NCBI GenBank assembly: GCA_018698075.1
Contig: JABINT010000031.1
Location: forward strand, 1 to 49,965
Length of the DNA stretch: 49,965 nucleotides
Direction of reading: 5' to 3'
From: Acidiferrobacteraceae bacterium
Lineage (GTDB): Bacteria; Pseudomonadota; Gammaproteobacteria; Arenicellales; UBA868
Shown: positions 1 to 49,965 of the stretch, one piece after another
How the letters are laid out: each line of letters begins with the position of its first letter
Numbering within the stretch: the first letter of the stretch is position 1
The notes under the pieces: model-generated
The model's input: the letters and a program-made list of their open reading frames with translations, nothing else
Databases searched by the model: none
Told to the model about the DNA's origin: nothing
Made by a program: the position numbers and the translations under genes

Positions 1-1
1 G

Positions 2-301
2 CGCTTGGCTGGATGTATTGACGGTGTCAATCTCAAGTTGATGAAGTGTGGCGGTATCAGCGAAGCTTTGCGTATCGTCGCTACCGCTCGAGCCCATAAT
101 CTTAAGACGATGATCGGCTGCATGGGTGAATCCTCGGTCGCCATAGGCGCTGGCGCTTCTCTTGGTGCACTGTTTGACCATATTGATCTGGATTCGCACC
201 TCAATCTGTTGCCTGATCCCGCTTCGGGGCTTTGTCTTGATGCGGGCGTGGTCAACGTGGATGCAAAACGACCTGGACACGGAGTCACACTGACATGCTA
301 A
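2..301 (+). CDS. dgcA: N-acetyl-D-glutamate racemase / dipeptide epimerase-like, C-terminal part
   Basis: This is the 3' end of an enolase-superfamily gene that starts before the window; the frame is open to the left edge, so the TTG at base 5 used by the ORF track is not a real start. About 98 residues remain. The motif NLKLMKCGG carries the C-terminal catalytic lysine of the muconate-lactonizing/dipeptide-epimerase group, and GCMGES and DLDSH match the last barrel strands. Known family members interconvert L/D epimers of Ala-Glu dipeptides. In the DgcAN pathway the homologue racemizes N-acetyl-D-glutamate. The next gene, a DUF1611 protein, overlaps its last seven bases, which favours the DgcA role over cell-wall peptide recycling. 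The N-terminal capping domain is outside the window, so substrate specificity cannot be judged. Confidence 0.8.
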   Translation, partial: RLAGCIDGVNLKLMKCGGISEALRIVATARAHNLKTMIGCMGESSVAIGAGASLGALFDHIDLDSHLNLLPDPASGLCLDAGVVNVDAKRPGHGVTLTC

Positions 302-1326
302 AGCCTGACCAGAAACTGGTCATCCATTTTTTCGAACAGATTGACAAGTTGAACGGCAAGATGGGGCACGGCGTGCTGCGTTACTCACGCAACCCGATTG
401 CCTGTGCTGTTGACTTCAATCACGGCGGGTGCAGCACCCGTGAACTGCTGGGCTTCGGGCCGGATGTGCCGGTGGTGTCCTCGGTTGCCCAGGCTGTCGA
501 TGTCGGTGGTGAGGTGCTGGTACTGGGGATGGCGCCTTCTGGTGGCCGCCTGCCACCAGAGATGGTGGCAGAAGTAGATCACGCCGTGGCGTCGGGGATG
601 AGTGTGGTTAACGGCCTGCATGAACAGCTTGGACCGCGGTATCCGGATCTGAAGGAAGGCCAGTGGGTTTGGGATATCCGCCGGGAGCCCCAAGATCTGG
701 GCATCGCCTGGGCGCGGGCGGCCGGGCTGTCGAATCGGCGAGCGCTGCTGGTGGGAACCGATATGGCAGTTGGAAAAATGACGGCTGGCCTTGAGATCTG
801 GCATGCGTCGCTCAAGCGCGAAATCCGTGCCGAGTTTCTGGCGACCGGGCAGATCGGCATCCTGATCAGCGGTAAGGGGATCCCCCTGGATGCGATCCGG
901 GTGGATTATGCCTGTGGTGCCGTGGAGGGAATGGTGATGGATGCCGCTGATGCCCAACTGGTGATCGTTGAGGGTCAGGGCTCAATCGTACATCCTGGTA
1001 GTACCTCGACACTGCCGCTGATCCGTGGCTCGTGCCCGACACACCTGGTGTTGTGCCATCGTGCTGGTATGACTGAGCTTGATACCGTGGGCGCAGCCAT
1101 TCGAGTGCCGCCGCTCAACGAGGTTATTGCACTGTATGAAGATCTGGCCGGTGCGTGCGGCACTTTTACCCGACCGCTGACGGCTGGAATTGCACTGAAT
1201 ACCGCACATCTTGATGCAGATGACGCGGCACGCGCCGTGGCGCAGATACAAGATGAAACCGGCCGGCTCGTGGTCGACCCTGTGCGAGATGGTGCCGATG
1301 CGTTGGTTGACGCATTAATGCGCTGA
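295..1326 (+). CDS. dgcN: DUF1611 protein, probable D-glutamate N-acetyltransferase
   Basis: The 343-residue protein has the two-part layout of the DUF1611 family: an N-terminal Rossmann-like region (about 1-140) and a P-loop domain starting with GTDMAVGKMT at 154-163. Its length is normal for the family. DUF1611 proteins paired with an enolase-type racemase have been described as DgcN, which acetylates D-glutamate before DgcA converts it to N-acetyl-L-glutamate. The ATG lies inside the end of the upstream dgcA-like gene (seven-base overlap), so the two are surely co-transcribed and probably translationally coupled. The link to D-glutamate comes from family knowledge; nothing in the sequence proves the substrate. 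No clear terminator follows. Confidence 0.82.
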   Translation: MLKPDQKLVIHFFEQIDKLNGKMGHGVLRYSRNPIACAVDFNHGGCSTRELLGFGPDVPVVSSVAQAVDVGGEVLVLGMAPSGGRLPPEMVAEVDHAVASGMSVVNGLHEQLGPRYPDLKEGQWVWDIRREPQDLGIAWARAAGLSNRRALLVGTDMAVGKMTAGLEIWHASLKREIRAEFLATGQIGILISGKGIPLDAIRVDYACGAVEGMVMDAADAQLVIVEGQGSIVHPGSTSTLPLIRGSCPTHLVLCHRAGMTELDTVGAAIRVPPLNEVIALYEDLAGACGTFTRPLTAGIALNTAHLDADDAARAVAQIQDETGRLVVDPVRDGADALVDALMR

Positions 1327-1518
1327 ACCTGGCCAGGGCCGAAAAAACGCAATCAATGTCTGGCTGCACCACAAAAGCCTAATCTTTCCCCCGTTGTGTG
1401 TGTTTTTGCCTGGAAAAACAGGCTAATTTGGACTGAATGAGAAAGGCATTTATCTCGATAGGGTATCTGCCTCAGTGGTAAAACACGGATCCCTCAACAG
1501 CATGAAGATAACCTCGTC

Positions 1519-1761
1519 ATGCACGTTCTAGACAATATTCGTCGGTGGGTGGGCGCATTGGCTGAGTTGGGTATTTCAATCATTGCGCTGGGAGTTGTTT
1601 TGCAGGTTCTTTTTGGAGACGAAACAGGCGCAACTCCTTTTTTACCCGTAGATGTACTTGGAAGTGTTGTCGGATTTGTTAGCGCTCTGGGAAGCGAAGG
1701 GCTGGTCGGTCTGATAGCGCTTGGAATTTTGTGGTGGGCATATAACAAGAGATCTGCATAG
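1519..1761 (+). CDS. small two-helix membrane protein
   Basis: An 80-residue protein with two hydrophobic stretches (about 15-32 and 58-74) separated by a short polar/proline segment, and a basic tail (YNKRSA) after the second helix. I do not recognise a functional family. The ORF is closely followed by a good intrinsic terminator at 1793-1816, and the opposite-strand ORF has a composition typical of a shadow, so this strand is preferred. The upstream ribosome-binding site is weak. It stands alone between dgcN and the convergent cyclase gene, so context does not suggest a role. Confidence 0.6.
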   Translation: MHVLDNIRRWVGALAELGISIIALGVVLQVLFGDETGATPFLPVDVLGSVVGFVSALGSEGLVGLIALGILWWAYNKRSA

Positions 1762-1792
1762 GTTATTTTCGAGCAGTAAGAGCAGTCTTTAA

Positions 1793-1816
1793 GAGGGGGC
1801 ATCGCCCCTCTTTTTT
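1793..1816 (+). terminator. intrinsic terminator of the small membrane protein gene
   Basis: GAGGGG (1793-1798) pairs with CCCCTC (1805-1810) around a six-base loop, followed directly by six T residues. It lies 32 bases after the stop codon of the 80-residue ORF and before the convergent cyclase gene. Confidence 0.85.
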
Positions 1817-1861
1817 ATGGTCCCCGGTTCAGACGAGCGTCCTTGAGGTGCCAGATCAGTG

Positions 1862-3616
1862 CTAGTGCGCTTCTTTATCTACAAAGCCGGCCAGTAGCAG
1901 CCCGTTGATAAAGGGCTCGATATTCCGTGGATCCTGATAGGGTTGGAATCTCCGGCTGTCATTCACCGTATAGCCCGGTACCTCGGCCATCACAGCGTCG
2001 CGCTCGGCGGCCGCTCGGCCCATATCGCCCAGTTGTGCGTAACTGGCCGCGAGCACCCGACGATGAAATCGGTTGGGGTTGTCGATTCTCAGTAGTGCCT
2101 GGACAGCATCCACATATCTGTCGGTGTTGTAGTGGGCAATCGCCAACCCCCACAAGTACCATGACGGCGGAAAGGGGTTGTGGGACAGCGCTTTGTTGAG
2201 CTGGATGAGCGCTGACTCGGGTTCACCGGTGAAGATCAGTACGAGGCCTCTGCCGGCGAGCGCATCAGCGTGGTTTGGATTAAGGTCGATGGCCTGATCC
2301 AGGTGAGCCATCGCTTCAATGTAATGCCTGCGCCACAGATAGGTGAGGCCGAAGACGGCATGCGCCAGGCTGTCAGTTGGATCAAGCTCGAGCGCGTGAC
2401 TCGCATGGCGTGCCGCCTGGCGTATACAGGCGTTTGGATCTTCTGTCCACATCATCAGAAAATCCGCCAGGTAGGTCAGTGCGAGGCCCGACAGGGCGGT
2501 CGCGGACGCTGAATCGGTGCGAAGTACCTTTTGGAAAAGTTCTCGAGCTGTTTTGGTGTCGACTGGCTCACGCATCCGGTAGACCAACTGGCGAGCCTGA
2601 ATTGTGTCCGCATAAGCGGTTACCTCAGACTTTGTTGCCGAGTCTCGAATGGCGTTTTGCTCCATATTACCGATCAGCGTCATTACGATGTGCCGGGTAA
2701 TCTCGTCCTGTATTGCCGGCAGATCTGTCATGACGGCATCAAAAGTCTCAGACCACAGGTAGTTGCCGGCTGGAATCTCCAGAAGGTTCACGACCAGGCG
2801 GAAGCTGTCAGCGCGCTTCCGGAGAGTGCCGTCAACCAGATAACGTACGCCAAGGCGTTGACCTAGCTGAGCCTTGTTCTGTGACTGGTGATGCTGTGTC
2901 AGTGCCGTGTGCGAGGCGAGGACAAACAATTGGCGAAACCGCGACAGGGCGCCGATCAGATCTACGGTAAGTGCTTCACCCATGTTGTCCAAAGGCAGAT
3001 TGTGATCAAGACTGGCAAACGGCAGCACCAGGATTGCGAGCCGGGTGTCGGTGGTGTTGTTGCCTTCGCGCTGTGTTATCTCGTAATCTGTGTGCAACAG
3101 GTGGGCGTGGACTGGTACGGCAATATTGCGAAGCAATTGATCGCCGATGGATTCGAAACAGACATCCAGAGAGTCGCCTATGACCTCACGCGCTGATTGC
3201 GAGATACAGATGCCCCCAGGGGGGGCGATTTCCTGTAGCCGGGCCGCGATGTTTACGCCATTGCCGAAAGCCTGGTCACCGTCGACGATCACTTCTCCCA
3301 GGTTGATTCCAATGCGGGCCCGCAAGCACTGGTGTTCCGGTACGTTCTCGTTAGCTACGGCCAGCCGCTTGTGCAGGGCGATGGCGGTTATTGCCGCAGC
3401 GCTGGCGGTAGGGAATACGGCCAGCAGGCTGTCACCGGCTGTGTTGACCAGTTGTCCCCCGTTGTTGGTAATAACGATGCGCGCGTGGGCAAAGCCCTCT
3501 TTCAGCGCGTGGAAGGTCGCTTCTTCATCCTGCCAGGTCAGGCGGGAAAATTCGACGATATCTCCATGTAACACCGCCAACAGCACTCGTTCAGTTTTTT
3601 CTTTAGTTTCGCCCAT
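1862..3616 (-). CDS. class III adenylate/guanylate cyclase with FlgO/TolB-like and TPR regions
   Basis: 584 residues. Residues 12-170 form a class III nucleotide cyclase domain: a metal-binding Asp in HGDIVEF (D19), a second in NTAGDS (D62), and the FGNGVNIAARL segment with the catalytic Asn/Arg. Residues 190-330 (LAILVLPF ... YLVDGTLR) resemble the FlgO/TolB N-terminal fold seen in many proteins of this architecture. The C-terminal 240 residues are helical TPR repeats, for example the LNPNHADALAGRGL type. There is no transmembrane segment, so it is probably a cytoplasmic or peripheral sensor-cyclase. Purine specificity (cAMP or cGMP) is not clear from the motifs. It is transcribed away from the 3754-5022 gene pair, and the 137-base gap probably holds divergent promoters. 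Confidence 0.85.
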   Translation of the reverse strand: MGETKEKTERVLLAVLHGDIVEFSRLTWQDEEATFHALKEGFAHARIVITNNGGQLVNTAGDSLLAVFPTASAAAITAIALHKRLAVANENVPEHQCLRARIGINLGEVIVDGDQAFGNGVNIAARLQEIAPPGGICISQSAREVIGDSLDVCFESIGDQLLRNIAVPVHAHLLHTDYEITQREGNNTTDTRLAILVLPFASLDHNLPLDNMGEALTVDLIGALSRFRQLFVLASHTALTQHHQSQNKAQLGQRLGVRYLVDGTLRKRADSFRLVVNLLEIPAGNYLWSETFDAVMTDLPAIQDEITRHIVMTLIGNMEQNAIRDSATKSEVTAYADTIQARQLVYRMREPVDTKTARELFQKVLRTDSASATALSGLALTYLADFLMMWTEDPNACIRQAARHASHALELDPTDSLAHAVFGLTYLWRRHYIEAMAHLDQAIDLNPNHADALAGRGLVLIFTGEPESALIQLNKALSHNPFPPSWYLWGLAIAHYNTDRYVDAVQALLRIDNPNRFHRRVLAASYAQLGDMGRAAAERDAVMAEVPGYTVNDSRRFQPYQDPRNIEPFINGLLLAGFVDKEAH

Positions 3617-3753
3617 GGCAGATGCTCAACGGGGTTGATGGCGATTCCAGTCACTGGTCAGCAGCCACCGCCTTGGAGTGCTGACTTTGCGAAAGTTCGC
3701 TACTCGGCAAGAATGGGTTCTTGGTAAGTTCGTAACCCAACTGGAGAAAGTGT

Positions 3754-4371
3754 ATGTCAAGCACGACAGGCTCGTATACCTTGCATAACTGCAGCTCGGT
3801 AAAAGATTACTTCAGACAGAAGGTGACTGATGCGATCGATGAAGAAAGTATCAGCGTAATGGAAGATACCCAGGCCTATTTGGTTAATCTGCTGACTTTT
3901 TACACGCGAACAGATCATTTTTTTGAGCACACGAATCAAGGGCTGGAGCTGCGACCGCTCGCGCTCGTCTACGGTGAGGCACTTTCAGCCAAGACAACCA
4001 CTGAGCGTGCTGTTGCGCTGCGCCGAGTCGGCGATGTGGCGCTGTTTGTGGCCGGGGTATTTCGACATAGTTTCAGCCGCAAGCCGGTAGGGGTGGACTA
4101 TTACATTGCCATGGGCGGTAATGCTTACGAGCACCTGTCGCTCGCCTGTACTCGAACCAGCCAGGGCACTGGCGCGGTTTTTTCGGAATTGGGGACAAAG
4201 TTTGCGCTTCTGGCCGAGGTGCTGACACGCACTTTTGAACAAGGCGTGAAGAGCGATAAAGACCTGCTCGCAGTTTATGAGCGCTGGCGCCGGACTGGCA
4301 GCGCGCGTTACGCCAGACAATTACAGCAAGTTGGCATAAACCTTGGGGTTTCTTCCCGCCGGGCGCACTGA
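3754..4371 (+). CDS. conserved hypothetical protein, first gene of a two-gene unit
   Basis: A 205-residue soluble, mostly helical protein with no signal peptide or membrane segment. I do not recognise the family. Notable stretches are FYTRTDHFFEH near residue 52, GVFRHSFSRKPVGVDYYIAMGGNAYEHL around 105-132, and a basic C-terminus. The start is supported by GGAG eight bases upstream of the ATG. The stop codon abuts the ATG of the next gene (TGAATG), so the pair is a coupled operon. It is divergent from the cyclase gene; a shared regulatory connection is possible but only inferred. Confidence 0.75.
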   Translation: MSSTTGSYTLHNCSSVKDYFRQKVTDAIDEESISVMEDTQAYLVNLLTFYTRTDHFFEHTNQGLELRPLALVYGEALSAKTTTERAVALRRVGDVALFVAGVFRHSFSRKPVGVDYYIAMGGNAYEHLSLACTRTSQGTGAVFSELGTKFALLAEVLTRTFEQGVKSDKDLLAVYERWRRTGSARYARQLQQVGINLGVSSRRAH

Positions 4372-5022
4372 ATGCGCTCCCTGAGCCGGCTGCAGCACTG
4401 GCTGGCGGCCGTGTACGAGATCAACGTCGATTACGACGTAATGGACTTTCTTGTGACAGATCAGGCGGTGGCTTGCGCTTTGCAGGGGGATAACAACCGA
4501 CCGGATTGCCCGGAAAAGCTGTTTTTGCAGCAGACCTCTGGGGAGTTAGGCATTTCGCTTTACCTGGCACCTGAGGTCATCACCGGGTTGGCGACCGGTA
4601 ACGCTGTTTCCAGCGCCCGTGATGCGCAGGTGTTTTGTCATGCCATCGAAGGCGTCAGCCACTTTCTTTATCTGGTTTGGCGTGCCGGTTTTGATCGCAC
4701 GCTGACACAACTCGAGCTGGAACTGCAGGCAGAGATAGATAAGTTCATCGGTTTGCTGGTTCTGGCTGGAGGTCGACACTCTTTCGACGTGGCGTCACTG
4801 CACTCTTGGCTTTTTGAAAACGTGGCCTTCGAAAGTGGATTGAACTGTCAGGCGCGAGCCCGGTACCAGGCGGCCAACTGTTATGCCAGCGACTATTGCG
4901 GCCAGTTGGATCGCCGATACCTGAGAGCTCAGGATGGGCCGGGACTGACCCGGGAGTTGCGCCGGTTTTATCGCCAGGATCAACGTGGCAAGCTGGCTAT
5001 GATCAGATCACTTGCGGCCTGA
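4372..5022 (+). CDS. conserved hypothetical protein, second gene of the unit
   Basis: A 216-residue protein of unknown function, starting directly after the previous stop codon. It is soluble and helix-rich. Visible landmarks are a central region with HAIEGVSHFLYLVWRA (about 105-120), a Glu-rich helix ELELQAEIDKF, and a C-terminal Arg-rich portion. The HxxEGxxHF pattern recalls metal-binding four-helix proteins, but this is only a resemblance. The obligate pairing with the upstream gene suggests the two products act together. Confidence 0.75.
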   Translation: MRSLSRLQHWLAAVYEINVDYDVMDFLVTDQAVACALQGDNNRPDCPEKLFLQQTSGELGISLYLAPEVITGLATGNAVSSARDAQVFCHAIEGVSHFLYLVWRAGFDRTLTQLELELQAEIDKFIGLLVLAGGRHSFDVASLHSWLFENVAFESGLNCQARARYQAANCYASDYCGQLDRRYLRAQDGPGLTRELRRFYRQDQRGKLAMIRSLAA

Positions 5023-5167
5023 GCATCTTCTTGGGGTTGAGATCCTGTTGTGGTCCCCGGGGCTAGTCTCATAGACGGGTGTTGGCAAACACATTCAATT
5101 AAACAATCATTTACCTATACAATATCGCGTTCTTTGACAGATTAACCCGCTCGGCGGGAGATGCTCG
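5023..5167 (+). promoter_or_regulatory. upstream region of the leuA-like gene
   Basis: An AT-rich stretch (about 5093-5130) contains a plausible -10 (TATACA, within CCTATACAAT) with a poor -35 about 16 bases upstream. No leader peptide rich in Leu/Val/Ile codons or T-box-like structure was seen, so classical attenuation is not supported. The Shine-Dalgarno GGGAG precedes the ATG. Confidence 0.35.
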
Positions 5168-6727
5168 ATGCGAGAACATGTGTTGTTGATGGATACGACT
5201 TTGCGGGACGGGGAGCAGACCCAGGGAGTCTCGTTCGCACCGGACGAGAAGGTCAGCATTGCCCGCGCGCTACTGCACAACCTCAAAGTGGATCGTATTG
5301 AAGTGGCTTCCGCCGGAGTCTCACACGGCGAAAAAGAGGCTGTGACTCGTATTCATGACTGGGCCGCAACTAACGAGTGCCTGGACCGGGTCGAAGTGCT
5401 GGGCTTCACGGATCACCGGCGCAGTGTCGATTGGCTGATGAGCACTGGTGGCCGGGTGCTTAACCTGTTGACCAAGGGCAGCGAGAAGCATTGCACTGAG
5501 CAATTACGCAAGACCCTTGAGCAGCATCTGGACGACATTGGGCGTACTGTGGCTTATGCGCACGACCAGAATCTATTGGTTAATGTTTATCTGGAAGACT
5601 GGTCCAATGGGTATCGCGACAGTCGCGATTACGTGTACCGGATGGTAGAAGGCCTGGTGGCCATGAACATCGGTTACCTGATGCTGCCTGATACGCTCGG
5701 CGTGATGAGCCCGCAAGAAGTGACCACTGCTGTTGGCGATATGTGTGATCGTTTCCCTGAGCAGGATTTTGATTTTCATCCGCACAACGATTACGGGCTC
5801 GCCACCGCCAACGCCATGGCCGCAGTGCAGTGCGGTGTCGCATCCATTCACGTAACGCTGAACTGCTTAGGTGAACGGGCCGGCAACGTCTCACTGGCTG
5901 AAGTGGCTGTCGTCCTTAAGGATAAGCTCGGGGTAAGTGTTGCGATAGACGAATCCAAAATTCACGATCTCAGCCAGATGGTCGAGAATTTCTCCGGCAA
6001 GCGGGTTGCTGCGAACTCACCCATTATTGGCAGCGATGTGTTTACCCAGACCAGCGGGATCCATGCCGATGGTGACCGCAAGGGCAAGCTCTACCAGACC
6101 GAACTCAGCCCGAACCGCTTTGATCGTCAGCACAGCTATGCGCTGGGCAAGATGAGCGGCAAGGCATCGCTGACCAAGAACCTGGAGGAGCTTGGCATTG
6201 AATTGTCCGAAGACAATCAGCGTAAGGTGTTGCAAAAGATCGTGGAGATAGCCGACACCAAGGCAACCATCACCATCGAAGATCTGCCCTTTATCATTGC
6301 TGATATTCTGGAAAGTGGCGACTACCGTCATGTCGAGCTGCTGAACTGTTCGATTACCAGCGGTTATGAGATCGAGTCGACTGCCAGCCTACGAGTGCGG
6401 ATCGGTGATCAGATCCACAAGTCATCGAATTCTGGCAACGGCGGTTTTGATGCCTTTATCAAGGCGATGAAACAGGTGCTTGAGCCGGACGGCTTTGTGC
6501 TCCCGGAGCTGACGGATTTCGAGATCCGCATTCCCAAGGGCGGCCATACCAGCGCCCTTACCGAATGTTTTATTAGTTGGGATGACAACGGCCGCGAGTT
6601 CAAGACCCGGGGCGTGCACGCCAATCAGGTTTTTGCCAGCGTCAATGCGGCTCTGCGCATGCTCAATATGAAAATGCACCAGGACCTACCCGGCGGCGAA
6701 TCACAACCGCTGGATACGCCGGAGTAA
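5168..6727 (+). CDS. leuA: 2-isopropylmalate synthase-family enzyme (LeuA-like)
   Basis: 519 residues with the full layout of an isopropylmalate/citramalate synthase: a catalytic TIM barrel beginning MDTTLRDGEQT (8-18), metal-binding HPHNDYGLA near residue 205, the GERAGN motif, linker subdomains containing SGIHADGD, and a C-terminal LeuA-type allosteric domain (about 385-505). The enzyme condenses acetyl-CoA with a 2-oxo acid; 2-oxoisovalerate (leucine synthesis) is the likeliest substrate because leuB is next door. From memory, the sequence resembles the LeuA variety common in Bacteroidetes more than E. coli LeuA; no search was done. Citramalate synthase is the main alternative. The start is supported by GGGAG nine bases upstream. 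Confidence 0.85.
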   Translation: MREHVLLMDTTLRDGEQTQGVSFAPDEKVSIARALLHNLKVDRIEVASAGVSHGEKEAVTRIHDWAATNECLDRVEVLGFTDHRRSVDWLMSTGGRVLNLLTKGSEKHCTEQLRKTLEQHLDDIGRTVAYAHDQNLLVNVYLEDWSNGYRDSRDYVYRMVEGLVAMNIGYLMLPDTLGVMSPQEVTTAVGDMCDRFPEQDFDFHPHNDYGLATANAMAAVQCGVASIHVTLNCLGERAGNVSLAEVAVVLKDKLGVSVAIDESKIHDLSQMVENFSGKRVAANSPIIGSDVFTQTSGIHADGDRKGKLYQTELSPNRFDRQHSYALGKMSGKASLTKNLEELGIELSEDNQRKVLQKIVEIADTKATITIEDLPFIIADILESGDYRHVELLNCSITSGYEIESTASLRVRIGDQIHKSSNSGNGGFDAFIKAMKQVLEPDGFVLPELTDFEIRIPKGGHTSALTECFISWDDNGREFKTRGVHANQVFASVNAALRMLNMKMHQDLPGGESQPLDTPE

Positions 6728-6733
6728 AACGCG

Positions 6734-7843
6734 TTAGCCGTTGCTGGGCATTGATTTCAGCGCTGCGACCACCCGGTCACCAAATTCGCTGGTGCTGATC
6801 TGTCTTTCCGCGTTACCGCGACGTGCCAGGTCAGGGGTGGTGTAGCCATCGGTGAAAACGCTTTGCATGGCCTGCCACAGGTTGCGGGCCTCGGCTTCCA
6901 TGCCAAAACTCATTTGTAGCATCATCGCCACCGATCCCAGCATTGAGTAGGGATTGGCGATGCCTTGCCCGGCGATATCGGGTGCCGAACCGTGCGAGGG
7001 CTCGTAGTAGGATTTTTCCGGGCCGACACAGGCCGAAGGCATTAGGCCAAGTGATCCGAGGATTCCGCCGCACTGGTCGCTGAGAATGTCACCGAACATA
7101 TTCTCCATTACCATGACATCAAATCGAGTCGGGTCAAGGCACAGGTAGGTGGCAGCCGCATCGACCAGCACATGTTCAACCTGTACATCCGGGTAATCCA
7201 CGCGAACTTCTTCAAGGATCTCGTTCCACAGTACGCTGGACTTAAGCACATTGCTCTTGTGCACGTTGTGCAACACCTTTTTGCGCTGCGATGACAATTT
7301 GAAAGCCACCTCGAGTACCTGGCGGATCTGGTCTTCGTCGTACTCGAGCGTCTCGTGGACGTAGCGCCGTCCAGAATCATTGACACCAGTGGTCTTAGCG
7401 CCGAAATACAGGCCTCCCACCAGTTCACGGATAATGACCAGGTCGATACCGTCACCGATGATCTCTGGGCGTAACGGCGAAAAGTGGGCAAGGCTTGGCG
7501 GCAGGGTGACCGGGCGGAAGTTGGCATAAGTCTGGTAACGCCGGCGCATTGGCAGTAACGCACCGCGCTCGGGCTGCTCATCGATGGGAATCTTCTTTGA
7601 TTCCTCATGACTTAAGCCGATCGTTCCTTTGAGAATCGCATCAGCCTCGTCGCAGATGGCGATCGATTCGTCAGGAAAAGACTTTCCGGTCTCGAACCAG
7701 GCGCAGGCACCAAACAAGGCAGGCCTAAGATCAAAGGAAACCTTGTTACGCTGTTCGATGAGTTTCAGGATCTTGACCGCCTCAGCCATGATCTCGGGAC
7801 CTATGCCGTCACCGGCCAGCAGAGCAATTTTATGTGTTGTCAT
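6734..7843 (-). CDS. leuB: 3-isopropylmalate dehydrogenase
   Basis: 369 residues, full length for LeuB. The N-terminus IALLAGDGIGPEIM and the signature MENMFGDILSDQCGGILGSLG are those of the isocitrate/isopropylmalate dehydrogenase family, and the Arg residues for 3-isopropylmalate binding lie in the LPMRRRYQTYANFRP stretch. It oxidises and decarboxylates (2R,3S)-3-isopropylmalate with NAD. It is unusual in being convergent with the leuA-like gene, with only six bases between the stop codons, so the two are not one operon and leuCD are not here. Divergence from isocitrate dehydrogenase is clear from the overall length and motifs. Confidence 0.95.
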   Translation of the reverse strand: MTTHKIALLAGDGIGPEIMAEAVKILKLIEQRNKVSFDLRPALFGACAWFETGKSFPDESIAICDEADAILKGTIGLSHEESKKIPIDEQPERGALLPMRRRYQTYANFRPVTLPPSLAHFSPLRPEIIGDGIDLVIIRELVGGLYFGAKTTGVNDSGRRYVHETLEYDEDQIRQVLEVAFKLSSQRKKVLHNVHKSNVLKSSVLWNEILEEVRVDYPDVQVEHVLVDAAATYLCLDPTRFDVMVMENMFGDILSDQCGGILGSLGLMPSACVGPEKSYYEPSHGSAPDIAGQGIANPYSMLGSVAMMLQMSFGMEAEARNLWQAMQSVFTDGYTTPDLARRGNAERQISTSEFGDRVVAALKSMPSNG

Positions 7844-7880
7844 GTTATCGGGGGCTTGCGGCCCTTGGTGGCGTTACGGG

Positions 7881-8180
7881 TTATTCGCAGGCATCACCGA
7901 TGCCGTTGTGGTTCTGGTCAGATTGTTCCGGGTTGAAGTATCCGGCGCAATTGTCGAGCGCATCGAGTATTCCATCTTCGTCAAGGTCATCACAGATCAG
8001 AATATCGTCCTCATCGTCGATCGGAGGGTAAATCTGGCTCACGGCGCCTGCCTCGGTCGCGGTCATTGCCAGTCCAGTTATCAGGATGGCCAGTAGAGGG
8101 CCGATCAGCGCTGAGTGCGGTCGGGAAGCGATTCTATCTGTCGATTCGCGAACAGTACATCGATACTCGGGGTTTACCAT
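7881..8180 (-). CDS. small exported protein with thrombospondin type 3-like calcium motifs
   Basis: 99 residues. A hydrophobic segment (about 25-45, LIGPLLAILITGLAMTATEAGA) looks like a signal peptide with a long N-region, and the remainder is acidic. The end carries DLDEDGILDALDNC and DQNHNGIGDACE, typical of thrombospondin type 3 repeats that bind calcium in secreted bacterial proteins. The ATG overlaps the stop of the upstream dehydrogenase gene (ATGGTAA), suggesting translational coupling, although the real start may lie inside at a weaker codon. The protein is too short for an adhesin; it may be a periplasmic or surface calcium-binding peptide. Confidence 0.65.
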   Translation of the reverse strand: MVNPEYRCTVRESTDRIASRPHSALIGPLLAILITGLAMTATEAGAVSQIYPPIDDEDDILICDDLDEDGILDALDNCAGYFNPEQSDQNHNGIGDACE

Positions 8181-8884
8181 GGAATCTGCGCCCCGGTGTA
8201 ATCAAGGAATTTGCCATTGTCATCCGGCCCAACCTTATCCAGCACCGATTTCAGGCCGGCGGCACTGACTGTTGTGTCTAGCGGCGCTTTGGGTCCACCC
8301 ATATCGGTGCGTACCCACCCCGGATGCAGGGCGACCACAGAAATACTGTTGCACGCCAGATCATGAGCGAGGCTTCGTGTGACCGCATTGAGGGCAGCTT
8401 TGCTGGAGCGATAACTGTATGCACCGCCCGACTGGTTTTCCGACAGGCTACCCATTTTGCTGGAGATCATCGCAACTGTAGCGTGGCCGGTCGCCGCGAG
8501 GTTTGGCCGCAGCGCCCGGGTGACCATAAAGGGCGCGATCGTATTAACCCGTATCTCATTAAGCCAGGTGTCACTATCCAGTGTGTCGATGCAGTCGTCG
8601 CTTGAGGTATAGAGTCCAGCGTTATTAATGAGTAAATGCAGTGGTTGTTTGTCCAGGGTTTTGGGTATCAGTGCGATTGCCTGTGGACTGGTTACGTCCA
8701 GTGTCAGCAGTTCGATCTGATCACGGTATTGCTGTTGCAATGCAAGCAGATCATCTCCCCCGGCATTGCGGGCGGTGGCGATCACCCGGCTGCCCCGAGC
8801 AAGATACTGACGGGCCAGTGCAAACCCAATGCCCCGGCTAGCACCGGTAATCAGTACATTGTGGCCCATAGTCAGGGTATCCAT
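8174..8884 (-). CDS. short-chain dehydrogenase/reductase (C-factor-like)
   Basis: 236 residues with classical SDR motifs: TGASRGIG (13-20) for NAD(P) binding, NNAG (87-90), catalytic Ser near 141, and YxxxK at 158-162, followed by HPGWVRTDMGG, which is typical of the C-factor/CsgA-like subgroup. The adenine-pocket Arg in TARNAG hints at NADP. Met6 is an alternative start giving MGHNVLITGA. The gene is followed by, and overlaps, the small thrombospondin-repeat gene. The substrate is unknown. Confidence 0.88.
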   Translation of the reverse strand: MDTLTMGHNVLITGASRGIGFALARQYLARGSRVIATARNAGGDDLLALQQQYRDQIELLTLDVTSPQAIALIPKTLDKQPLHLLINNAGLYTSSDDCIDTLDSDTWLNEIRVNTIAPFMVTRALRPNLAATGHATVAMISSKMGSLSENQSGGAYSYRSSKAALNAVTRSLAHDLACNSISVVALHPGWVRTDMGGPKAPLDTTVSAAGLKSVLDKVGPDDNGKFLDYTGAQIPW

Positions 8885-9238
8885 AACAAAAAGCGATAGA
8901 GAGACTTATAAACGTCTTTTCTGGTACTACCATACATGAGGAAATAGCGTATCTCAGTCGCACAGAACTCCCACAGTGTTCAAGATTACCCCAGGGTTCG
9001 TCAAGACATACAAATCCAACGGCAAGCGTAAGGACCCCTATGGTCCAAGGTTACACATTGTAATCCACCCCCACTGCTCGGGTGACTGTATCCATCGCTA
9101 TTTAAGCGTAGTGGAGTTTCATTCCGAAAGGCGATTGGCAAGCATCCCAATAACTTGCTCGATGCTCATCAGGTTGCTGAACTTCAAAATAGATATCGCG
9201 CATGGTTCTTGAGGCTTGATGCTGGCCCCAGCCGTCTC
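8885..9238. other. 354-base stretch with no supported gene
   Basis: The region upstream of the SDR gene. The ORF at 8976-9212 has a GTG start, no ribosome-binding site and no recognisable protein character. I see no RNA gene, repeat or convincing promoter. It may hold the promoter of the minus-strand SDR gene close to 8900-8940. Confidence 0.4.
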
Positions 9239-9517
9239 CTAAAGGGCTTGGATAGGCGTTGGAGTTGTAGTCCGGCCGGTTGGAAAGTCTGATATCTCAG
9301 GACGATTCTGGCGAGACACTGGACGAATAGAACTTGGTAACTGACCGATGCGGTACTCCAGTATCGCATCATGGAGTTCCGTTATTTCGCCCAGCCAATG
9401 TGATAACAGTTCCACCTGTCTGACACGGTGAAGTTCGTAGAAAGCGTCATCCAACCAGATATTGCCTTCATCATTTGTACTGACTAACGCTCCCATTTCT
9501 TCTGGTCTTCTCATCAT
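9239..9517 (-). CDS. possible small hypothetical protein
   Basis: A 92-residue ORF supported mainly by a strong ribosome-binding site: on the minus strand GGAGG lies four bases before the ATG. The first 60 residues (IWLDDAFYELHRVRQVELLSHWLGEITELHD) look like a real amphipathic helical protein; the last 30 are Pro/Thr/Arg-rich and less convincing. I do not recognise a family. It is flanked by non-coding DNA on both sides, so it could be a decayed gene. Confidence 0.42.
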   Translation of the reverse strand: MMRRPEEMGALVSTNDEGNIWLDDAFYELHRVRQVELLSHWLGEITELHDAILEYRIGQLPSSIRPVSRQNRPEISDFPTGRTTTPTPIQAL

Positions 9518-9892
9518 TCAGCCTCCATTCGTTGGTGTTTGGGTCTTGGAAATTCAAAACCTGCGCGCATTCTGCTGCCGTCTATGAGGTTTCGATAATC
9601 AGATCACGCCCGAGTGTTATCAAATTCCCCGCCGGCAGGTGGACAGGATATATATAACGACAATGTCCTTATGTGAAAATGTGAAAGTATTATATCACTA
9701 TATCAATGCGTGAAAGGGGCGAGGTGAGCGTCGGATGTGGATGGCGGGCAAATTCTTGAACCCTCTCAGTAGTCCACCAGTATTCCTATGACTCTGCCAG
9801 GCTCCCATGGGAATGCTGGCTGACTCCCACAGATTGTCTAAAAAGTCTTATTTGAGTGGAGAGCGTTGTGATGGATAAATCACGAGCTAAAG
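9518..9892. other. 375-base intergenic region with adjacent tandem octamers
   Basis: No gene is supported. At 9671-9686 ATGTGAAA occurs twice in perfect tandem, and at 9691-9706 TATATCAC is followed by TATATCAA. The minus strand of this AT-rich island contains TATAAT, which could serve the small ORF at 9239-9517, but the leader would be about 170 bases and no good -35 was found. Confidence 0.4.
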
Positions 9893-11260
9893 TTATTGTT
9901 GCGTGGCGGGGGGAATCTTGGGCGGCGCAAATGCACTGACCATTTCGTCACGTGCAAGTGTCGCTTCGTCAGGTGTGCCGACGTCTACGTCATCGCGACA
10001 CAGCATTTGACCGCTGGCCACGTTGCGAACCAGGCGCATCCCGGCAGATAGGCCCAGTGGGACCGTCCGGGCAGACAGTGATTTTTCCGAGGGCATCTGT
10101 CGGCCAAAGACGCAGTGCCCGCCCTCGCCATCCAGTAACTCTCCGATCTTCAAATCCCGTTTAGCAATGGCGACCACATCTGACGAAAAACACATGGGTT
10201 GACCGGTCGGTTCACCTCGCAAGGCGACTGAGGCGATCGAGACGCCAAGTTCCAATCCAATCATGTGTGTTGGCCGGTACAGTGCTCCGTATTGCCCGGT
10301 CTTATCGGGCAGCATATGGTATTCACGCAGGCACTGGCGGGCATAGTCACTGCCTGCCTGTATTACGACAAAAGTACCCATGGCGAGGTGGTGGGCAACA
10401 GTCTCGCCGGCGCGCGTCAGCGACGATACCACTTCGGTTGTGCCAGAGCGCGTCAGCACACCGCCATCACTGCTGGGCTTGCAGATGTCGGCAAGTTCAA
10501 ACCTCGACGCGCTGGGAAACTGCAGACCTGCGTCCTGGGGTATCAGGCCGGTTGCGTTACACACAGCAGTCATTTCAATAGCCGATTTGCTGCCATCGAG
10601 AAAAGAGTTAAACATCTGCAGGTTGATACTTTCTGGATCATCGATGTCCAGATATTGCTGGAGCACAGCCCAGACCGTGTCAGGGGTGAGCGAATGATAA
10701 TCTGGCAGGTAGCGAGTACCCTTGCCCGCAGCGGTGACTTCAAAGCCACAGCTACGCGCCCAGTCGACATGCTCGCAGATCAACGCCGGTTGATCACCCC
10801 AGGCCAGGCTATAGACTACGCCGGCACGGGCAGCCTCGCGTGCCAGTAACGGCCCGGCCAGAACATCGGCTTCGACATTGACCATCACAATATGGTGGCC
10901 AGCAGCGATCGCCTGGCGACAGTGGCTGATACCCGCCCGAGGCATGCCGGTTGCCTCGATGACCACGTCGATTGCCCCGGAACTGATCAGGGCTGATGCG
11001 TTTTCGCTCAGGACAGTTCGGCCGCTGCCCAGGGCATCATCAAGGGTGGCGGCGCTGAACTGTTCAGGGGGCCATCCGGCAGCGGCGAGATTAATCTTGG
11101 CCCGGCTGATATTAAGGTCGGCGATCCCTGCGACGTGAATGCCGGGGGTTCGCCGGGCTTGGGCCAGGTACATGGTGGCGAATTTGCCGCAGCCGATTAT
11201 CACGACTCGAACCGGCTTATTGTCGGCTGCACGCTGGTTGAGCATTCGGGATAAGTTCAT
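9893..11260 (-). CDS. COG4091-type NAD(P)-dependent oxidoreductase with SAF domain
   Basis: 455 residues. An N-terminal Rossmann domain (VVIIGCGKFATMYLA, about 18-32) with a conserved VIEATGMP segment is followed by a catalytic region and a C-terminal SAF-like domain (about 365-435, AIAKRDLKIGELLDGEGG ... GMRLVRNV). This is the predicted homoserine dehydrogenase-like family COG4091. Characterised relatives act on branched or short sugar acids, for example in apiose/apionate catabolism, but no other sugar-acid gene is nearby, so the substrate is open. It lies 32 bases after djlA on the same strand and may be co-transcribed with gor and djlA. Confidence 0.72.
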   Translation of the reverse strand: MNLSRMLNQRAADNKPVRVVIIGCGKFATMYLAQARRTPGIHVAGIADLNISRAKINLAAAGWPPEQFSAATLDDALGSGRTVLSENASALISSGAIDVVIEATGMPRAGISHCRQAIAAGHHIVMVNVEADVLAGPLLAREAARAGVVYSLAWGDQPALICEHVDWARSCGFEVTAAGKGTRYLPDYHSLTPDTVWAVLQQYLDIDDPESINLQMFNSFLDGSKSAIEMTAVCNATGLIPQDAGLQFPSASRFELADICKPSSDGGVLTRSGTTEVVSSLTRAGETVAHHLAMGTFVVIQAGSDYARQCLREYHMLPDKTGQYGALYRPTHMIGLELGVSIASVALRGEPTGQPMCFSSDVVAIAKRDLKIGELLDGEGGHCVFGRQMPSEKSLSARTVPLGLSAGMRLVRNVASGQMLCRDDVDVGTPDEATLARDEMVSAFAPPKIPPATQQ

Positions 11261-11292
11261 CAGATCAGCCTTAATCTACGGTACGGGTCCAA

Positions 11293-12075
11293 TCAGTTTT
11301 GAGCGGCGCGGTGATCGCGGACACGCTCCCAGGCGCTTCGGATTTCCTGGGTCTTTTCATTGGCAAGTTGGATCATCTCCTCAGGCATACCTTTGGCGAC
11401 GAGTTTATCGGGATGGTGCTGGTTGGTCAGTCGGCGATAGGCTTTTTTGACCTCGCCGTCAGGTGCGTCGGCCGAGATGCCCAGCACTCGGTAAGCGTCT
11501 TCGAGTGGCTGCATCCGCTGACCTGATTGCCCTTGGCCCGTCGCTCCGGAGACCAGATTTACTAACTGTTCAATCTCGGCAGCGCTGAAACCGAGGACTT
11601 CACCTACATGGGCGAGGATGCGGTTTTCGGCCGGATCTATGCGGCCATCGGCCCAGGCAGCCTGCACCTGTATTTCCAGGAACATGCGCAGCAGGGTGGT
11701 GCGTCGGTGGCATTCGCTGCGAAACTGGTGCAGTACCGCATCGAGGGGAAAGTCGGGTTCCTTGCCTTTTTCGAATAGATCGATCGCCGCTTCACGCTGG
11801 GCTTTGTTCAGCCGCATCTGGTGCATCAGGCTGCGGGCCGCCTGAATCTCGTGCTCCGATACCTGCCCATCAGCTTTGGCCAGGTGTCCCATGACAGAGA
11901 AAGTTGCGGTGAAAAACGCAGCCTGGGTACGTTCCTGCCCGCCGGCATCAAAGCCACCTGCGCGGCCCCTGCCACTGTCAAATTGATGGCCGATACTGCT
12001 GCCGAGCAGTGCACCCAGCGGCCCACCCATCATGAAGCCTAGCGTACCGCCGATCAGTTTGCCCCACCACGCCAT
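11293..12075 (-). CDS. djlA: membrane-anchored DnaJ co-chaperone DjlA
   Basis: 260 residues with the complete DjlA layout: an N-terminal membrane segment (MAWWGKLIGGTLGFMMGGPLGALLGSSIGH), a central TerB-like helical domain (about 55-165), and a C-terminal J domain with HHPDKLVAKG holding the HPD motif that stimulates DnaK. Length is close to E. coli DjlA. The linker between TerB and J domains is Gln/Gly-rich as expected. It sits 105 bases downstream of gor and upstream of the SAF-domain gene. Confidence 0.95.
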   Translation of the reverse strand: MAWWGKLIGGTLGFMMGGPLGALLGSSIGHQFDSGRGRAGGFDAGGQERTQAAFFTATFSVMGHLAKADGQVSEHEIQAARSLMHQMRLNKAQREAAIDLFEKGKEPDFPLDAVLHQFRSECHRRTTLLRMFLEIQVQAAWADGRIDPAENRILAHVGEVLGFSAAEIEQLVNLVSGATGQGQSGQRMQPLEDAYRVLGISADAPDGEVKKAYRRLTNQHHPDKLVAKGMPEEMIQLANEKTQEIRSAWERVRDHRAAQN

Positions 12076-12180
12076 ATTGTGTACTCCTGAAAACCTTTAG
12101 TCGCAGATTGTAAAGGAGCCTGCGTTGTTGGTGCTTAGATCATGTTTTGCAGTGCTATTTTGGCAAGGTGGCGAGCGACT

Positions 12181-13533
12181 TCACCGCAGGGTGACCAACT
12201 CCTCAGCTGCAGTGGGATGGATTGCCACGGTGTTGTCCAGATCTGCTTTGGTCGCACCCATTTTTACCGCTACGGCGAAACCCTGAATCATCTCGTCGGC
12301 GGCTCGGCCAACGACGTGACAGCCGACCACTGTCTCTTGCGCACCGGTGACTACCAGTTTGACCACGGTCGGTACGCGATGGTGCGTCACAGAGTAAAAA
12401 AGGTCGGTAAAGCGGTTCTGGTAAATCTTGACGTTGTCATGGCCGTAAGTTTGTCGTGCCTCGTCTTCTGTCAGGCCAACGGTGCCGATCGGGGGGTGGG
12501 AAAACACCACACTTGGGATATTCAAGTAATCCAGTCGCGCCTCATCCTGGCCGCCAAAAAGCCGATCCGACAAGCGCCTTGCGGCAGCAATGGCCACCGG
12601 GGTCAGGGCCTGGCGCCCGGTGACATCACCAACAGCGTAAATCCCTGGCACAGTCGTGTTCTGCCATTCATCCGTGCCTAGGTAGCCCGCGTTGTCGGGT
12701 TTTATTCCAGTCGATGCCAGGCCCAGGGTGTCAGTGGCCGGATCGCGGCCGATGGCGTAGATAACACAGTCGAACCCGCTTATCTGCTCACCGTCCTGGC
12801 GCTGTACCGCCAGCAGCCCATTTTCTTCGCGAACAATACCGATTATCTGTACGCCGGTCAGAATGTTGATTCCAGCGGATATCATTTCGTCCATAACGCT
12901 CTCGCGCAGGGTGATATCGAACCCACGCAGCAGGATGTCTTTGCGCAGCGCCATGGTGACATCGGACCCAAGCGCATTAAGCGCCCCGGCGAGTTCAGTC
13001 GCGATATACCCGGCACCGATAATCAGTGGACGCTGCGGCTGGGTGTCAAGATCAAAGAAGCCATCGCTGGTAATGGCGAGGTCCGCTCCGGGTACCTTGG
13101 GTATCATCGGCCGTCCGCCAGTCGCAATCAGGATGTGGTCAGCGCTAAGGTACTGGTCACCCACGCGAACGGTTGAGGTGGAGTCAAACTGAGCCCAACC
13201 GGTATACAGTGATACCTTTGAGGATTCCAGATTACGCTGGTAGATGCCGTTCAGTCTTAAGATATACGCATCGCGCGCATCTTTGAACGATGCCCAGTCG
13301 AATGTGGTATCCGGCAGGGCAAAGCCGTAGTCATCAGCGATAGCCAGAGTGTCGGCAAAGTGCGCCGCATTCCACATCATCTTCTTGGGCACGCAGCCTA
13401 CATTGACGCAGGTCCCGCCAAGTCGATCGCCCTCTACGATCGCCGTGCGGGCACCGTACTCGGCCGCGCGTCGCGCGCCCGCCATACCGCCGCTACCGCC
13501 ACCGATTACCAGGAAATCAAAATGTTCAGTCAT
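12181..13533 (-). CDS. gor: glutathione-disulfide reductase
   Basis: 450 residues, full length. The redox-active disulfide is in [13 protein letters not shown] (C42, C47); the FAD site is [10 protein letters not shown] near the N-terminus; the NAD(P)H-binding region has [11 protein letters not shown]; and the C-terminal active-site loop [12 protein letters not shown] matches E. coli Gor. It reduces GSSG with NADPH in the cytoplasm. The start is the only sensible ATG. Divergent from prlC with a short (73-base) gap that must contain both promoters. Confidence 0.95.
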
Positions 13534-13651
13534 ATTGGAAAGATCTGGGAAAGGAGTGCTTTAATCCGCGCCGACCGTTAGCAATGATAAAGTAATCGAA
13601 GTAACTTTGGCAGTGACGCGGATGTCCATGTGGACGGGCGGGGCGCCTGCC

Positions 13652-15739
13652 ATGACCGATAGCGATCAATTTATGAGTAACCAAGATAGTCACTTGACTG
13701 ACAATCCCCTGCTGGATCTGAGCGGTTTACCGCGTTTTCGCCAGATCGAGCCGTCGCTGGTAGAGCCGGCACTCGATGCTGTGCTGCACCAGCACCGCTT
13801 GCAGATACAGGCGCTTGAATCACAAGCCGATGATGCGGGCTGGGAGTCTTTTGCTGAACCATTACAGGACATGGAAGAGCAACTGGAGAGAGTCTGGTCA
13901 CCGGTGTCACATCTTAATGCCGTGCGCGACAGCCAGGAGTTGCGCACGGCAGTTGACGCTTGTTTGCCTAAAATCAGCGCCTTCCAGAGCGAGGTCGGGC
14001 AGAACCGTGCTCTTTATCGCGGTTACCACCGTATAGCCGACAGCCGTGGATTTGCCGGGCTCTCTGGCGCACGGCGCAAGGTGGTGCAAAATGCGCTGCG
14101 CGATTTTCGACTCGCCGGTGCAGAGCTCAAGGGATCGTCCCGGGAGCGTTTTCGTGAAATCGTGACCGAACTGGCAAGCCTCGCCAACCGTTTCGAGCAG
14201 AACCTTCTGGACGCTACCGATCATTGGGTTCTTGACCTCGATGAGACGGCAGATCTTGCCGGGTTGCCGGACAGCGTGGTCGAGTTGGCCCGTGAGGCGG
14301 CCAGCGCTGCAGGTTGTCCGGGTTGGCGGTTCTCGCTGCAGGCACCGTTCTATCTGCCATTCATGATGTTCAGTGAGCACCGCAGGTTGAGGCGGCAGAT
14401 GTACGAGGCTTATGTCACCCGGGCAAGCGAGGTCGGCCCTGACGCCAAGCGTTTCGACAGTGGTGATCTGATGGTAGAGATTCTCACCCGGCGTGGCGAG
14501 ATGGCCCGGCTGCTGGGTTTTGCCAGTTACGCCGAGTATGCACTGCAAGATCGCATGGCTGGATCGCCACAGGAGGTCAGTGACTTTCTTGAGCGGTTGA
14601 CCGCTTGCACCCGTCCCGCGGCGCAGGTTGAGTTTGACGAGCTACGTGAGTTCGCAAGCTCGACACATAGCCACGACGATTTACAGGCCTGGGATATTCC
14701 TTATTACTCGGAGAAACTCAAACAGTCGCGATTTGCTTTTTCCGATGAGCAGGTTCGGCCCTACTTTCCGTTGCCGCGGGTGCTCGAGGGGCTCTTTGCC
14801 GTGACCGAAAAACTTTTTGGCATACGTGCTGTTAAGGCGGAATGTGAACACACCTGGCACGAAGACGTGCTGTTTTTTGAACTGCGAGATCACACTGGCG
14901 TAGTGCGCGGATGTTTTTTTCTCGATCTGTATGCGCGCGCTCACAAGCGCGGCGGCGCCTGGATGGCCGACTGTATTGGTCGGCGGCGTTTGGCCGATGG
15001 CGCCCTCCAGTTACCGGCGGCTTTTCTGACCTGTAATTTCATGCCACCCGTAGGCGACAAGCCGTCGTTGTTGACCCACGATGATGTAGTTACGCTGTTT
15101 CACGAGTTTGGCCACGGCCTGCATCACCTGCTGACGCAGGTCGACGAGCCCGCTGTCGCGGGTATCAGCGGCGTTCCCTGGGATGCGGTGGAGTTGCCGA
15201 GTCAATTTCTGGAGAACTGGTGCTGGGCACCTGAGGCATTAGTAGCGATCTCCGGCCACTACCAGACCGGCGAGGCGCTGCCGGATGATTTACTCGATAA
15301 GCTGCGCGGTGCTCGCAATTTCCAGTGTGCATTGCAGATGTTGCGCCAGCTGGAATTCTCGATTTTTGACATGGCTGTGCATGGCGCCGAGTCATTGTCG
15401 ACAGCGCAGGCCATTCAACAAACGCTGGATACAGTGCGCGAAAAAATAGCGGTTGTTCACACGCCCGCGTGGAATCGCTTCCAAAACAGCTTCTCGCATA
15501 TCTTCGCTGGGGGTTATGCGGCGGGATACTACAGTTACAAGTGGGCCGAGGTGCTGTCAGCAGATGCCTTCAGTCGTTTCGAGGAAGATGGAATTTTTGA
15601 TCCCAGGTGCGGCCGTGATTTTTTGCAATTGATACTTGAGAGCGGCGGTGTCAATGATCCGTTGGATAATTTCATCGCGTTTCGCGGTCGCGAGCCCTCG
15701 GTTGAGGCTTTACTGCGCCACAACGGTCTGGAAAAATGA
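13652..15739 (+). CDS. prlC: oligopeptidase A (M3 metallopeptidase)
   Basis: The zinc signature HEFGHGLHHLL (about residue 480) and overall length identify oligopeptidase A, a cytoplasmic thimet-type peptidase that degrades short peptides including cleaved signal peptides. The ORF track begins at a TTG (13607), but family alignment from memory starts near TDNPLLDLSGLPRF. ATG 13652 (MTDSDQF) has a G-rich stretch upstream and ATG 13673 (MSNQDSH) has none; I chose 13652, and either gives about 690-695 residues. The stop overlaps the start of the next gene (ATGA). Confidence 0.94.
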   Translation: MTDSDQFMSNQDSHLTDNPLLDLSGLPRFRQIEPSLVEPALDAVLHQHRLQIQALESQADDAGWESFAEPLQDMEEQLERVWSPVSHLNAVRDSQELRTAVDACLPKISAFQSEVGQNRALYRGYHRIADSRGFAGLSGARRKVVQNALRDFRLAGAELKGSSRERFREIVTELASLANRFEQNLLDATDHWVLDLDETADLAGLPDSVVELAREAASAAGCPGWRFSLQAPFYLPFMMFSEHRRLRRQMYEAYVTRASEVGPDAKRFDSGDLMVEILTRRGEMARLLGFASYAEYALQDRMAGSPQEVSDFLERLTACTRPAAQVEFDELREFASSTHSHDDLQAWDIPYYSEKLKQSRFAFSDEQVRPYFPLPRVLEGLFAVTEKLFGIRAVKAECEHTWHEDVLFFELRDHTGVVRGCFFLDLYARAHKRGGAWMADCIGRRRLADGALQLPAAFLTCNFMPPVGDKPSLLTHDDVVTLFHEFGHGLHHLLTQVDEPAVAGISGVPWDAVELPSQFLENWCWAPEALVAISGHYQTGEALPDDLLDKLRGARNFQCALQMLRQLEFSIFDMAVHGAESLSTAQAIQQTLDTVREKIAVVHTPAWNRFQNSFSHIFAGGYAAGYYSYKWAEVLSADAFSRFEEDGIFDPRCGRDFLQLILESGGVNDPLDNFIAFRGREPSVEALLRHNGLEK

Positions 15740-17565
15740 GAACGCTGGGCGCTCTTTGCTTGTGGCTGGCCCTGGTGAGCCCGGCACAGGCGCTGACCAA
15801 CCAGCTTGGTTCGCACCCTTCGCCTTATCTTGCGTTGCACGGCGATGATCCTGTGGCGTGGCAGGTCTGGAGTGAGTCGGTATTTGAAAAAGCCCGCCAA
15901 GAAAACAAATTGGTTTATGTTTCGGTGGGTTACTTCTCATGCCACTGGTGTCACGTGATGCAGCGCGAGAGTTATCGCAACCCGCAAATCGCACGGATGC
16001 TGAACCGGGATTTTGTGCCGGTCAAAGTCGATCGCGAGTTACAACCCGCTTTGGACGAGACGCTTATGGATTTTGTCCAGAAAACCCAGGGCCGTGGCGG
16101 TTGGCCATTGAATGTTTTTTTGACCCCCGAGGGTTATCCACTCTATGCGGTTCTGTACCTGCCGCCAGATTCGTTCGCCAAGGTGATTCGGCAACTGGAT
16201 GCAATCTGGCGCGAAGACTCCGAGCACCTCACCGCAATGGCCCGACCCGTTGGCACCGACGATTTTCCGGATAGTGCTGGCCAGGTTGATCCGGCCCAAG
16301 TAGCTTCTTTGGGTAAACGTTTTGAAAAGATGGCACTGGCCTTCGCCGATACTTTTGAAGGGGGTTTTGGTGATCAGTCACGCTTTCCACACGTGCCACA
16401 GCTGGAATATCTGCTGGACCGCTATCAGCACCGGGCCAGTGCGCCGGTGCGTGAGGTACTGAAAAGCTCGCTCGATGCGATGGCCTGGCGCGGCCTGCGC
16501 GACCATGTTGATGGAGGGTTCTTTCGTTATACCGTAGATCCCGGGTGGAGCCAGCCGCACTTCGAGAAAATGCTTTATGGCAATGCGCAGCTTGCTTCGC
16601 TGTACCTGAGAGCCGGGCAGGTATTGCAGCGTGAGGATTACATTGAGGTCGGGCTCTCTACCCTGGACTTCATGGCGGATCATATGCTGAGCGATGGCGG
16701 GGCCATGGTCGCTTCACTTTCGGCGATTGATGCCCAGGGCCGTGAAGGGGCGTATTACCTGTTCGACCTTGAGACTTTGCAGCGGACACTACATAAAGAC
16801 GAGCTTGAAGTTCTGCGCGCAACATGGTCGCTCGATGGCCCGGCGCCTTTCGAGGAGGGGCATCTTCTGGTAAGTCAGTTGCCCCTGAACGAGGTAGCAA
16901 ATACCCTCGGGCGACCACTGGCCGATGTGCACACGATGCTGGCCAGTGCGATGGCAAAATTGCGCACCCTGCGCCGTACCCGGGGCCTTCCGGTTGACGA
17001 CAAGCAGCTGGCGGGGTGGAACGCACTTGCTCTGCAGGCTTTTGTTGCGGCATCAGTCCAGACTGGCGCTGCGCGATACGCAGATATCGCCAGGGGGATC
17101 AAAGCTTACCTGGAGCAGACGCTGTGGCGCGATGGCACGCTCTACCGCGCTATAGTCAATGACGAGCCACTGGGAGTGGTCGCGCTCGCAGATTACGCTT
17201 ACCTGGCCCGCGCTTTGCTGGATTTTGCCCGCTGGTCGCAAGATTCAGCCGATTTCAGGCTCGCGACCGAGGTGGCCAAGGCAGGCTGGCGTGATTTTAG
17301 GGTAGCTAACGGCTGGCGCCGCGAGCCAGGTAGAGCGTTGGCTGAATCGGGACTGCACGAGATATTTTCCGATGATTCTTTGCCAGCGCCTGATGCGGTA
17401 CTGGCGAAAGTCAGCCTGCAACTGGCACGCGCCGGGGCAGATCCTACGCTTTCCCGTTGGGCCCGAGCGATGCTTGACCGCGCCTATGATACCGTGGCGC
17501 AGAACCCTTTTTCCCACGGCTCCCGCCTGGCCGCACTGGCGCTAGCCGTAAGTGACGGGGGGTAA
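15736..17565 (+). CDS. exported DUF255 thioredoxin-fold protein (YyaL/SPATA20 type)
   Basis: 609 residues. An N-terminal signal peptide (LGALCLWLALVSPAQA) is followed by NQLGSHPSPYL and the DUF255 thioredoxin-like domain with CHWCHVM as the CxxC site and GGWPLNVFLTP. The rest is an alpha/alpha-toroid region resembling glycan-processing folds (about 200-600). Most homologues lack a signal peptide, so export is noteworthy. The gene overlaps prlC by four bases (ATGA). The family's biochemical activity is not established; a periplasmic redox role is plausible given the CxxC motif. Confidence 0.85.
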   Translation: MRTLGALCLWLALVSPAQALTNQLGSHPSPYLALHGDDPVAWQVWSESVFEKARQENKLVYVSVGYFSCHWCHVMQRESYRNPQIARMLNRDFVPVKVDRELQPALDETLMDFVQKTQGRGGWPLNVFLTPEGYPLYAVLYLPPDSFAKVIRQLDAIWREDSEHLTAMARPVGTDDFPDSAGQVDPAQVASLGKRFEKMALAFADTFEGGFGDQSRFPHVPQLEYLLDRYQHRASAPVREVLKSSLDAMAWRGLRDHVDGGFFRYTVDPGWSQPHFEKMLYGNAQLASLYLRAGQVLQREDYIEVGLSTLDFMADHMLSDGGAMVASLSAIDAQGREGAYYLFDLETLQRTLHKDELEVLRATWSLDGPAPFEEGHLLVSQLPLNEVANTLGRPLADVHTMLASAMAKLRTLRRTRGLPVDDKQLAGWNALALQAFVAASVQTGAARYADIARGIKAYLEQTLWRDGTLYRAIVNDEPLGVVALADYAYLARALLDFARWSQDSADFRLATEVAKAGWRDFRVANGWRREPGRALAESGLHEIFSDDSLPAPDAVLAKVSLQLARAGADPTLSRWARAMLDRAYDTVAQNPFSHGSRLAALALAVSDGG

Positions 17566-17570
17566 CCCAA

Positions 17571-17629
17571 AGAGGCGATTCCAGGTGTCGGGTAAACAAG
17601 CTGATTTGCTATAATCGCGCCTCTTTTTT
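17571..17629 (+). terminator. possible long-loop terminator embracing the pet promoter
   Basis: AGAGGCG (17571-17577) can pair with CGCCTCT (17618-17624), followed by a run of T. The roughly 40-base loop contains the petA promoter -10. It could terminate the prlC-DUF255 transcript while leaving the pet promoter usable on its own. The long loop makes this uncertain. Confidence 0.35.
17607..17615 (+). promoter_or_regulatory. extended -10 promoter of petABC
   Basis: TGCTATAAT is a perfect extended -10 element; no good -35 is present, as expected for such promoters. The predicted start of transcription is near 17622, leaving a leader of about 64 bases before petA. Confidence 0.7.
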
Positions 17630-17633
17630 AGTT

Positions 17634-17663
17634 GGCGCCTGAGATGCTTGCAGGGCGCCTTTT
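17634..17663 (+). promoter_or_regulatory. hairpin with T run in the petA leader
   Basis: GGCGCCTG (17634-17641) can pair with CAGGGCGCC (17651-17659) with one bulged G, then TTTT follows. It lies inside the predicted petA leader and could act as an attenuator or RNA-stability element. Confidence 0.4.
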
Positions 17664-17685
17664 GTGATTAACACAAGAGAGCTTC

Positions 17686-18288
17686 ATGGCTGACAATATA
17701 AATAACGGTAGACGTCGCGTGCTTACCACCGTGACCACAGGCGTTGGCCTTGCCGGCGCCGCTGCGCTGGCTGTACCACTAGTGGCCAGTATGAAACCCA
17801 GCGCCCGTGCGCGAGCGGGCGGAGCGCCGGTCGAGGTTGATATAACTGATCTGGCTCCGGGGCAAATGAAGGTTGTGGAATGGCGTGGCAAGCCAGTTTG
17901 GATACTGCGCCGTGACGAGACCATGCTCTTGGAACTCGCCAGCATCGTGGACGACCTGTCTGATCCGAATTCCGCTGTGGTTGAGCAGCAGCCGGATTAT
18001 GCCCGTAACGCACACCGCTCCATCCGTTCCGATGTTTTGGTCGTGCTCGGAGTTTGCACCCACCTTGGCTGCGCGCCCAGCAAGAATTTTGACAAAGGGG
18101 TCGCATCGGGTCTTGGCGATGACTGGGTTGGTGGATTCTTCTGTCCCTGTCACGGCTCCAAGTTTGATCTTTCCGGTCGGGTCTATAAGAACGTACCCGC
18201 CCCGACTAATCTTGAAGTGCCGCCGCATTCCTATGTGTCGGATAACCGGATCGTCATCGGGATAGATGAAGAGGAGGCGACTGCATGA
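17686..18288 (+). CDS. petA: ubiquinol-cytochrome c reductase Rieske iron-sulfur subunit
   Basis: 200 residues. A twin-arginine-type N-terminus (GRRRVLTTVTTG) precedes a single anchor helix, as usual for Tat-dependent Rieske proteins. The cluster ligands are in CTHLGC (C124, H126) and CPCHG (C153, H156), with the C129-C155 disulfide positions present. It passes electrons from quinol to cytochrome c1 in the bc1 complex. The stop overlaps petB (ATGA). AAGAGAG precedes the ATG. Confidence 0.97.
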   Translation: MADNINNGRRRVLTTVTTGVGLAGAAALAVPLVASMKPSARARAGGAPVEVDITDLAPGQMKVVEWRGKPVWILRRDETMLLELASIVDDLSDPNSAVVEQQPDYARNAHRSIRSDVLVVLGVCTHLGCAPSKNFDKGVASGLGDDWVGGFFCPCHGSKFDLSGRVYKNVPAPTNLEVPPHSYVSDNRIVIGIDEEEATA

Positions 18289-19529
18289 GTCTTCTCAACT
18301 GGATAGATGATCGTTTTCCGTTAACCAAAGTCTGGCAGGAGCATATGGCGCAATATTATGCGCCGAAGAACTTCAATATTTGGTACTACTTCGGGTCGCT
18401 GTCTCTACTTATGCTGGTGCTACAAATTGTCACCGGCATCGTCCTGACGATGCATTACAAGCCTGATGCCGACCTGGCGTTTGCCTCGGTCGAATACATC
18501 ATGCGCGATGTACCCGCAGGTTGGTTCGTACGTTATCTGCACGGCGTCGGGGCATCGATGTTTTTTCTCACCGTATACCTGCACATGTTCCGCGCCCTGC
18601 TGTATGGCTCGCACCGTCATCCGCGTGAGCTCATCTGGTTGCTGGGTATGGTGATCTACGTGGCACTGATGGCTGAAGCCTTTTTTGGCTACCTGCTACC
18701 GTGGGGCAATATGTCCTACTGGGGCGCCCAGGTCATCATCTCGTTGTTTGGCGCAATCCCTGGCATCGGGGAGCCATTGGCCGAGTGGATTCGCGGCGAT
18801 TTCGTGATATCCGATGCTACGCTAAACCGCTTTTTCGCGTTCCATGTCATTCTGTTGCCCTTGTTGCTGGCATTGTTGGTCTATTTACACATTGTCGCCC
18901 TGCACAAGGTAGGCTCAAACAATCCTGATGGGATTGAGATCAAGAAAAACAAGGACAAGGATGGTATCCCCGTAGACGGGATTCCGTTCCACCCGTACTA
19001 CACTGTGAAAGACACCTTTGGCGTGGCGGTCTTTATGGCCGTGTTTTTGGCCATTGTCTTTTTTGTGCCCGAACTGGGCGGCTGGTTTTTAGAGAAGGAT
19101 AATTTTGCACCAGCCGATATCCTGCAGACACCGCCGGATATTGTGCCGTTGTGGTATCTCACTCCGTATTACTCAATTCTGCGGGCTGTCACCTTTGAAT
19201 GGTTGCCCGGGGGCGCGAAGCTGTGGGGCGTGATCGCGATGGGTGCTGCGATCGTGATGTTCTTCTTCTTGCCGTGGTTGGATCGCGCCAAGGTTCGCTC
19301 GATTCGCTACCGTGGCTGGCTATACAAGACCTTTCTCATGCTTTTTGTGGTGACTTTTCTTATGCTCGGTTACCTGGGAACGAAGAATCCCGGACACGTC
19401 GATATTTTCTGGTTCAAAAACCTCATATGGGCGCAGATTGGCTTGGTAATTTACTTCGCGTTTTTTCTGCTCATGCCAATTTATCCCCGGCTCGACCGAA
19501 CAAAGCCCGAACCGGACCGGGTGAGGTAG
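18285..19529 (+). CDS. petB: cytochrome b of the bc1 complex
   Basis: 414 residues, with the eight-plus membrane helices of full-length cytochrome b. Haem-ligand histidines are visible in YLHGVGASMFF/YLHMF and in FHVILLP/YLHIVALH. The quinol-oxidation-site tetrapeptide reads PLWY where mitochondrial-type proteins have PEWY. The first start codon overlaps petA, and petC starts six bases after its stop. It carries the Qo and Qi sites of ubiquinol:cytochrome c reductase. Confidence 0.97.
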   Translation: MSLLNWIDDRFPLTKVWQEHMAQYYAPKNFNIWYYFGSLSLLMLVLQIVTGIVLTMHYKPDADLAFASVEYIMRDVPAGWFVRYLHGVGASMFFLTVYLHMFRALLYGSHRHPRELIWLLGMVIYVALMAEAFFGYLLPWGNMSYWGAQVIISLFGAIPGIGEPLAEWIRGDFVISDATLNRFFAFHVILLPLLLALLVYLHIVALHKVGSNNPDGIEIKKNKDKDGIPVDGIPFHPYYTVKDTFGVAVFMAVFLAIVFFVPELGGWFLEKDNFAPADILQTPPDIVPLWYLTPYYSILRAVTFEWLPGGAKLWGVIAMGAAIVMFFFLPWLDRAKVRSIRYRGWLYKTFLMLFVVTFLMLGYLGTKNPGHVDIFWFKNLIWAQIGLVIYFAFFLLMPIYPRLDRTKPEPDRVR

Positions 19530-19535
19530 GAATTC

Positions 19536-20270
19536 ATGATGAGCATGATCAAAAAGCTATTACTGATCGTATCCCTACTCGTATCGCCCGCACTGCTGGC
19601 GTCTGGAGGAGGAGAAAACCTGGATTCGGTATACATCAACCTGGCTGACAAAGGCTCGCTGCGCCGTGGAGCGCATACTTTTGTCAACTATTGCCTATCC
19701 TGCCATGCGGCCTCCTATATGCGATATGAGCGGATGGCGGCTGATCTCGAGATCGATACCCCGACGCTGGTTGAGAACTTGATGTTTGCGGCAGATAAGC
19801 CGGGGGAACTGATGACAATAAATATGGCATCTGAGGATGCCAAGGCATGGTTTGGGGTTGTGCCACCGGATCTCAGCCTGACTGCGCGTTCTCGTGGGCC
19901 AGACTGGATTTATACCTACCTGCGAAGTTTTTACCGTGACGAGAGCACCCCGACTGGATGGAACAACACGCTCTTTCCAAGCGTTGCGATGCCCCATGTG
20001 CTGTACGAATGGCAAGGGTTGCGTGAAGCTCATTTTGATGAGTCACACGGTGTCAGCGAGTTCAGCGGCTTCGAGCAGATCGTATCGGGCGAGATGAGCG
20101 AGGTCGCCTATGACGAGGCAATCAGTGATCTGACCAACTTTATGGTCTACCTCGCTGAGCCAGCCAAACTGGTGCGTTACCGTATCGGTTTCTGGGTGAT
20201 GGGTTTCATGCTTGTTTTTATCGCCCTGACTTACGCTTTAAAAAAGGAATACTGGCGAGACATCCATTGA
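19536..20270 (+). CDS. petC: cytochrome c1
   Basis: 244 residues with a cleavable signal peptide (KKLLLIVSLLVSPALLAS), a c-type haem motif CLSCH (C53, C56, H57), a probable axial Met in VAMPHVLYEWQG, and a C-terminal anchor helix (about 218-235, WVMGFMLVFIALTYAL). This is the gammaproteobacterial petC form that is separate from petB. The initiator is either of two neighbouring Met residues (1 or 2) or Met4. Confidence 0.96.
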   Translation: MMSMIKKLLLIVSLLVSPALLASGGGENLDSVYINLADKGSLRRGAHTFVNYCLSCHAASYMRYERMAADLEIDTPTLVENLMFAADKPGELMTINMASEDAKAWFGVVPPDLSLTARSRGPDWIYTYLRSFYRDESTPTGWNNTLFPSVAMPHVLYEWQGLREAHFDESHGVSEFSGFEQIVSGEMSEVAYDEAISDLTNFMVYLAEPAKLVRYRIGFWVMGFMLVFIALTYALKKEYWRDIH

Positions 20271-20337
20271 CGGCACACTGGTGGGGCAGCTATTGCGCTG
20301 CGCTGGTATACAGGATAAATGCTTTGGTTAATCAACT

Positions 20338-20937
20338 ATGAAACTCTACTCTGGACCACTTTGCCTTTACAGTCACGTTTGCCGATTTGTCTTGAGCGAG
20401 AAAGAGATTGACTACGAAGTCATTTACTCGACGAATGGGCGCGCAGACCAGGAGGTTGCCGAACTGAATCCTTACGGGGAAACGCCGACATTGGTGGACC
20501 GTGATTTAATTCTATACGACAGCATGGTCGTCAGCGAATACCTCGATGAAAAGTTTCCGCACCCACCGCTGCTGCCCAGCGACCCGACTGCCCGGGCCCA
20601 GGCCCGGGTAATGGTGACCCGATTACGTCGTGACTGGCTGGATGCGCTACAGTTTTGTATCACTACCGGTACGCGGGTCGACAAGAAGCTGAGTAAAAGT
20701 CTGTGGGATGGTTTGATGGCAATGTCGAACCATTTCGGGCAGCAAAAGTATGCGCTTGGCAATGAATTCAGCCTGGTTGATTGCTACCTGGCAGCACTGT
20801 TGTGGCGGTTGCCTGTGCTGAAATTAGATCTGCCTCGACAGGCTTCGAAGATTCTTGACTACGGCGGCCGGATGTTTGATAAACCGGGTTTCCAGGCAAG
20901 TCTGAGCGAAGCCGAGCGAGAGATTCGCGCCGCTTAA
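20338..20937 (+). CDS. sspA: stringent starvation protein A
   Basis: 199 residues with the glutathione S-transferase fold: an N-terminal thioredoxin-like domain (MKLYSGPLCLYSHVCRFVLSEKEIDYE, NPYGETPTLVDRD) and an all-helical C-terminal domain. It lies between petC and sspB, the standard gammaproteobacterial order. SspA binds RNA polymerase and modulates transcription during starvation and acid stress. It is not expected to be a catalytic GST. Confidence 0.94.
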   Translation: MKLYSGPLCLYSHVCRFVLSEKEIDYEVIYSTNGRADQEVAELNPYGETPTLVDRDLILYDSMVVSEYLDEKFPHPPLLPSDPTARAQARVMVTRLRRDWLDALQFCITTGTRVDKKLSKSLWDGLMAMSNHFGQQKYALGNEFSLVDCYLAALLWRLPVLKLDLPRQASKILDYGGRMFDKPGFQASLSEAEREIRAA

Positions 20938-20962
20938 GGCGCACTACTGTTTGCCGGGTCTG

Positions 20963-21367
20963 ATGGGATCTGATGACATTGAGGCGAGTTCAAACCGCCC
21001 TTATCTGATACGGGCGATTCGCGACTGGGCTATTGATAATCACCTGACGCCACAACTGCTGGTTAATGCCACGATCAGTGGTGTCGAGGTGCCCAGTGAG
21101 TTCGTTGAGAACGGACAGATTGTGCTGAACGTTAGCCCTCATGCAGCGGATAATCTGGACATGGGAAACGACTTTATCTCTTTCTCAGCCCGCTTTCAGG
21201 GTGTTTCGCGGTCGGTGATTGTGCCGGTCTCAGCAGTTATCGCGGTATTTGGCCGCGAGAGCCGTCAGGGCATGTCTTTTGAAGATCTGCCCGAGGATAT
21301 CGAAGCCGACGAGGCGTTGAACGACCCGCCTGCGCGCGGTAAGCCCCACCTTAAACTGGTGGACTAG
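20963..21367 (+). CDS. sspB: ClpXP adaptor SspB
   Basis: The ORF track starts at TTG 20951; the ATG at 20963 (MGSDDIEASS) is the more natural start and gives 134 residues. The folded domain RPYLIRAIRDWAIDNHLTPQLLVNA, GQIVLNVSPHAADNLDMGND matches SspB, which tethers ssrA-tagged proteins to ClpX. The acidic linker and the short C-terminal hydrophobic tail (KPHLKLVD) correspond to the ClpX-binding XB peptide. It follows sspA by about 25 bases. Confidence 0.94.
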   Translation: MGSDDIEASSNRPYLIRAIRDWAIDNHLTPQLLVNATISGVEVPSEFVENGQIVLNVSPHAADNLDMGNDFISFSARFQGVSRSVIVPVSAVIAVFGRESRQGMSFEDLPEDIEADEALNDPPARGKPHLKLVD

Positions 21368-21427
21368 TGGTTGAAAGATGTTGGGCCAGACCCGATATTG
21401 CCTTTAGAACACACTGAGCACCGTTTA

Positions 21428-21982
21428 ATGAGCACAACCCAAATGCGGGGCACTACCATTCTCTCGGTTCGCCGAGGCAATCAGGTGGTGATTGGTGGGG
21501 ATGGCCAGGTCACACTGGGTGATACCCGGATGAAAGGCAACGCGCGCAAGGTTCGGCGACTGCATGATGATACGGTGATCGCCGGTTTCGCGGGTGGTAC
21601 TTCGGACGCGTTCACACTATTTGAACGTTTTGAGGGCAAACTGCAAAAACATCAGGGCAATCTCACTCGCGCTGCGGTTGAGTTATCCAAGGACTGGCGC
21701 ACAGATCGTATGCTACGCCGGCTGGAGGCCTTGCTTGCAGTTGCCGATGCATCGGTGTCACTGATTCTTTCCGGTACCGGGGATGTCATAGAGCCTGAGG
21801 GCGGGATCATGGCGATAGGCTCTGGTGGCGCCTACGCTAAGGCCGCCGCCCAGGCGCTGGTTACGGAGACCGATCTTGATGCCCGCCAGATCGTTGAGAA
21901 ATCATTGAATATTGCCGCTGGTATCTGCATCTACACCAACTGCGAACTTACCATTGAAGAACTGGAGATTGCACCGAAGTGA
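21428..21982 (+). CDS. hslV: ATP-dependent protease peptidase subunit HslV
   Basis: The proteasome-like fold is clear from [24 protein letters not shown] and [11 protein letters not shown]. Catalytic Thr is the first T of TTILSV. The ORF track starts at 21371; ATG 21428 ([10 protein letters not shown]) or ATG 21443 (MRGTT) are better. In either case the Thr is not directly after the initiator Met, so a short propeptide must be removed, as in some beta- and gammaproteobacterial HslV proteins. It forms the degradation chamber with HslU. Confidence 0.93.
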
Positions 21983-22071
21983 GTTGGCGTAAGCCACTCT
22001 GGGCTGACTGTGCCGGGTGCTTTATCTTCCTGCGTTTGTAGACCCAAGAACTTTTCCAACAGAACGATACT

Positions 22072-23415
22072 ATGTCCGAGATGACGCCCCGGGAGATTGT
22101 CGAGGAACTCGACAAGCACATTATTGGTCAGGCACAGGCGAAGCGGGCTGTCGCGATCGCTCTTCGAAATCGCTGGCGGCGGGCTCAGGTGCCAGATGAA
22201 TTTCTGCGCAATGAGATCACGCCAAAGAACATATTGATGATAGGCCCTACCGGGGTGGGCAAGACCGAGATTGCCCGGCGTCTGGCACGCCTGGCCCGAG
22301 CGCCGTTTATCAAGGTCGAGGCGACCAAGTTCACCGAGGTGGGGTATGTGGGTCGTGAGGTTGATTCAATCATTCGTGATCTGGTGGATATGGCGATCAA
22401 GATGAGCCGCGAGGAAGCATTGGAGCGGGTACGTCCGCGCGCTGAAGATGCTGCCGAGGAGCAGTTGCTGGATCTGCTGTTGCCCCAGGCCCGCGGTGTT
22501 GACTCCGCTGATGACATTGCAGCCGTTGATCAGGAAGAGGGAGCCGGCCGCCAGCGCCTTCGCAAATTGTTGCGTGAAGGCAAGCTGGACGATAAAGAAG
22601 TCGAAATTGAAGTTGCGACTCCGACCGTGGGGGTGGAGATTATGGGTCCGCCAGGAATGGAGCAGATGACTGATCAGTTGCAGGGCATGTTTCAGAATCT
22701 GGGCGGTCAGCGCAAGACTGCGCGCAAGGTCAAGGTGCGCGAAGCATTGCGATTGCTCACCGAAGAAGAGGCCGGCGCACTTGTCAATGACGACGAACTC
22801 AAGCACGAAGCACTTGAGCGGGTAGAGCAGCACGGTATTGTTTTTCTTGACGAGATCGACAAGATTGTCGGCCGCAGCGAGGCCCAGGGTGCCGATGTGT
22901 CGCGCGAGGGCGTCCAGCGCGATCTGCTACCGCTGATTGAGGGCTGCACCGTCAGCACCCGCAACGGCATGATCAAGACCGATCATATTTTGTTTATTGC
23001 CTCGGGCGCATTTCAGATGAATAAACCCTCGGATCTGATACCGGAACTGCAGGGTCGCTTGCCAATACGGGTTGAACTCGATGCGCTGGACGCCGGCGAT
23101 TTTGTCCGCATCCTGACTGAGCCGGATGCTTCGCTGACCGAGCAGTACGCTGGGCTGATGGCGACCGAAGGGGTCAGCCTGGAGTTTGCGCCGGATGGTG
23201 TCGAGCGAATAGCCGAAGTGGCGTGGCAGGTTAATGAACGGATCGAGAATATTGGCGCACGGCGGCTGCATACCGTCATGGAGCGCTTGCTGGAGACGAT
23301 TTCGTTTGCAGCGGCTGATCGCTCAGGGCAAGTGGAGTTAGTCGATCGGGACTATGTGGATCAACACCTGGTTGATCTCGCCGCGGATGAGGATCTTTCG
23401 CGCTACATTCTCTAG
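22072..23415 (+). CDS. hslU: HslU ATPase, unfoldase subunit of HslVU
   Basis: 447 residues. Walker [11 protein letters not shown] (58-67), Walker [10 protein letters not shown] (about 257-265), the long intermediate I-domain between them, and the C-terminal DLSRYIL tail that inserts into HslV are all present. It unfolds substrates for HslV. It starts about 90 bases after hslV on the same strand. Confidence 0.97.
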
Positions 23416-23483
23416 ATTCTCCAGCGCAAAAATATGGCGGCAGCCGTATACTGGGTCGTCCACCCTCGCCGGGGAGGACGCGG

Positions 23484-24281
23484 ATGGCGGTACTGCTGAT
23501 AGATGGACTCAACCTGATACGCCGAATTCATGCTGGTGTACCGGATGCGGCGAAGGATCGTGACGATGGAGTGCTGACAGCCTGTGTGGCGTCGGCACGC
23601 CGGGCTCTGCGTCGGCATCATCCCAGTCACGTTATTCTGGTAATGGAAGGCCAAGAGTTGAGTTGGCGTTCGCTGGAGTATCCGGATTACAAAAAGGACC
23701 GGGTCGGGATGCCGGAAGATCTTCGAGCCAATCTGCCGGCCATTCTTGCAGCGCTTGCCGGGATTGGGGTTAATGCCCTGTCTGCACAAGGCTTTGAAGC
23801 GGATGATCTCATCGGCTCGATTGCTGCCCGTACCGCCACGAAGGGTGTTTCTGTGGTCATTCTGTCCACGGACAAAAGTTTTTGCCAGTTGGTCTGTGAC
23901 CATATTGCCGTTCACGACCACTTCAATGATGTGGCGCACGACAGTCTTTGGATACGCGATCGTTTCGGCGTCGAACCCGTGCAACTGGTCGATCTCTTCA
24001 GCCTGGCGGGTGATCCCTCACTGGGGCTGCCAGGCATTCGTTCGGTCGGGGTGCACACTGCGGCCCGACTGTTACATGACTACGGTGGCCTCGATGGCGT
24101 GATCAAAGCAGCCCCGCAGATTGCGGGAAAACTCGGTGAGAAACTGCGTGCCGGGCTTGACGGTATCGCACTGACCCGCCGGCTCGTCCCCTTGCGTCAG
24201 GACGTCGACCTCGGGGCCAACCTACATGACTTTCGTTGGCTGCCGTCGATGACGCATGATACAAGGGGGAGCTCTTCCTAG
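23484..24281 (+). CDS. xni: Xni-like 5'-3' exonuclease / flap endonuclease
   Basis: 265 residues of the 5'-3' exonuclease family (the N-terminal domain of Pol I as a free protein). Metal-binding acidic residues are in LLIDGLNLIRR, EADDLIGS and LSTDKSFCQL; a helix-hairpin-helix segment follows (LPGIRSVGVHTAARLL). As in E. coli Xni, it is short and lacks some of the acidic residues of Pol I. It probably acts on branched DNA flaps. It lies convergent to the 24336-24896 gene. Confidence 0.85.
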   Translation: MAVLLIDGLNLIRRIHAGVPDAAKDRDDGVLTACVASARRALRRHHPSHVILVMEGQELSWRSLEYPDYKKDRVGMPEDLRANLPAILAALAGIGVNALSAQGFEADDLIGSIAARTATKGVSVVILSTDKSFCQLVCDHIAVHDHFNDVAHDSLWIRDRFGVEPVQLVDLFSLAGDPSLGLPGIRSVGVHTAARLLHDYGGLDGVIKAAPQIAGKLGEKLRAGLDGIALTRRLVPLRQDVDLGANLHDFRWLPSMTHDTRGSSS

Positions 24282-24335
24282 AACCCAGAGGCTTTGATCC
24301 CAGCAAGTGGGAACTGGCTATTCCGGCTGTGACTA

Positions 24336-24896
24336 TCAGTCAGCCTGTCGCCGCAGTTCCCCTTCAACAACACGTTGTTCTCCCGTCTCGTCAAGGCGCA
24401 GGTAGCGCAGGGACATGGCCTGCCCGTCATCGTGCAGTGTACGTGTATAGGAGAAAAGCTCGAACTCTCCCTGTTCGTTGATCAGCAGGCCGAGAATTTT
24501 CATGCTCTTGCCTGTGAAACGGGCCCACATGTAGGGGTCGCCCTGCAACGGGTCGAGTGGTTTCTTGCCACCGAACACGTTAACCTTTTGCGCGGCTGCA
24601 TAGATATGGTCGCGCTTGGTCGGTACAAAATCGATCGTATATTCCTTGCTTTTACCTGACTTCGCCTTGGTAGTAGACCAGTTGATGCGAAAACCTTTTT
24701 TGTGTTTGCTGATATCGACTGTGATCTCGCGGCCATTGGCAGTGCCTTCAGTGTTGCCAACGATCGTGGTGCTACCGGCATAGTGTCCGACAAAGGGGTC
24801 AAAGTCAGCGGCCAGGGTGTTCAGACTGAAGGTCAGTATCACGGCCCCGGCGAGCCATCGCAAAGGGCTGGAAAGCGTGAGGTCTGGTGATTTCAT
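24336..24896 (-). CDS. exported conserved hypothetical protein
   Basis: 186 residues with a signal peptide (WLAGAVILTFSLNTLAADF). The mature part appears beta-rich (FVGHYAGSTTI, REITVDISKHKKGFRINWST, YAAAQKVNVFGG), suggesting a lipocalin-like or small beta-barrel periplasmic protein. I do not recognise the family. It is the last of three minus-strand genes after ycgL and the 120-residue membrane protein, five bases behind the latter. Confidence 0.7.
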   Translation of the reverse strand: MKSPDLTLSSPLRWLAGAVILTFSLNTLAADFDPFVGHYAGSTTIVGNTEGTANGREITVDISKHKKGFRINWSTTKAKSGKSKEYTIDFVPTKRDHIYAAAQKVNVFGGKKPLDPLQGDPYMWARFTGKSMKILGLLINEQGEFELFSYTRTLHDDGQAMSLRYLRLDETGEQRVVEGELRRQAD

Positions 24897-24901
24897 GATG
24901 T

Positions 24902-25264
24902 TCAGTTTTCCTTTTCCAGAATTTCGATGCGGTCACTGTCAGCGAGATCTACTGCCAGACCGCCAATGGTGGTAAAGCGCCGACCGTCAACTGCCTTTTT
25001 GTAGGCCTGGTAGTTCAAGGTTGTGCCCTGGCTGTCTATCACACGGATATTAATGATGCGGTGCTGTTCTTGCCAGTGCAGGACAAAAACCAGTGCCGAT
25101 ATCGCGATCACCAGTCCCAGCAGAGAGTAAGCGACCATAGGGGCTGAAACCCCCCCTTTGTCAGGGGCAGGAGCCGCTGACGCCCCGGCAGGCTGACTCT
25201 TGGTTCGAAAGACCAGTGCTACCACCAGTATCACGGCAAGGGTAAAAAGGATCTTGGTCAGCAC
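24902..25264 (-). CDS. two-helix membrane protein of unknown function
   Basis: 120 residues: an N-terminal helix (LTKILFTLAVILVVALVF), an Ala/Pro-rich linker, a second helix (MVAYSLLGLVIAISALVFVL), then a soluble domain with NIRVIDSQGTTLNYQAYKKAVDGRRFTT. The start overlaps ycgL by seven bases and the end lies five bases before the next gene, so it belongs to a ycgL operon. No known function. Confidence 0.72.
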   Translation of the reverse strand: MLTKILFTLAVILVVALVFRTKSQPAGASAAPAPDKGGVSAPMVAYSLLGLVIAISALVFVLHWQEQHRIINIRVIDSQGTTLNYQAYKKAVDGRRFTTIGGLAVDLADSDRIEILEKEN

Positions 25265-25506
25265 GTGTCGGTCGGAGCCCCCGGGGGCAGCTGCAGATAG
25301 AATCCTCGTGATTCTATGCTGTTCATCACAGCAGCGGGGTCGGCCGCTGCCAGGTTGAGGTGCGGCGTCAGATCCAAATCCATCACCTGCTGTAGCTCTC
25401 CGAGCTGGCCCAGCAGCGCTTTGGGGAGCTCAGTGAGCGCTTCAGCCGAAGCAACATACAGGTAGGTGTCTTGCTTGCGCATGCCTTTGTAGACCACACA
25501 TTTCAT
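25258..25506 (-). CDS. ycgL: YcgL family protein
   Basis: 82 residues matching the YcgL domain: MKCVVYKGMRKQDTYLYV at the start and RGFYLQLPPG near the end, as in E. coli YcgL but with a shorter tail. The function of the family is not established. It heads a minus-strand group with two envelope proteins. Confidence 0.88.
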   Translation of the reverse strand: MKCVVYKGMRKQDTYLYVASAEALTELPKALLGQLGELQQVMDLDLTPHLNLAAADPAAVMNSIESRGFYLQLPPGAPTDTC

Positions 25507-25548
25507 TAGCGTTGGTCTCGATCAGGAACAGTTGATCGGCGCTATGCG

Positions 25549-26943
25549 TCAGTCGTTCTTGCGATTTCCGCCCCATAGCCAGGCCCAGCCCGATCGTTTC
25601 TCGGTATGTTCGCGCTGGGAGACTGCAGTAAACGGGCGCTCTTCTTTGCCGACGTAGAGTTGGCGTGGTCGGCCGATTCGGCTCTCGGAAGATTCCATCA
25701 TTTCTTTCCAGTGGGAAATCCAGCCTACGGTGCGGCCGATGGCAAATAGCACCGTAAACATATTGGTCGGGAAACCCAGGGCACGCAGAATGATTCCAGA
25801 GTAGAAGTCCACATTTGGGTAAAGCTTCTTGTCAACGAAATAGGAATCGTTGAGGGCGATCTGCTCAAGCTCCAGGGCCAGGTCCAGCGTCGGGTCCTGG
25901 ATGCCCAGCTCTTTCAGTACCTCGTGACAGGTATCACGCATTACTGTGGCCCGCGGGTCGTAGTTCTTATATACCCTATGGCCGAAACCCATCAGTCGAA
26001 ACCGGTCGTCGGGGTCCTGCGCCTTCTTGACGAATTTCTGGATCCGGTCCTTGGTGCCGATCTCCTGAAGCATGCTCAATACCGCTTCGTTGGCACCCCC
26101 ATGAGCAGGGCCCCACAATGAAGCAATGCCAGCGGCCACGCAGGCAAACGGATTGGCATCCGAGGAGCCAGCCAGGCGCACCGTGGAGGTCGACGCGTTT
26201 TGTTCATGATCTGCGTGCAAGATCAGGATGCGGTTAATAGCGCGGGCCAGCACCGGGTTAACTTGGTAATCCTGGGTCGGCACGCCGAACATCAGCTGGA
26301 GCAGGTTTTCCGAGTAGGTGAGGTCGTTACTGGGTTGCATGAATGGTTGACCCAGAGAGTATTTAAAGGCGTAGGCGCCGATGGTCGGCATCTTCGCGAT
26401 CAACCGGTGGGCGGCGGACATGCGCTGCAGCGGATCGTTGATATCGGTGCTGTCGTGGTAGAACGCCGACAAGGCGCCAACCACCCCAACCATGATGGCC
26501 ATCGGGTGGGCGCTGCGCATGAACCCGCTGTAGAACCGTACCAGTTGTTCGTGCAGCATGGTGTGTCGAGTAATGTCGCCGTCGAACTGCTCCTTTTCTT
26601 CCGGAGACGGTAGCTCGCCGTGCAACAGCAGGTAACAGACATCCATGAAGTCGGTATTCTCGGCGAGATCAGCGATGGCGTAACCGCGGTGCAGCAGGAT
26701 TCCGGCCTCACCGTCGATATAGGTGATCTCCGATGAGCACGATGCGGTGGAGGTAAATCCGGGATCATAGGTAAAGGCGCCGGTTTGACTGTACAGCTTG
26801 CGGATGTCGATTACCTTGGGGCCAACGGCACCATGCAGGATGGGTAACTCCCAGGACTCACCAGTCTCGTTATCCGTCAGAGTGAATGAGTGGCGTACCG
26901 CCTGCGCCAGACCATTATTCTGAGCTTGTGTCCCTTGCGACAT
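25549..26943 (-). CDS. gltA: citrate synthase (type II)
   Basis: 464 residues. Active-site His are in [13 protein letters not shown] and [13 protein letters not shown], and the catalytic Asp lies in PNVDFYSGI. The N-terminal small domain ([17 protein letters not shown]) identifies the type II hexameric, NADH-sensitive group of Gram-negatives. It condenses oxaloacetate with acetyl-CoA in the TCA cycle. It is about 35 residues longer than E. coli GltA, with an N-terminal Gln/Asn-rich tail and a C-terminal extension ending [12 protein letters not shown]. An inverted repeat lies 24 bases upstream of the start codon. Confidence 0.96.
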
Positions 26944-26966
26944 AACAGCGTCCTCGAATGGGCTAA

Positions 26967-26987
26967 TAATCAGTATTAAACTGATTA
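26967..26987. promoter_or_regulatory. perfect 8-base inverted repeat upstream of gltA
   Basis: TAATCAGT (26967-26974) and ACTGATTA (26980-26987) form a perfect inverted repeat with a five-base spacer, 24 bases before the gltA start codon. It could be an operator for a dimeric regulator or a hairpin in the gltA leader. Confidence 0.45.
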
Positions 26988-27188
26988 ATAGTTATGTAAA
27001 TTAACTTTGTCTATATTTATACGTAATCCCGATCAAATGATAGTCTTGACAGGGAAAAACAGTGTAAAAAACCTTGTTCGTATCGTCACTTTGTGTAACT
27101 TTATTTTTTGATATTTTGTATAAAAAACAATTAATTAGCAGCTCTAGGTCGCAGCCTAAAGGCTTTCTGGGAAGGCATTAGAGCCACC
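26988..27188. promoter_or_regulatory. AT-rich divergent promoter region gltA / hydrolase
   Basis: About 200 bases of strikingly AT-rich DNA between divergent genes. A TTGACA is present on the plus strand (27046-27051) but lacks a well-spaced -10; the minus strand has TTGATC followed by TATAAATATAG toward gltA. Exact promoters cannot be fixed. No gene is seen. Confidence 0.45.
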
Positions 27189-28043
27189 ATGGACTGTCAG
27201 TCGTTTTCTGTCGAAACACCCAGTGCAGGTACGATCTGTGGGCTTCGCTGGGGATCGGCTGATGGAATCCCGGTACTGGCCGCGCATGGCTGGCTGGATA
27301 ACGCCGCGAGTTTCTTGCCGATGGCGCCTTATCTCACCGATCTTAATCTGGTAGCGATCGATCTACCGGGTCATGGTTTTTCACAGCACCGGCCCGAAGG
27401 CGCGCGTTACCATTTAATGGACTACCCGCCAGCTGTGCTCGAGGTCGCTGATGCTCTGGGCTGGAAAGAGCTGGTGCTGTTGGGACATTCCTTGGGTGGC
27501 GCAATCTCAACCACGGTGGCTGTAGCAGCGCCCACGCGTATTCGGGCAATGGTGCTCATCGAAAACCTCGGCCCAGTGTCCCAAGCGGCCGATGGCGCTC
27601 CGGGTCGGCTGCGTGACTCGATCGCAGCTTACGCCAAGCTTCGCGATAAGACTCCGGCTCTGTACCCTGACCTTGAGCCGTTAATCATGGCGCGTGCACG
27701 ACTCGGCAAGATGGGCCACAAAGCCGCACAAGCTTTGGTGAGTCGCAACCTTGCCAAGGTCGAAGGCGGTTATCGCTGGCGCAGCGACCCACGGCTGCGA
27801 CTGCCGTCACCTGTATTTCTAACCGAGTCGCAGGTATTGGCCTATCTTCGCGCCATTGAGACGCCCACCCGGGTACTGCTCGCCAACGATGGCCTGCTGG
27901 CCAAATCTGAAACTTTGACACCTCGCCTTGCATCACTACAAGCCGCGAGCGTGCAATGGTTGAGCGGAACGCATCACCTGCATATGGATGATCCCGAGCC
28001 GGTAGCGACGGCCATTTTGGACTTTCTGTTAAGGCTTGATTAG
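27189..28043 (+). CDS. alpha/beta hydrolase
   Basis: 284 residues with the alpha/beta-hydrolase fold: AAHGWLDNAASF oxyanion-hole region, nucleophile elbow LLGHSLGGAIS, an acid in LLANDGLL, and a catalytic His in SGTHHLHMDDPE. It resembles serine hydrolases close to the MEST/SERHL group. There is no signal peptide. It stands alone between gltA and dacB; the substrate is unknown. The ribosome-binding site (GGAAGG) is rather far from the ATG. Confidence 0.85.
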   Translation: MDCQSFSVETPSAGTICGLRWGSADGIPVLAAHGWLDNAASFLPMAPYLTDLNLVAIDLPGHGFSQHRPEGARYHLMDYPPAVLEVADALGWKELVLLGHSLGGAISTTVAVAAPTRIRAMVLIENLGPVSQAADGAPGRLRDSIAAYAKLRDKTPALYPDLEPLIMARARLGKMGHKAAQALVSRNLAKVEGGYRWRSDPRLRLPSPVFLTESQVLAYLRAIETPTRVLLANDGLLAKSETLTPRLASLQAASVQWLSGTHHLHMDDPEPVATAILDFLLRLD

Positions 28044-28048
28044 TTCGA

Positions 28049-29488
28049 TCAGTTAGCCTCGCGGGGCTGATTCTGGAACAGCGTCTCCAGCAGTTTGTGC
28101 TGGATCTTGATACCAACCGCATTGGTTGCGCGTGGGTGGTTGTGCAGGATCACGATGACCCAGGTGTTTCCAGATGGATCAATGGCATAGCCGGCCAGTG
28201 TGCGCACATCGCGCAGCAGTCCTGTCTTTAATCGAAGCCGACCGGGCCGGGCAATCCCGTAAAAACGCCGGCGCAATGAGCCGTCGACTGTCGCGATTGG
28301 CAGTGAACCGACGAATTCAGGCCACCAGGGCTCGGTGGTTGCTTTTTCCAGCAGTGTGGCCAGGCCTGCAGCGCTGAGTCGCGCATCTCGGGAGAGTCCG
28401 GCACCATTGTCGATACGCAAAGCCGGCATCAATACACCGCTGGCGTCCAGCCAGTCCTCGATAACTTTGGCACCTTTGGCCGGAGTTGCCGGGGTCACCG
28501 CAAACTCGCTGGCGAGGGTTAGCAGTAGATTACGCGCCATCACGTTGTTACTGAATTTGTTGGTGTGCCGAATGACATCGGCCAGCAATACCGAATCGAG
28601 AGTTCCCAGGACTTTGGCTTGTGCCGGGGTTTTACCGTACATCCAGTTGCCCGACAGCGTGCCGCCCAACTCCTGCCACAGGGCCTTGAAAACTCCGTAG
28701 ACGTACTGGCCATGTGGCAGCAGGGTGCGTCGCAGGGTGCTCTGGCCGCAGTTGGCGGGATACGTGCCGCCCAGTTGCACATCTGTTTGCTGTGTGTGAG
28801 CGGTGGACTCAAGGGTGACCCGGTGCAGTCGATTGGCGCAGCTGGTTTTGTCCTGTTTGACTGAATTCACCAGACGCAGGGTCGTGGCAGCGGGATCAGC
28901 ATGGACCGCAAGCCGCCCCATACGCGAATCAAACACCAGTGAGGTAGCACCAAAGTTCACCAGCAGTGCGCTGGGCAGCGTGTTGTAGCTACGTTGATAT
29001 TTGCCGTCGATGGCTTTTCGGCCGATAGCCTTGCGGTCAAACAGGCTGTCATCGAGTACCAGGTTGCCCTGGATATGGGTTAACCCACGTTCGCGCAACT
29101 GCCGCGCCAATAGCCAGAAGCGTTCGATGACCAACCAGGGATCGCCACCCCCGCGCAGGATCAGGTCGCCATGCAGCGTATCGTCCCGCAAGGCGCTATC
29201 AATAAGCACCTCGGTCTGCCAGCGGTGTTGGGTGCCAAGTAGATTGAGTGCAGCCGCGGTTGTGACCAGTTTCATGACTGATGCGGGGTTGCGTGGCGCC
29301 CGACTCTGGTGGGTGATCTGTGATGCCTGGGAGCCCACGCGCCTGATGACCACGCTGATCGAGTCGAGCGGGATACCGTTGGCCCGCATCAATTGGGCGA
29401 CCGGCGCCGGTAGGGTAGCGCCGGCCCCTTGCGATGCAAGGGCGGTGGCAAGCAGTACGCTGACCCGAATAAGTAACTGCACCTTCAT
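28049..29488 (-). CDS. dacB: D-alanyl-D-alanine carboxypeptidase/endopeptidase (PBP4)
   Basis: The ORF track begins at 29545, but Met20 (MKVQLLIRVSVLLATALASQGAGA) gives a proper signal peptide, so the start is placed at 29488 (479 residues). The three penicillin-binding motifs are visible: SxxK in NPASVMKLV, SxN in KFSNNVMAR, and KTG in RLKTGLLRD, separated by the large inserted domains typical of the S13/class C PBP4 family. It trims or cross-link-cleaves peptidoglycan in the periplasm. It is convergent with the hydrolase gene, five bases away. Confidence 0.94.
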   Translation of the reverse strand: MKVQLLIRVSVLLATALASQGAGATLPAPVAQLMRANGIPLDSISVVIRRVGSQASQITHQSRAPRNPASVMKLVTTAAALNLLGTQHRWQTEVLIDSALRDDTLHGDLILRGGGDPWLVIERFWLLARQLRERGLTHIQGNLVLDDSLFDRKAIGRKAIDGKYQRSYNTLPSALLVNFGATSLVFDSRMGRLAVHADPAATTLRLVNSVKQDKTSCANRLHRVTLESTAHTQQTDVQLGGTYPANCGQSTLRRTLLPHGQYVYGVFKALWQELGGTLSGNWMYGKTPAQAKVLGTLDSVLLADVIRHTNKFSNNVMARNLLLTLASEFAVTPATPAKGAKVIEDWLDASGVLMPALRIDNGAGLSRDARLSAAGLATLLEKATTEPWWPEFVGSLPIATVDGSLRRRFYGIARPGRLRLKTGLLRDVRTLAGYAIDPSGNTWVIVILHNHPRATNAVGIKIQHKLLETLFQNQPREAN

Positions 29489-29562
29489 AAGTGAAATTCT
29501 AAACTTCTGCCACAAATGCTGAAAATTTCCGCAAAGACAGTGCATTGTGGCATGGCCAGCGT

Positions 29563-29571
29563 TGCTATAAT
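29563..29571 (+). promoter_or_regulatory. extended -10 promoter of the DUF1820 gene
   Basis: TGCTATAAT, the same extended -10 as at petA, about 42 bases upstream of the ATG at 29613. A poor -35 (TTGTGG) lies 15 bases upstream. Confidence 0.6.
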
Positions 29572-29612
29572 GCGCCCGGCCGCAAAGCCTGACACCAGAT
29601 TTCTATTAAGTC

Positions 29613-29945
29613 ATGACAAAAAAAAGCATCTTCCGGATAATTTTTCACAACCAGGGAAACATCTACGAGGTTTATGCCCGCGAGGTTTCCCAGGGCGGCA
29701 TGTATGCTTTTGTTGAGGTCGGCGAGATCATTTTTGGTGAACGATCCAAGCTGGTGGTGGACCCATCTGACGAAAAACTCAAGAGCGAGTTCTCGGGCGT
29801 CAAGCGCACCTATATTCCGCTGCACGCCATAGTGCGTATTGATGAGGTCGAAAAAGAAGGGCAGGCTAAGATTGTGCCTGCTGGCGAAACCAAAGGGGGC
29901 AATATCGCCTCCTTCCCGATGCCGATCAAGCCGCCTGGATCGTAG
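29613..29945 (+). CDS. DUF1820 family protein
   Basis: 110 residues with the DUF1820 pattern: IFRIIFHNQGNIYEVYAREVSQGGMYAFVEVGEIIFGE and RTYIPLHAIVRIDEVEKEG. It is a small cytoplasmic protein conserved in gammaproteobacteria, of unknown function. It has its own extended -10 promoter and is convergent with msrA. Confidence 0.88.
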   Translation: MTKKSIFRIIFHNQGNIYEVYAREVSQGGMYAFVEVGEIIFGERSKLVVDPSDEKLKSEFSGVKRTYIPLHAIVRIDEVEKEGQAKIVPAGETKGGNIASFPMPIKPPGS

Positions 29946-29954
29946 CCGTTCTCT

Positions 29955-30602
29955 TCAGGGCGCGTTTGATGCAGACCAGGCGCAGCGCACGCCAGTCCCG
30001 CCAAGACCACAGTAACCACCCGGATTTTTGGCGAGGTATTGCTGATGGTAATCCTCGGCATAGAAGAATCTCCCGGCGGGGGCAAATTCAGTTGTAATCT
30101 CAGCAAAGCCGGCATTGCGCAATGCCTTTTGGTATCGAGTGGCTGTGTCACGGGCCATGTCGATCTGTTCTTCATTGCTGGTGTAGATGGCCGAGCGGTA
30201 CTGAGTGCCAATGTCGTTGCTCTGGCGCATGCCCTGGGTAGGGTCGTGCGATTCAAAAAAGACTTTCAGTAGTTGGGCATAACTTATCCGCCGGGGGTCA
30301 AAGATTACCAGCACCGCCTCGGTATGGCCGGTCATCCCTGAGCAGACCTCCTGGTAGGTGGGGTTGGGCGTGCTGCCGCCGGCGTAACCTACGGCCGTCG
30401 TCAATACGCCATCGAGTTCCCAGAAGCAACGCTCCGCCCCCCAGAAGCAGCCCAGTCCAAAGACCGCCTGTTCGGCGTCTGCAGGAAAGGGCGGTTTAAG
30501 CGGTGCGCCATTCACATAGTGTTGTTTTGCAACCAGCACCGCCTCGGTCCGCCCTGGAAGCGCGTTGGCCGGTGAGGGAATCGTGAAGTTACTCTGGAGC
30601 AT
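29955..30602 (-). CDS. msrA: peptide-methionine (S)-S-oxide reductase
   Basis: 215 residues. [13 protein letters not shown] holds the catalytic Cys52, followed by the conserved [18 protein letters not shown] and [22 protein letters not shown]; the C-terminal resolving Cys lie in the [11 protein letters not shown] tail. It has the N-terminal extension of E. coli-type MsrA and no signal peptide. It repairs oxidised Met. A short tandem heptamer lies in its leader. Confidence 0.95.
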
Positions 30603-30613
30603 CGTAGTTTTGT

Positions 30614-30633
30614 GTTTGAGGTTTGAGGTTTGA
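30614..30633. repeat. short tandem heptamer upstream of msrA
   Basis: GTTTGAG occurs twice with a third six-base partial copy (30614-30633), 12 bases before the msrA start codon, on the strand opposite to the gene. Slippage here could change the leader length. Confidence 0.6.
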
Positions 30634-30641
30634 TGCCAAGT

Positions 30642-31499
30642 TTAGTGGTTGCTGCGGGCCACGCGGCGTGCAGTGCTTACCCGTGCCTGGCCTGCGTAGT
30701 CGTTGAAGCGGGCGATAGAGCCAAGGCCAGCGCCCAACAGCAATTCATCCAGTGCAGATCGCTGGTCATGGCCGTGTTCCAGTGCCAGCATCCCACCGGG
30801 CTTTAGGCAGTCGCTGGCACCCGCGCAAATCTGGCGGATGGCGCTAAGGCCATCAGGGCCAGAAAAAAGAGCCTCTCGTGGCTCAAAAAGGGATGGGCCG
30901 CGTTCCAGTGCCGGATCACCCTCGCGCACGTAGGGTGGATTGCTGACGATGATGTCGAAGGCTTGTCCTTGCAGCGGGACTAGCCAGTCACCTAGCTCAA
31001 ACGTGACCTCAAGGTTCAGGCGCTTGGCATTGTCGCTTGCCTGGGCGAGCGCCCGCCTGGATGAGTCCGTTGCCACGATACGTGCAAGGGGGCGTTCGCT
31101 GGCAAGTGCCAGCGCGATGGCGCCGCTGCCGGTACCAAGGTCTGCGATATCCACCGGTGAATCGGCCGGTGTGGCATCGAGCACTGCCTGCACCAGGATT
31201 TCGGTTTCGGGCCGCGGCACCAGGGTGTCCTGACTAAGAGCAAGATCCAGCGACCAGAACTCTTTGTGTCCCAGGATGTACGCAATGGGTTCCCCGGTAC
31301 GGCGGCGCTCGACCAGTGCCAGTAGTTGTCGGCCTTGTGTAGAGCTTATGGCTTTTTCAGGATCGCGGGCAAAAGTCGTGCGATCAATGCCGCAGGCGGC
31401 TTGCAGCAGAATCTCGGCATCCAGACGCGGCGAATCACTTTGCCCGGTCAGCGCCTGGCATGCCTGGTGCAATAGTGCCGAGGCGGTGGATTCAGCCAC
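30642..31499 (-). CDS. prmC: release factor glutamine methyltransferase
   Basis: 285 residues. An N-terminal helical domain is followed by a SAM-binding domain with [11 protein letters not shown] (120-130) and the signature NPPYV (187-191) that binds the substrate glutamine. It methylates the GGQ glutamine of RF1 and RF2. It overlaps prfA by eight bases and is the last gene of hemA-prfA-prmC. Confidence 0.96.
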
Positions 31500-32577
31500 T
31501 ACTCATCGTCGCCAACAGGTCTGCCTGGTATTCGGCAATTAGCGGCTCGATGACTGGCTTCAGATCTCCAGACAGGACCTCATCGAGTTTGTACAGCGTC
31601 AGGTTGATGCGGTGATCGGTGACCCGGCCTTGCGGAAAATTGTAGGTTCGGATGCGCTCGGAACGATCACCGCTACCGACCAGGCTGCGCCGGTTTTGCG
31701 CTTCTTCGCTTTTTTGCTGGCTGATTTTTGCTTCGAGCAGGCGTGAGCGCAGGACCGACATGGCCCGTGCTTTATTTTTGTGCTGCGAGCGTTCGTCCTG
31801 GCACTCCACAACGACGCCCGTAGGCAGGTGAGTGATCCGCACTGCTGAATCGGTACGGTTCACATGCTGGCCGCCGGCCCCGGAGGCACGAAAGGTGTCT
31901 ATTCGCAAGTCAGTGGTGTTGATTTCAACATCATCAATCTCGTCGGCTTCAGGCATGACTGCGACGGTACAGGCCGAGGTATGTATCCGCCCCTGTGCTT
32001 CGGTTTCAGGAACGCGCTGCACCCGGTGGGCGCCGGATTCAAACTTCAGTTGTGAATAGGCGCCGCGTCCGGCAACACGGCTGATGATCTCCTTATAGCC
32101 GCCGTGCTCGCCCGGGCTCTGGCTCACGACCTCGACCTGCCAGTTGCGTTTTTCCGCATAGAGGTTGTACATGCGAAAGAGGTCACCGGCAAAAAGCGCA
32201 GCTTCGTCGCCGCCGGTGCCGGCCCGCACTTCGAGAAAGATATTGCGCTCGTCGTTAGGGTCGCGTGGAATGAGCAACTTGCGAAGCGCCTGCTGGCTCT
32301 GCTCTAGCTCGGATTGCAACCGCGGCATCTCATCATGAGCCATGCGCCGGATCGAGGGGTCACCGTCTTCCAGCATGCCGCGGGTTTCGGATAGTTCTCC
32401 ATCGAGGATCTGGTAGTGCTGAAAATGCTCTCCCACCGGACTAATGTCGGCGAGTTCGATCGACAAATCACGAAATGAGTTCTGGTGGGCAATCACCGTG
32501 GGATCTGAGAGCAGCGCGTTGATCTCTTCTTGGCGCTCAAGCAGGCGCTCGAGTTTGACTCGCATCGTCGGGTTCAT
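31492..32577 (-). CDS. prfA: peptide chain release factor 1
   Basis: 361 residues. GGQ at 235-237 ([10 protein letters not shown]) is the peptidyl-hydrolysis motif, and the PxT tripeptide PET near 190-192 reads UAA/UAG stop codons. Full length. It sits two bases after hemA and overlaps prmC, whose product modifies it. Confidence 0.97.
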
Positions 32578-32579
32578 GT

Positions 32580-33833
32580 TCAGGGGGCGAGCTTGAACAG
32601 TCGTCGGGCAGTGCTGATCAGGCTGGCATTGCCTTCCTGGCCAGCTTGTTTCAGCGCCTGACTGGGTCCGTGGGCAAATTTGCGCGAGAGATTGCGGGCG
32701 AAATGCTCCAGAACCTGTTGCGGATTCTCACCGTTGGCAAGGCGCCGCTGGGCATCTTCCAGTTCAGTCTCACCGAGTGCTTCTATCTTGTCGCGCAAAG
32801 AACGGATAGTTGGCACCGAATCCAGCGAGCGCATCCAGTGCATAAAGCGCATGACTTGCAGGTCGATGATCTTCTCGGCTTCGACTGCCGCTTCCTGGCG
32901 CGAGGTTTGGTTGGCAGTAACGACATTTTGCAGATCATCGACCGTATACAGGAAGACATCATCGAGTTCGTCCACTTCGCCCTCGATATCGCGGGGAACC
33001 GCGAGATCGATCATGAACATGGGTCGATGCCGCCGTTTGCGTAGCGCGCTTTCGACAGTACCCTTGCCGAGGATCGGCAGAGTGCTCGCGGTCGAAGCTA
33101 CGATGATGTCGGCTTCATGTAGCCGGGCGGGTATCTCGGCGAGCGAGATAGCCTCGCTACCCAATTGGCTGGTGAGTGCCTGGGCCCGCTCAATGGACCG
33201 ATTGGCGACGATAATGTGGCGAACTTCATTCTGCTTGAGATGGCGTGCCACCAGTTCGATCGTTTCTCCGGCACCGATCAGCAGCACTGTCTGTTCCTGC
33301 AGTCGCGAGAATATCCGCTTTGCCAGATCCACCGCTGCAAAGGCCACGGATACCGCGTTGGCACCGATGGCGGTATCCGTGCGGATTTGCTTGGCAACCA
33401 AGAAGGTGTGCTGGAATAGACGATTGAGGATTTTGCCGGTAGTTCCTGCCTGGTGAGCGACCGAAAAAGCCGTTTTCATTTGCCCTAGAATCTGAGGTTC
33501 TCCCAGTACCATGGAGTCCAAGCCCGAGGCCACGCGAAAGGCATGCTGGACTGCCTGTTCCCCGGGCAGCGTATAGGTTGAGCTATTCAGGGCATCTTCA
33601 GGCAGATCACCGTATTCACGAAGCCAGTTAAAAACCGGGGCAGTTGCTATCTGCTCCTGACGACAATAAATCTCGGTTCGGTTGCAGGTCGATAAGATAG
33701 TCGCCTCTTGGACCTGCGGGCTTGCCACAAGGGAGCGAACCGCGTCCGGTAATTGTTCCGGCGAGAACGCGGTTCGTTCACGCAGGGCAACCGGGGCCGT
33801 GCGGTGATTGAGACCTAGAGTGAGAAGATACAT
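32580..33833 (-). CDS. hemA: glutamyl-tRNA reductase
   Basis: 417 residues. Catalytic Cys50 lies in [11 protein letters not shown]; the NADPH domain has [17 protein letters not shown]; the C-terminal helical dimerization domain is complete. It catalyses the first committed step of tetrapyrrole synthesis from Glu-tRNA. It is the first gene of hemA-prfA-prmC and divergent from the lolB block, the standard gammaproteobacterial arrangement. Confidence 0.97.
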
Positions 33834-33965
33834 AGAATCAATATTTTACGATTTTTGGATGCAATTTTCACTGACCCAGAGCCTTTGTAAGGCTGTTAGC
33901 GCCAAGCACTGGGCGAAAACCGCCCTGGCGGATCGAGGCGCCTTCACCGTTAGGGCAACGATTCT

Positions 33966-33973
33966 GCTATTCT
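33966..33973 (+). promoter_or_regulatory. -10 element of the TPR-lolB-ispE operon
   Basis: TGCTATTCT resembles an extended -10. If used, transcription starts near 33980, after the GTG at 33976, which argues for the downstream GTG (34015) as the real start of the next gene. Confidence 0.4.
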
Positions 33974-34014
33974 GAGTGATTGAGCGCCGATGGGCGTTTA
34001 TTTGCGAGTTTTAC

Positions 34015-35724
34015 GTGACACACTTCAATTTTTCCACGACTGGCCTGCTATGTACCTTATTGGCATTGTCCGGTTGCGTCGGCGTTGCGCCGGCACCCAA
34101 TAGCGCCAGTGCGCAAGAGCAGCACCCGCTGGTGGTGGCAGGTCTTTCCCAGGATCTGGTCTTTGAATACCTGCTTGGCGATGTAGCGGCCCGTCGCGGC
34201 GATCCGGTCACTGCGGCACAAGCTATGGCCCGCGCAGCAATACTTTCGGGCAACGCGCGGATTACGGTACGTGCTTTTGCCTTGGCCATAGAAGTGCGCG
34301 AGTTTGAGCGGGCCCTGGAACTCAGCGAACTCCTGGTATCGATTACCCCGGAGGATCCAAGGGCCCTGGCTATGCGGCTACAGGCCTTGATTATGCTCGA
34401 CCGTGGGCAGGCTGTGTTCGATGCGTTGGTAGAGTTGATCGACACGATGCCCGAGAAAACGGCTGTCCTGTTGGAGCATATTGTGCAGATCCTGGGGCAG
34501 CAGGCGGATCCGGGTCGTTGGCTGGGTTTGATGCAGCGCATCGCCACTCATTACCATGAACTTGATTCGGCACAATGGGCAGCCGCCTGGCTTGGCTACC
34601 GCGTTGGTGATGAGGAGGCAGCACAAGCGGCGCTTGACCGGGCCATGGAGTTGACACCTGGGTGGGAGGAAGCTGCGCTGCTGAAGTTTTCATACCTTCG
34701 CGAGCACGGTGACCGCGAGCGAGTAAGTGCTTACGCCAACGAGTATCTTGATGCCTATGCTGACCGGCCTCGGTTTCGTCTGACGTATGCCCGGTTGCTG
34801 GCACAATGGAACGAGAATCGTGCGGCGCTTGCACAGTTCGACAAACTGCTCGAATCTGACCCAGACAGTATCGATGCCCTGTACGCAGCCGGCGCACTCA
34901 ACCTCGACCGCGGTGATCTGGCTCGTGCCCGTGAGCATTTTGAGCATGTATTGGCGCTTTTCCCTAACGAGGATCGCGCCCGACTTTATCTTGGTCGAAT
35001 CGCCAGTGAACAGGGCGACTACGATGTCGCGCTGACATTATTGCGAGAGGTGGTTTCACGGGAGTTGTATTTCGATGCGCAAATGCGCGTTGGTTTTGTC
35101 CTGGCAGATGCCGGGCGTATCGATGAGGCCTTGGAACATCTGGCTGATGTCACACCAAAGTCACGCGATGAGCAGGTGCGGGTGTACCTGGCACGCGAAC
35201 AGGTGCTGCGCGACAGCGGCCAGCCGGAGCAGGCGCTGAAGCTGTTGGATGCGGCGCTGGTTGATCTGCCGGATGACCTCGATCTGCTCTATGCCCGCGG
35301 GCTCGTGACCGCGATGCTGGATCAGGTGGTCGAACACGAGCGCGATATGCGCCGGCTCATCGAGTTGGATCCCCAGAATGCGCATGCCTACAACGCGTTG
35401 GGCTATACACTGGCCGACAAGACCGAGCGCTTCGAAGAAGCTCTGGCACTTATAGAAAAGGCGCTTGTGCTGTTACCGGGTGACCCCTATGTTCTCGATA
35501 GCCTGGGGTGGGTGCATTACCGGCGGGGCAACCTAAAGCTCGCGCTTGAATACCTGACTCTGGCAATGGATCAGCAGCCCGATGCCGAGATTGCTGCACA
35601 TTTGGGTGAGGTCTTGTGGCATCTGGGCGACAAGGCAGAGGCGATCTTGGCCTGGGAAGACGGCAAGAGTAATGATTCCGACAATCCGGTACTAATTGAG
35701 ACGCTGCGGAAATTCGGCCAGTGA
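34015..35724 (+). CDS. TPR-repeat lipoprotein upstream of lolB
   Basis: The ORF track starts at GTG 33976; GTG 34015 is preferred because it gives a short lipoprotein signal (THFNFSTTGLLCTLLALSGC) and lies after the likely promoter. The mature protein carries many tetratricopeptide repeats (for example IDALYAAGALNLDRGDLARAREHF; NAHAYNALGYTLADKTERFEEAL). A TPR protein is regularly found beside lolB in gammaproteobacteria, and a role in outer-membrane lipoprotein or envelope assembly is inferred from position. The stop overlaps lolB (GTGA). Confidence 0.88.
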   Translation: MTHFNFSTTGLLCTLLALSGCVGVAPAPNSASAQEQHPLVVAGLSQDLVFEYLLGDVAARRGDPVTAAQAMARAAILSGNARITVRAFALAIEVREFERALELSELLVSITPEDPRALAMRLQALIMLDRGQAVFDALVELIDTMPEKTAVLLEHIVQILGQQADPGRWLGLMQRIATHYHELDSAQWAAAWLGYRVGDEEAAQAALDRAMELTPGWEEAALLKFSYLREHGDRERVSAYANEYLDAYADRPRFRLTYARLLAQWNENRAALAQFDKLLESDPDSIDALYAAGALNLDRGDLARAREHFEHVLALFPNEDRARLYLGRIASEQGDYDVALTLLREVVSRELYFDAQMRVGFVLADAGRIDEALEHLADVTPKSRDEQVRVYLAREQVLRDSGQPEQALKLLDAALVDLPDDLDLLYARGLVTAMLDQVVEHERDMRRLIELDPQNAHAYNALGYTLADKTERFEEALALIEKALVLLPGDPYVLDSLGWVHYRRGNLKLALEYLTLAMDQQPDAEIAAHLGEVLWHLGDKAEAILAWEDGKSNDSDNPVLIETLRKFGQ

Positions 35725-36395
35725 TCCGCGGCGGATGTGCCTTGCTTGCAGCAATACTGCTAAGTGGTGGCTGCGCCAGGATACCGCCTGCGGCATTAGC
35801 GCCTAGCGCAGCCGATGCGCTTTGGGCGGCACGCCAGGAACAGCTTAATAATCTGCGGCAGTGGAATCTGCGTGGACGTGTCGCCATACGCACCTCGGAG
35901 TCGGGCGCCAGTGCACACCTACGTTGGGAGCGTAAAGATCAGCAGAGCCGGATTGATCTTTTTGGTGCTTTCGGCGGTGGCAAAGCCCGTTTGTGGGTTG
36001 ACGAAAACGGTGCCCGGTTGCGTGACCACCAGGGCCAGGAATTTGAGGCAGACAGTGCCACCCAAGTCCTTGCTGACGGCACCGGCTGGCATATCCCCCT
36101 TGATGAGCTGGGCTACTGGATTCGGGGGCTACCCGCTCCAAGTGAGGTCCGGGCGATAGAAACTGATGCTCGCGGGGCTTTGATTTCACTCAGCCAACTG
36201 GGGTGGGATATCACCTATTCTGAGTACGCGGTGTTCGACGAAAAGGAGCTACCCCGTAAGATCCGAATGGTGGCCTGGCCTGATACCGTGAAAAACTTCT
36301 CGACCCACGCGGGGCTGATAGGGGATACCCTGATTGTAAAAATACTGATCGAACACTGGAGCGAGCGGGCTACCGTCAAAGAGATGGAGCAATGA
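35721..36395 (+). CDS. lolB: outer-membrane lipoprotein receptor LolB
   Basis: 224 residues. The lipobox ILLSGGC is followed by the LolB fold: LNNLRQWNLRGRVAIRT, ARLWVDENGARL and YWIRGLPAPS, the hydrophobic-cavity strands. It accepts lipoproteins from LolA and inserts them in the outer membrane. It starts at a GTG overlapping the TPR gene and overlaps ispE by four bases. Confidence 0.93.
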   Translation: MIRGGCALLAAILLSGGCARIPPAALAPSAADALWAARQEQLNNLRQWNLRGRVAIRTSESGASAHLRWERKDQQSRIDLFGAFGGGKARLWVDENGARLRDHQGQEFEADSATQVLADGTGWHIPLDELGYWIRGLPAPSEVRAIETDARGALISLSQLGWDITYSEYAVFDEKELPRKIRMVAWPDTVKNFSTHAGLIGDTLIVKILIEHWSERATVKEMEQ

Positions 36396-37225
36396 GCAGT
36401 TGGCTGGCACCCGCAAAACTTAATCTGTTTTTACACGTAGTTGGCCAGCGTGACGATGGACTGCACGAGTTGCAGACGCTCTTTCAGTTGCTCGACTATG
36501 GCGATACGCTGGATTTTGATGCCCGCCGTGACGGTGTGATCCGGCGTCTGGGTGCGCCGCAATTGCCTGATGACGACCTGAGTGTACGCGCAGCGCGCGC
36601 CCTGCAGGCAGCAAGCGGCACTACCCTTGGGGCCGATATTCATCTTACTAAGCGAATCCCTGTTGGGGCGGGTCTCGGTGGTGGGAGCTCTGACGCTGCC
36701 ACCGTGCTTGTCGCGTTGAATCGGATATGGAATACAGGTTTCAGCCGGGCAGAATTGACTCAACTTGGACTGGCGTTAGGGGCGGATGTCCCGTTATTTG
36801 TCGGTGGCTGCTCAGCCTGGGGTGAGGGAGTGGGCGAGCGACTATTGCCAACAATCCTGCCAGAGCAGCAATACTGTGTGATTTGGCCCCAAGTCAGTGT
36901 CTCGACCGGGATTATATTTGCTGATCGCGAATTGACACGAAACAGCCCGCGAATCAGAATACCGGGCCCATTTGAGGGTGATCGGCGCAACGATCTGGAG
37001 CCGGTGGCAAGACGACAGTTTCCTGAGGTAGGGCAGTGCCTGGATTGGCTGGGCAAATTTGGTCCCACCCGAATGTCGGGCAGTGGGTCAGCGGCTTTCG
37101 TGGCAGTGGTTGATAACCACGCTGGCCAGCAGATTCTTGACCAGCTGCCTGCCGTATACAGTGGCCTGGTTGCCCGGGGAATTAACCAGAACCCGGCGTT
37201 TGCCGATGAATCTGATGGGGTGTAG
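36392..37225 (+). CDS. ispE: 4-diphosphocytidyl-2-C-methyl-D-erythritol kinase
   Basis: 277 residues of the GHMP kinase family. The ATP-binding glycine-rich motif PVGAGLGGGSSDAAT is at 90-104; the N-terminus has LAPAKLNLFLHVVGQRDDGLHEL and the C-terminal motif MSGSGSAAF. It is the MEP isoprenoid pathway kinase. Its last codons and stop codon (TAG at 37223-37225) lie inside the following tRNA-Gln gene, an overlap of ten bases. Confidence 0.96.
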   Translation: MSSWLAPAKLNLFLHVVGQRDDGLHELQTLFQLLDYGDTLDFDARRDGVIRRLGAPQLPDDDLSVRAARALQAASGTTLGADIHLTKRIPVGAGLGGGSSDAATVLVALNRIWNTGFSRAELTQLGLALGADVPLFVGGCSAWGEGVGERLLPTILPEQQYCVIWPQVSVSTGIIFADRELTRNSPRIRIPGPFEGDRRNDLEPVARRQFPEVGQCLDWLGKFGPTRMSGSGSAAFVAVVDNHAGQQILDQLPAVYSGLVARGINQNPAFADESDGV

Positions 37226-37290
37226 CCAAGTGGTAAGGCACCGGATTTTGATTCCGGTATTCCCAGGTTCGAATCCTGGCACCCCAGCCA
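37216..37290 (+). tRNA. tRNA-Gln (anticodon TTG), CCA encoded
   Basis: Acceptor stem TGGGGTG pairs with CACCCCA; discriminator G and encoded CCA follow. The anticodon stem CCGGA/TCCGG encloses loop TTTTGAT, giving anticodon TTG, which reads CAA. D loop and T loop (GGTTCGAATCC) are standard. The sequence closely resembles E. coli tRNA-Gln. The 5' ten bases are also the end of ispE. Confidence 0.97.
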
Positions 37291-37334
37291 CTTGCTAAAG
37301 TTCCAACCCCTGACACCAAAGCGACAAGAATCTC

Positions 37335-38285
37335 ATGGCAGTTGATGATCTGACATTGTTTACCGGTAACGCCAACCCGGCACTGGCCAGCGAAGTGGCT
37401 GATCGCCTGGGCATTGGCATTGGCCGCGCCCTGGTGAGCACCTTCAGCGACGGTGAGGTTAACGTCGAGATCATGGAAAATGTTCGCGGTGCCGACGTTT
37501 TCGTGATCCAGCCGACCTCTATGCCCGCGAGCAATCACTTAATGGAACTGCTGGTGATGATCGATGCCTTGCGCCGCTCTTCGGCAGAGCGTATCACCGC
37601 GGTAATCCCATATTTTGGCTATGCACGCCAGGATCGTCGACCGCGAACAGCCCGGGTTGCGATCACAGCCAAGCTCGTTGCCGACATGATCGGCATTGCA
37701 GGCGCAGACCGGGTGGTGACCATGGATCTGCACGCGGACCAGATCCAGGGTTTTTTCGATATCCCGGTTGACAATATTTATGCGGCCCCGGTACTTAACG
37801 GTGAGTTGTGGCGTCAGGAGCCCGAAAATCTGATTGTGGTGTCACCAGATGTGGGTGGCGTGGTCCGGGCGCGGGCGATGGCCAAGCAACTTGGCGTTGA
37901 ACTTGCCATCATCGATAAGCGCCGGCCTCGGGCTAACGAGGCCAAGGTCATGCATATCATAGGTTCGGTGGATAATCGCACTTGCGTGTTGATGGACGAT
38001 ATGGTGGATACCGCCAACACCTTGTGTGAGGCGGCCCGGGCGCTGAAGGAGTCCGGCGCGATGCAGGTTAAGGCCTGTTGTACCCATGCGGTGCTTTCCG
38101 GCTCAGCGGTCGAACGTATTGAAGCGTCGGAGCTGGACGAAGTCGTGGTGACCAACTCGATCCCACTGTCAGTCGAGGCAAGTAATTGCGCGAAGATTCG
38201 ACAGATCAGTATTTCCAGTTTGCTGGCTGAATCAATCCGGCGAATAGCCAGTGGTGATTCGGTCAGCTCCCTATTTATGGACTAA
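37335..38285 (+). CDS. prs: ribose-phosphate pyrophosphokinase
   Basis: 316 residues. The PRPP-binding signature [21 protein letters not shown], the catalytic flexible loop ([12 protein letters not shown]), and the ribose-5-phosphate loop ([11 protein letters not shown]) are present. It makes PRPP from ribose-5-phosphate and ATP. It starts 44 bases after tRNA-Gln, in the usual ispE-tRNA-prs-rplY order. Confidence 0.97.
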
Positions 38286-38289
38286 TCAG

Positions 38290-38329
38290 CCCGGTATCTC
38301 CGGGAGAGCAAGACGGCGCCTGCGGCGCC
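38290..38329 (+). promoter_or_regulatory. two stem-loops in the rplY leader
   Basis: CCCGG/CCGGG (38290-38294 with 38300-38304) and GGCGCC/GGCGCC (38315-38320 with 38324-38329, loop TGC) form successive hairpins between prs and the AAGGAGA ribosome-binding site of rplY. They could act as a terminator-less attenuator or an L25 autoregulatory site. Confidence 0.5.
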
Positions 38330-38348
38330 AGTGTAAGGAGACCCTGTA

Positions 38349-39050
38349 ATGAGCAGTAACTACGAACTCGATGCCCGGCTGCGGGAAGCGTTTGGTACCA
38401 ATGCAAGCCGGCGGCAGCGCCATGATAAACAGGTGCCGGCAGTTGTCTACGGCGCAGGAAAGGGCAATGAAAGCCTGATGCTGGATCATCATCAGGTAAT
38501 GAATAGCCTTGGAAAAGAGGCCTTTCATTCGGCGATCATCGATCTGAAGACCGATGCCGGTTCGCAGCAGGTGATCCTGCGCGAGGTGCAGATGCACCCA
38601 CACCGGCCGATCGTGTTGCATATCGACTTCCAGAGAATCAGGGCAACCGAAAAACTGCACATGAAGGTGCCGCTGCACTTTGAAGGCGCTGATGTAACTC
38701 CTGGCGTGAAGATTGATGGCGGTATTTTGGCGCATCTTATGACAGAGCTTGATATCACCTGCCTGCCTAAAGATCTGCCCGAGTACATTGCCATTGATGT
38801 CTCTGAACTGCAGATGAACCAGTCCTTGCACCTTTCGGACATACAACTACCTGAGGCGGTTGAGTTGACAGCCACTGCCTACCATGAAGGTGAAGACCCC
38901 ACGGTGGCCATTGTGACGGCGCCCAAGGTAATTGAGGAAGAAGAGCTTGAAGACCTTGATGAGGCTGAAGCAGGCGAGTTGGCCGAAGGCCAGCCGGCAG
39001 ATGACGAGACGGCGCCGGCCGATAGCGACCGGGCGAAAAGCGGGGAATAA
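38349..39050 (+). CDS. rplY: 50S ribosomal protein bL25 (CTC form)
   Basis: 233 residues: an N-terminal 5S rRNA-binding domain (LDARLREAFGTNASRRQRHDKQVPAVVYG) fused to the C-terminal TL5/CTC beta domain (FEGADVTPGVKIDGGIL ... ITCLPKDLPEYIAIDVSEL), with a long acidic tail. This is the long form of L25, larger than the 94-residue E. coli protein. The ribosome-binding site is TAAGGAGA. Confidence 0.95.
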   Translation: MSSNYELDARLREAFGTNASRRQRHDKQVPAVVYGAGKGNESLMLDHHQVMNSLGKEAFHSAIIDLKTDAGSQQVILREVQMHPHRPIVLHIDFQRIRATEKLHMKVPLHFEGADVTPGVKIDGGILAHLMTELDITCLPKDLPEYIAIDVSELQMNQSLHLSDIQLPEAVELTATAYHEGEDPTVAIVTAPKVIEEEELEDLDEAEAGELAEGQPADDETAPADSDRAKSGE

Positions 39051-39128
39051 GCAACCTGCGGCATACGCTAGCCCGGGCCTGAACGTGCGTTGCCCGGCGG
39101 CGCACGTGCACCATCTGGCCGGACAGAT

Positions 39129-39719
39129 ATGACAGCCATTTCACTGATCACCGGCCTGGGCAATCCGGGTAGTGGCTACGCGGCGACCCGCCACAACGCG
39201 GGTTTCTGGTTTCTGGATGTGTTGGCCCGGCGCTGGCCAATGGACCCGCGTGTGGAAAACCGTTTTCGAGGCGCGTTGGCAGATCTGCGTATCGACCGTC
39301 ATCGGGTACGGGTCCTCAGGCCAGAGACTTTCATGAACGAAAGCGGCTCGCCGGTAGCGAGTGTTGCAAATTACTTCGACTTTGCGCCTGAAAAAATACT
39401 GGTGGTGCACGATGATCTGGATCTACCACCAGGCACTGTGCGGGTGAAACGTGGTGGTGGGCACGGCGGCCACAATGGCCTTCGTGACATCTTTTCGAAA
39501 CTCGGTTCACGGGAGTTTGTACGGTTGCGGATCGGCATTGGCCATCCCGGAAACGCTAATGAGGTGACCAACTATGTGTTGCAAAAACCATCCGCTGCAG
39601 ATCGCAATGCGATCTTTGATGCCATAGACCGCGCAGTTGAACGACTGGACGAGTTACTCGACGGAGAGTTGGAGTTGGCGATGAATGTATTGCACCGCGA
39701 TGCTAAGGACACGCTCTGA
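39129..39719 (+). CDS. pth: peptidyl-tRNA hydrolase
   Basis: The ORF track begins at GTG 39090; ATG 39129 (MTAISLITGLGNPGSGYAATRHNAGF) fits the family start and gives 196 residues. The catalytic His is in ATRHNAGF; other active-site residues lie in NESGSPVAS, VVHDDLDLPPG and GGHGGHNGL. It recycles peptidyl-tRNAs. The stop abuts the ATG of ychF (TGAATG). Confidence 0.95.
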   Translation: MTAISLITGLGNPGSGYAATRHNAGFWFLDVLARRWPMDPRVENRFRGALADLRIDRHRVRVLRPETFMNESGSPVASVANYFDFAPEKILVVHDDLDLPPGTVRVKRGGGHGGHNGLRDIFSKLGSREFVRLRIGIGHPGNANEVTNYVLQKPSAADRNAIFDAIDRAVERLDELLDGELELAMNVLHRDAKDTL

Positions 39720-40811
39720 ATGGGATTTCGCTGCGGGATCGTGGGCCTGCCCAATATCGGCAAGTCGACTCTTTTTAATGCTCTGACGCGGGCCGGCGCG
39801 CAGGCCGAGAATTATCCATTTTGCACTATCGATCCCAATGTCGGCATCGTTGAGGTGCCAGATCTGCGTCTGCAAAAAATTGCGGCGCTGATTAACCCCA
39901 AGTCAGTCATACCCACCGCGATCGAGTTTGTCGATATTGCCGGATTGGTCGCCGGTGCCTCGAAAGGGGAAGGCCTGGGTAATCGTTTTCTTGCACACAT
40001 CCGCGAGGTGGATGCGATTATTCATGTGGTGCGTGCGTTCAGGGATGACGACATCACCCATGTTGCCGGCAAGGTAGATCCGCTGGCCGATGTGGCCACC
40101 ATCGAGACCGAGCTGGCACTGGCTGACCTGGAGACACTGGAGCGTGGCATCGAGCGAACTGCCAAGGCCGCTAAAACCGGCGACAAAAAAATCCTGCGTG
40201 AACTGGAATGCCTGCGCCAGGCCAACCAAGCGCTTAATGAAGGTCAAGGTTTCCAGCGACTGCTGCAGGACAGCGACGTGGCAACGGCATTAATGCCGTT
40301 ATGTCTTTTAAGCGCCAAACCAGTGCTTTATGTAGCCAATGTCTCAGAGCAGGATCTTGCCGGCAACGAGCAGGTAGCGCAATTGCGTGAACATGTTCAA
40401 AAAACCGATGCGCAGTTGGTTGTGGTCAGTGCCGCGATCGAGCAGGAGATATCAGAGCTGGATCCAGACGAACGCAGTAGTTTTTTGGATGACCTGGGAT
40501 TGGCGGAGTCAGGTCTCGACCGGGTAATTCAGGCGGGCTATGTTCTATTGGGATTGCAGACCTTTTTTACCGCCGGACCTAAAGAGGTAAGAGCCTGGAC
40601 GGTGCGTATCGGTGCTACGGCGCCTCAAGCCGCGGGCGAGATACACACGGATTTTGAGCGCGGTTTTATCCGCGCTGAGACCATCGCCTATGACGACTTT
40701 ATCGTCAACGGCGGAGAGCACGGTGCACGTGAAGCGGGCAGGTTACGGCTGGAGGGAAAAGACTACGTCCTAAGTGATGGCGACATCATGCATTTTCGTT
40801 TTAACGTCTGA
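39720..40811 (+). CDS. ychF: redox-regulated ATPase YchF/OLA1
   Basis: 363 residues. G1 [35 protein letters not shown], and a C-terminal TGS-like domain ([21 protein letters not shown] ... [17 protein letters not shown]) identify YchF. The usual NKxD guanine-specificity motif is replaced, which explains the ATP preference of the family. It binds ribosomes. It follows pth without a gap and is the last gene before tRNA-Met. Confidence 0.97.
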
Positions 40812-40962
40812 ATCAAACGTGAGCGCGACCGGAATATCCGGGTAAGTACGAGAGCGCAACGCTCAGGCTGACCACCTTTGAACAGGCCGGCCTTTTCAAG
40901 GTGATATGTCGTACGCTTGAGGCGCGGCCACGCGTTTTTAGCCCGTTTTAGTGGTCTTTACC
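40812..40962. other. intergenic stretch before tRNA-Met
   Basis: Contains two short hairpin-prone sequences (GAGCG-CAA-CGCTC near 40852-40864 and AGGCCGGCCTTTT near 40889) that might end ychF transcription, but neither is a good intrinsic terminator. No gene is seen. Confidence 0.4.
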
Positions 40963-40991
40963 TTGTTCTGGAGGAGATTTCGCGCTACATT
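40963..40991 (+). promoter_or_regulatory. promoter of tRNA-Met
   Basis: TTGTTC, a 17-base spacer, TACATT, then a GC-rich discriminator (CGCGCACCC). The predicted start lies about eight bases before the mature tRNA end. The GC-rich discriminator is typical of stringently controlled tRNA promoters. Confidence 0.7.
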
Positions 40992-41005
40992 CGCGCACCC
41001 ACCGT

Positions 41006-41082
41006 GGCTATGTAGCTCAGCTGGTTAGAGCACGGCATTCATAATGCCGGGGTCGGTGGTTCAAGTCCACCCATAGCCACCA
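41006..41082 (+). tRNA. tRNA-Met (elongator, anticodon CAT), CCA encoded
   Basis: Acceptor GGCTATG pairs with CATAGCC, discriminator A, CCA encoded. Anticodon stem CGGCA/TGCCG encloses TTCATAA, anticodon CAT. GGCTATGTAGCTCAG resembles E. coli elongator tRNA-Met; a lysidine-modified tRNA-Ile2 also has CAT but usually a different acceptor stem. It has features of a chromosomal-island integration site. Confidence 0.9.
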
Positions 41083-41128
41083 TCCTTTCAGTTAGTTATG
41101 CCTGTTGCGCCATGTGGGCAATGTTCCG

Positions 41129-41146
41129 TGGCACAAATATGGCACA
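41129..41146 (+). repeat. paired TGGCACA heptamers after tRNA-Met
   Basis: TGGCACA occurs at 41129-41135 and 41140-41146, 11 bases (one helical turn) apart; a looser copy TGGGCAA lies just before. Such spaced repeats near a tRNA 3' end resemble arm-type binding sites of tyrosine recombinases. Confidence 0.45.
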
Positions 41147-41261
41147 GCAGATTCCCGCAGACCCTGGTTGACCGGATAACCGTCCCACCAGTGTCACAGT
41201 CGCATCAGGTTTGGGAAACTACCGCTGCTCCCGTTCACTCCGATGTTTTGCGCAAACCCGA

Positions 41262-42020
41262 CTAAAACTGCTGGCTCCAGTCTGCCACCGCCACGACTAA
41301 CTCGTCATTCATCTCGTCAAAAAAGTGGTTTGCACCTTGGATCACCTTTTGACTGTACTGCGGATTATGTGCTGCAGCCTGTTTTCGAAGTTCGGCCGTT
41401 TCGAGTACACCGGGAAGGTCATCTGTACCGTAAAGATCCAGCACCGGAATATTTATGGTTTTCAGTGAAATCGAGCTGTTGACGCCGCTATCTTTCTGCG
41501 TCGCGCCCATACCGATCGCGACAAAGCCCTGGATGTCGTTGGTATTACGCGAGAGGTAATAGCTCGACATCGTGGCGCCTTGGCTGTGGGCAACGATGAC
41601 CAAGGTTTTTACACCCTTTTGCTTAAGGAAGCGCTCAGCCGCCTTCAGGCGCGGTGGAACCTCAGGGTACAGCGGCACCTATTCTTCGTACTTCGCATCG
41701 TTGTGCAATATCGGCATCTGGATCGACAGCGTATGCCAGCCATACTCCGTCATCGCCACGCGGATCGGCTGCACGACCTGCTGCCAGTCGGGGTGGATGC
41801 CGGTGCCATGGACAACGATCATGCCCTTGTTGGAACCATTGGTAGCTTCGGTGTAAATACCGAACACGCCGCGGCCATCAACCATGACATCGACTTCCTC
41901 GCCATCCATGATCGAATCGGCGACCTGCTCGCGCCAGCGTTGCTCCTTGCCAAGGTCGGAAGCAAAGCCAGGCGCAACCAGAGCAATACCCAGAATCAAC
42001 ACGATGTATTTCTTGCCCAT
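41262..42020 (-). pseudogene. exported alpha/beta hydrolase (DUF3530-like) interrupted by an in-frame TAG
   Basis: The two track ORFs 41679-42020 and 41262-41678 are one reading frame split by a single amber codon at 41679-41681 (KYEE-stop-VPLYPEVPPRL). Together they make a complete 250-residue protein: signal peptide (MGKKYIVLILGIALVAPGFAS), MIVVHGTGIHPDWQ, nucleophile VAHSQGATMSSYYL, LDLYGTDDLP for the acid, and GANHFFDEM for the catalytic His. Homologues have an aromatic residue (Tyr) at the stop position, so a TAC/TAT to TAG change is likely. Everything after the stop is otherwise intact, so the mutation is recent or the codon is read through. Confidence 0.85.
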
Positions 42021-42137
42021 TTCCGTTAGCTCCTATCGCGTTTCTCAGAGAAAAACTAACATAAGTGACTCGCGTGCGCACTCAGCAGGTGCGCAGGTTA
42101 AGCTGACTGGTCTAGACTATCGACTAACCGCGGATGC

Positions 42138-42170
42138 TAACTCGCTCATTCATCTCAACCGCCTCACCAA
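42138..42170 (-). repeat. integrase-tail direct repeat, copy A
   Basis: This 33-base segment matches 42610-42642 at 28 of 33 positions. On the minus strand it reads LVRRLR-stop, the C-terminal tail of a tyrosine recombinase. No further integrase sequence precedes it. Confidence 0.7.
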
Positions 42171-42196
42171 CCCCCCCAACAATTTGGAGGCTACCG

Positions 42197-42310
42197 GTGG
42201 TGGCCAAATCTATCGTTGCTGTAATGCTGGTGCTGTTGCTGACAGGTTGCGCTAGTATCCCTGATGGAATGAACGTCCAATTCGGCATCGACTTCAACCC
42301 ATCAAAATAA
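42197..42310 (+). CDS. 37-residue lipoprotein, missing from the ORF track
   Basis: GTG start (42197 or the adjacent GTG 42200) with a strong GGAGG seven bases upstream. The peptide is KSIVAVMLVLLLTGCASIPD followed by a short hydrophilic tail ending NPSK. LLTGC is a good lipobox with Ala-Ser at +2/+3 (outer-membrane sorting). The mature form would be only about 20 residues, similar in scale to entericidin-type lipoproteins. It ends 26 bases before the Nif11-type leader gene, on the same strand, and may be co-expressed. The family is not recognised. Confidence 0.65.
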   Translation: MVAKSIVAVMLVLLLTGCASIPDGMNVQFGIDFNPSK

Positions 42311-42336
42311 CCCTTCCGAAAAAATTTGAGGACAAC

Positions 42337-42576
42337 ATGATGAACGCCTTTCAATCCTTCCGTAACGCCGTCCTTGAAGATGATGACTTACAAGAACAGG
42401 TTATCTCTATCGTAAATACAGCAACTGCCAATGGCTCAGGACTTGGCGACGGCATTGCTACCTTGGCCAAGAATCATGGTTACAGCATTACCTCAGAAGA
42501 AGTCTATGCTCATGCTGATTTCTTAGGACAAGACGGTGACCTGACTGATTTTGAGTTAGAGATGATTAGTGGTTGA
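42337..42576 (+). CDS. Nif11/NHLP-type leader peptide, apparently without core
   Basis: 79 residues with the layout of Nif11-related precursor leaders: FQSFRNAVLEDDDLQEQV near the N-terminus, a central LAKNHGYSITSEEVYAH (the AKEAGF-FTAEEL-like block), and an acidic end DLTDFELEMISG. In this family the leader normally ends in a Gly-Gly type cleavage site that a C39 peptidase cuts, followed by the core. Here TGA follows ISG directly. Reading past that TGA gives ATG and ten more codons to TAA at 42610. AGGA precedes the ATG. The matching C39 exporter is encoded at 48453. Confidence 0.75.
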   Translation: MMNAFQSFRNAVLEDDDLQEQVISIVNTATANGSGLGDGIATLAKNHGYSITSEEVYAHADFLGQDGDLTDFELEMISG

Positions 42577-42609
42577 ATGGCCAGTGATACTTTGGGCGGC
42601 GGTAAAAGT

Positions 42610-42642
42610 TAACTCCCTCATTCATTCCAACCTCTTCACCAA
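42610..42642 (-). repeat. integrase-tail direct repeat, copy B
   Basis: The second copy of the 33-base repeat (28 of 33 matches to 42138-42170). On the minus strand it encodes LVKRLE-stop. The two copies bracket the lipoprotein and leader genes, 472 bases apart. Confidence 0.7.
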
Positions 42643-42705
42643 ATCCTCCGCCCTTAAATGGGTATAGCGCATCAGCACACGCGGATCTTTACGCGCTAAG
42701 TGTGC
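42622..42705 (-). pseudogene. remnant of a tyrosine recombinase (integrase) C-terminus
   Basis: On the minus strand 27 codons encode LARKDPRVLMRYTHLRAEDL and a short tail before TGA. RYTHL contains the active-site Tyr of phage-type integrases and the preceding block matches the GHKDPRVTMRYTHL-like end of the catalytic domain. Upstream, the frame is broken by a stop (TAA), so only the end survives. Confidence 0.85.
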
Positions 42706-42853
42706 GTTGTCTTAAGAAGCGTGTGAGCGTTTCACAGTCATTCAGCAGTAGCCACTTCTACTAAACGTATCTATTATTGGCATTACAGCTGAAAGAGCTC
42801 TGGGTAAAAAGTTGCTCGACTTGAACTTAACTGATTACGAGATTTGACCTGCT
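42706..42853. other. upstream region of the acyl-ligase gene
   Basis: No gene is supported. An open frame ending LNLTDYEI (stop at 42845) echoes the leader's LTDFELE but has no usable start codon. No clear Shine-Dalgarno precedes the ATG at 42854; the promoter was not identified. Confidence 0.35.
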
Positions 42854-45800
42854 ATGAATACTCTGGCCGAGGCGCTTGTATGCCGGGCTGATAACGCTCC
42901 CAGCGACCCGGCATTTTCGTTTATTGAAAACGACGAAGGGCAGATCAGCCAGTTAAGTAATGCTGAGCTCGCATCCTGGGCATGGTGCGCTGCACAGGCG
43001 CTCACGGAGAAGACTCGCGCAGGCCAGCGGATCGTGCTTTTGGCCCCGGAAGGTCTTGACTTCATAGCCGGCTTTTATGCATGCATTCTTTCTGGCCGGG
43101 TTGTGGTTCCCACCTACCCGCCGAACAGTTCCCGGATTACACGGGCGACTACAAGACTGAATCTGCTGATTCGAGATGCAGATCCAGATGCCATTCTCAC
43201 AACGCAGGCCTTGGCCGCGCGCATCACAGCACTGGTGCGCGAGTTTGGATGGCGGCACATACCGGTATTAACCGTTAAAGAGCGCCCTGATAGTGCCTGT
43301 CGCGAGACGGCGGAATCGATGCTTAACAATATTCAGCCAAGGTCTCCGGCGATCATTCAGTACACCTCGGGCTCGACCAGTCAACCGAAGGGCGTGGTGT
43401 TGTCGCATCACAATCTCGTTAACAATGCACGAGGAATGCAGGCCCATGGCGCTTTCGATAGTACTTCAGTGGGCTTCTCGTGGCTGCCGCCCTATCACGA
43501 CATGGGCCTGATCAGCGGCCTTACTCTGCCAGTTTGTGTTGGGTATCACTCGGTGTTGTGTGCTCCCAGTCGCTTCCTCGGCAGGCCAGCGTCCTGGCTT
43601 GAATCTATCGACCGTTTCAGTGCCACGATCACCGGAGGCCCTAATTTCGCTTTCGACCTATGCGTAGAAAAAATAAAAGATCAAGAGATAGAGGGTATCA
43701 GTCTGTCCAGCCTCAAGGCGGTATTTAATGGGGCCGAACCGGTCCGCAGCTTCACCTTGGCGCGCTTTGTTGCACGCTTTAAGTCTTTTGGCTTTAACCC
43801 AGATTCGTTTTCGCCAGTCTATGGGTTGGCGGAGACCACCCTTATGGCGGCCGGTATTCGGGCAGGGGAGCCCGCAGTGGCGCGCGCCTTTGATAAAGAA
43901 TCGCTTTCTTCAGGTGTTGCGCTTCCGCCAACCGGCGGGAACCCAACAGTATCGTTGGTCAGTTGCGGCACGCCGTTGGTAGAACATGCGATCACGATAC
44001 ATGATTCAGAGTCATCGGAACCACTTGGCCCAGGCGTGGTAGGCGAGATATACGTAGAGGGTCCAAGTATTGCATCGGGATACTTCAGATCGGGTGATGC
44101 TGATGCGCCGACCGCTTTTTGTTTAAGCCAACGTTACCCAGGTGAGATGCAGTTTCAAACAGGCGACCTGGGTTTCATTCTTGATGACCATTTATTTATT
44201 ACAGGTCGGATAAAAGATTTGATCATCGTGCGGGGCAAAAATCTTTATCCGCAGGATATAGAGCTTTCAGCCGCAGATGCACATCCTGCAATAGATCACT
44301 ATCGCGTCTGTGCATTTTCAATTGATGATGGCATGTGCGAACAACTCGCGATTGTCTGCGAGATTAAAAGAACACATAGGCGAAATCTTGAAACTACTAC
44401 GGTCACGCGATTGATACGAAAGGCAGTTACTCAGGAGCATAATGTGACCCCTGCTGTTGTCAGTTTAGTTAAGCCCGGAACGATCCCCCTTACCACAAGC
44501 GGAAAAATTCGACGACACGCCTGTCGAGATTTGTTTTTCGCAAAGGGGTGGAATCCGATTTACCAGCACGCGACAAACGAAGGTGAAAAGAATCCTGATT
44601 CGGATGTGTTGATCTCAGCAGGCTATCAAAGGGGTCGATCGCAGAACCTGACGCGACAAAAACTAAAAGGTTTATCGCACGAGGATCAGACACAGGCAAT
44701 CAAAGATTATCTTGCGACAGTTGTTAGTTCGCTTCTCAACCTATCGCCCCAGGCAGTGGTGCATGACAGGCCGCTGATCGAGTCGGGTGTGGACTCTCTT
44801 TCTCTGGTGGAGTTAGGCCACCGAATCCGGCGTGATCTTGATTGTGCTGTGGGCTTGTTCATCGAAAAAGATCTGTCGCTTGATGACTTGGTTCACGAGA
44901 TTCTTGTTCAATTGAGTCATGATCCGGTCAGCGAAGGGCTCACAGGCGTAGACAGAGGCAACGCTAGCAACCGGGATATTCCCATGAGTCCGATACACCT
45001 TGAGTTGCTGGACTCGGGTGCTGACCTTGAGAGGCAGATCGTCACCGTATACATCCGGTTACCACCACAGGCGGACCAGAATGTCGTTAAGCGAATTCTG
45101 TCTCACGTACTCGCCCAGCACGGCGTCTTTTATCTTCGCAAGAACTCCGAGAGACAACACTGGCGATTTGTTCCGTCAGAAACCACGAGCCTCTTTTCTT
45201 TTGCCGTGCTAAAAGCAATCGATTTGGAGGAGGAGCAAGTAAAAAGGTTTTCTAAGGAGTTGGACTCCCTCGTATGTGAGCCATTTGACTTAATACAAGG
45301 CCCGTTGGTCCATGCAGTGTTTGTCGATAAAGGGCCAGGTGAGAGTGGGATGCTGGTACTGTCTTTTTCCCACACCGTCGTTGATGCCATATCGCTATGG
45401 ATACTTTCTAACGAACTAGAGCAGGTCTGGACTCAGCGAAGCGATACGGCAGAGATTCACTCCCCAGTTCTGGATCAATCAGGTCTCGATTGGAACTGCT
45501 ACCTTCACGCCCACGCCCAAAGTCATGTGGCAGGCCAGCAGACGCACTATTGGATGGATATCAAGAAAAAAATCAATGGCTCACTTGTCGATTTACAGCC
45601 CCGCGGCAATCGCGAAGAAAGTTCTTTGCGGGCGGTATCTAGACCTCACCAGCATCCGGGTCGGTTGAACCCGTTTCTCAGTTTAACCTTGTCTGATCGC
45701 TTTGCATCGTTGAGAGAGCAGCATGATGTATTCCTTACGGCATTTTTACGGGCCTGGTATCAGGCGTCTGGCAATGCACTCTGTGCGGTTAGCTTGGAGT

Positions 45801-46345
45801 CGCACGGGCGGCAACAAATGGGTCAGTGGGGCATAAGTGGTATGCCGGTTGGGTGGTTCACTATGCATTTCCCTGTTGTGTTTGAATTGGATCCAAGTGA
45901 TTCCATTTGGTCATCCTGTGACAAGATTACAACTGCGATTAATAACGTCCCTGAAGGTGGATCGGGTTTTGGGCTCTTACGGTATCTGTGTTGCGACCCA
46001 GAAATTCAAACCCTGTTCTCGAAGTTTCCGGCTCCGCTGATACGTTTTGTGTACCGGGGAAAAATGGATCAACGCTTTCGTGACCGCGATGCGTTCAAGA
46101 TTCTCGACGCCAGCGTTCAGCGTCCTTATAAGGCGGGCCCCAGCTCTTCTGACTCAAATGAGATACTGGTTTTTGTGCGCCACGAAGTAGGTGGGTTTTC
46201 ATGGAATATCGAGTCAACACCGGGTACCCGTACCGACTGGAAAATGCCTCCTGAAGAACAACTGGTTAGCCTCATGGAGCAAGCTCTGAATGACGGCCTC
46301 AGGCCTTTCGATAAGATGTCGGCAAAAGTCGCTGAACCACGGTAA
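42854..46345 (+). CDS. FAAL-ACP-condensation three-domain protein
   Basis: 1163 residues. Residues 1-580 are a fatty-acyl-AMP ligase: YTSGSTSQPKGV (170-181), SWLPPYHDMGLI, YGLAETTL, GDLGF, GRIKDLIIVRGKNLYPQDIE and the C-terminal TTSGKIRR lysine. Residues 615-700 are a carrier domain with the phosphopantetheine serine S648 in SGVDSLSL. Residues about 715-1150 are an NRPS condensation domain whose core motif reads SHTVVDA (H840, D844) in place of HHxxxDG; the catalytic second His is kept. There is no adenylation or thioesterase domain, so the module can load a fatty acid on its own carrier and pass it to a free amine. Its place between a Nif11-type leader and an NHLM exporter suggests acylation of a peptide. 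Confidence 0.88.
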   Translation: MNTLAEALVCRADNAPSDPAFSFIENDEGQISQLSNAELASWAWCAAQALTEKTRAGQRIVLLAPEGLDFIAGFYACILSGRVVVPTYPPNSSRITRATTRLNLLIRDADPDAILTTQALAARITALVREFGWRHIPVLTVKERPDSACRETAESMLNNIQPRSPAIIQYTSGSTSQPKGVVLSHHNLVNNARGMQAHGAFDSTSVGFSWLPPYHDMGLISGLTLPVCVGYHSVLCAPSRFLGRPASWLESIDRFSATITGGPNFAFDLCVEKIKDQEIEGISLSSLKAVFNGAEPVRSFTLARFVARFKSFGFNPDSFSPVYGLAETTLMAAGIRAGEPAVARAFDKESLSSGVALPPTGGNPTVSLVSCGTPLVEHAITIHDSESSEPLGPGVVGEIYVEGPSIASGYFRSGDADAPTAFCLSQRYPGEMQFQTGDLGFILDDHLFITGRIKDLIIVRGKNLYPQDIELSAADAHPAIDHYRVCAFSIDDGMCEQLAIVCEIKRTHRRNLETTTVTRLIRKAVTQEHNVTPAVVSLVKPGTIPLTTSGKIRRHACRDLFFAKGWNPIYQHATNEGEKNPDSDVLISAGYQRGRSQNLTRQKLKGLSHEDQTQAIKDYLATVVSSLLNLSPQAVVHDRPLIESGVDSLSLVELGHRIRRDLDCAVGLFIEKDLSLDDLVHEILVQLSHDPVSEGLTGVDRGNASNRDIPMSPIHLELLDSGADLERQIVTVYIRLPPQADQNVVKRILSHVLAQHGVFYLRKNSERQHWRFVPSETTSLFSFAVLKAIDLEEEQVKRFSKELDSLVCEPFDLIQGPLVHAVFVDKGPGESGMLVLSFSHTVVDAISLWILSNELEQVWTQRSDTAEIHSPVLDQSGLDWNCYLHAHAQSHVAGQQTHYWMDIKKKINGSLVDLQPRGNREESSLRAVSRPHQHPGRLNPFLSLTLSDRFASLREQHDVFLTAFLRAWYQASGNALCAVSLESHGRQQMGQWGISGMPVGWFTMHFPVVFELDPSDSIWSSCDKITTAINNVPEGGSGFGLLRYLCCDPEIQTLFSKFPAPLIRFVYRGKMDQRFRDRDAFKILDASVQRPYKAGPSSSDSNEILVFVRHEVGGFSWNIESTPGTRTDWKMPPEEQLVSLMEQALNDGLRPFDKMSAKVAEPR

Positions 46346-46425
46346 ATAGCAGGCTGGCCTTAATCGAGTCAAAAATGTGTTAAAAAGATCGGTTCATATT
46401 GGCTAAAACCAGTTGGGAGAGAGTT

Positions 46426-46977
46426 GTGAGAGCCGTACTATATTTCTTGGGATGTCTCAGCGATCTTGATATCAAATGGCTGGTATCCAGCGGCAGGGCA
46501 TTATCCTTTGATGAAGGAGAGACGCTGGTCGTTGCTGGTACTCCTCTTACCGACGTTTTTTTTCTGATGGAAGGAGAGCTCTCAGTCCGGGTGGGCACAA
46601 GCGGCGACCAGGAAGTGAACCGCATGAAATATGGAGAGTTCTTTGGAGAGATCTCTTTCCTGGATAGCCGGCCTCCCAGTGCTACTATTGTTGCGGTCAC
46701 GCCGGTACGTGTGCTCGCGATGGATCGCGACGATATCGAGGGCAAGTTAGACCGCGACGCGGAGTTTGGTGCGCGCTTTTTTCGCGGTATTGGGGTGTTA
46801 CTCGCAAACCGGATACGCGGCCTGATTCAGCATGTAGATGAATCAGAGGAGATAGACCTTTATGCCGATGAAGTGGCAGGAGAACTTGATCCTGATCTTC
46901 TCGATACAATTAATCTTGCCGGTCGACGTTTTGATTTAATGCTGGATTTATTCCGAGATTCATTATCCCGAGGCTAG
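46426..46977 (+). CDS. stand-alone cyclic-nucleotide-binding-domain protein
   Basis: The ORF track uses TTG 46399; GTG 46426 has GGGAGAGAG upstream and gives 183 residues. Residues 20-125 form a CNBD beta-roll: FDEGETLVVAGTPLTDVFFLMEGELSV, and the phosphate-binding-cassette region YGEFFGEISFLDSRPPSATIVA with the expected FGE and R. There is no DNA-binding helix-turn-helix, unlike Crp, so it is probably a regulatory or accessory subunit of the exporter; the C-terminal 55 residues are acidic and helical. It lies 80 bases after the FAAL gene and immediately before the HlyD gene. Confidence 0.8.
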   Translation: MRAVLYFLGCLSDLDIKWLVSSGRALSFDEGETLVVAGTPLTDVFFLMEGELSVRVGTSGDQEVNRMKYGEFFGEISFLDSRPPSATIVAVTPVRVLAMDRDDIEGKLDRDAEFGARFFRGIGVLLANRIRGLIQHVDESEEIDLYADEVAGELDPDLLDTINLAGRRFDLMLDLFRDSLSRG

Positions 46978-46978
46978 A

Positions 46979-48466
46979 TTGGCTTGGAAACTTGAGCGCG
47001 GTGAAATGAGCGAAGAGAAAAATAAAGCCAGTCCAAAGCCCAGAAGTATTTTTCGGGCCGAAGCGCTCGACCAACTTAGTTCTCCCGAGCAACTTGAACA
47101 GCTTTTGCAGGTGACCGGCCGCAAGTCCTGGATCACACTTGGGACGATTGGTGTATTACTCGGTGCTGTTCTGGTTTGGAGTATCTTTGGTCGGATTCCT
47201 GTTACGGTAAGCGGCACTGGGATTCTCATCTATCCAAGGCATGTGATGCCTTTTCAGGCTTCAACGGCGGGTCAATTGGCTTCATTAAATTTTGCTGTTG
47301 GTGACCGGGTTCAGGCCGGGCAGGTCATTGCTACGATAAGTGTTCCGGAGATCGCCCAACGTTTGGAGCAGGAAATCACACGACTCGAGCGCATGAAAGC
47401 GCGACACTCTACGATCACGGACCTCCAAAACCAACGTTTAAGCCTCGAGACAGAAGCGTTGCATCGCAAGCGCGCAATGCTTAAGGACCGAATCGACACG
47501 GCCAAGGCGATGGCCCAGGCGCTGCGAACGAAAAACGAAACCTATCTGGCGAAGCAGCATACGGTACTCAATGACTACCTGAAAGCACAAACTGAGCTAG
47601 AGGAAACACTGGGTAAGCGATACCAAAGCTTTAAACGGTTGCTTGAGTCGCAGCTTACCTCAGACGAGATGGTCCTTCAGGCCTATCAGAAATTAGTTGA
47701 TGTGCGAATTAAGAAATCAGATCTTGAGCTGGAGGCGCAACAGCTTGAGCTAAAGAAACTCGAGACAGAGGAGGCCTACGCGGAACAGAAAAATCGGATA
47801 GCAGAGTTTACTGCACAGCTGCAAGAAATATCTATTGATGAGACCAGGTTGAAGCAAAAGGGATTTGAAGAAGCCGCAGAACTGGATATTCAAATCCAGG
47901 ATGCGCTTAGGAATATTGCTCGACTCGAGAAATCATTGAAGAAAGGAGGCGAGATCGTAAATACCCATAATGGGGTCGTTTTAGAAATTAGCGCTGTGCT
48001 TGGCGAATTTGTTCGCGCTGGAGAAACGCTCGGATTCATTGAGGCGGAAGATTCGGATAGCAAGTTAATGGCGGTTGGCTATTTCAAGGTGGGAGATGGC
48101 AAAAAAATCCGACTTGGGATGCCAGTGAACATTACGCCATCGACCGTTAAACGTGAACGCTATGGCAGCATCATTGGAGTTATCGCGGATGTATCTGCGT
48201 TTCCAGTAAGCACAGATGCCGTGGTCGCAGTAGTTGGGAATCAGGAGGTGGCTGCTGAGTTGACCCGAACGCAGTCACGAATTCAGGTCTATGCCTCCTT
48301 GAAGATAGATCAGGACACGGTATCTGGTTATGGATGGACATCGGGAGGCGGGCCAGATATGACGATCAGCTCTGGCACAACAGCCAAAGTCAGGGCTACC
48401 GTTCAGTATTTTCGGCCCATTTCGTACGTGATTCCCTTGCTACGGCGTTGGAGTGGCATCAATTAA
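46979..48466 (+). CDS. NHLM-type HlyD-family secretion adaptor
   Basis: 495 residues from TTG 46979 (GAGG five bases upstream) or 486 from ATG 47006 (MSEEKNKAS). FRAEALDQLSSPEQLEQLLQV is the signature N-terminus of the NHLM bacteriocin-system HlyD family. One membrane helix (about 52-70) is followed by a lipoyl-like half-motif, a long coiled coil (about 110-320, rich in Glu/Lys/Leu), the second lipoyl half and beta-barrel. It connects the inner-membrane ABC exporter to the periplasm. It overlaps the next gene by 14 bases. Confidence 0.9.
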   Translation: MAWKLERGEMSEEKNKASPKPRSIFRAEALDQLSSPEQLEQLLQVTGRKSWITLGTIGVLLGAVLVWSIFGRIPVTVSGTGILIYPRHVMPFQASTAGQLASLNFAVGDRVQAGQVIATISVPEIAQRLEQEITRLERMKARHSTITDLQNQRLSLETEALHRKRAMLKDRIDTAKAMAQALRTKNETYLAKQHTVLNDYLKAQTELEETLGKRYQSFKRLLESQLTSDEMVLQAYQKLVDVRIKKSDLELEAQQLELKKLETEEAYAEQKNRIAEFTAQLQEISIDETRLKQKGFEEAAELDIQIQDALRNIARLEKSLKKGGEIVNTHNGVVLEISAVLGEFVRAGETLGFIEAEDSDSKLMAVGYFKVGDGKKIRLGMPVNITPSTVKRERYGSIIGVIADVSAFPVSTDAVVAVVGNQEVAAELTRTQSRIQVYASLKIDQDTVSGYGWTSGGGPDMTISSGTTAKVRATVQYFRPISYVIPLLRRWSGIN

Positions 48467-49965
48467 TCTGCGAATTGGTTTGAAATCGTCAAGTCGAGTG
48501 CATACACCGGCTGTTCTCCAATTGGAAGCAGTTGAGTGTGGGGCAGCGGCTCTTGCCGCTGTGCTGGGGTTTTATAAGCGATTTGTGCCGTTGGCAGAAC
48601 TAAGACGCGAGTGTGGTGTTTCAAGAGATGGCAGCAAGGCATCAAATCTGATAAAGGCCGCGCGGCGTTATGGGTTGCAGGCCAAGGGCTTGACCCGCCA
48701 GAGTGATGAACTAGCCAAGATAAAGGCGCCTTTTATTATTTTCTGGAACTTTAATCATTTTGTTACCTACGAAGGCTGCCATAAAGAAAAGGTATATGTG
48801 AATGATCCAGCGGTAGGGCACCGGACGATCGCTCGCGAGGAGTTTGATCGGTGTTTTACTGGAGTTGTTCTGGCCATGGAGCCAGGGCCAGAATTCATGC
48901 CTGGTGGCAAACTGCCGGCACTTTGGCCAGCAATCATCGAACGTTTGACTGGTTCGTTTGGCCCCGCTTTGTACTGTTTCCTCGCTGGTCTTTTCCTCGT
49001 CATTCCTGGTCTTGCGATTCCGGCTTTTAACCAGGTTTTTATTGACAGTATTATCCTCGCGGGCCGAGTCGACTGGCTCAGGCCATTAATTCTTGCGATG
49101 GTGATCGCACTGGTCACACAAGGCCTACTCCACTTTCTCCAGTTGCGTTATCTGCGGCGACTGAAGATCAAACTTGCCATGAATATGTCCAGTAAGTACA
49201 TCTGGCACATGCTAACGCTCCCCATTAGTTTTTATCAGCAGCGTTTTGCAGGCGAGGTCGCAAATCGTAGTGAACTGAACGACAAACTCGCGACCCTTAT
49301 GTCTGGCGAGTTAGCGCAAACTGCGATTGGAGTAGTAATGATGGGCTTTTTCGCCCTCGTGATGTTTTCTTACGATGCGCTGCTGACCAGTATAGGCATA
49401 TTTTTTGCGGCCGTTAATTTTGTGGTGTTAAGGCTGGTTTCTAAACGCCGCATTGAATTGAATATGCGAGTCTTGTCCGAGATGGGGAAAACCTATGGAG
49501 TGGCAATAGCGGGTCTGAACAGCATTGAAACCATAAAAGCCAGCGGCCTTGAAGACGACTTTTTTCAGAAGTTTGGCGGATATTTTGCCAAGGGTACTAA
49601 TGCAGCCCAAGCACTTCAGTTATCGAACCTGGTGTTAGTGATCCTGCCCTCGCTCCTCCTGGGATTAACTACGGCATCGATTCTTGTTGTAGGTGCGTTT
49701 CGCGTGATCAATGGGGATTTAACAATCGGCATGCTGGTGGCGTTCCAAAGCCTGATGGCCAGCTTCCTGTTGCCGATTACAGAGTTATCAAACCTGGGGC
49801 AGAAGTTTCAGGAACTTCGCGGCGATCTTAACCGGGTAGACGATGTCATCAAATATCCTACGCCTGAGCCCATTGCCAAAAGAGAGCTCAAAGATAGCGC
49901 CGGCAATCCCGTTATTCGGCTTGATGGGAAAATTGACCTGATTAACCTCACCTTTGGCCATAGCC
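48453..49965 (+). CDS. C39-peptidase ABC exporter (NHLM ABC1 type), cut by window end
   Basis: Not in the ORF track because it has no stop inside the window; GTG 48453 begins a frame open for 504 codons. Residues 20-125 are a C39 peptidase: catalytic Cys29 in QLEAVECGAAAL, His102 in FNHFVTYEG, Asp118 in VNDPA. Residues about 150-450 hold the transmembrane domain (CFLAGLFLVIPGLAIPAFNQ; LILAMVIALVTQGLLHFLQL; VVMMGFFALVMF; LVLVILPSLLLGLTTASILVV). The nucleotide-binding domain is just beginning (IDLINLTFGHS) at the edge. Such proteins cut Gly-Gly leaders while exporting the peptide. The peptidase is intact, so a processed precursor is expected. Confidence 0.93.
   Translation, partial: MASINLRIGLKSSSRVHTPAVLQLEAVECGAAALAAVLGFYKRFVPLAELRRECGVSRDGSKASNLIKAARRYGLQAKGLTRQSDELAKIKAPFIIFWNFNHFVTYEGCHKEKVYVNDPAVGHRTIAREEFDRCFTGVVLAMEPGPEFMPGGKLPALWPAIIERLTGSFGPALYCFLAGLFLVIPGLAIPAFNQVFIDSIILAGRVDWLRPLILAMVIALVTQGLLHFLQLRYLRRLKIKLAMNMSSKYIWHMLTLPISFYQQRFAGEVANRSELNDKLATLMSGELAQTAIGVVMMGFFALVMFSYDALLTSIGIFFAAVNFVVLRLVSKRRIELNMRVLSEMGKTYGVAIAGLNSIETIKASGLEDDFFQKFGGYFAKGTNAAQALQLSNLVLVILPSLLLGLTTASILVVGAFRVINGDLTIGMLVAFQSLMASFLLPITELSNLGQKFQELRGDLNRVDDVIKYPTPEPIAKRELKDSAGNPVIRLDGKIDLINLTFGHS

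Follow-up and report, generated by a model that had tools for sequence, protein, structure and literature searches.

Overlap of the ispE stop codon with tRNA-Gln(UUG), and a predicted tRNA promoter within the ispE coding sequence, in Gammaproteobacteria

The window analysed here is a stretch of 49,965 nt (contig JABINT010000031.1) from an Acidiferrobacteraceae bacterium, order Arenicellales. The contig is part of a 2.67-Mb assembly of 203 contigs, estimated to be 89% complete, and among the named genomes of the collection its closest relative is L062, an Arenicellales MAG with an IspE identity of 98%. The locus of interest carries the following genes and features.

35721..36395, + strand: lolB, the upstream gene, whose TGA overlaps the ispE start (ATGA); TIGR00548, E=1.7e-32, and the ORF list
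36392..37225, + strand: ispE CDS, 277 aa; TIGR00154, E=1.9e-69, above cut-off
between 37215 and 37216, + strand: expected RNase P cleavage point, placed by the tRNA 5' end from ARAGORN and Rfam
37216..37290, + strand: tRNA-Gln(UUG), CCA encoded; ARAGORN (TTG anticodon) and Rfam RF00005, 71.1 bits
37223..37225, + strand: ispE stop codon TAG, which is U8, A9 and G10 of the tRNA
37335..38285, + strand: prs, 44 nt after the tRNA; NF002320, E=4.6e-146, above cut-off

Within 33976-36395 there are 4-nt overlaps between an upstream TPR-protein gene and lolB and between lolB and ispE, an arrangement that suggests a translationally coupled operon. At the other end of the locus, a terminator scan of the 44-nt spacer between the tRNA and prs found no terminator-like site, and prs is probably carried on the same transcript as tRNA-Gln.

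Ten nucleotides, 37216-37225, are common to ispE and tRNA-Gln on the same strand. The ispE gene ends GAT GGG GTG TAG; the T of GAT is tRNA nt 1, and the codons GGG (37217-19), GTG (37220-22) and TAG (37223-25) are tRNA nt 2-10, so that the original prediction of a stop codon lying inside the tRNA is exact to the base. The overlap would be only apparent if IspE ended earlier or if the tRNA were a pseudogene, and the family is known from MAG data only, which lends this a little weight. Such an artefact is nevertheless highly improbable: the tRNA gene is intact, retaining every stem as well as the CCA, and no second UUG tRNA-Gln was found in the window genome, while the ispE frame holds no stop earlier than the TAG at 37223-37225. 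A search of a phage collection with the ispE-tRNA junction gave no match.

Comparison of the ispE-tRNA junction among relatives places the same stop at tRNA nt 8-10 in 23 of the 24 genomes of the window's family, with IspE identity down to 57%; one of the 23 (L051), in which the contig ends within the tRNA, was scored by eye. The frame and distance of the ispE tail are kept, free of any indel, in all 23, which likewise speaks against an artefact. Since the stop is held at one tRNA position over this range of identity, the overlap in the family is more than chance. The sole exception, L088, lost the overlap through a single CAG to TAG change upstream of the tRNA: it reads GCG ATA TAG CCT CAA ATT GGG GTG TAG, compared with GCG GTG CAG CCT GCA GTT GGG GTG TAG in L051 of the same genus, and the old reading frame is still visible beyond the new stop.

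Any message carrying the full ispE ORF must include at least tRNA nt 1-10. Because of these shared nucleotides no terminator can separate ispE from tRNA-Gln, and separate, non-overlapping transcripts, which would have spoken against the original prediction, are impossible for complete ispE messages. From the sequence, cleavage at 37215/37216 would strip GGG GTG TAG and leave a nonstop end (...CTG GA). The geometry thus agrees with the earlier proposal that RNase P would remove the ispE stop codon from a transcript that it processes; however, making the tRNA does not have to use up ispE mRNA. When folded locally with its ispE leader, the RNA forms the acceptor, anticodon and T stems.

Messages truncated in this way would require ribosome rescue. 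tmRNA and SmpB were not found in the window MAG (89% complete); both are present, and adjacent, in relatives. The gap in the window MAG is therefore probably due to incompleteness and rescue is available, and the idea that the family is without tmRNA and unable to rescue nonstop ispE messages was rejected. In genome G435 (a MAG 92% complete with 5% contamination) there are two tmRNA matches above cut-off, at C88:98936-99291 and C40:2963-3294, possibly a sign of contamination.

Within ispE, a consensus scan detects a sigma70-type sequence, TTGACA-17-CAGAAT, at 36932-36960, which together with its discriminator occupies ispE codons 181-192. Its elements are given below.

36932..36937, + strand: -35 element TTGACA, a scan match at ispE codons Leu181-Thr182
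36955..36960, + strand: -10 element CAGAAT after a 17-nt spacer, class-wide xAxAAT
36961..36967, + strand: GC-rich discriminator; the commonest sequences in the class are ACGCGAC, ACGCGCT and AGCCGAC

The site has 10 of 12 consensus matches, lies about 255 nt upstream of tRNA-Gln and is the only promoter match on the + strand in the region, with a transcription start predicted at about 36966-36970. The consensus scan by itself is not significant, giving 2 sites on both strands against 1.3 expected. When the predicted short transcript (334 nt) is folded as a whole, the cloverleaf is disrupted in the minimum-energy structure and mostly retained in the centroid. GC-rich discriminators go with stringently controlled tRNA and rRNA promoters.

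The argument for a promoter comes from conservation beyond what the protein requires, as measured at synonymous sites in both the family and the class. In a codon alignment of 21 ispE genes of the family, a peak of synonymous conservation (z=3.9) spans codons 180-189 and coincides with the promoter, and the -35 TTGACA is invariant in 21/21. Across the class, TTGACA stands at the homologous Leu-Thr codons in 174 of 196 aligned loci, followed by -10 variants that include CACAAT, CAAAAT, CAGAAT, GAAAAT and GACAAT. Codon choice was then compared with the expectation from each gene's own codon usage in 154 loci from other families in which tRNA-Gln lies downstream: leucine is TTG in 148/154 loci (33 expected), threonine is ACA in 145/154 (35 expected) and isoleucine is ATA in 114/132 (26 expected). 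The -35 codons 181 and 182 reach synonymous z values of 23.1 and 21.7 and the -10 codons 189 and 190 values of 16.7 and 19.7, the four highest of the whole gene, against a gene median of 1.9. Discriminator codons 191-192 follow with 11.2 and 8.6, and spacer codons 183-186 are unconstrained (-0.9 to 2.0). These z values assume independent loci, which the loci are not, and the argument rests on effect size over some 180 families.

A different account of the same letters would have the overlap neutral, with a single operon transcript, and the TTGACA-17-CAGAAT sequence serving as something else, e.g. a translation pause at the codon level or a regulator site. Bias of comparable kind does occur elsewhere in ispE: codons 99, 10 and 100 are also strongly biased class-wide (z 10-14; AGT/TCC serine, CTC leucine), and high values of the statistic are thus not confined to promoters. 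No other place in the gene, however, shows the promoter pattern. Conservation falls precisely on a -35 TTGACA, an xAxAAT -10 at a distance of 17 nt and a GC-rich discriminator; the spacer is left free, and the motif is missing where the tRNA is missing. We regard this pure by-product account as quite improbable.

The link between motif and tRNA was followed over 268 distinct ispE loci of the class, which remained after duplicate and unrelated loci were excluded; each locus was oriented, the ispE frame was walked to its stop and tRNAs were located by ARAGORN. The strict motif is present in 207 of the 243 loci that have tRNA-Gln no more than 400 nt downstream and in 0 of 17 without it, or at most 1 of 18 if L196 is counted, in which the strict motif is present and only 334 nt downstream is visible. 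The E. coli lolB-ispE-prs region has neither the tRNA-Gln there nor a TTGACA-17-xAxAAT motif in ispE. The -10 element lies 250-567 nt ahead of the tRNA, with a median of 291 nt. Among the 36 tRNA-Gln loci without the strict promoter, near forms occur in L072 (TTGAAA...TACAAT), L081 and L135, and none in L133 and L108. The tRNA and the promoter are lost together; with only about 8 tRNA changes on the tree, an independent-pairs sign test of this association is powerless (median p 0.5). The synonymous-site evidence for the promoter is independent of the tRNA-presence comparison. A terminator directly after the tRNA was rejected as a general feature, being found by a strict stem test in only 7 of 238 loci.

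Where a tRNA lies within 350 nt after ispE, it is tRNA-Gln(UUG) in 177/177 loci of the first locus set. Most related lineages carry an ispE-tRNA spacer of 5-350 nt (median 25). Beyond the window's family, however, the ispE stop falls inside the tRNA in 25 loci from about 23 families. In 7 families it is a TAG at tRNA nt 8-10 (e.g. L010, L110, L114, L125, L136, L262 and L273) and in 13 a TAA at nt 19-21 or 20-22 (e.g. L011, L115, L128, L141, L153, L184, L193, L195, L202, L238, L249, L254 and L266). Three families have other positions, nt 13 in L004, nt 62 in L227 and nt 75 in L272, the last being uncertain as the IspE similarity stops 128 nt short of the tRNA. The deepest convincing overlap is that of L227 (tRNA 2316-2390, oriented), with its stop at tRNA nt 62-64. 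In L264 the stop codon straddles the tRNA boundary.

These positions follow from the tRNA itself. In TGGGGTGTAGCCAAGTGGTAAGG no frame reaches a stop before nt 8; one frame meets TAG at nt 8-10, the second TAA at nt 19-21, and the third has none. As U8-A9-G10 reads TAG, an ispE ORF that loses its own stop in the window's frame would end at tRNA nt 8-10, and the stop position is therefore supplied by the tRNA. Only 2 of about 23 families read deep into the tRNA in the third frame; translation of the whole tRNA, or a long protein tail, may be selected against. Mapped by parsimony on a tree of the aligned IspE core, the overlap changes 23 times. Such repeated gain and loss looks like tolerated drift more than a maintained regulatory switch.

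The original prediction, by which translation and tRNA maturation compete, can be read as a regulatory switch: one transcript from which RNase P makes ispE nonstop, with the overlap kept so as to balance the two products. That every complete ispE message contains the tRNA 5' end, and that 23 of 24 family genomes hold frame and distance with an indel-free tail, agree with such a switch, and the same hypothesis has been published for selB-selC (PMC8124441). Against it, the conserved internal promoter could offer the tRNA a source other than ispE mRNA, the related lineages mostly keep a spacer, and the overlap is gained and lost often. In addition, we know of no functional link between IspE and tRNA-Gln. 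A switch is thus unlikely, and the class-conserved promoter together with the frequent turnover of the overlap argues against the predicted competition of tRNA maturation as such with ispE translation.

We consider it likely instead that tRNA-Gln(UUG) is a tenant of the ispE 3' end, with an internal promoter of its own, two transcripts and a 10-nt overlap that is tolerated. A long transcript, starting upstream of lolB-ispE, would be translated into IspE; sooner or later RNase P would cut it at 37215/37216, whereupon the last three codons are gone and ribosome rescue is needed. A short transcript would begin near 36967 in ispE, have no ispE start codon, and consist of a leader of about 250 nt followed by tRNA-Gln. 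Given the class-conserved promoter inside ispE, most tRNA-Gln probably derives from such short transcripts, which are unable to make IspE; supply of the tRNA, and probably expression of prs, would then not hinge on the translation of IspE. This tRNA has a single gene copy in each of the 10 window-family genomes examined, and for this reason its supply can hardly depend on uncut ispE mRNA; an independent internal promoter would resolve the conflict between single-copy tRNA supply and ispE mRNA integrity.

The overlap itself could arise by loss of a stop codon or spacer beside a tRNA with ready-made stops. It would cost little because the tRNA supply would have its own promoter and the IspE tail is probably dispensable. 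Solved IspE structures align to the query only through residue 268-269 of 277, leaving the last 8 residues beyond the aligned core, and the IspE of L088 ends several codons ahead of the tRNA; IspE without its last three residues is therefore probably active. Of the two features, the promoter in the coding sequence is the more surprising, the overlap being of a known kind, recurrent and tolerated. On balance we favor a broader picture, held somewhat less firmly, in which a sigma70 promoter of an essential tRNA, older than the diversification of the class, sits in an unrelated metabolic enzyme gene and forces rarer codons (TTG, ACA, ATA) upon it, and in which the two genes have fused end to end in more than 20 families, the tRNA supplying the stop and each processed long transcript becoming nonstop.

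A literature search on ispE/prs/tRNA-Gln and on tRNA-overlapping stops returned nothing on this locus, with only selB-selC being relevant, and the papers searched gave no report of an intragenic ispE promoter, which may yet be listed in supplementary start-site tables. In Alpha- and Gammaproteobacteria, selC is nested in or partly overlaps selB (Mukai 2021, PMC8124441). The selB stop lies inside the selC tRNA in some lineages (nt 46-48 in Dyella and Luteibacter), a new stop upstream has ended the overlap in sister lineages, and RNase P cleavage is proposed, hypothetically, to give nonstop mRNA (PMC8124441). In ispE the ORF likewise runs on the same strand into a complete, intact tRNA and stops within it, and ispE/tRNA-Gln is a new instance of this kind of ORF/tRNA overlap. 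It differs in that ispE encodes a housekeeping isoprenoid kinase, by family a CDP-ME kinase with no tRNA-binding family among the matches listed and no known tRNA partner role, and in that tRNA-Gln is an ordinary tRNA. The window's ispE shares 10 of 75 tRNA nt, unlike the wholly nested alphaproteobacterial selC; nesting in the ispE of other families reaches nt 62-64 in L227 and nt 75 in L272. Further differences are the origin of the overlap in many families and the conserved, predicted tRNA promoter inside the protein gene.

In animal mitochondria gene/tRNA overlaps also occur, e.g. in Armadillidium, where tRNA-Lys lies within cox1 (cited in PMC8124441). There, as here, mRNA and tRNA share nucleotides of one strand and tRNA excision damages the mRNA. 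Mitochondrial transcripts are very long and their stops can be completed by polyadenylation, whereas the ispE locus has a separate, predicted internal promoter and no evident genome compaction. Some bacterial operons mix mRNA and tRNA and are processed by RNase P or RNase E, e.g. E. coli secG-leuU; they resemble this locus in that a single transcript carries a protein gene followed by a tRNA, which RNase P releases, but the coding sequence there ends before the tRNA. E. coli prs has a promoter inside the upstream gene, similar to a promoter in ispE that serves a downstream gene; the E. coli operon differs in the tRNA-Gln and motif that it lacks.

The tRNA U8-A9-G10 and the D-loop UAA are ready-made stops for any gene drifting into a tRNA, a general case that can be tested. 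A promoter hidden in coding sequence would explain the rare-codon conservation in ispE, and recoding ispE would then deprive an essential tRNA of its promoter. Such loci bear on how cells separate mRNA translation from tRNA processing when nucleotides are shared, and these ispE genes would be cut short by any annotation pipeline in which a CDS may not overlap a tRNA.

The tRNA side of the junction also varies in individual loci. Right behind ispE in L019, in the stretch that reaches to about +330 nt from its stop, the 5' half of a tRNA-Gln-like sequence is interrupted by a repeat-like insert; an intact tRNA-Gln follows 251 nt downstream, so that a damaged copy apparently stands next to a functional one. 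In L262 (831-1002, oriented), tRNA-Gln(UUG) and tRNA-Gln(CUG) stand in tandem directly after ispE.
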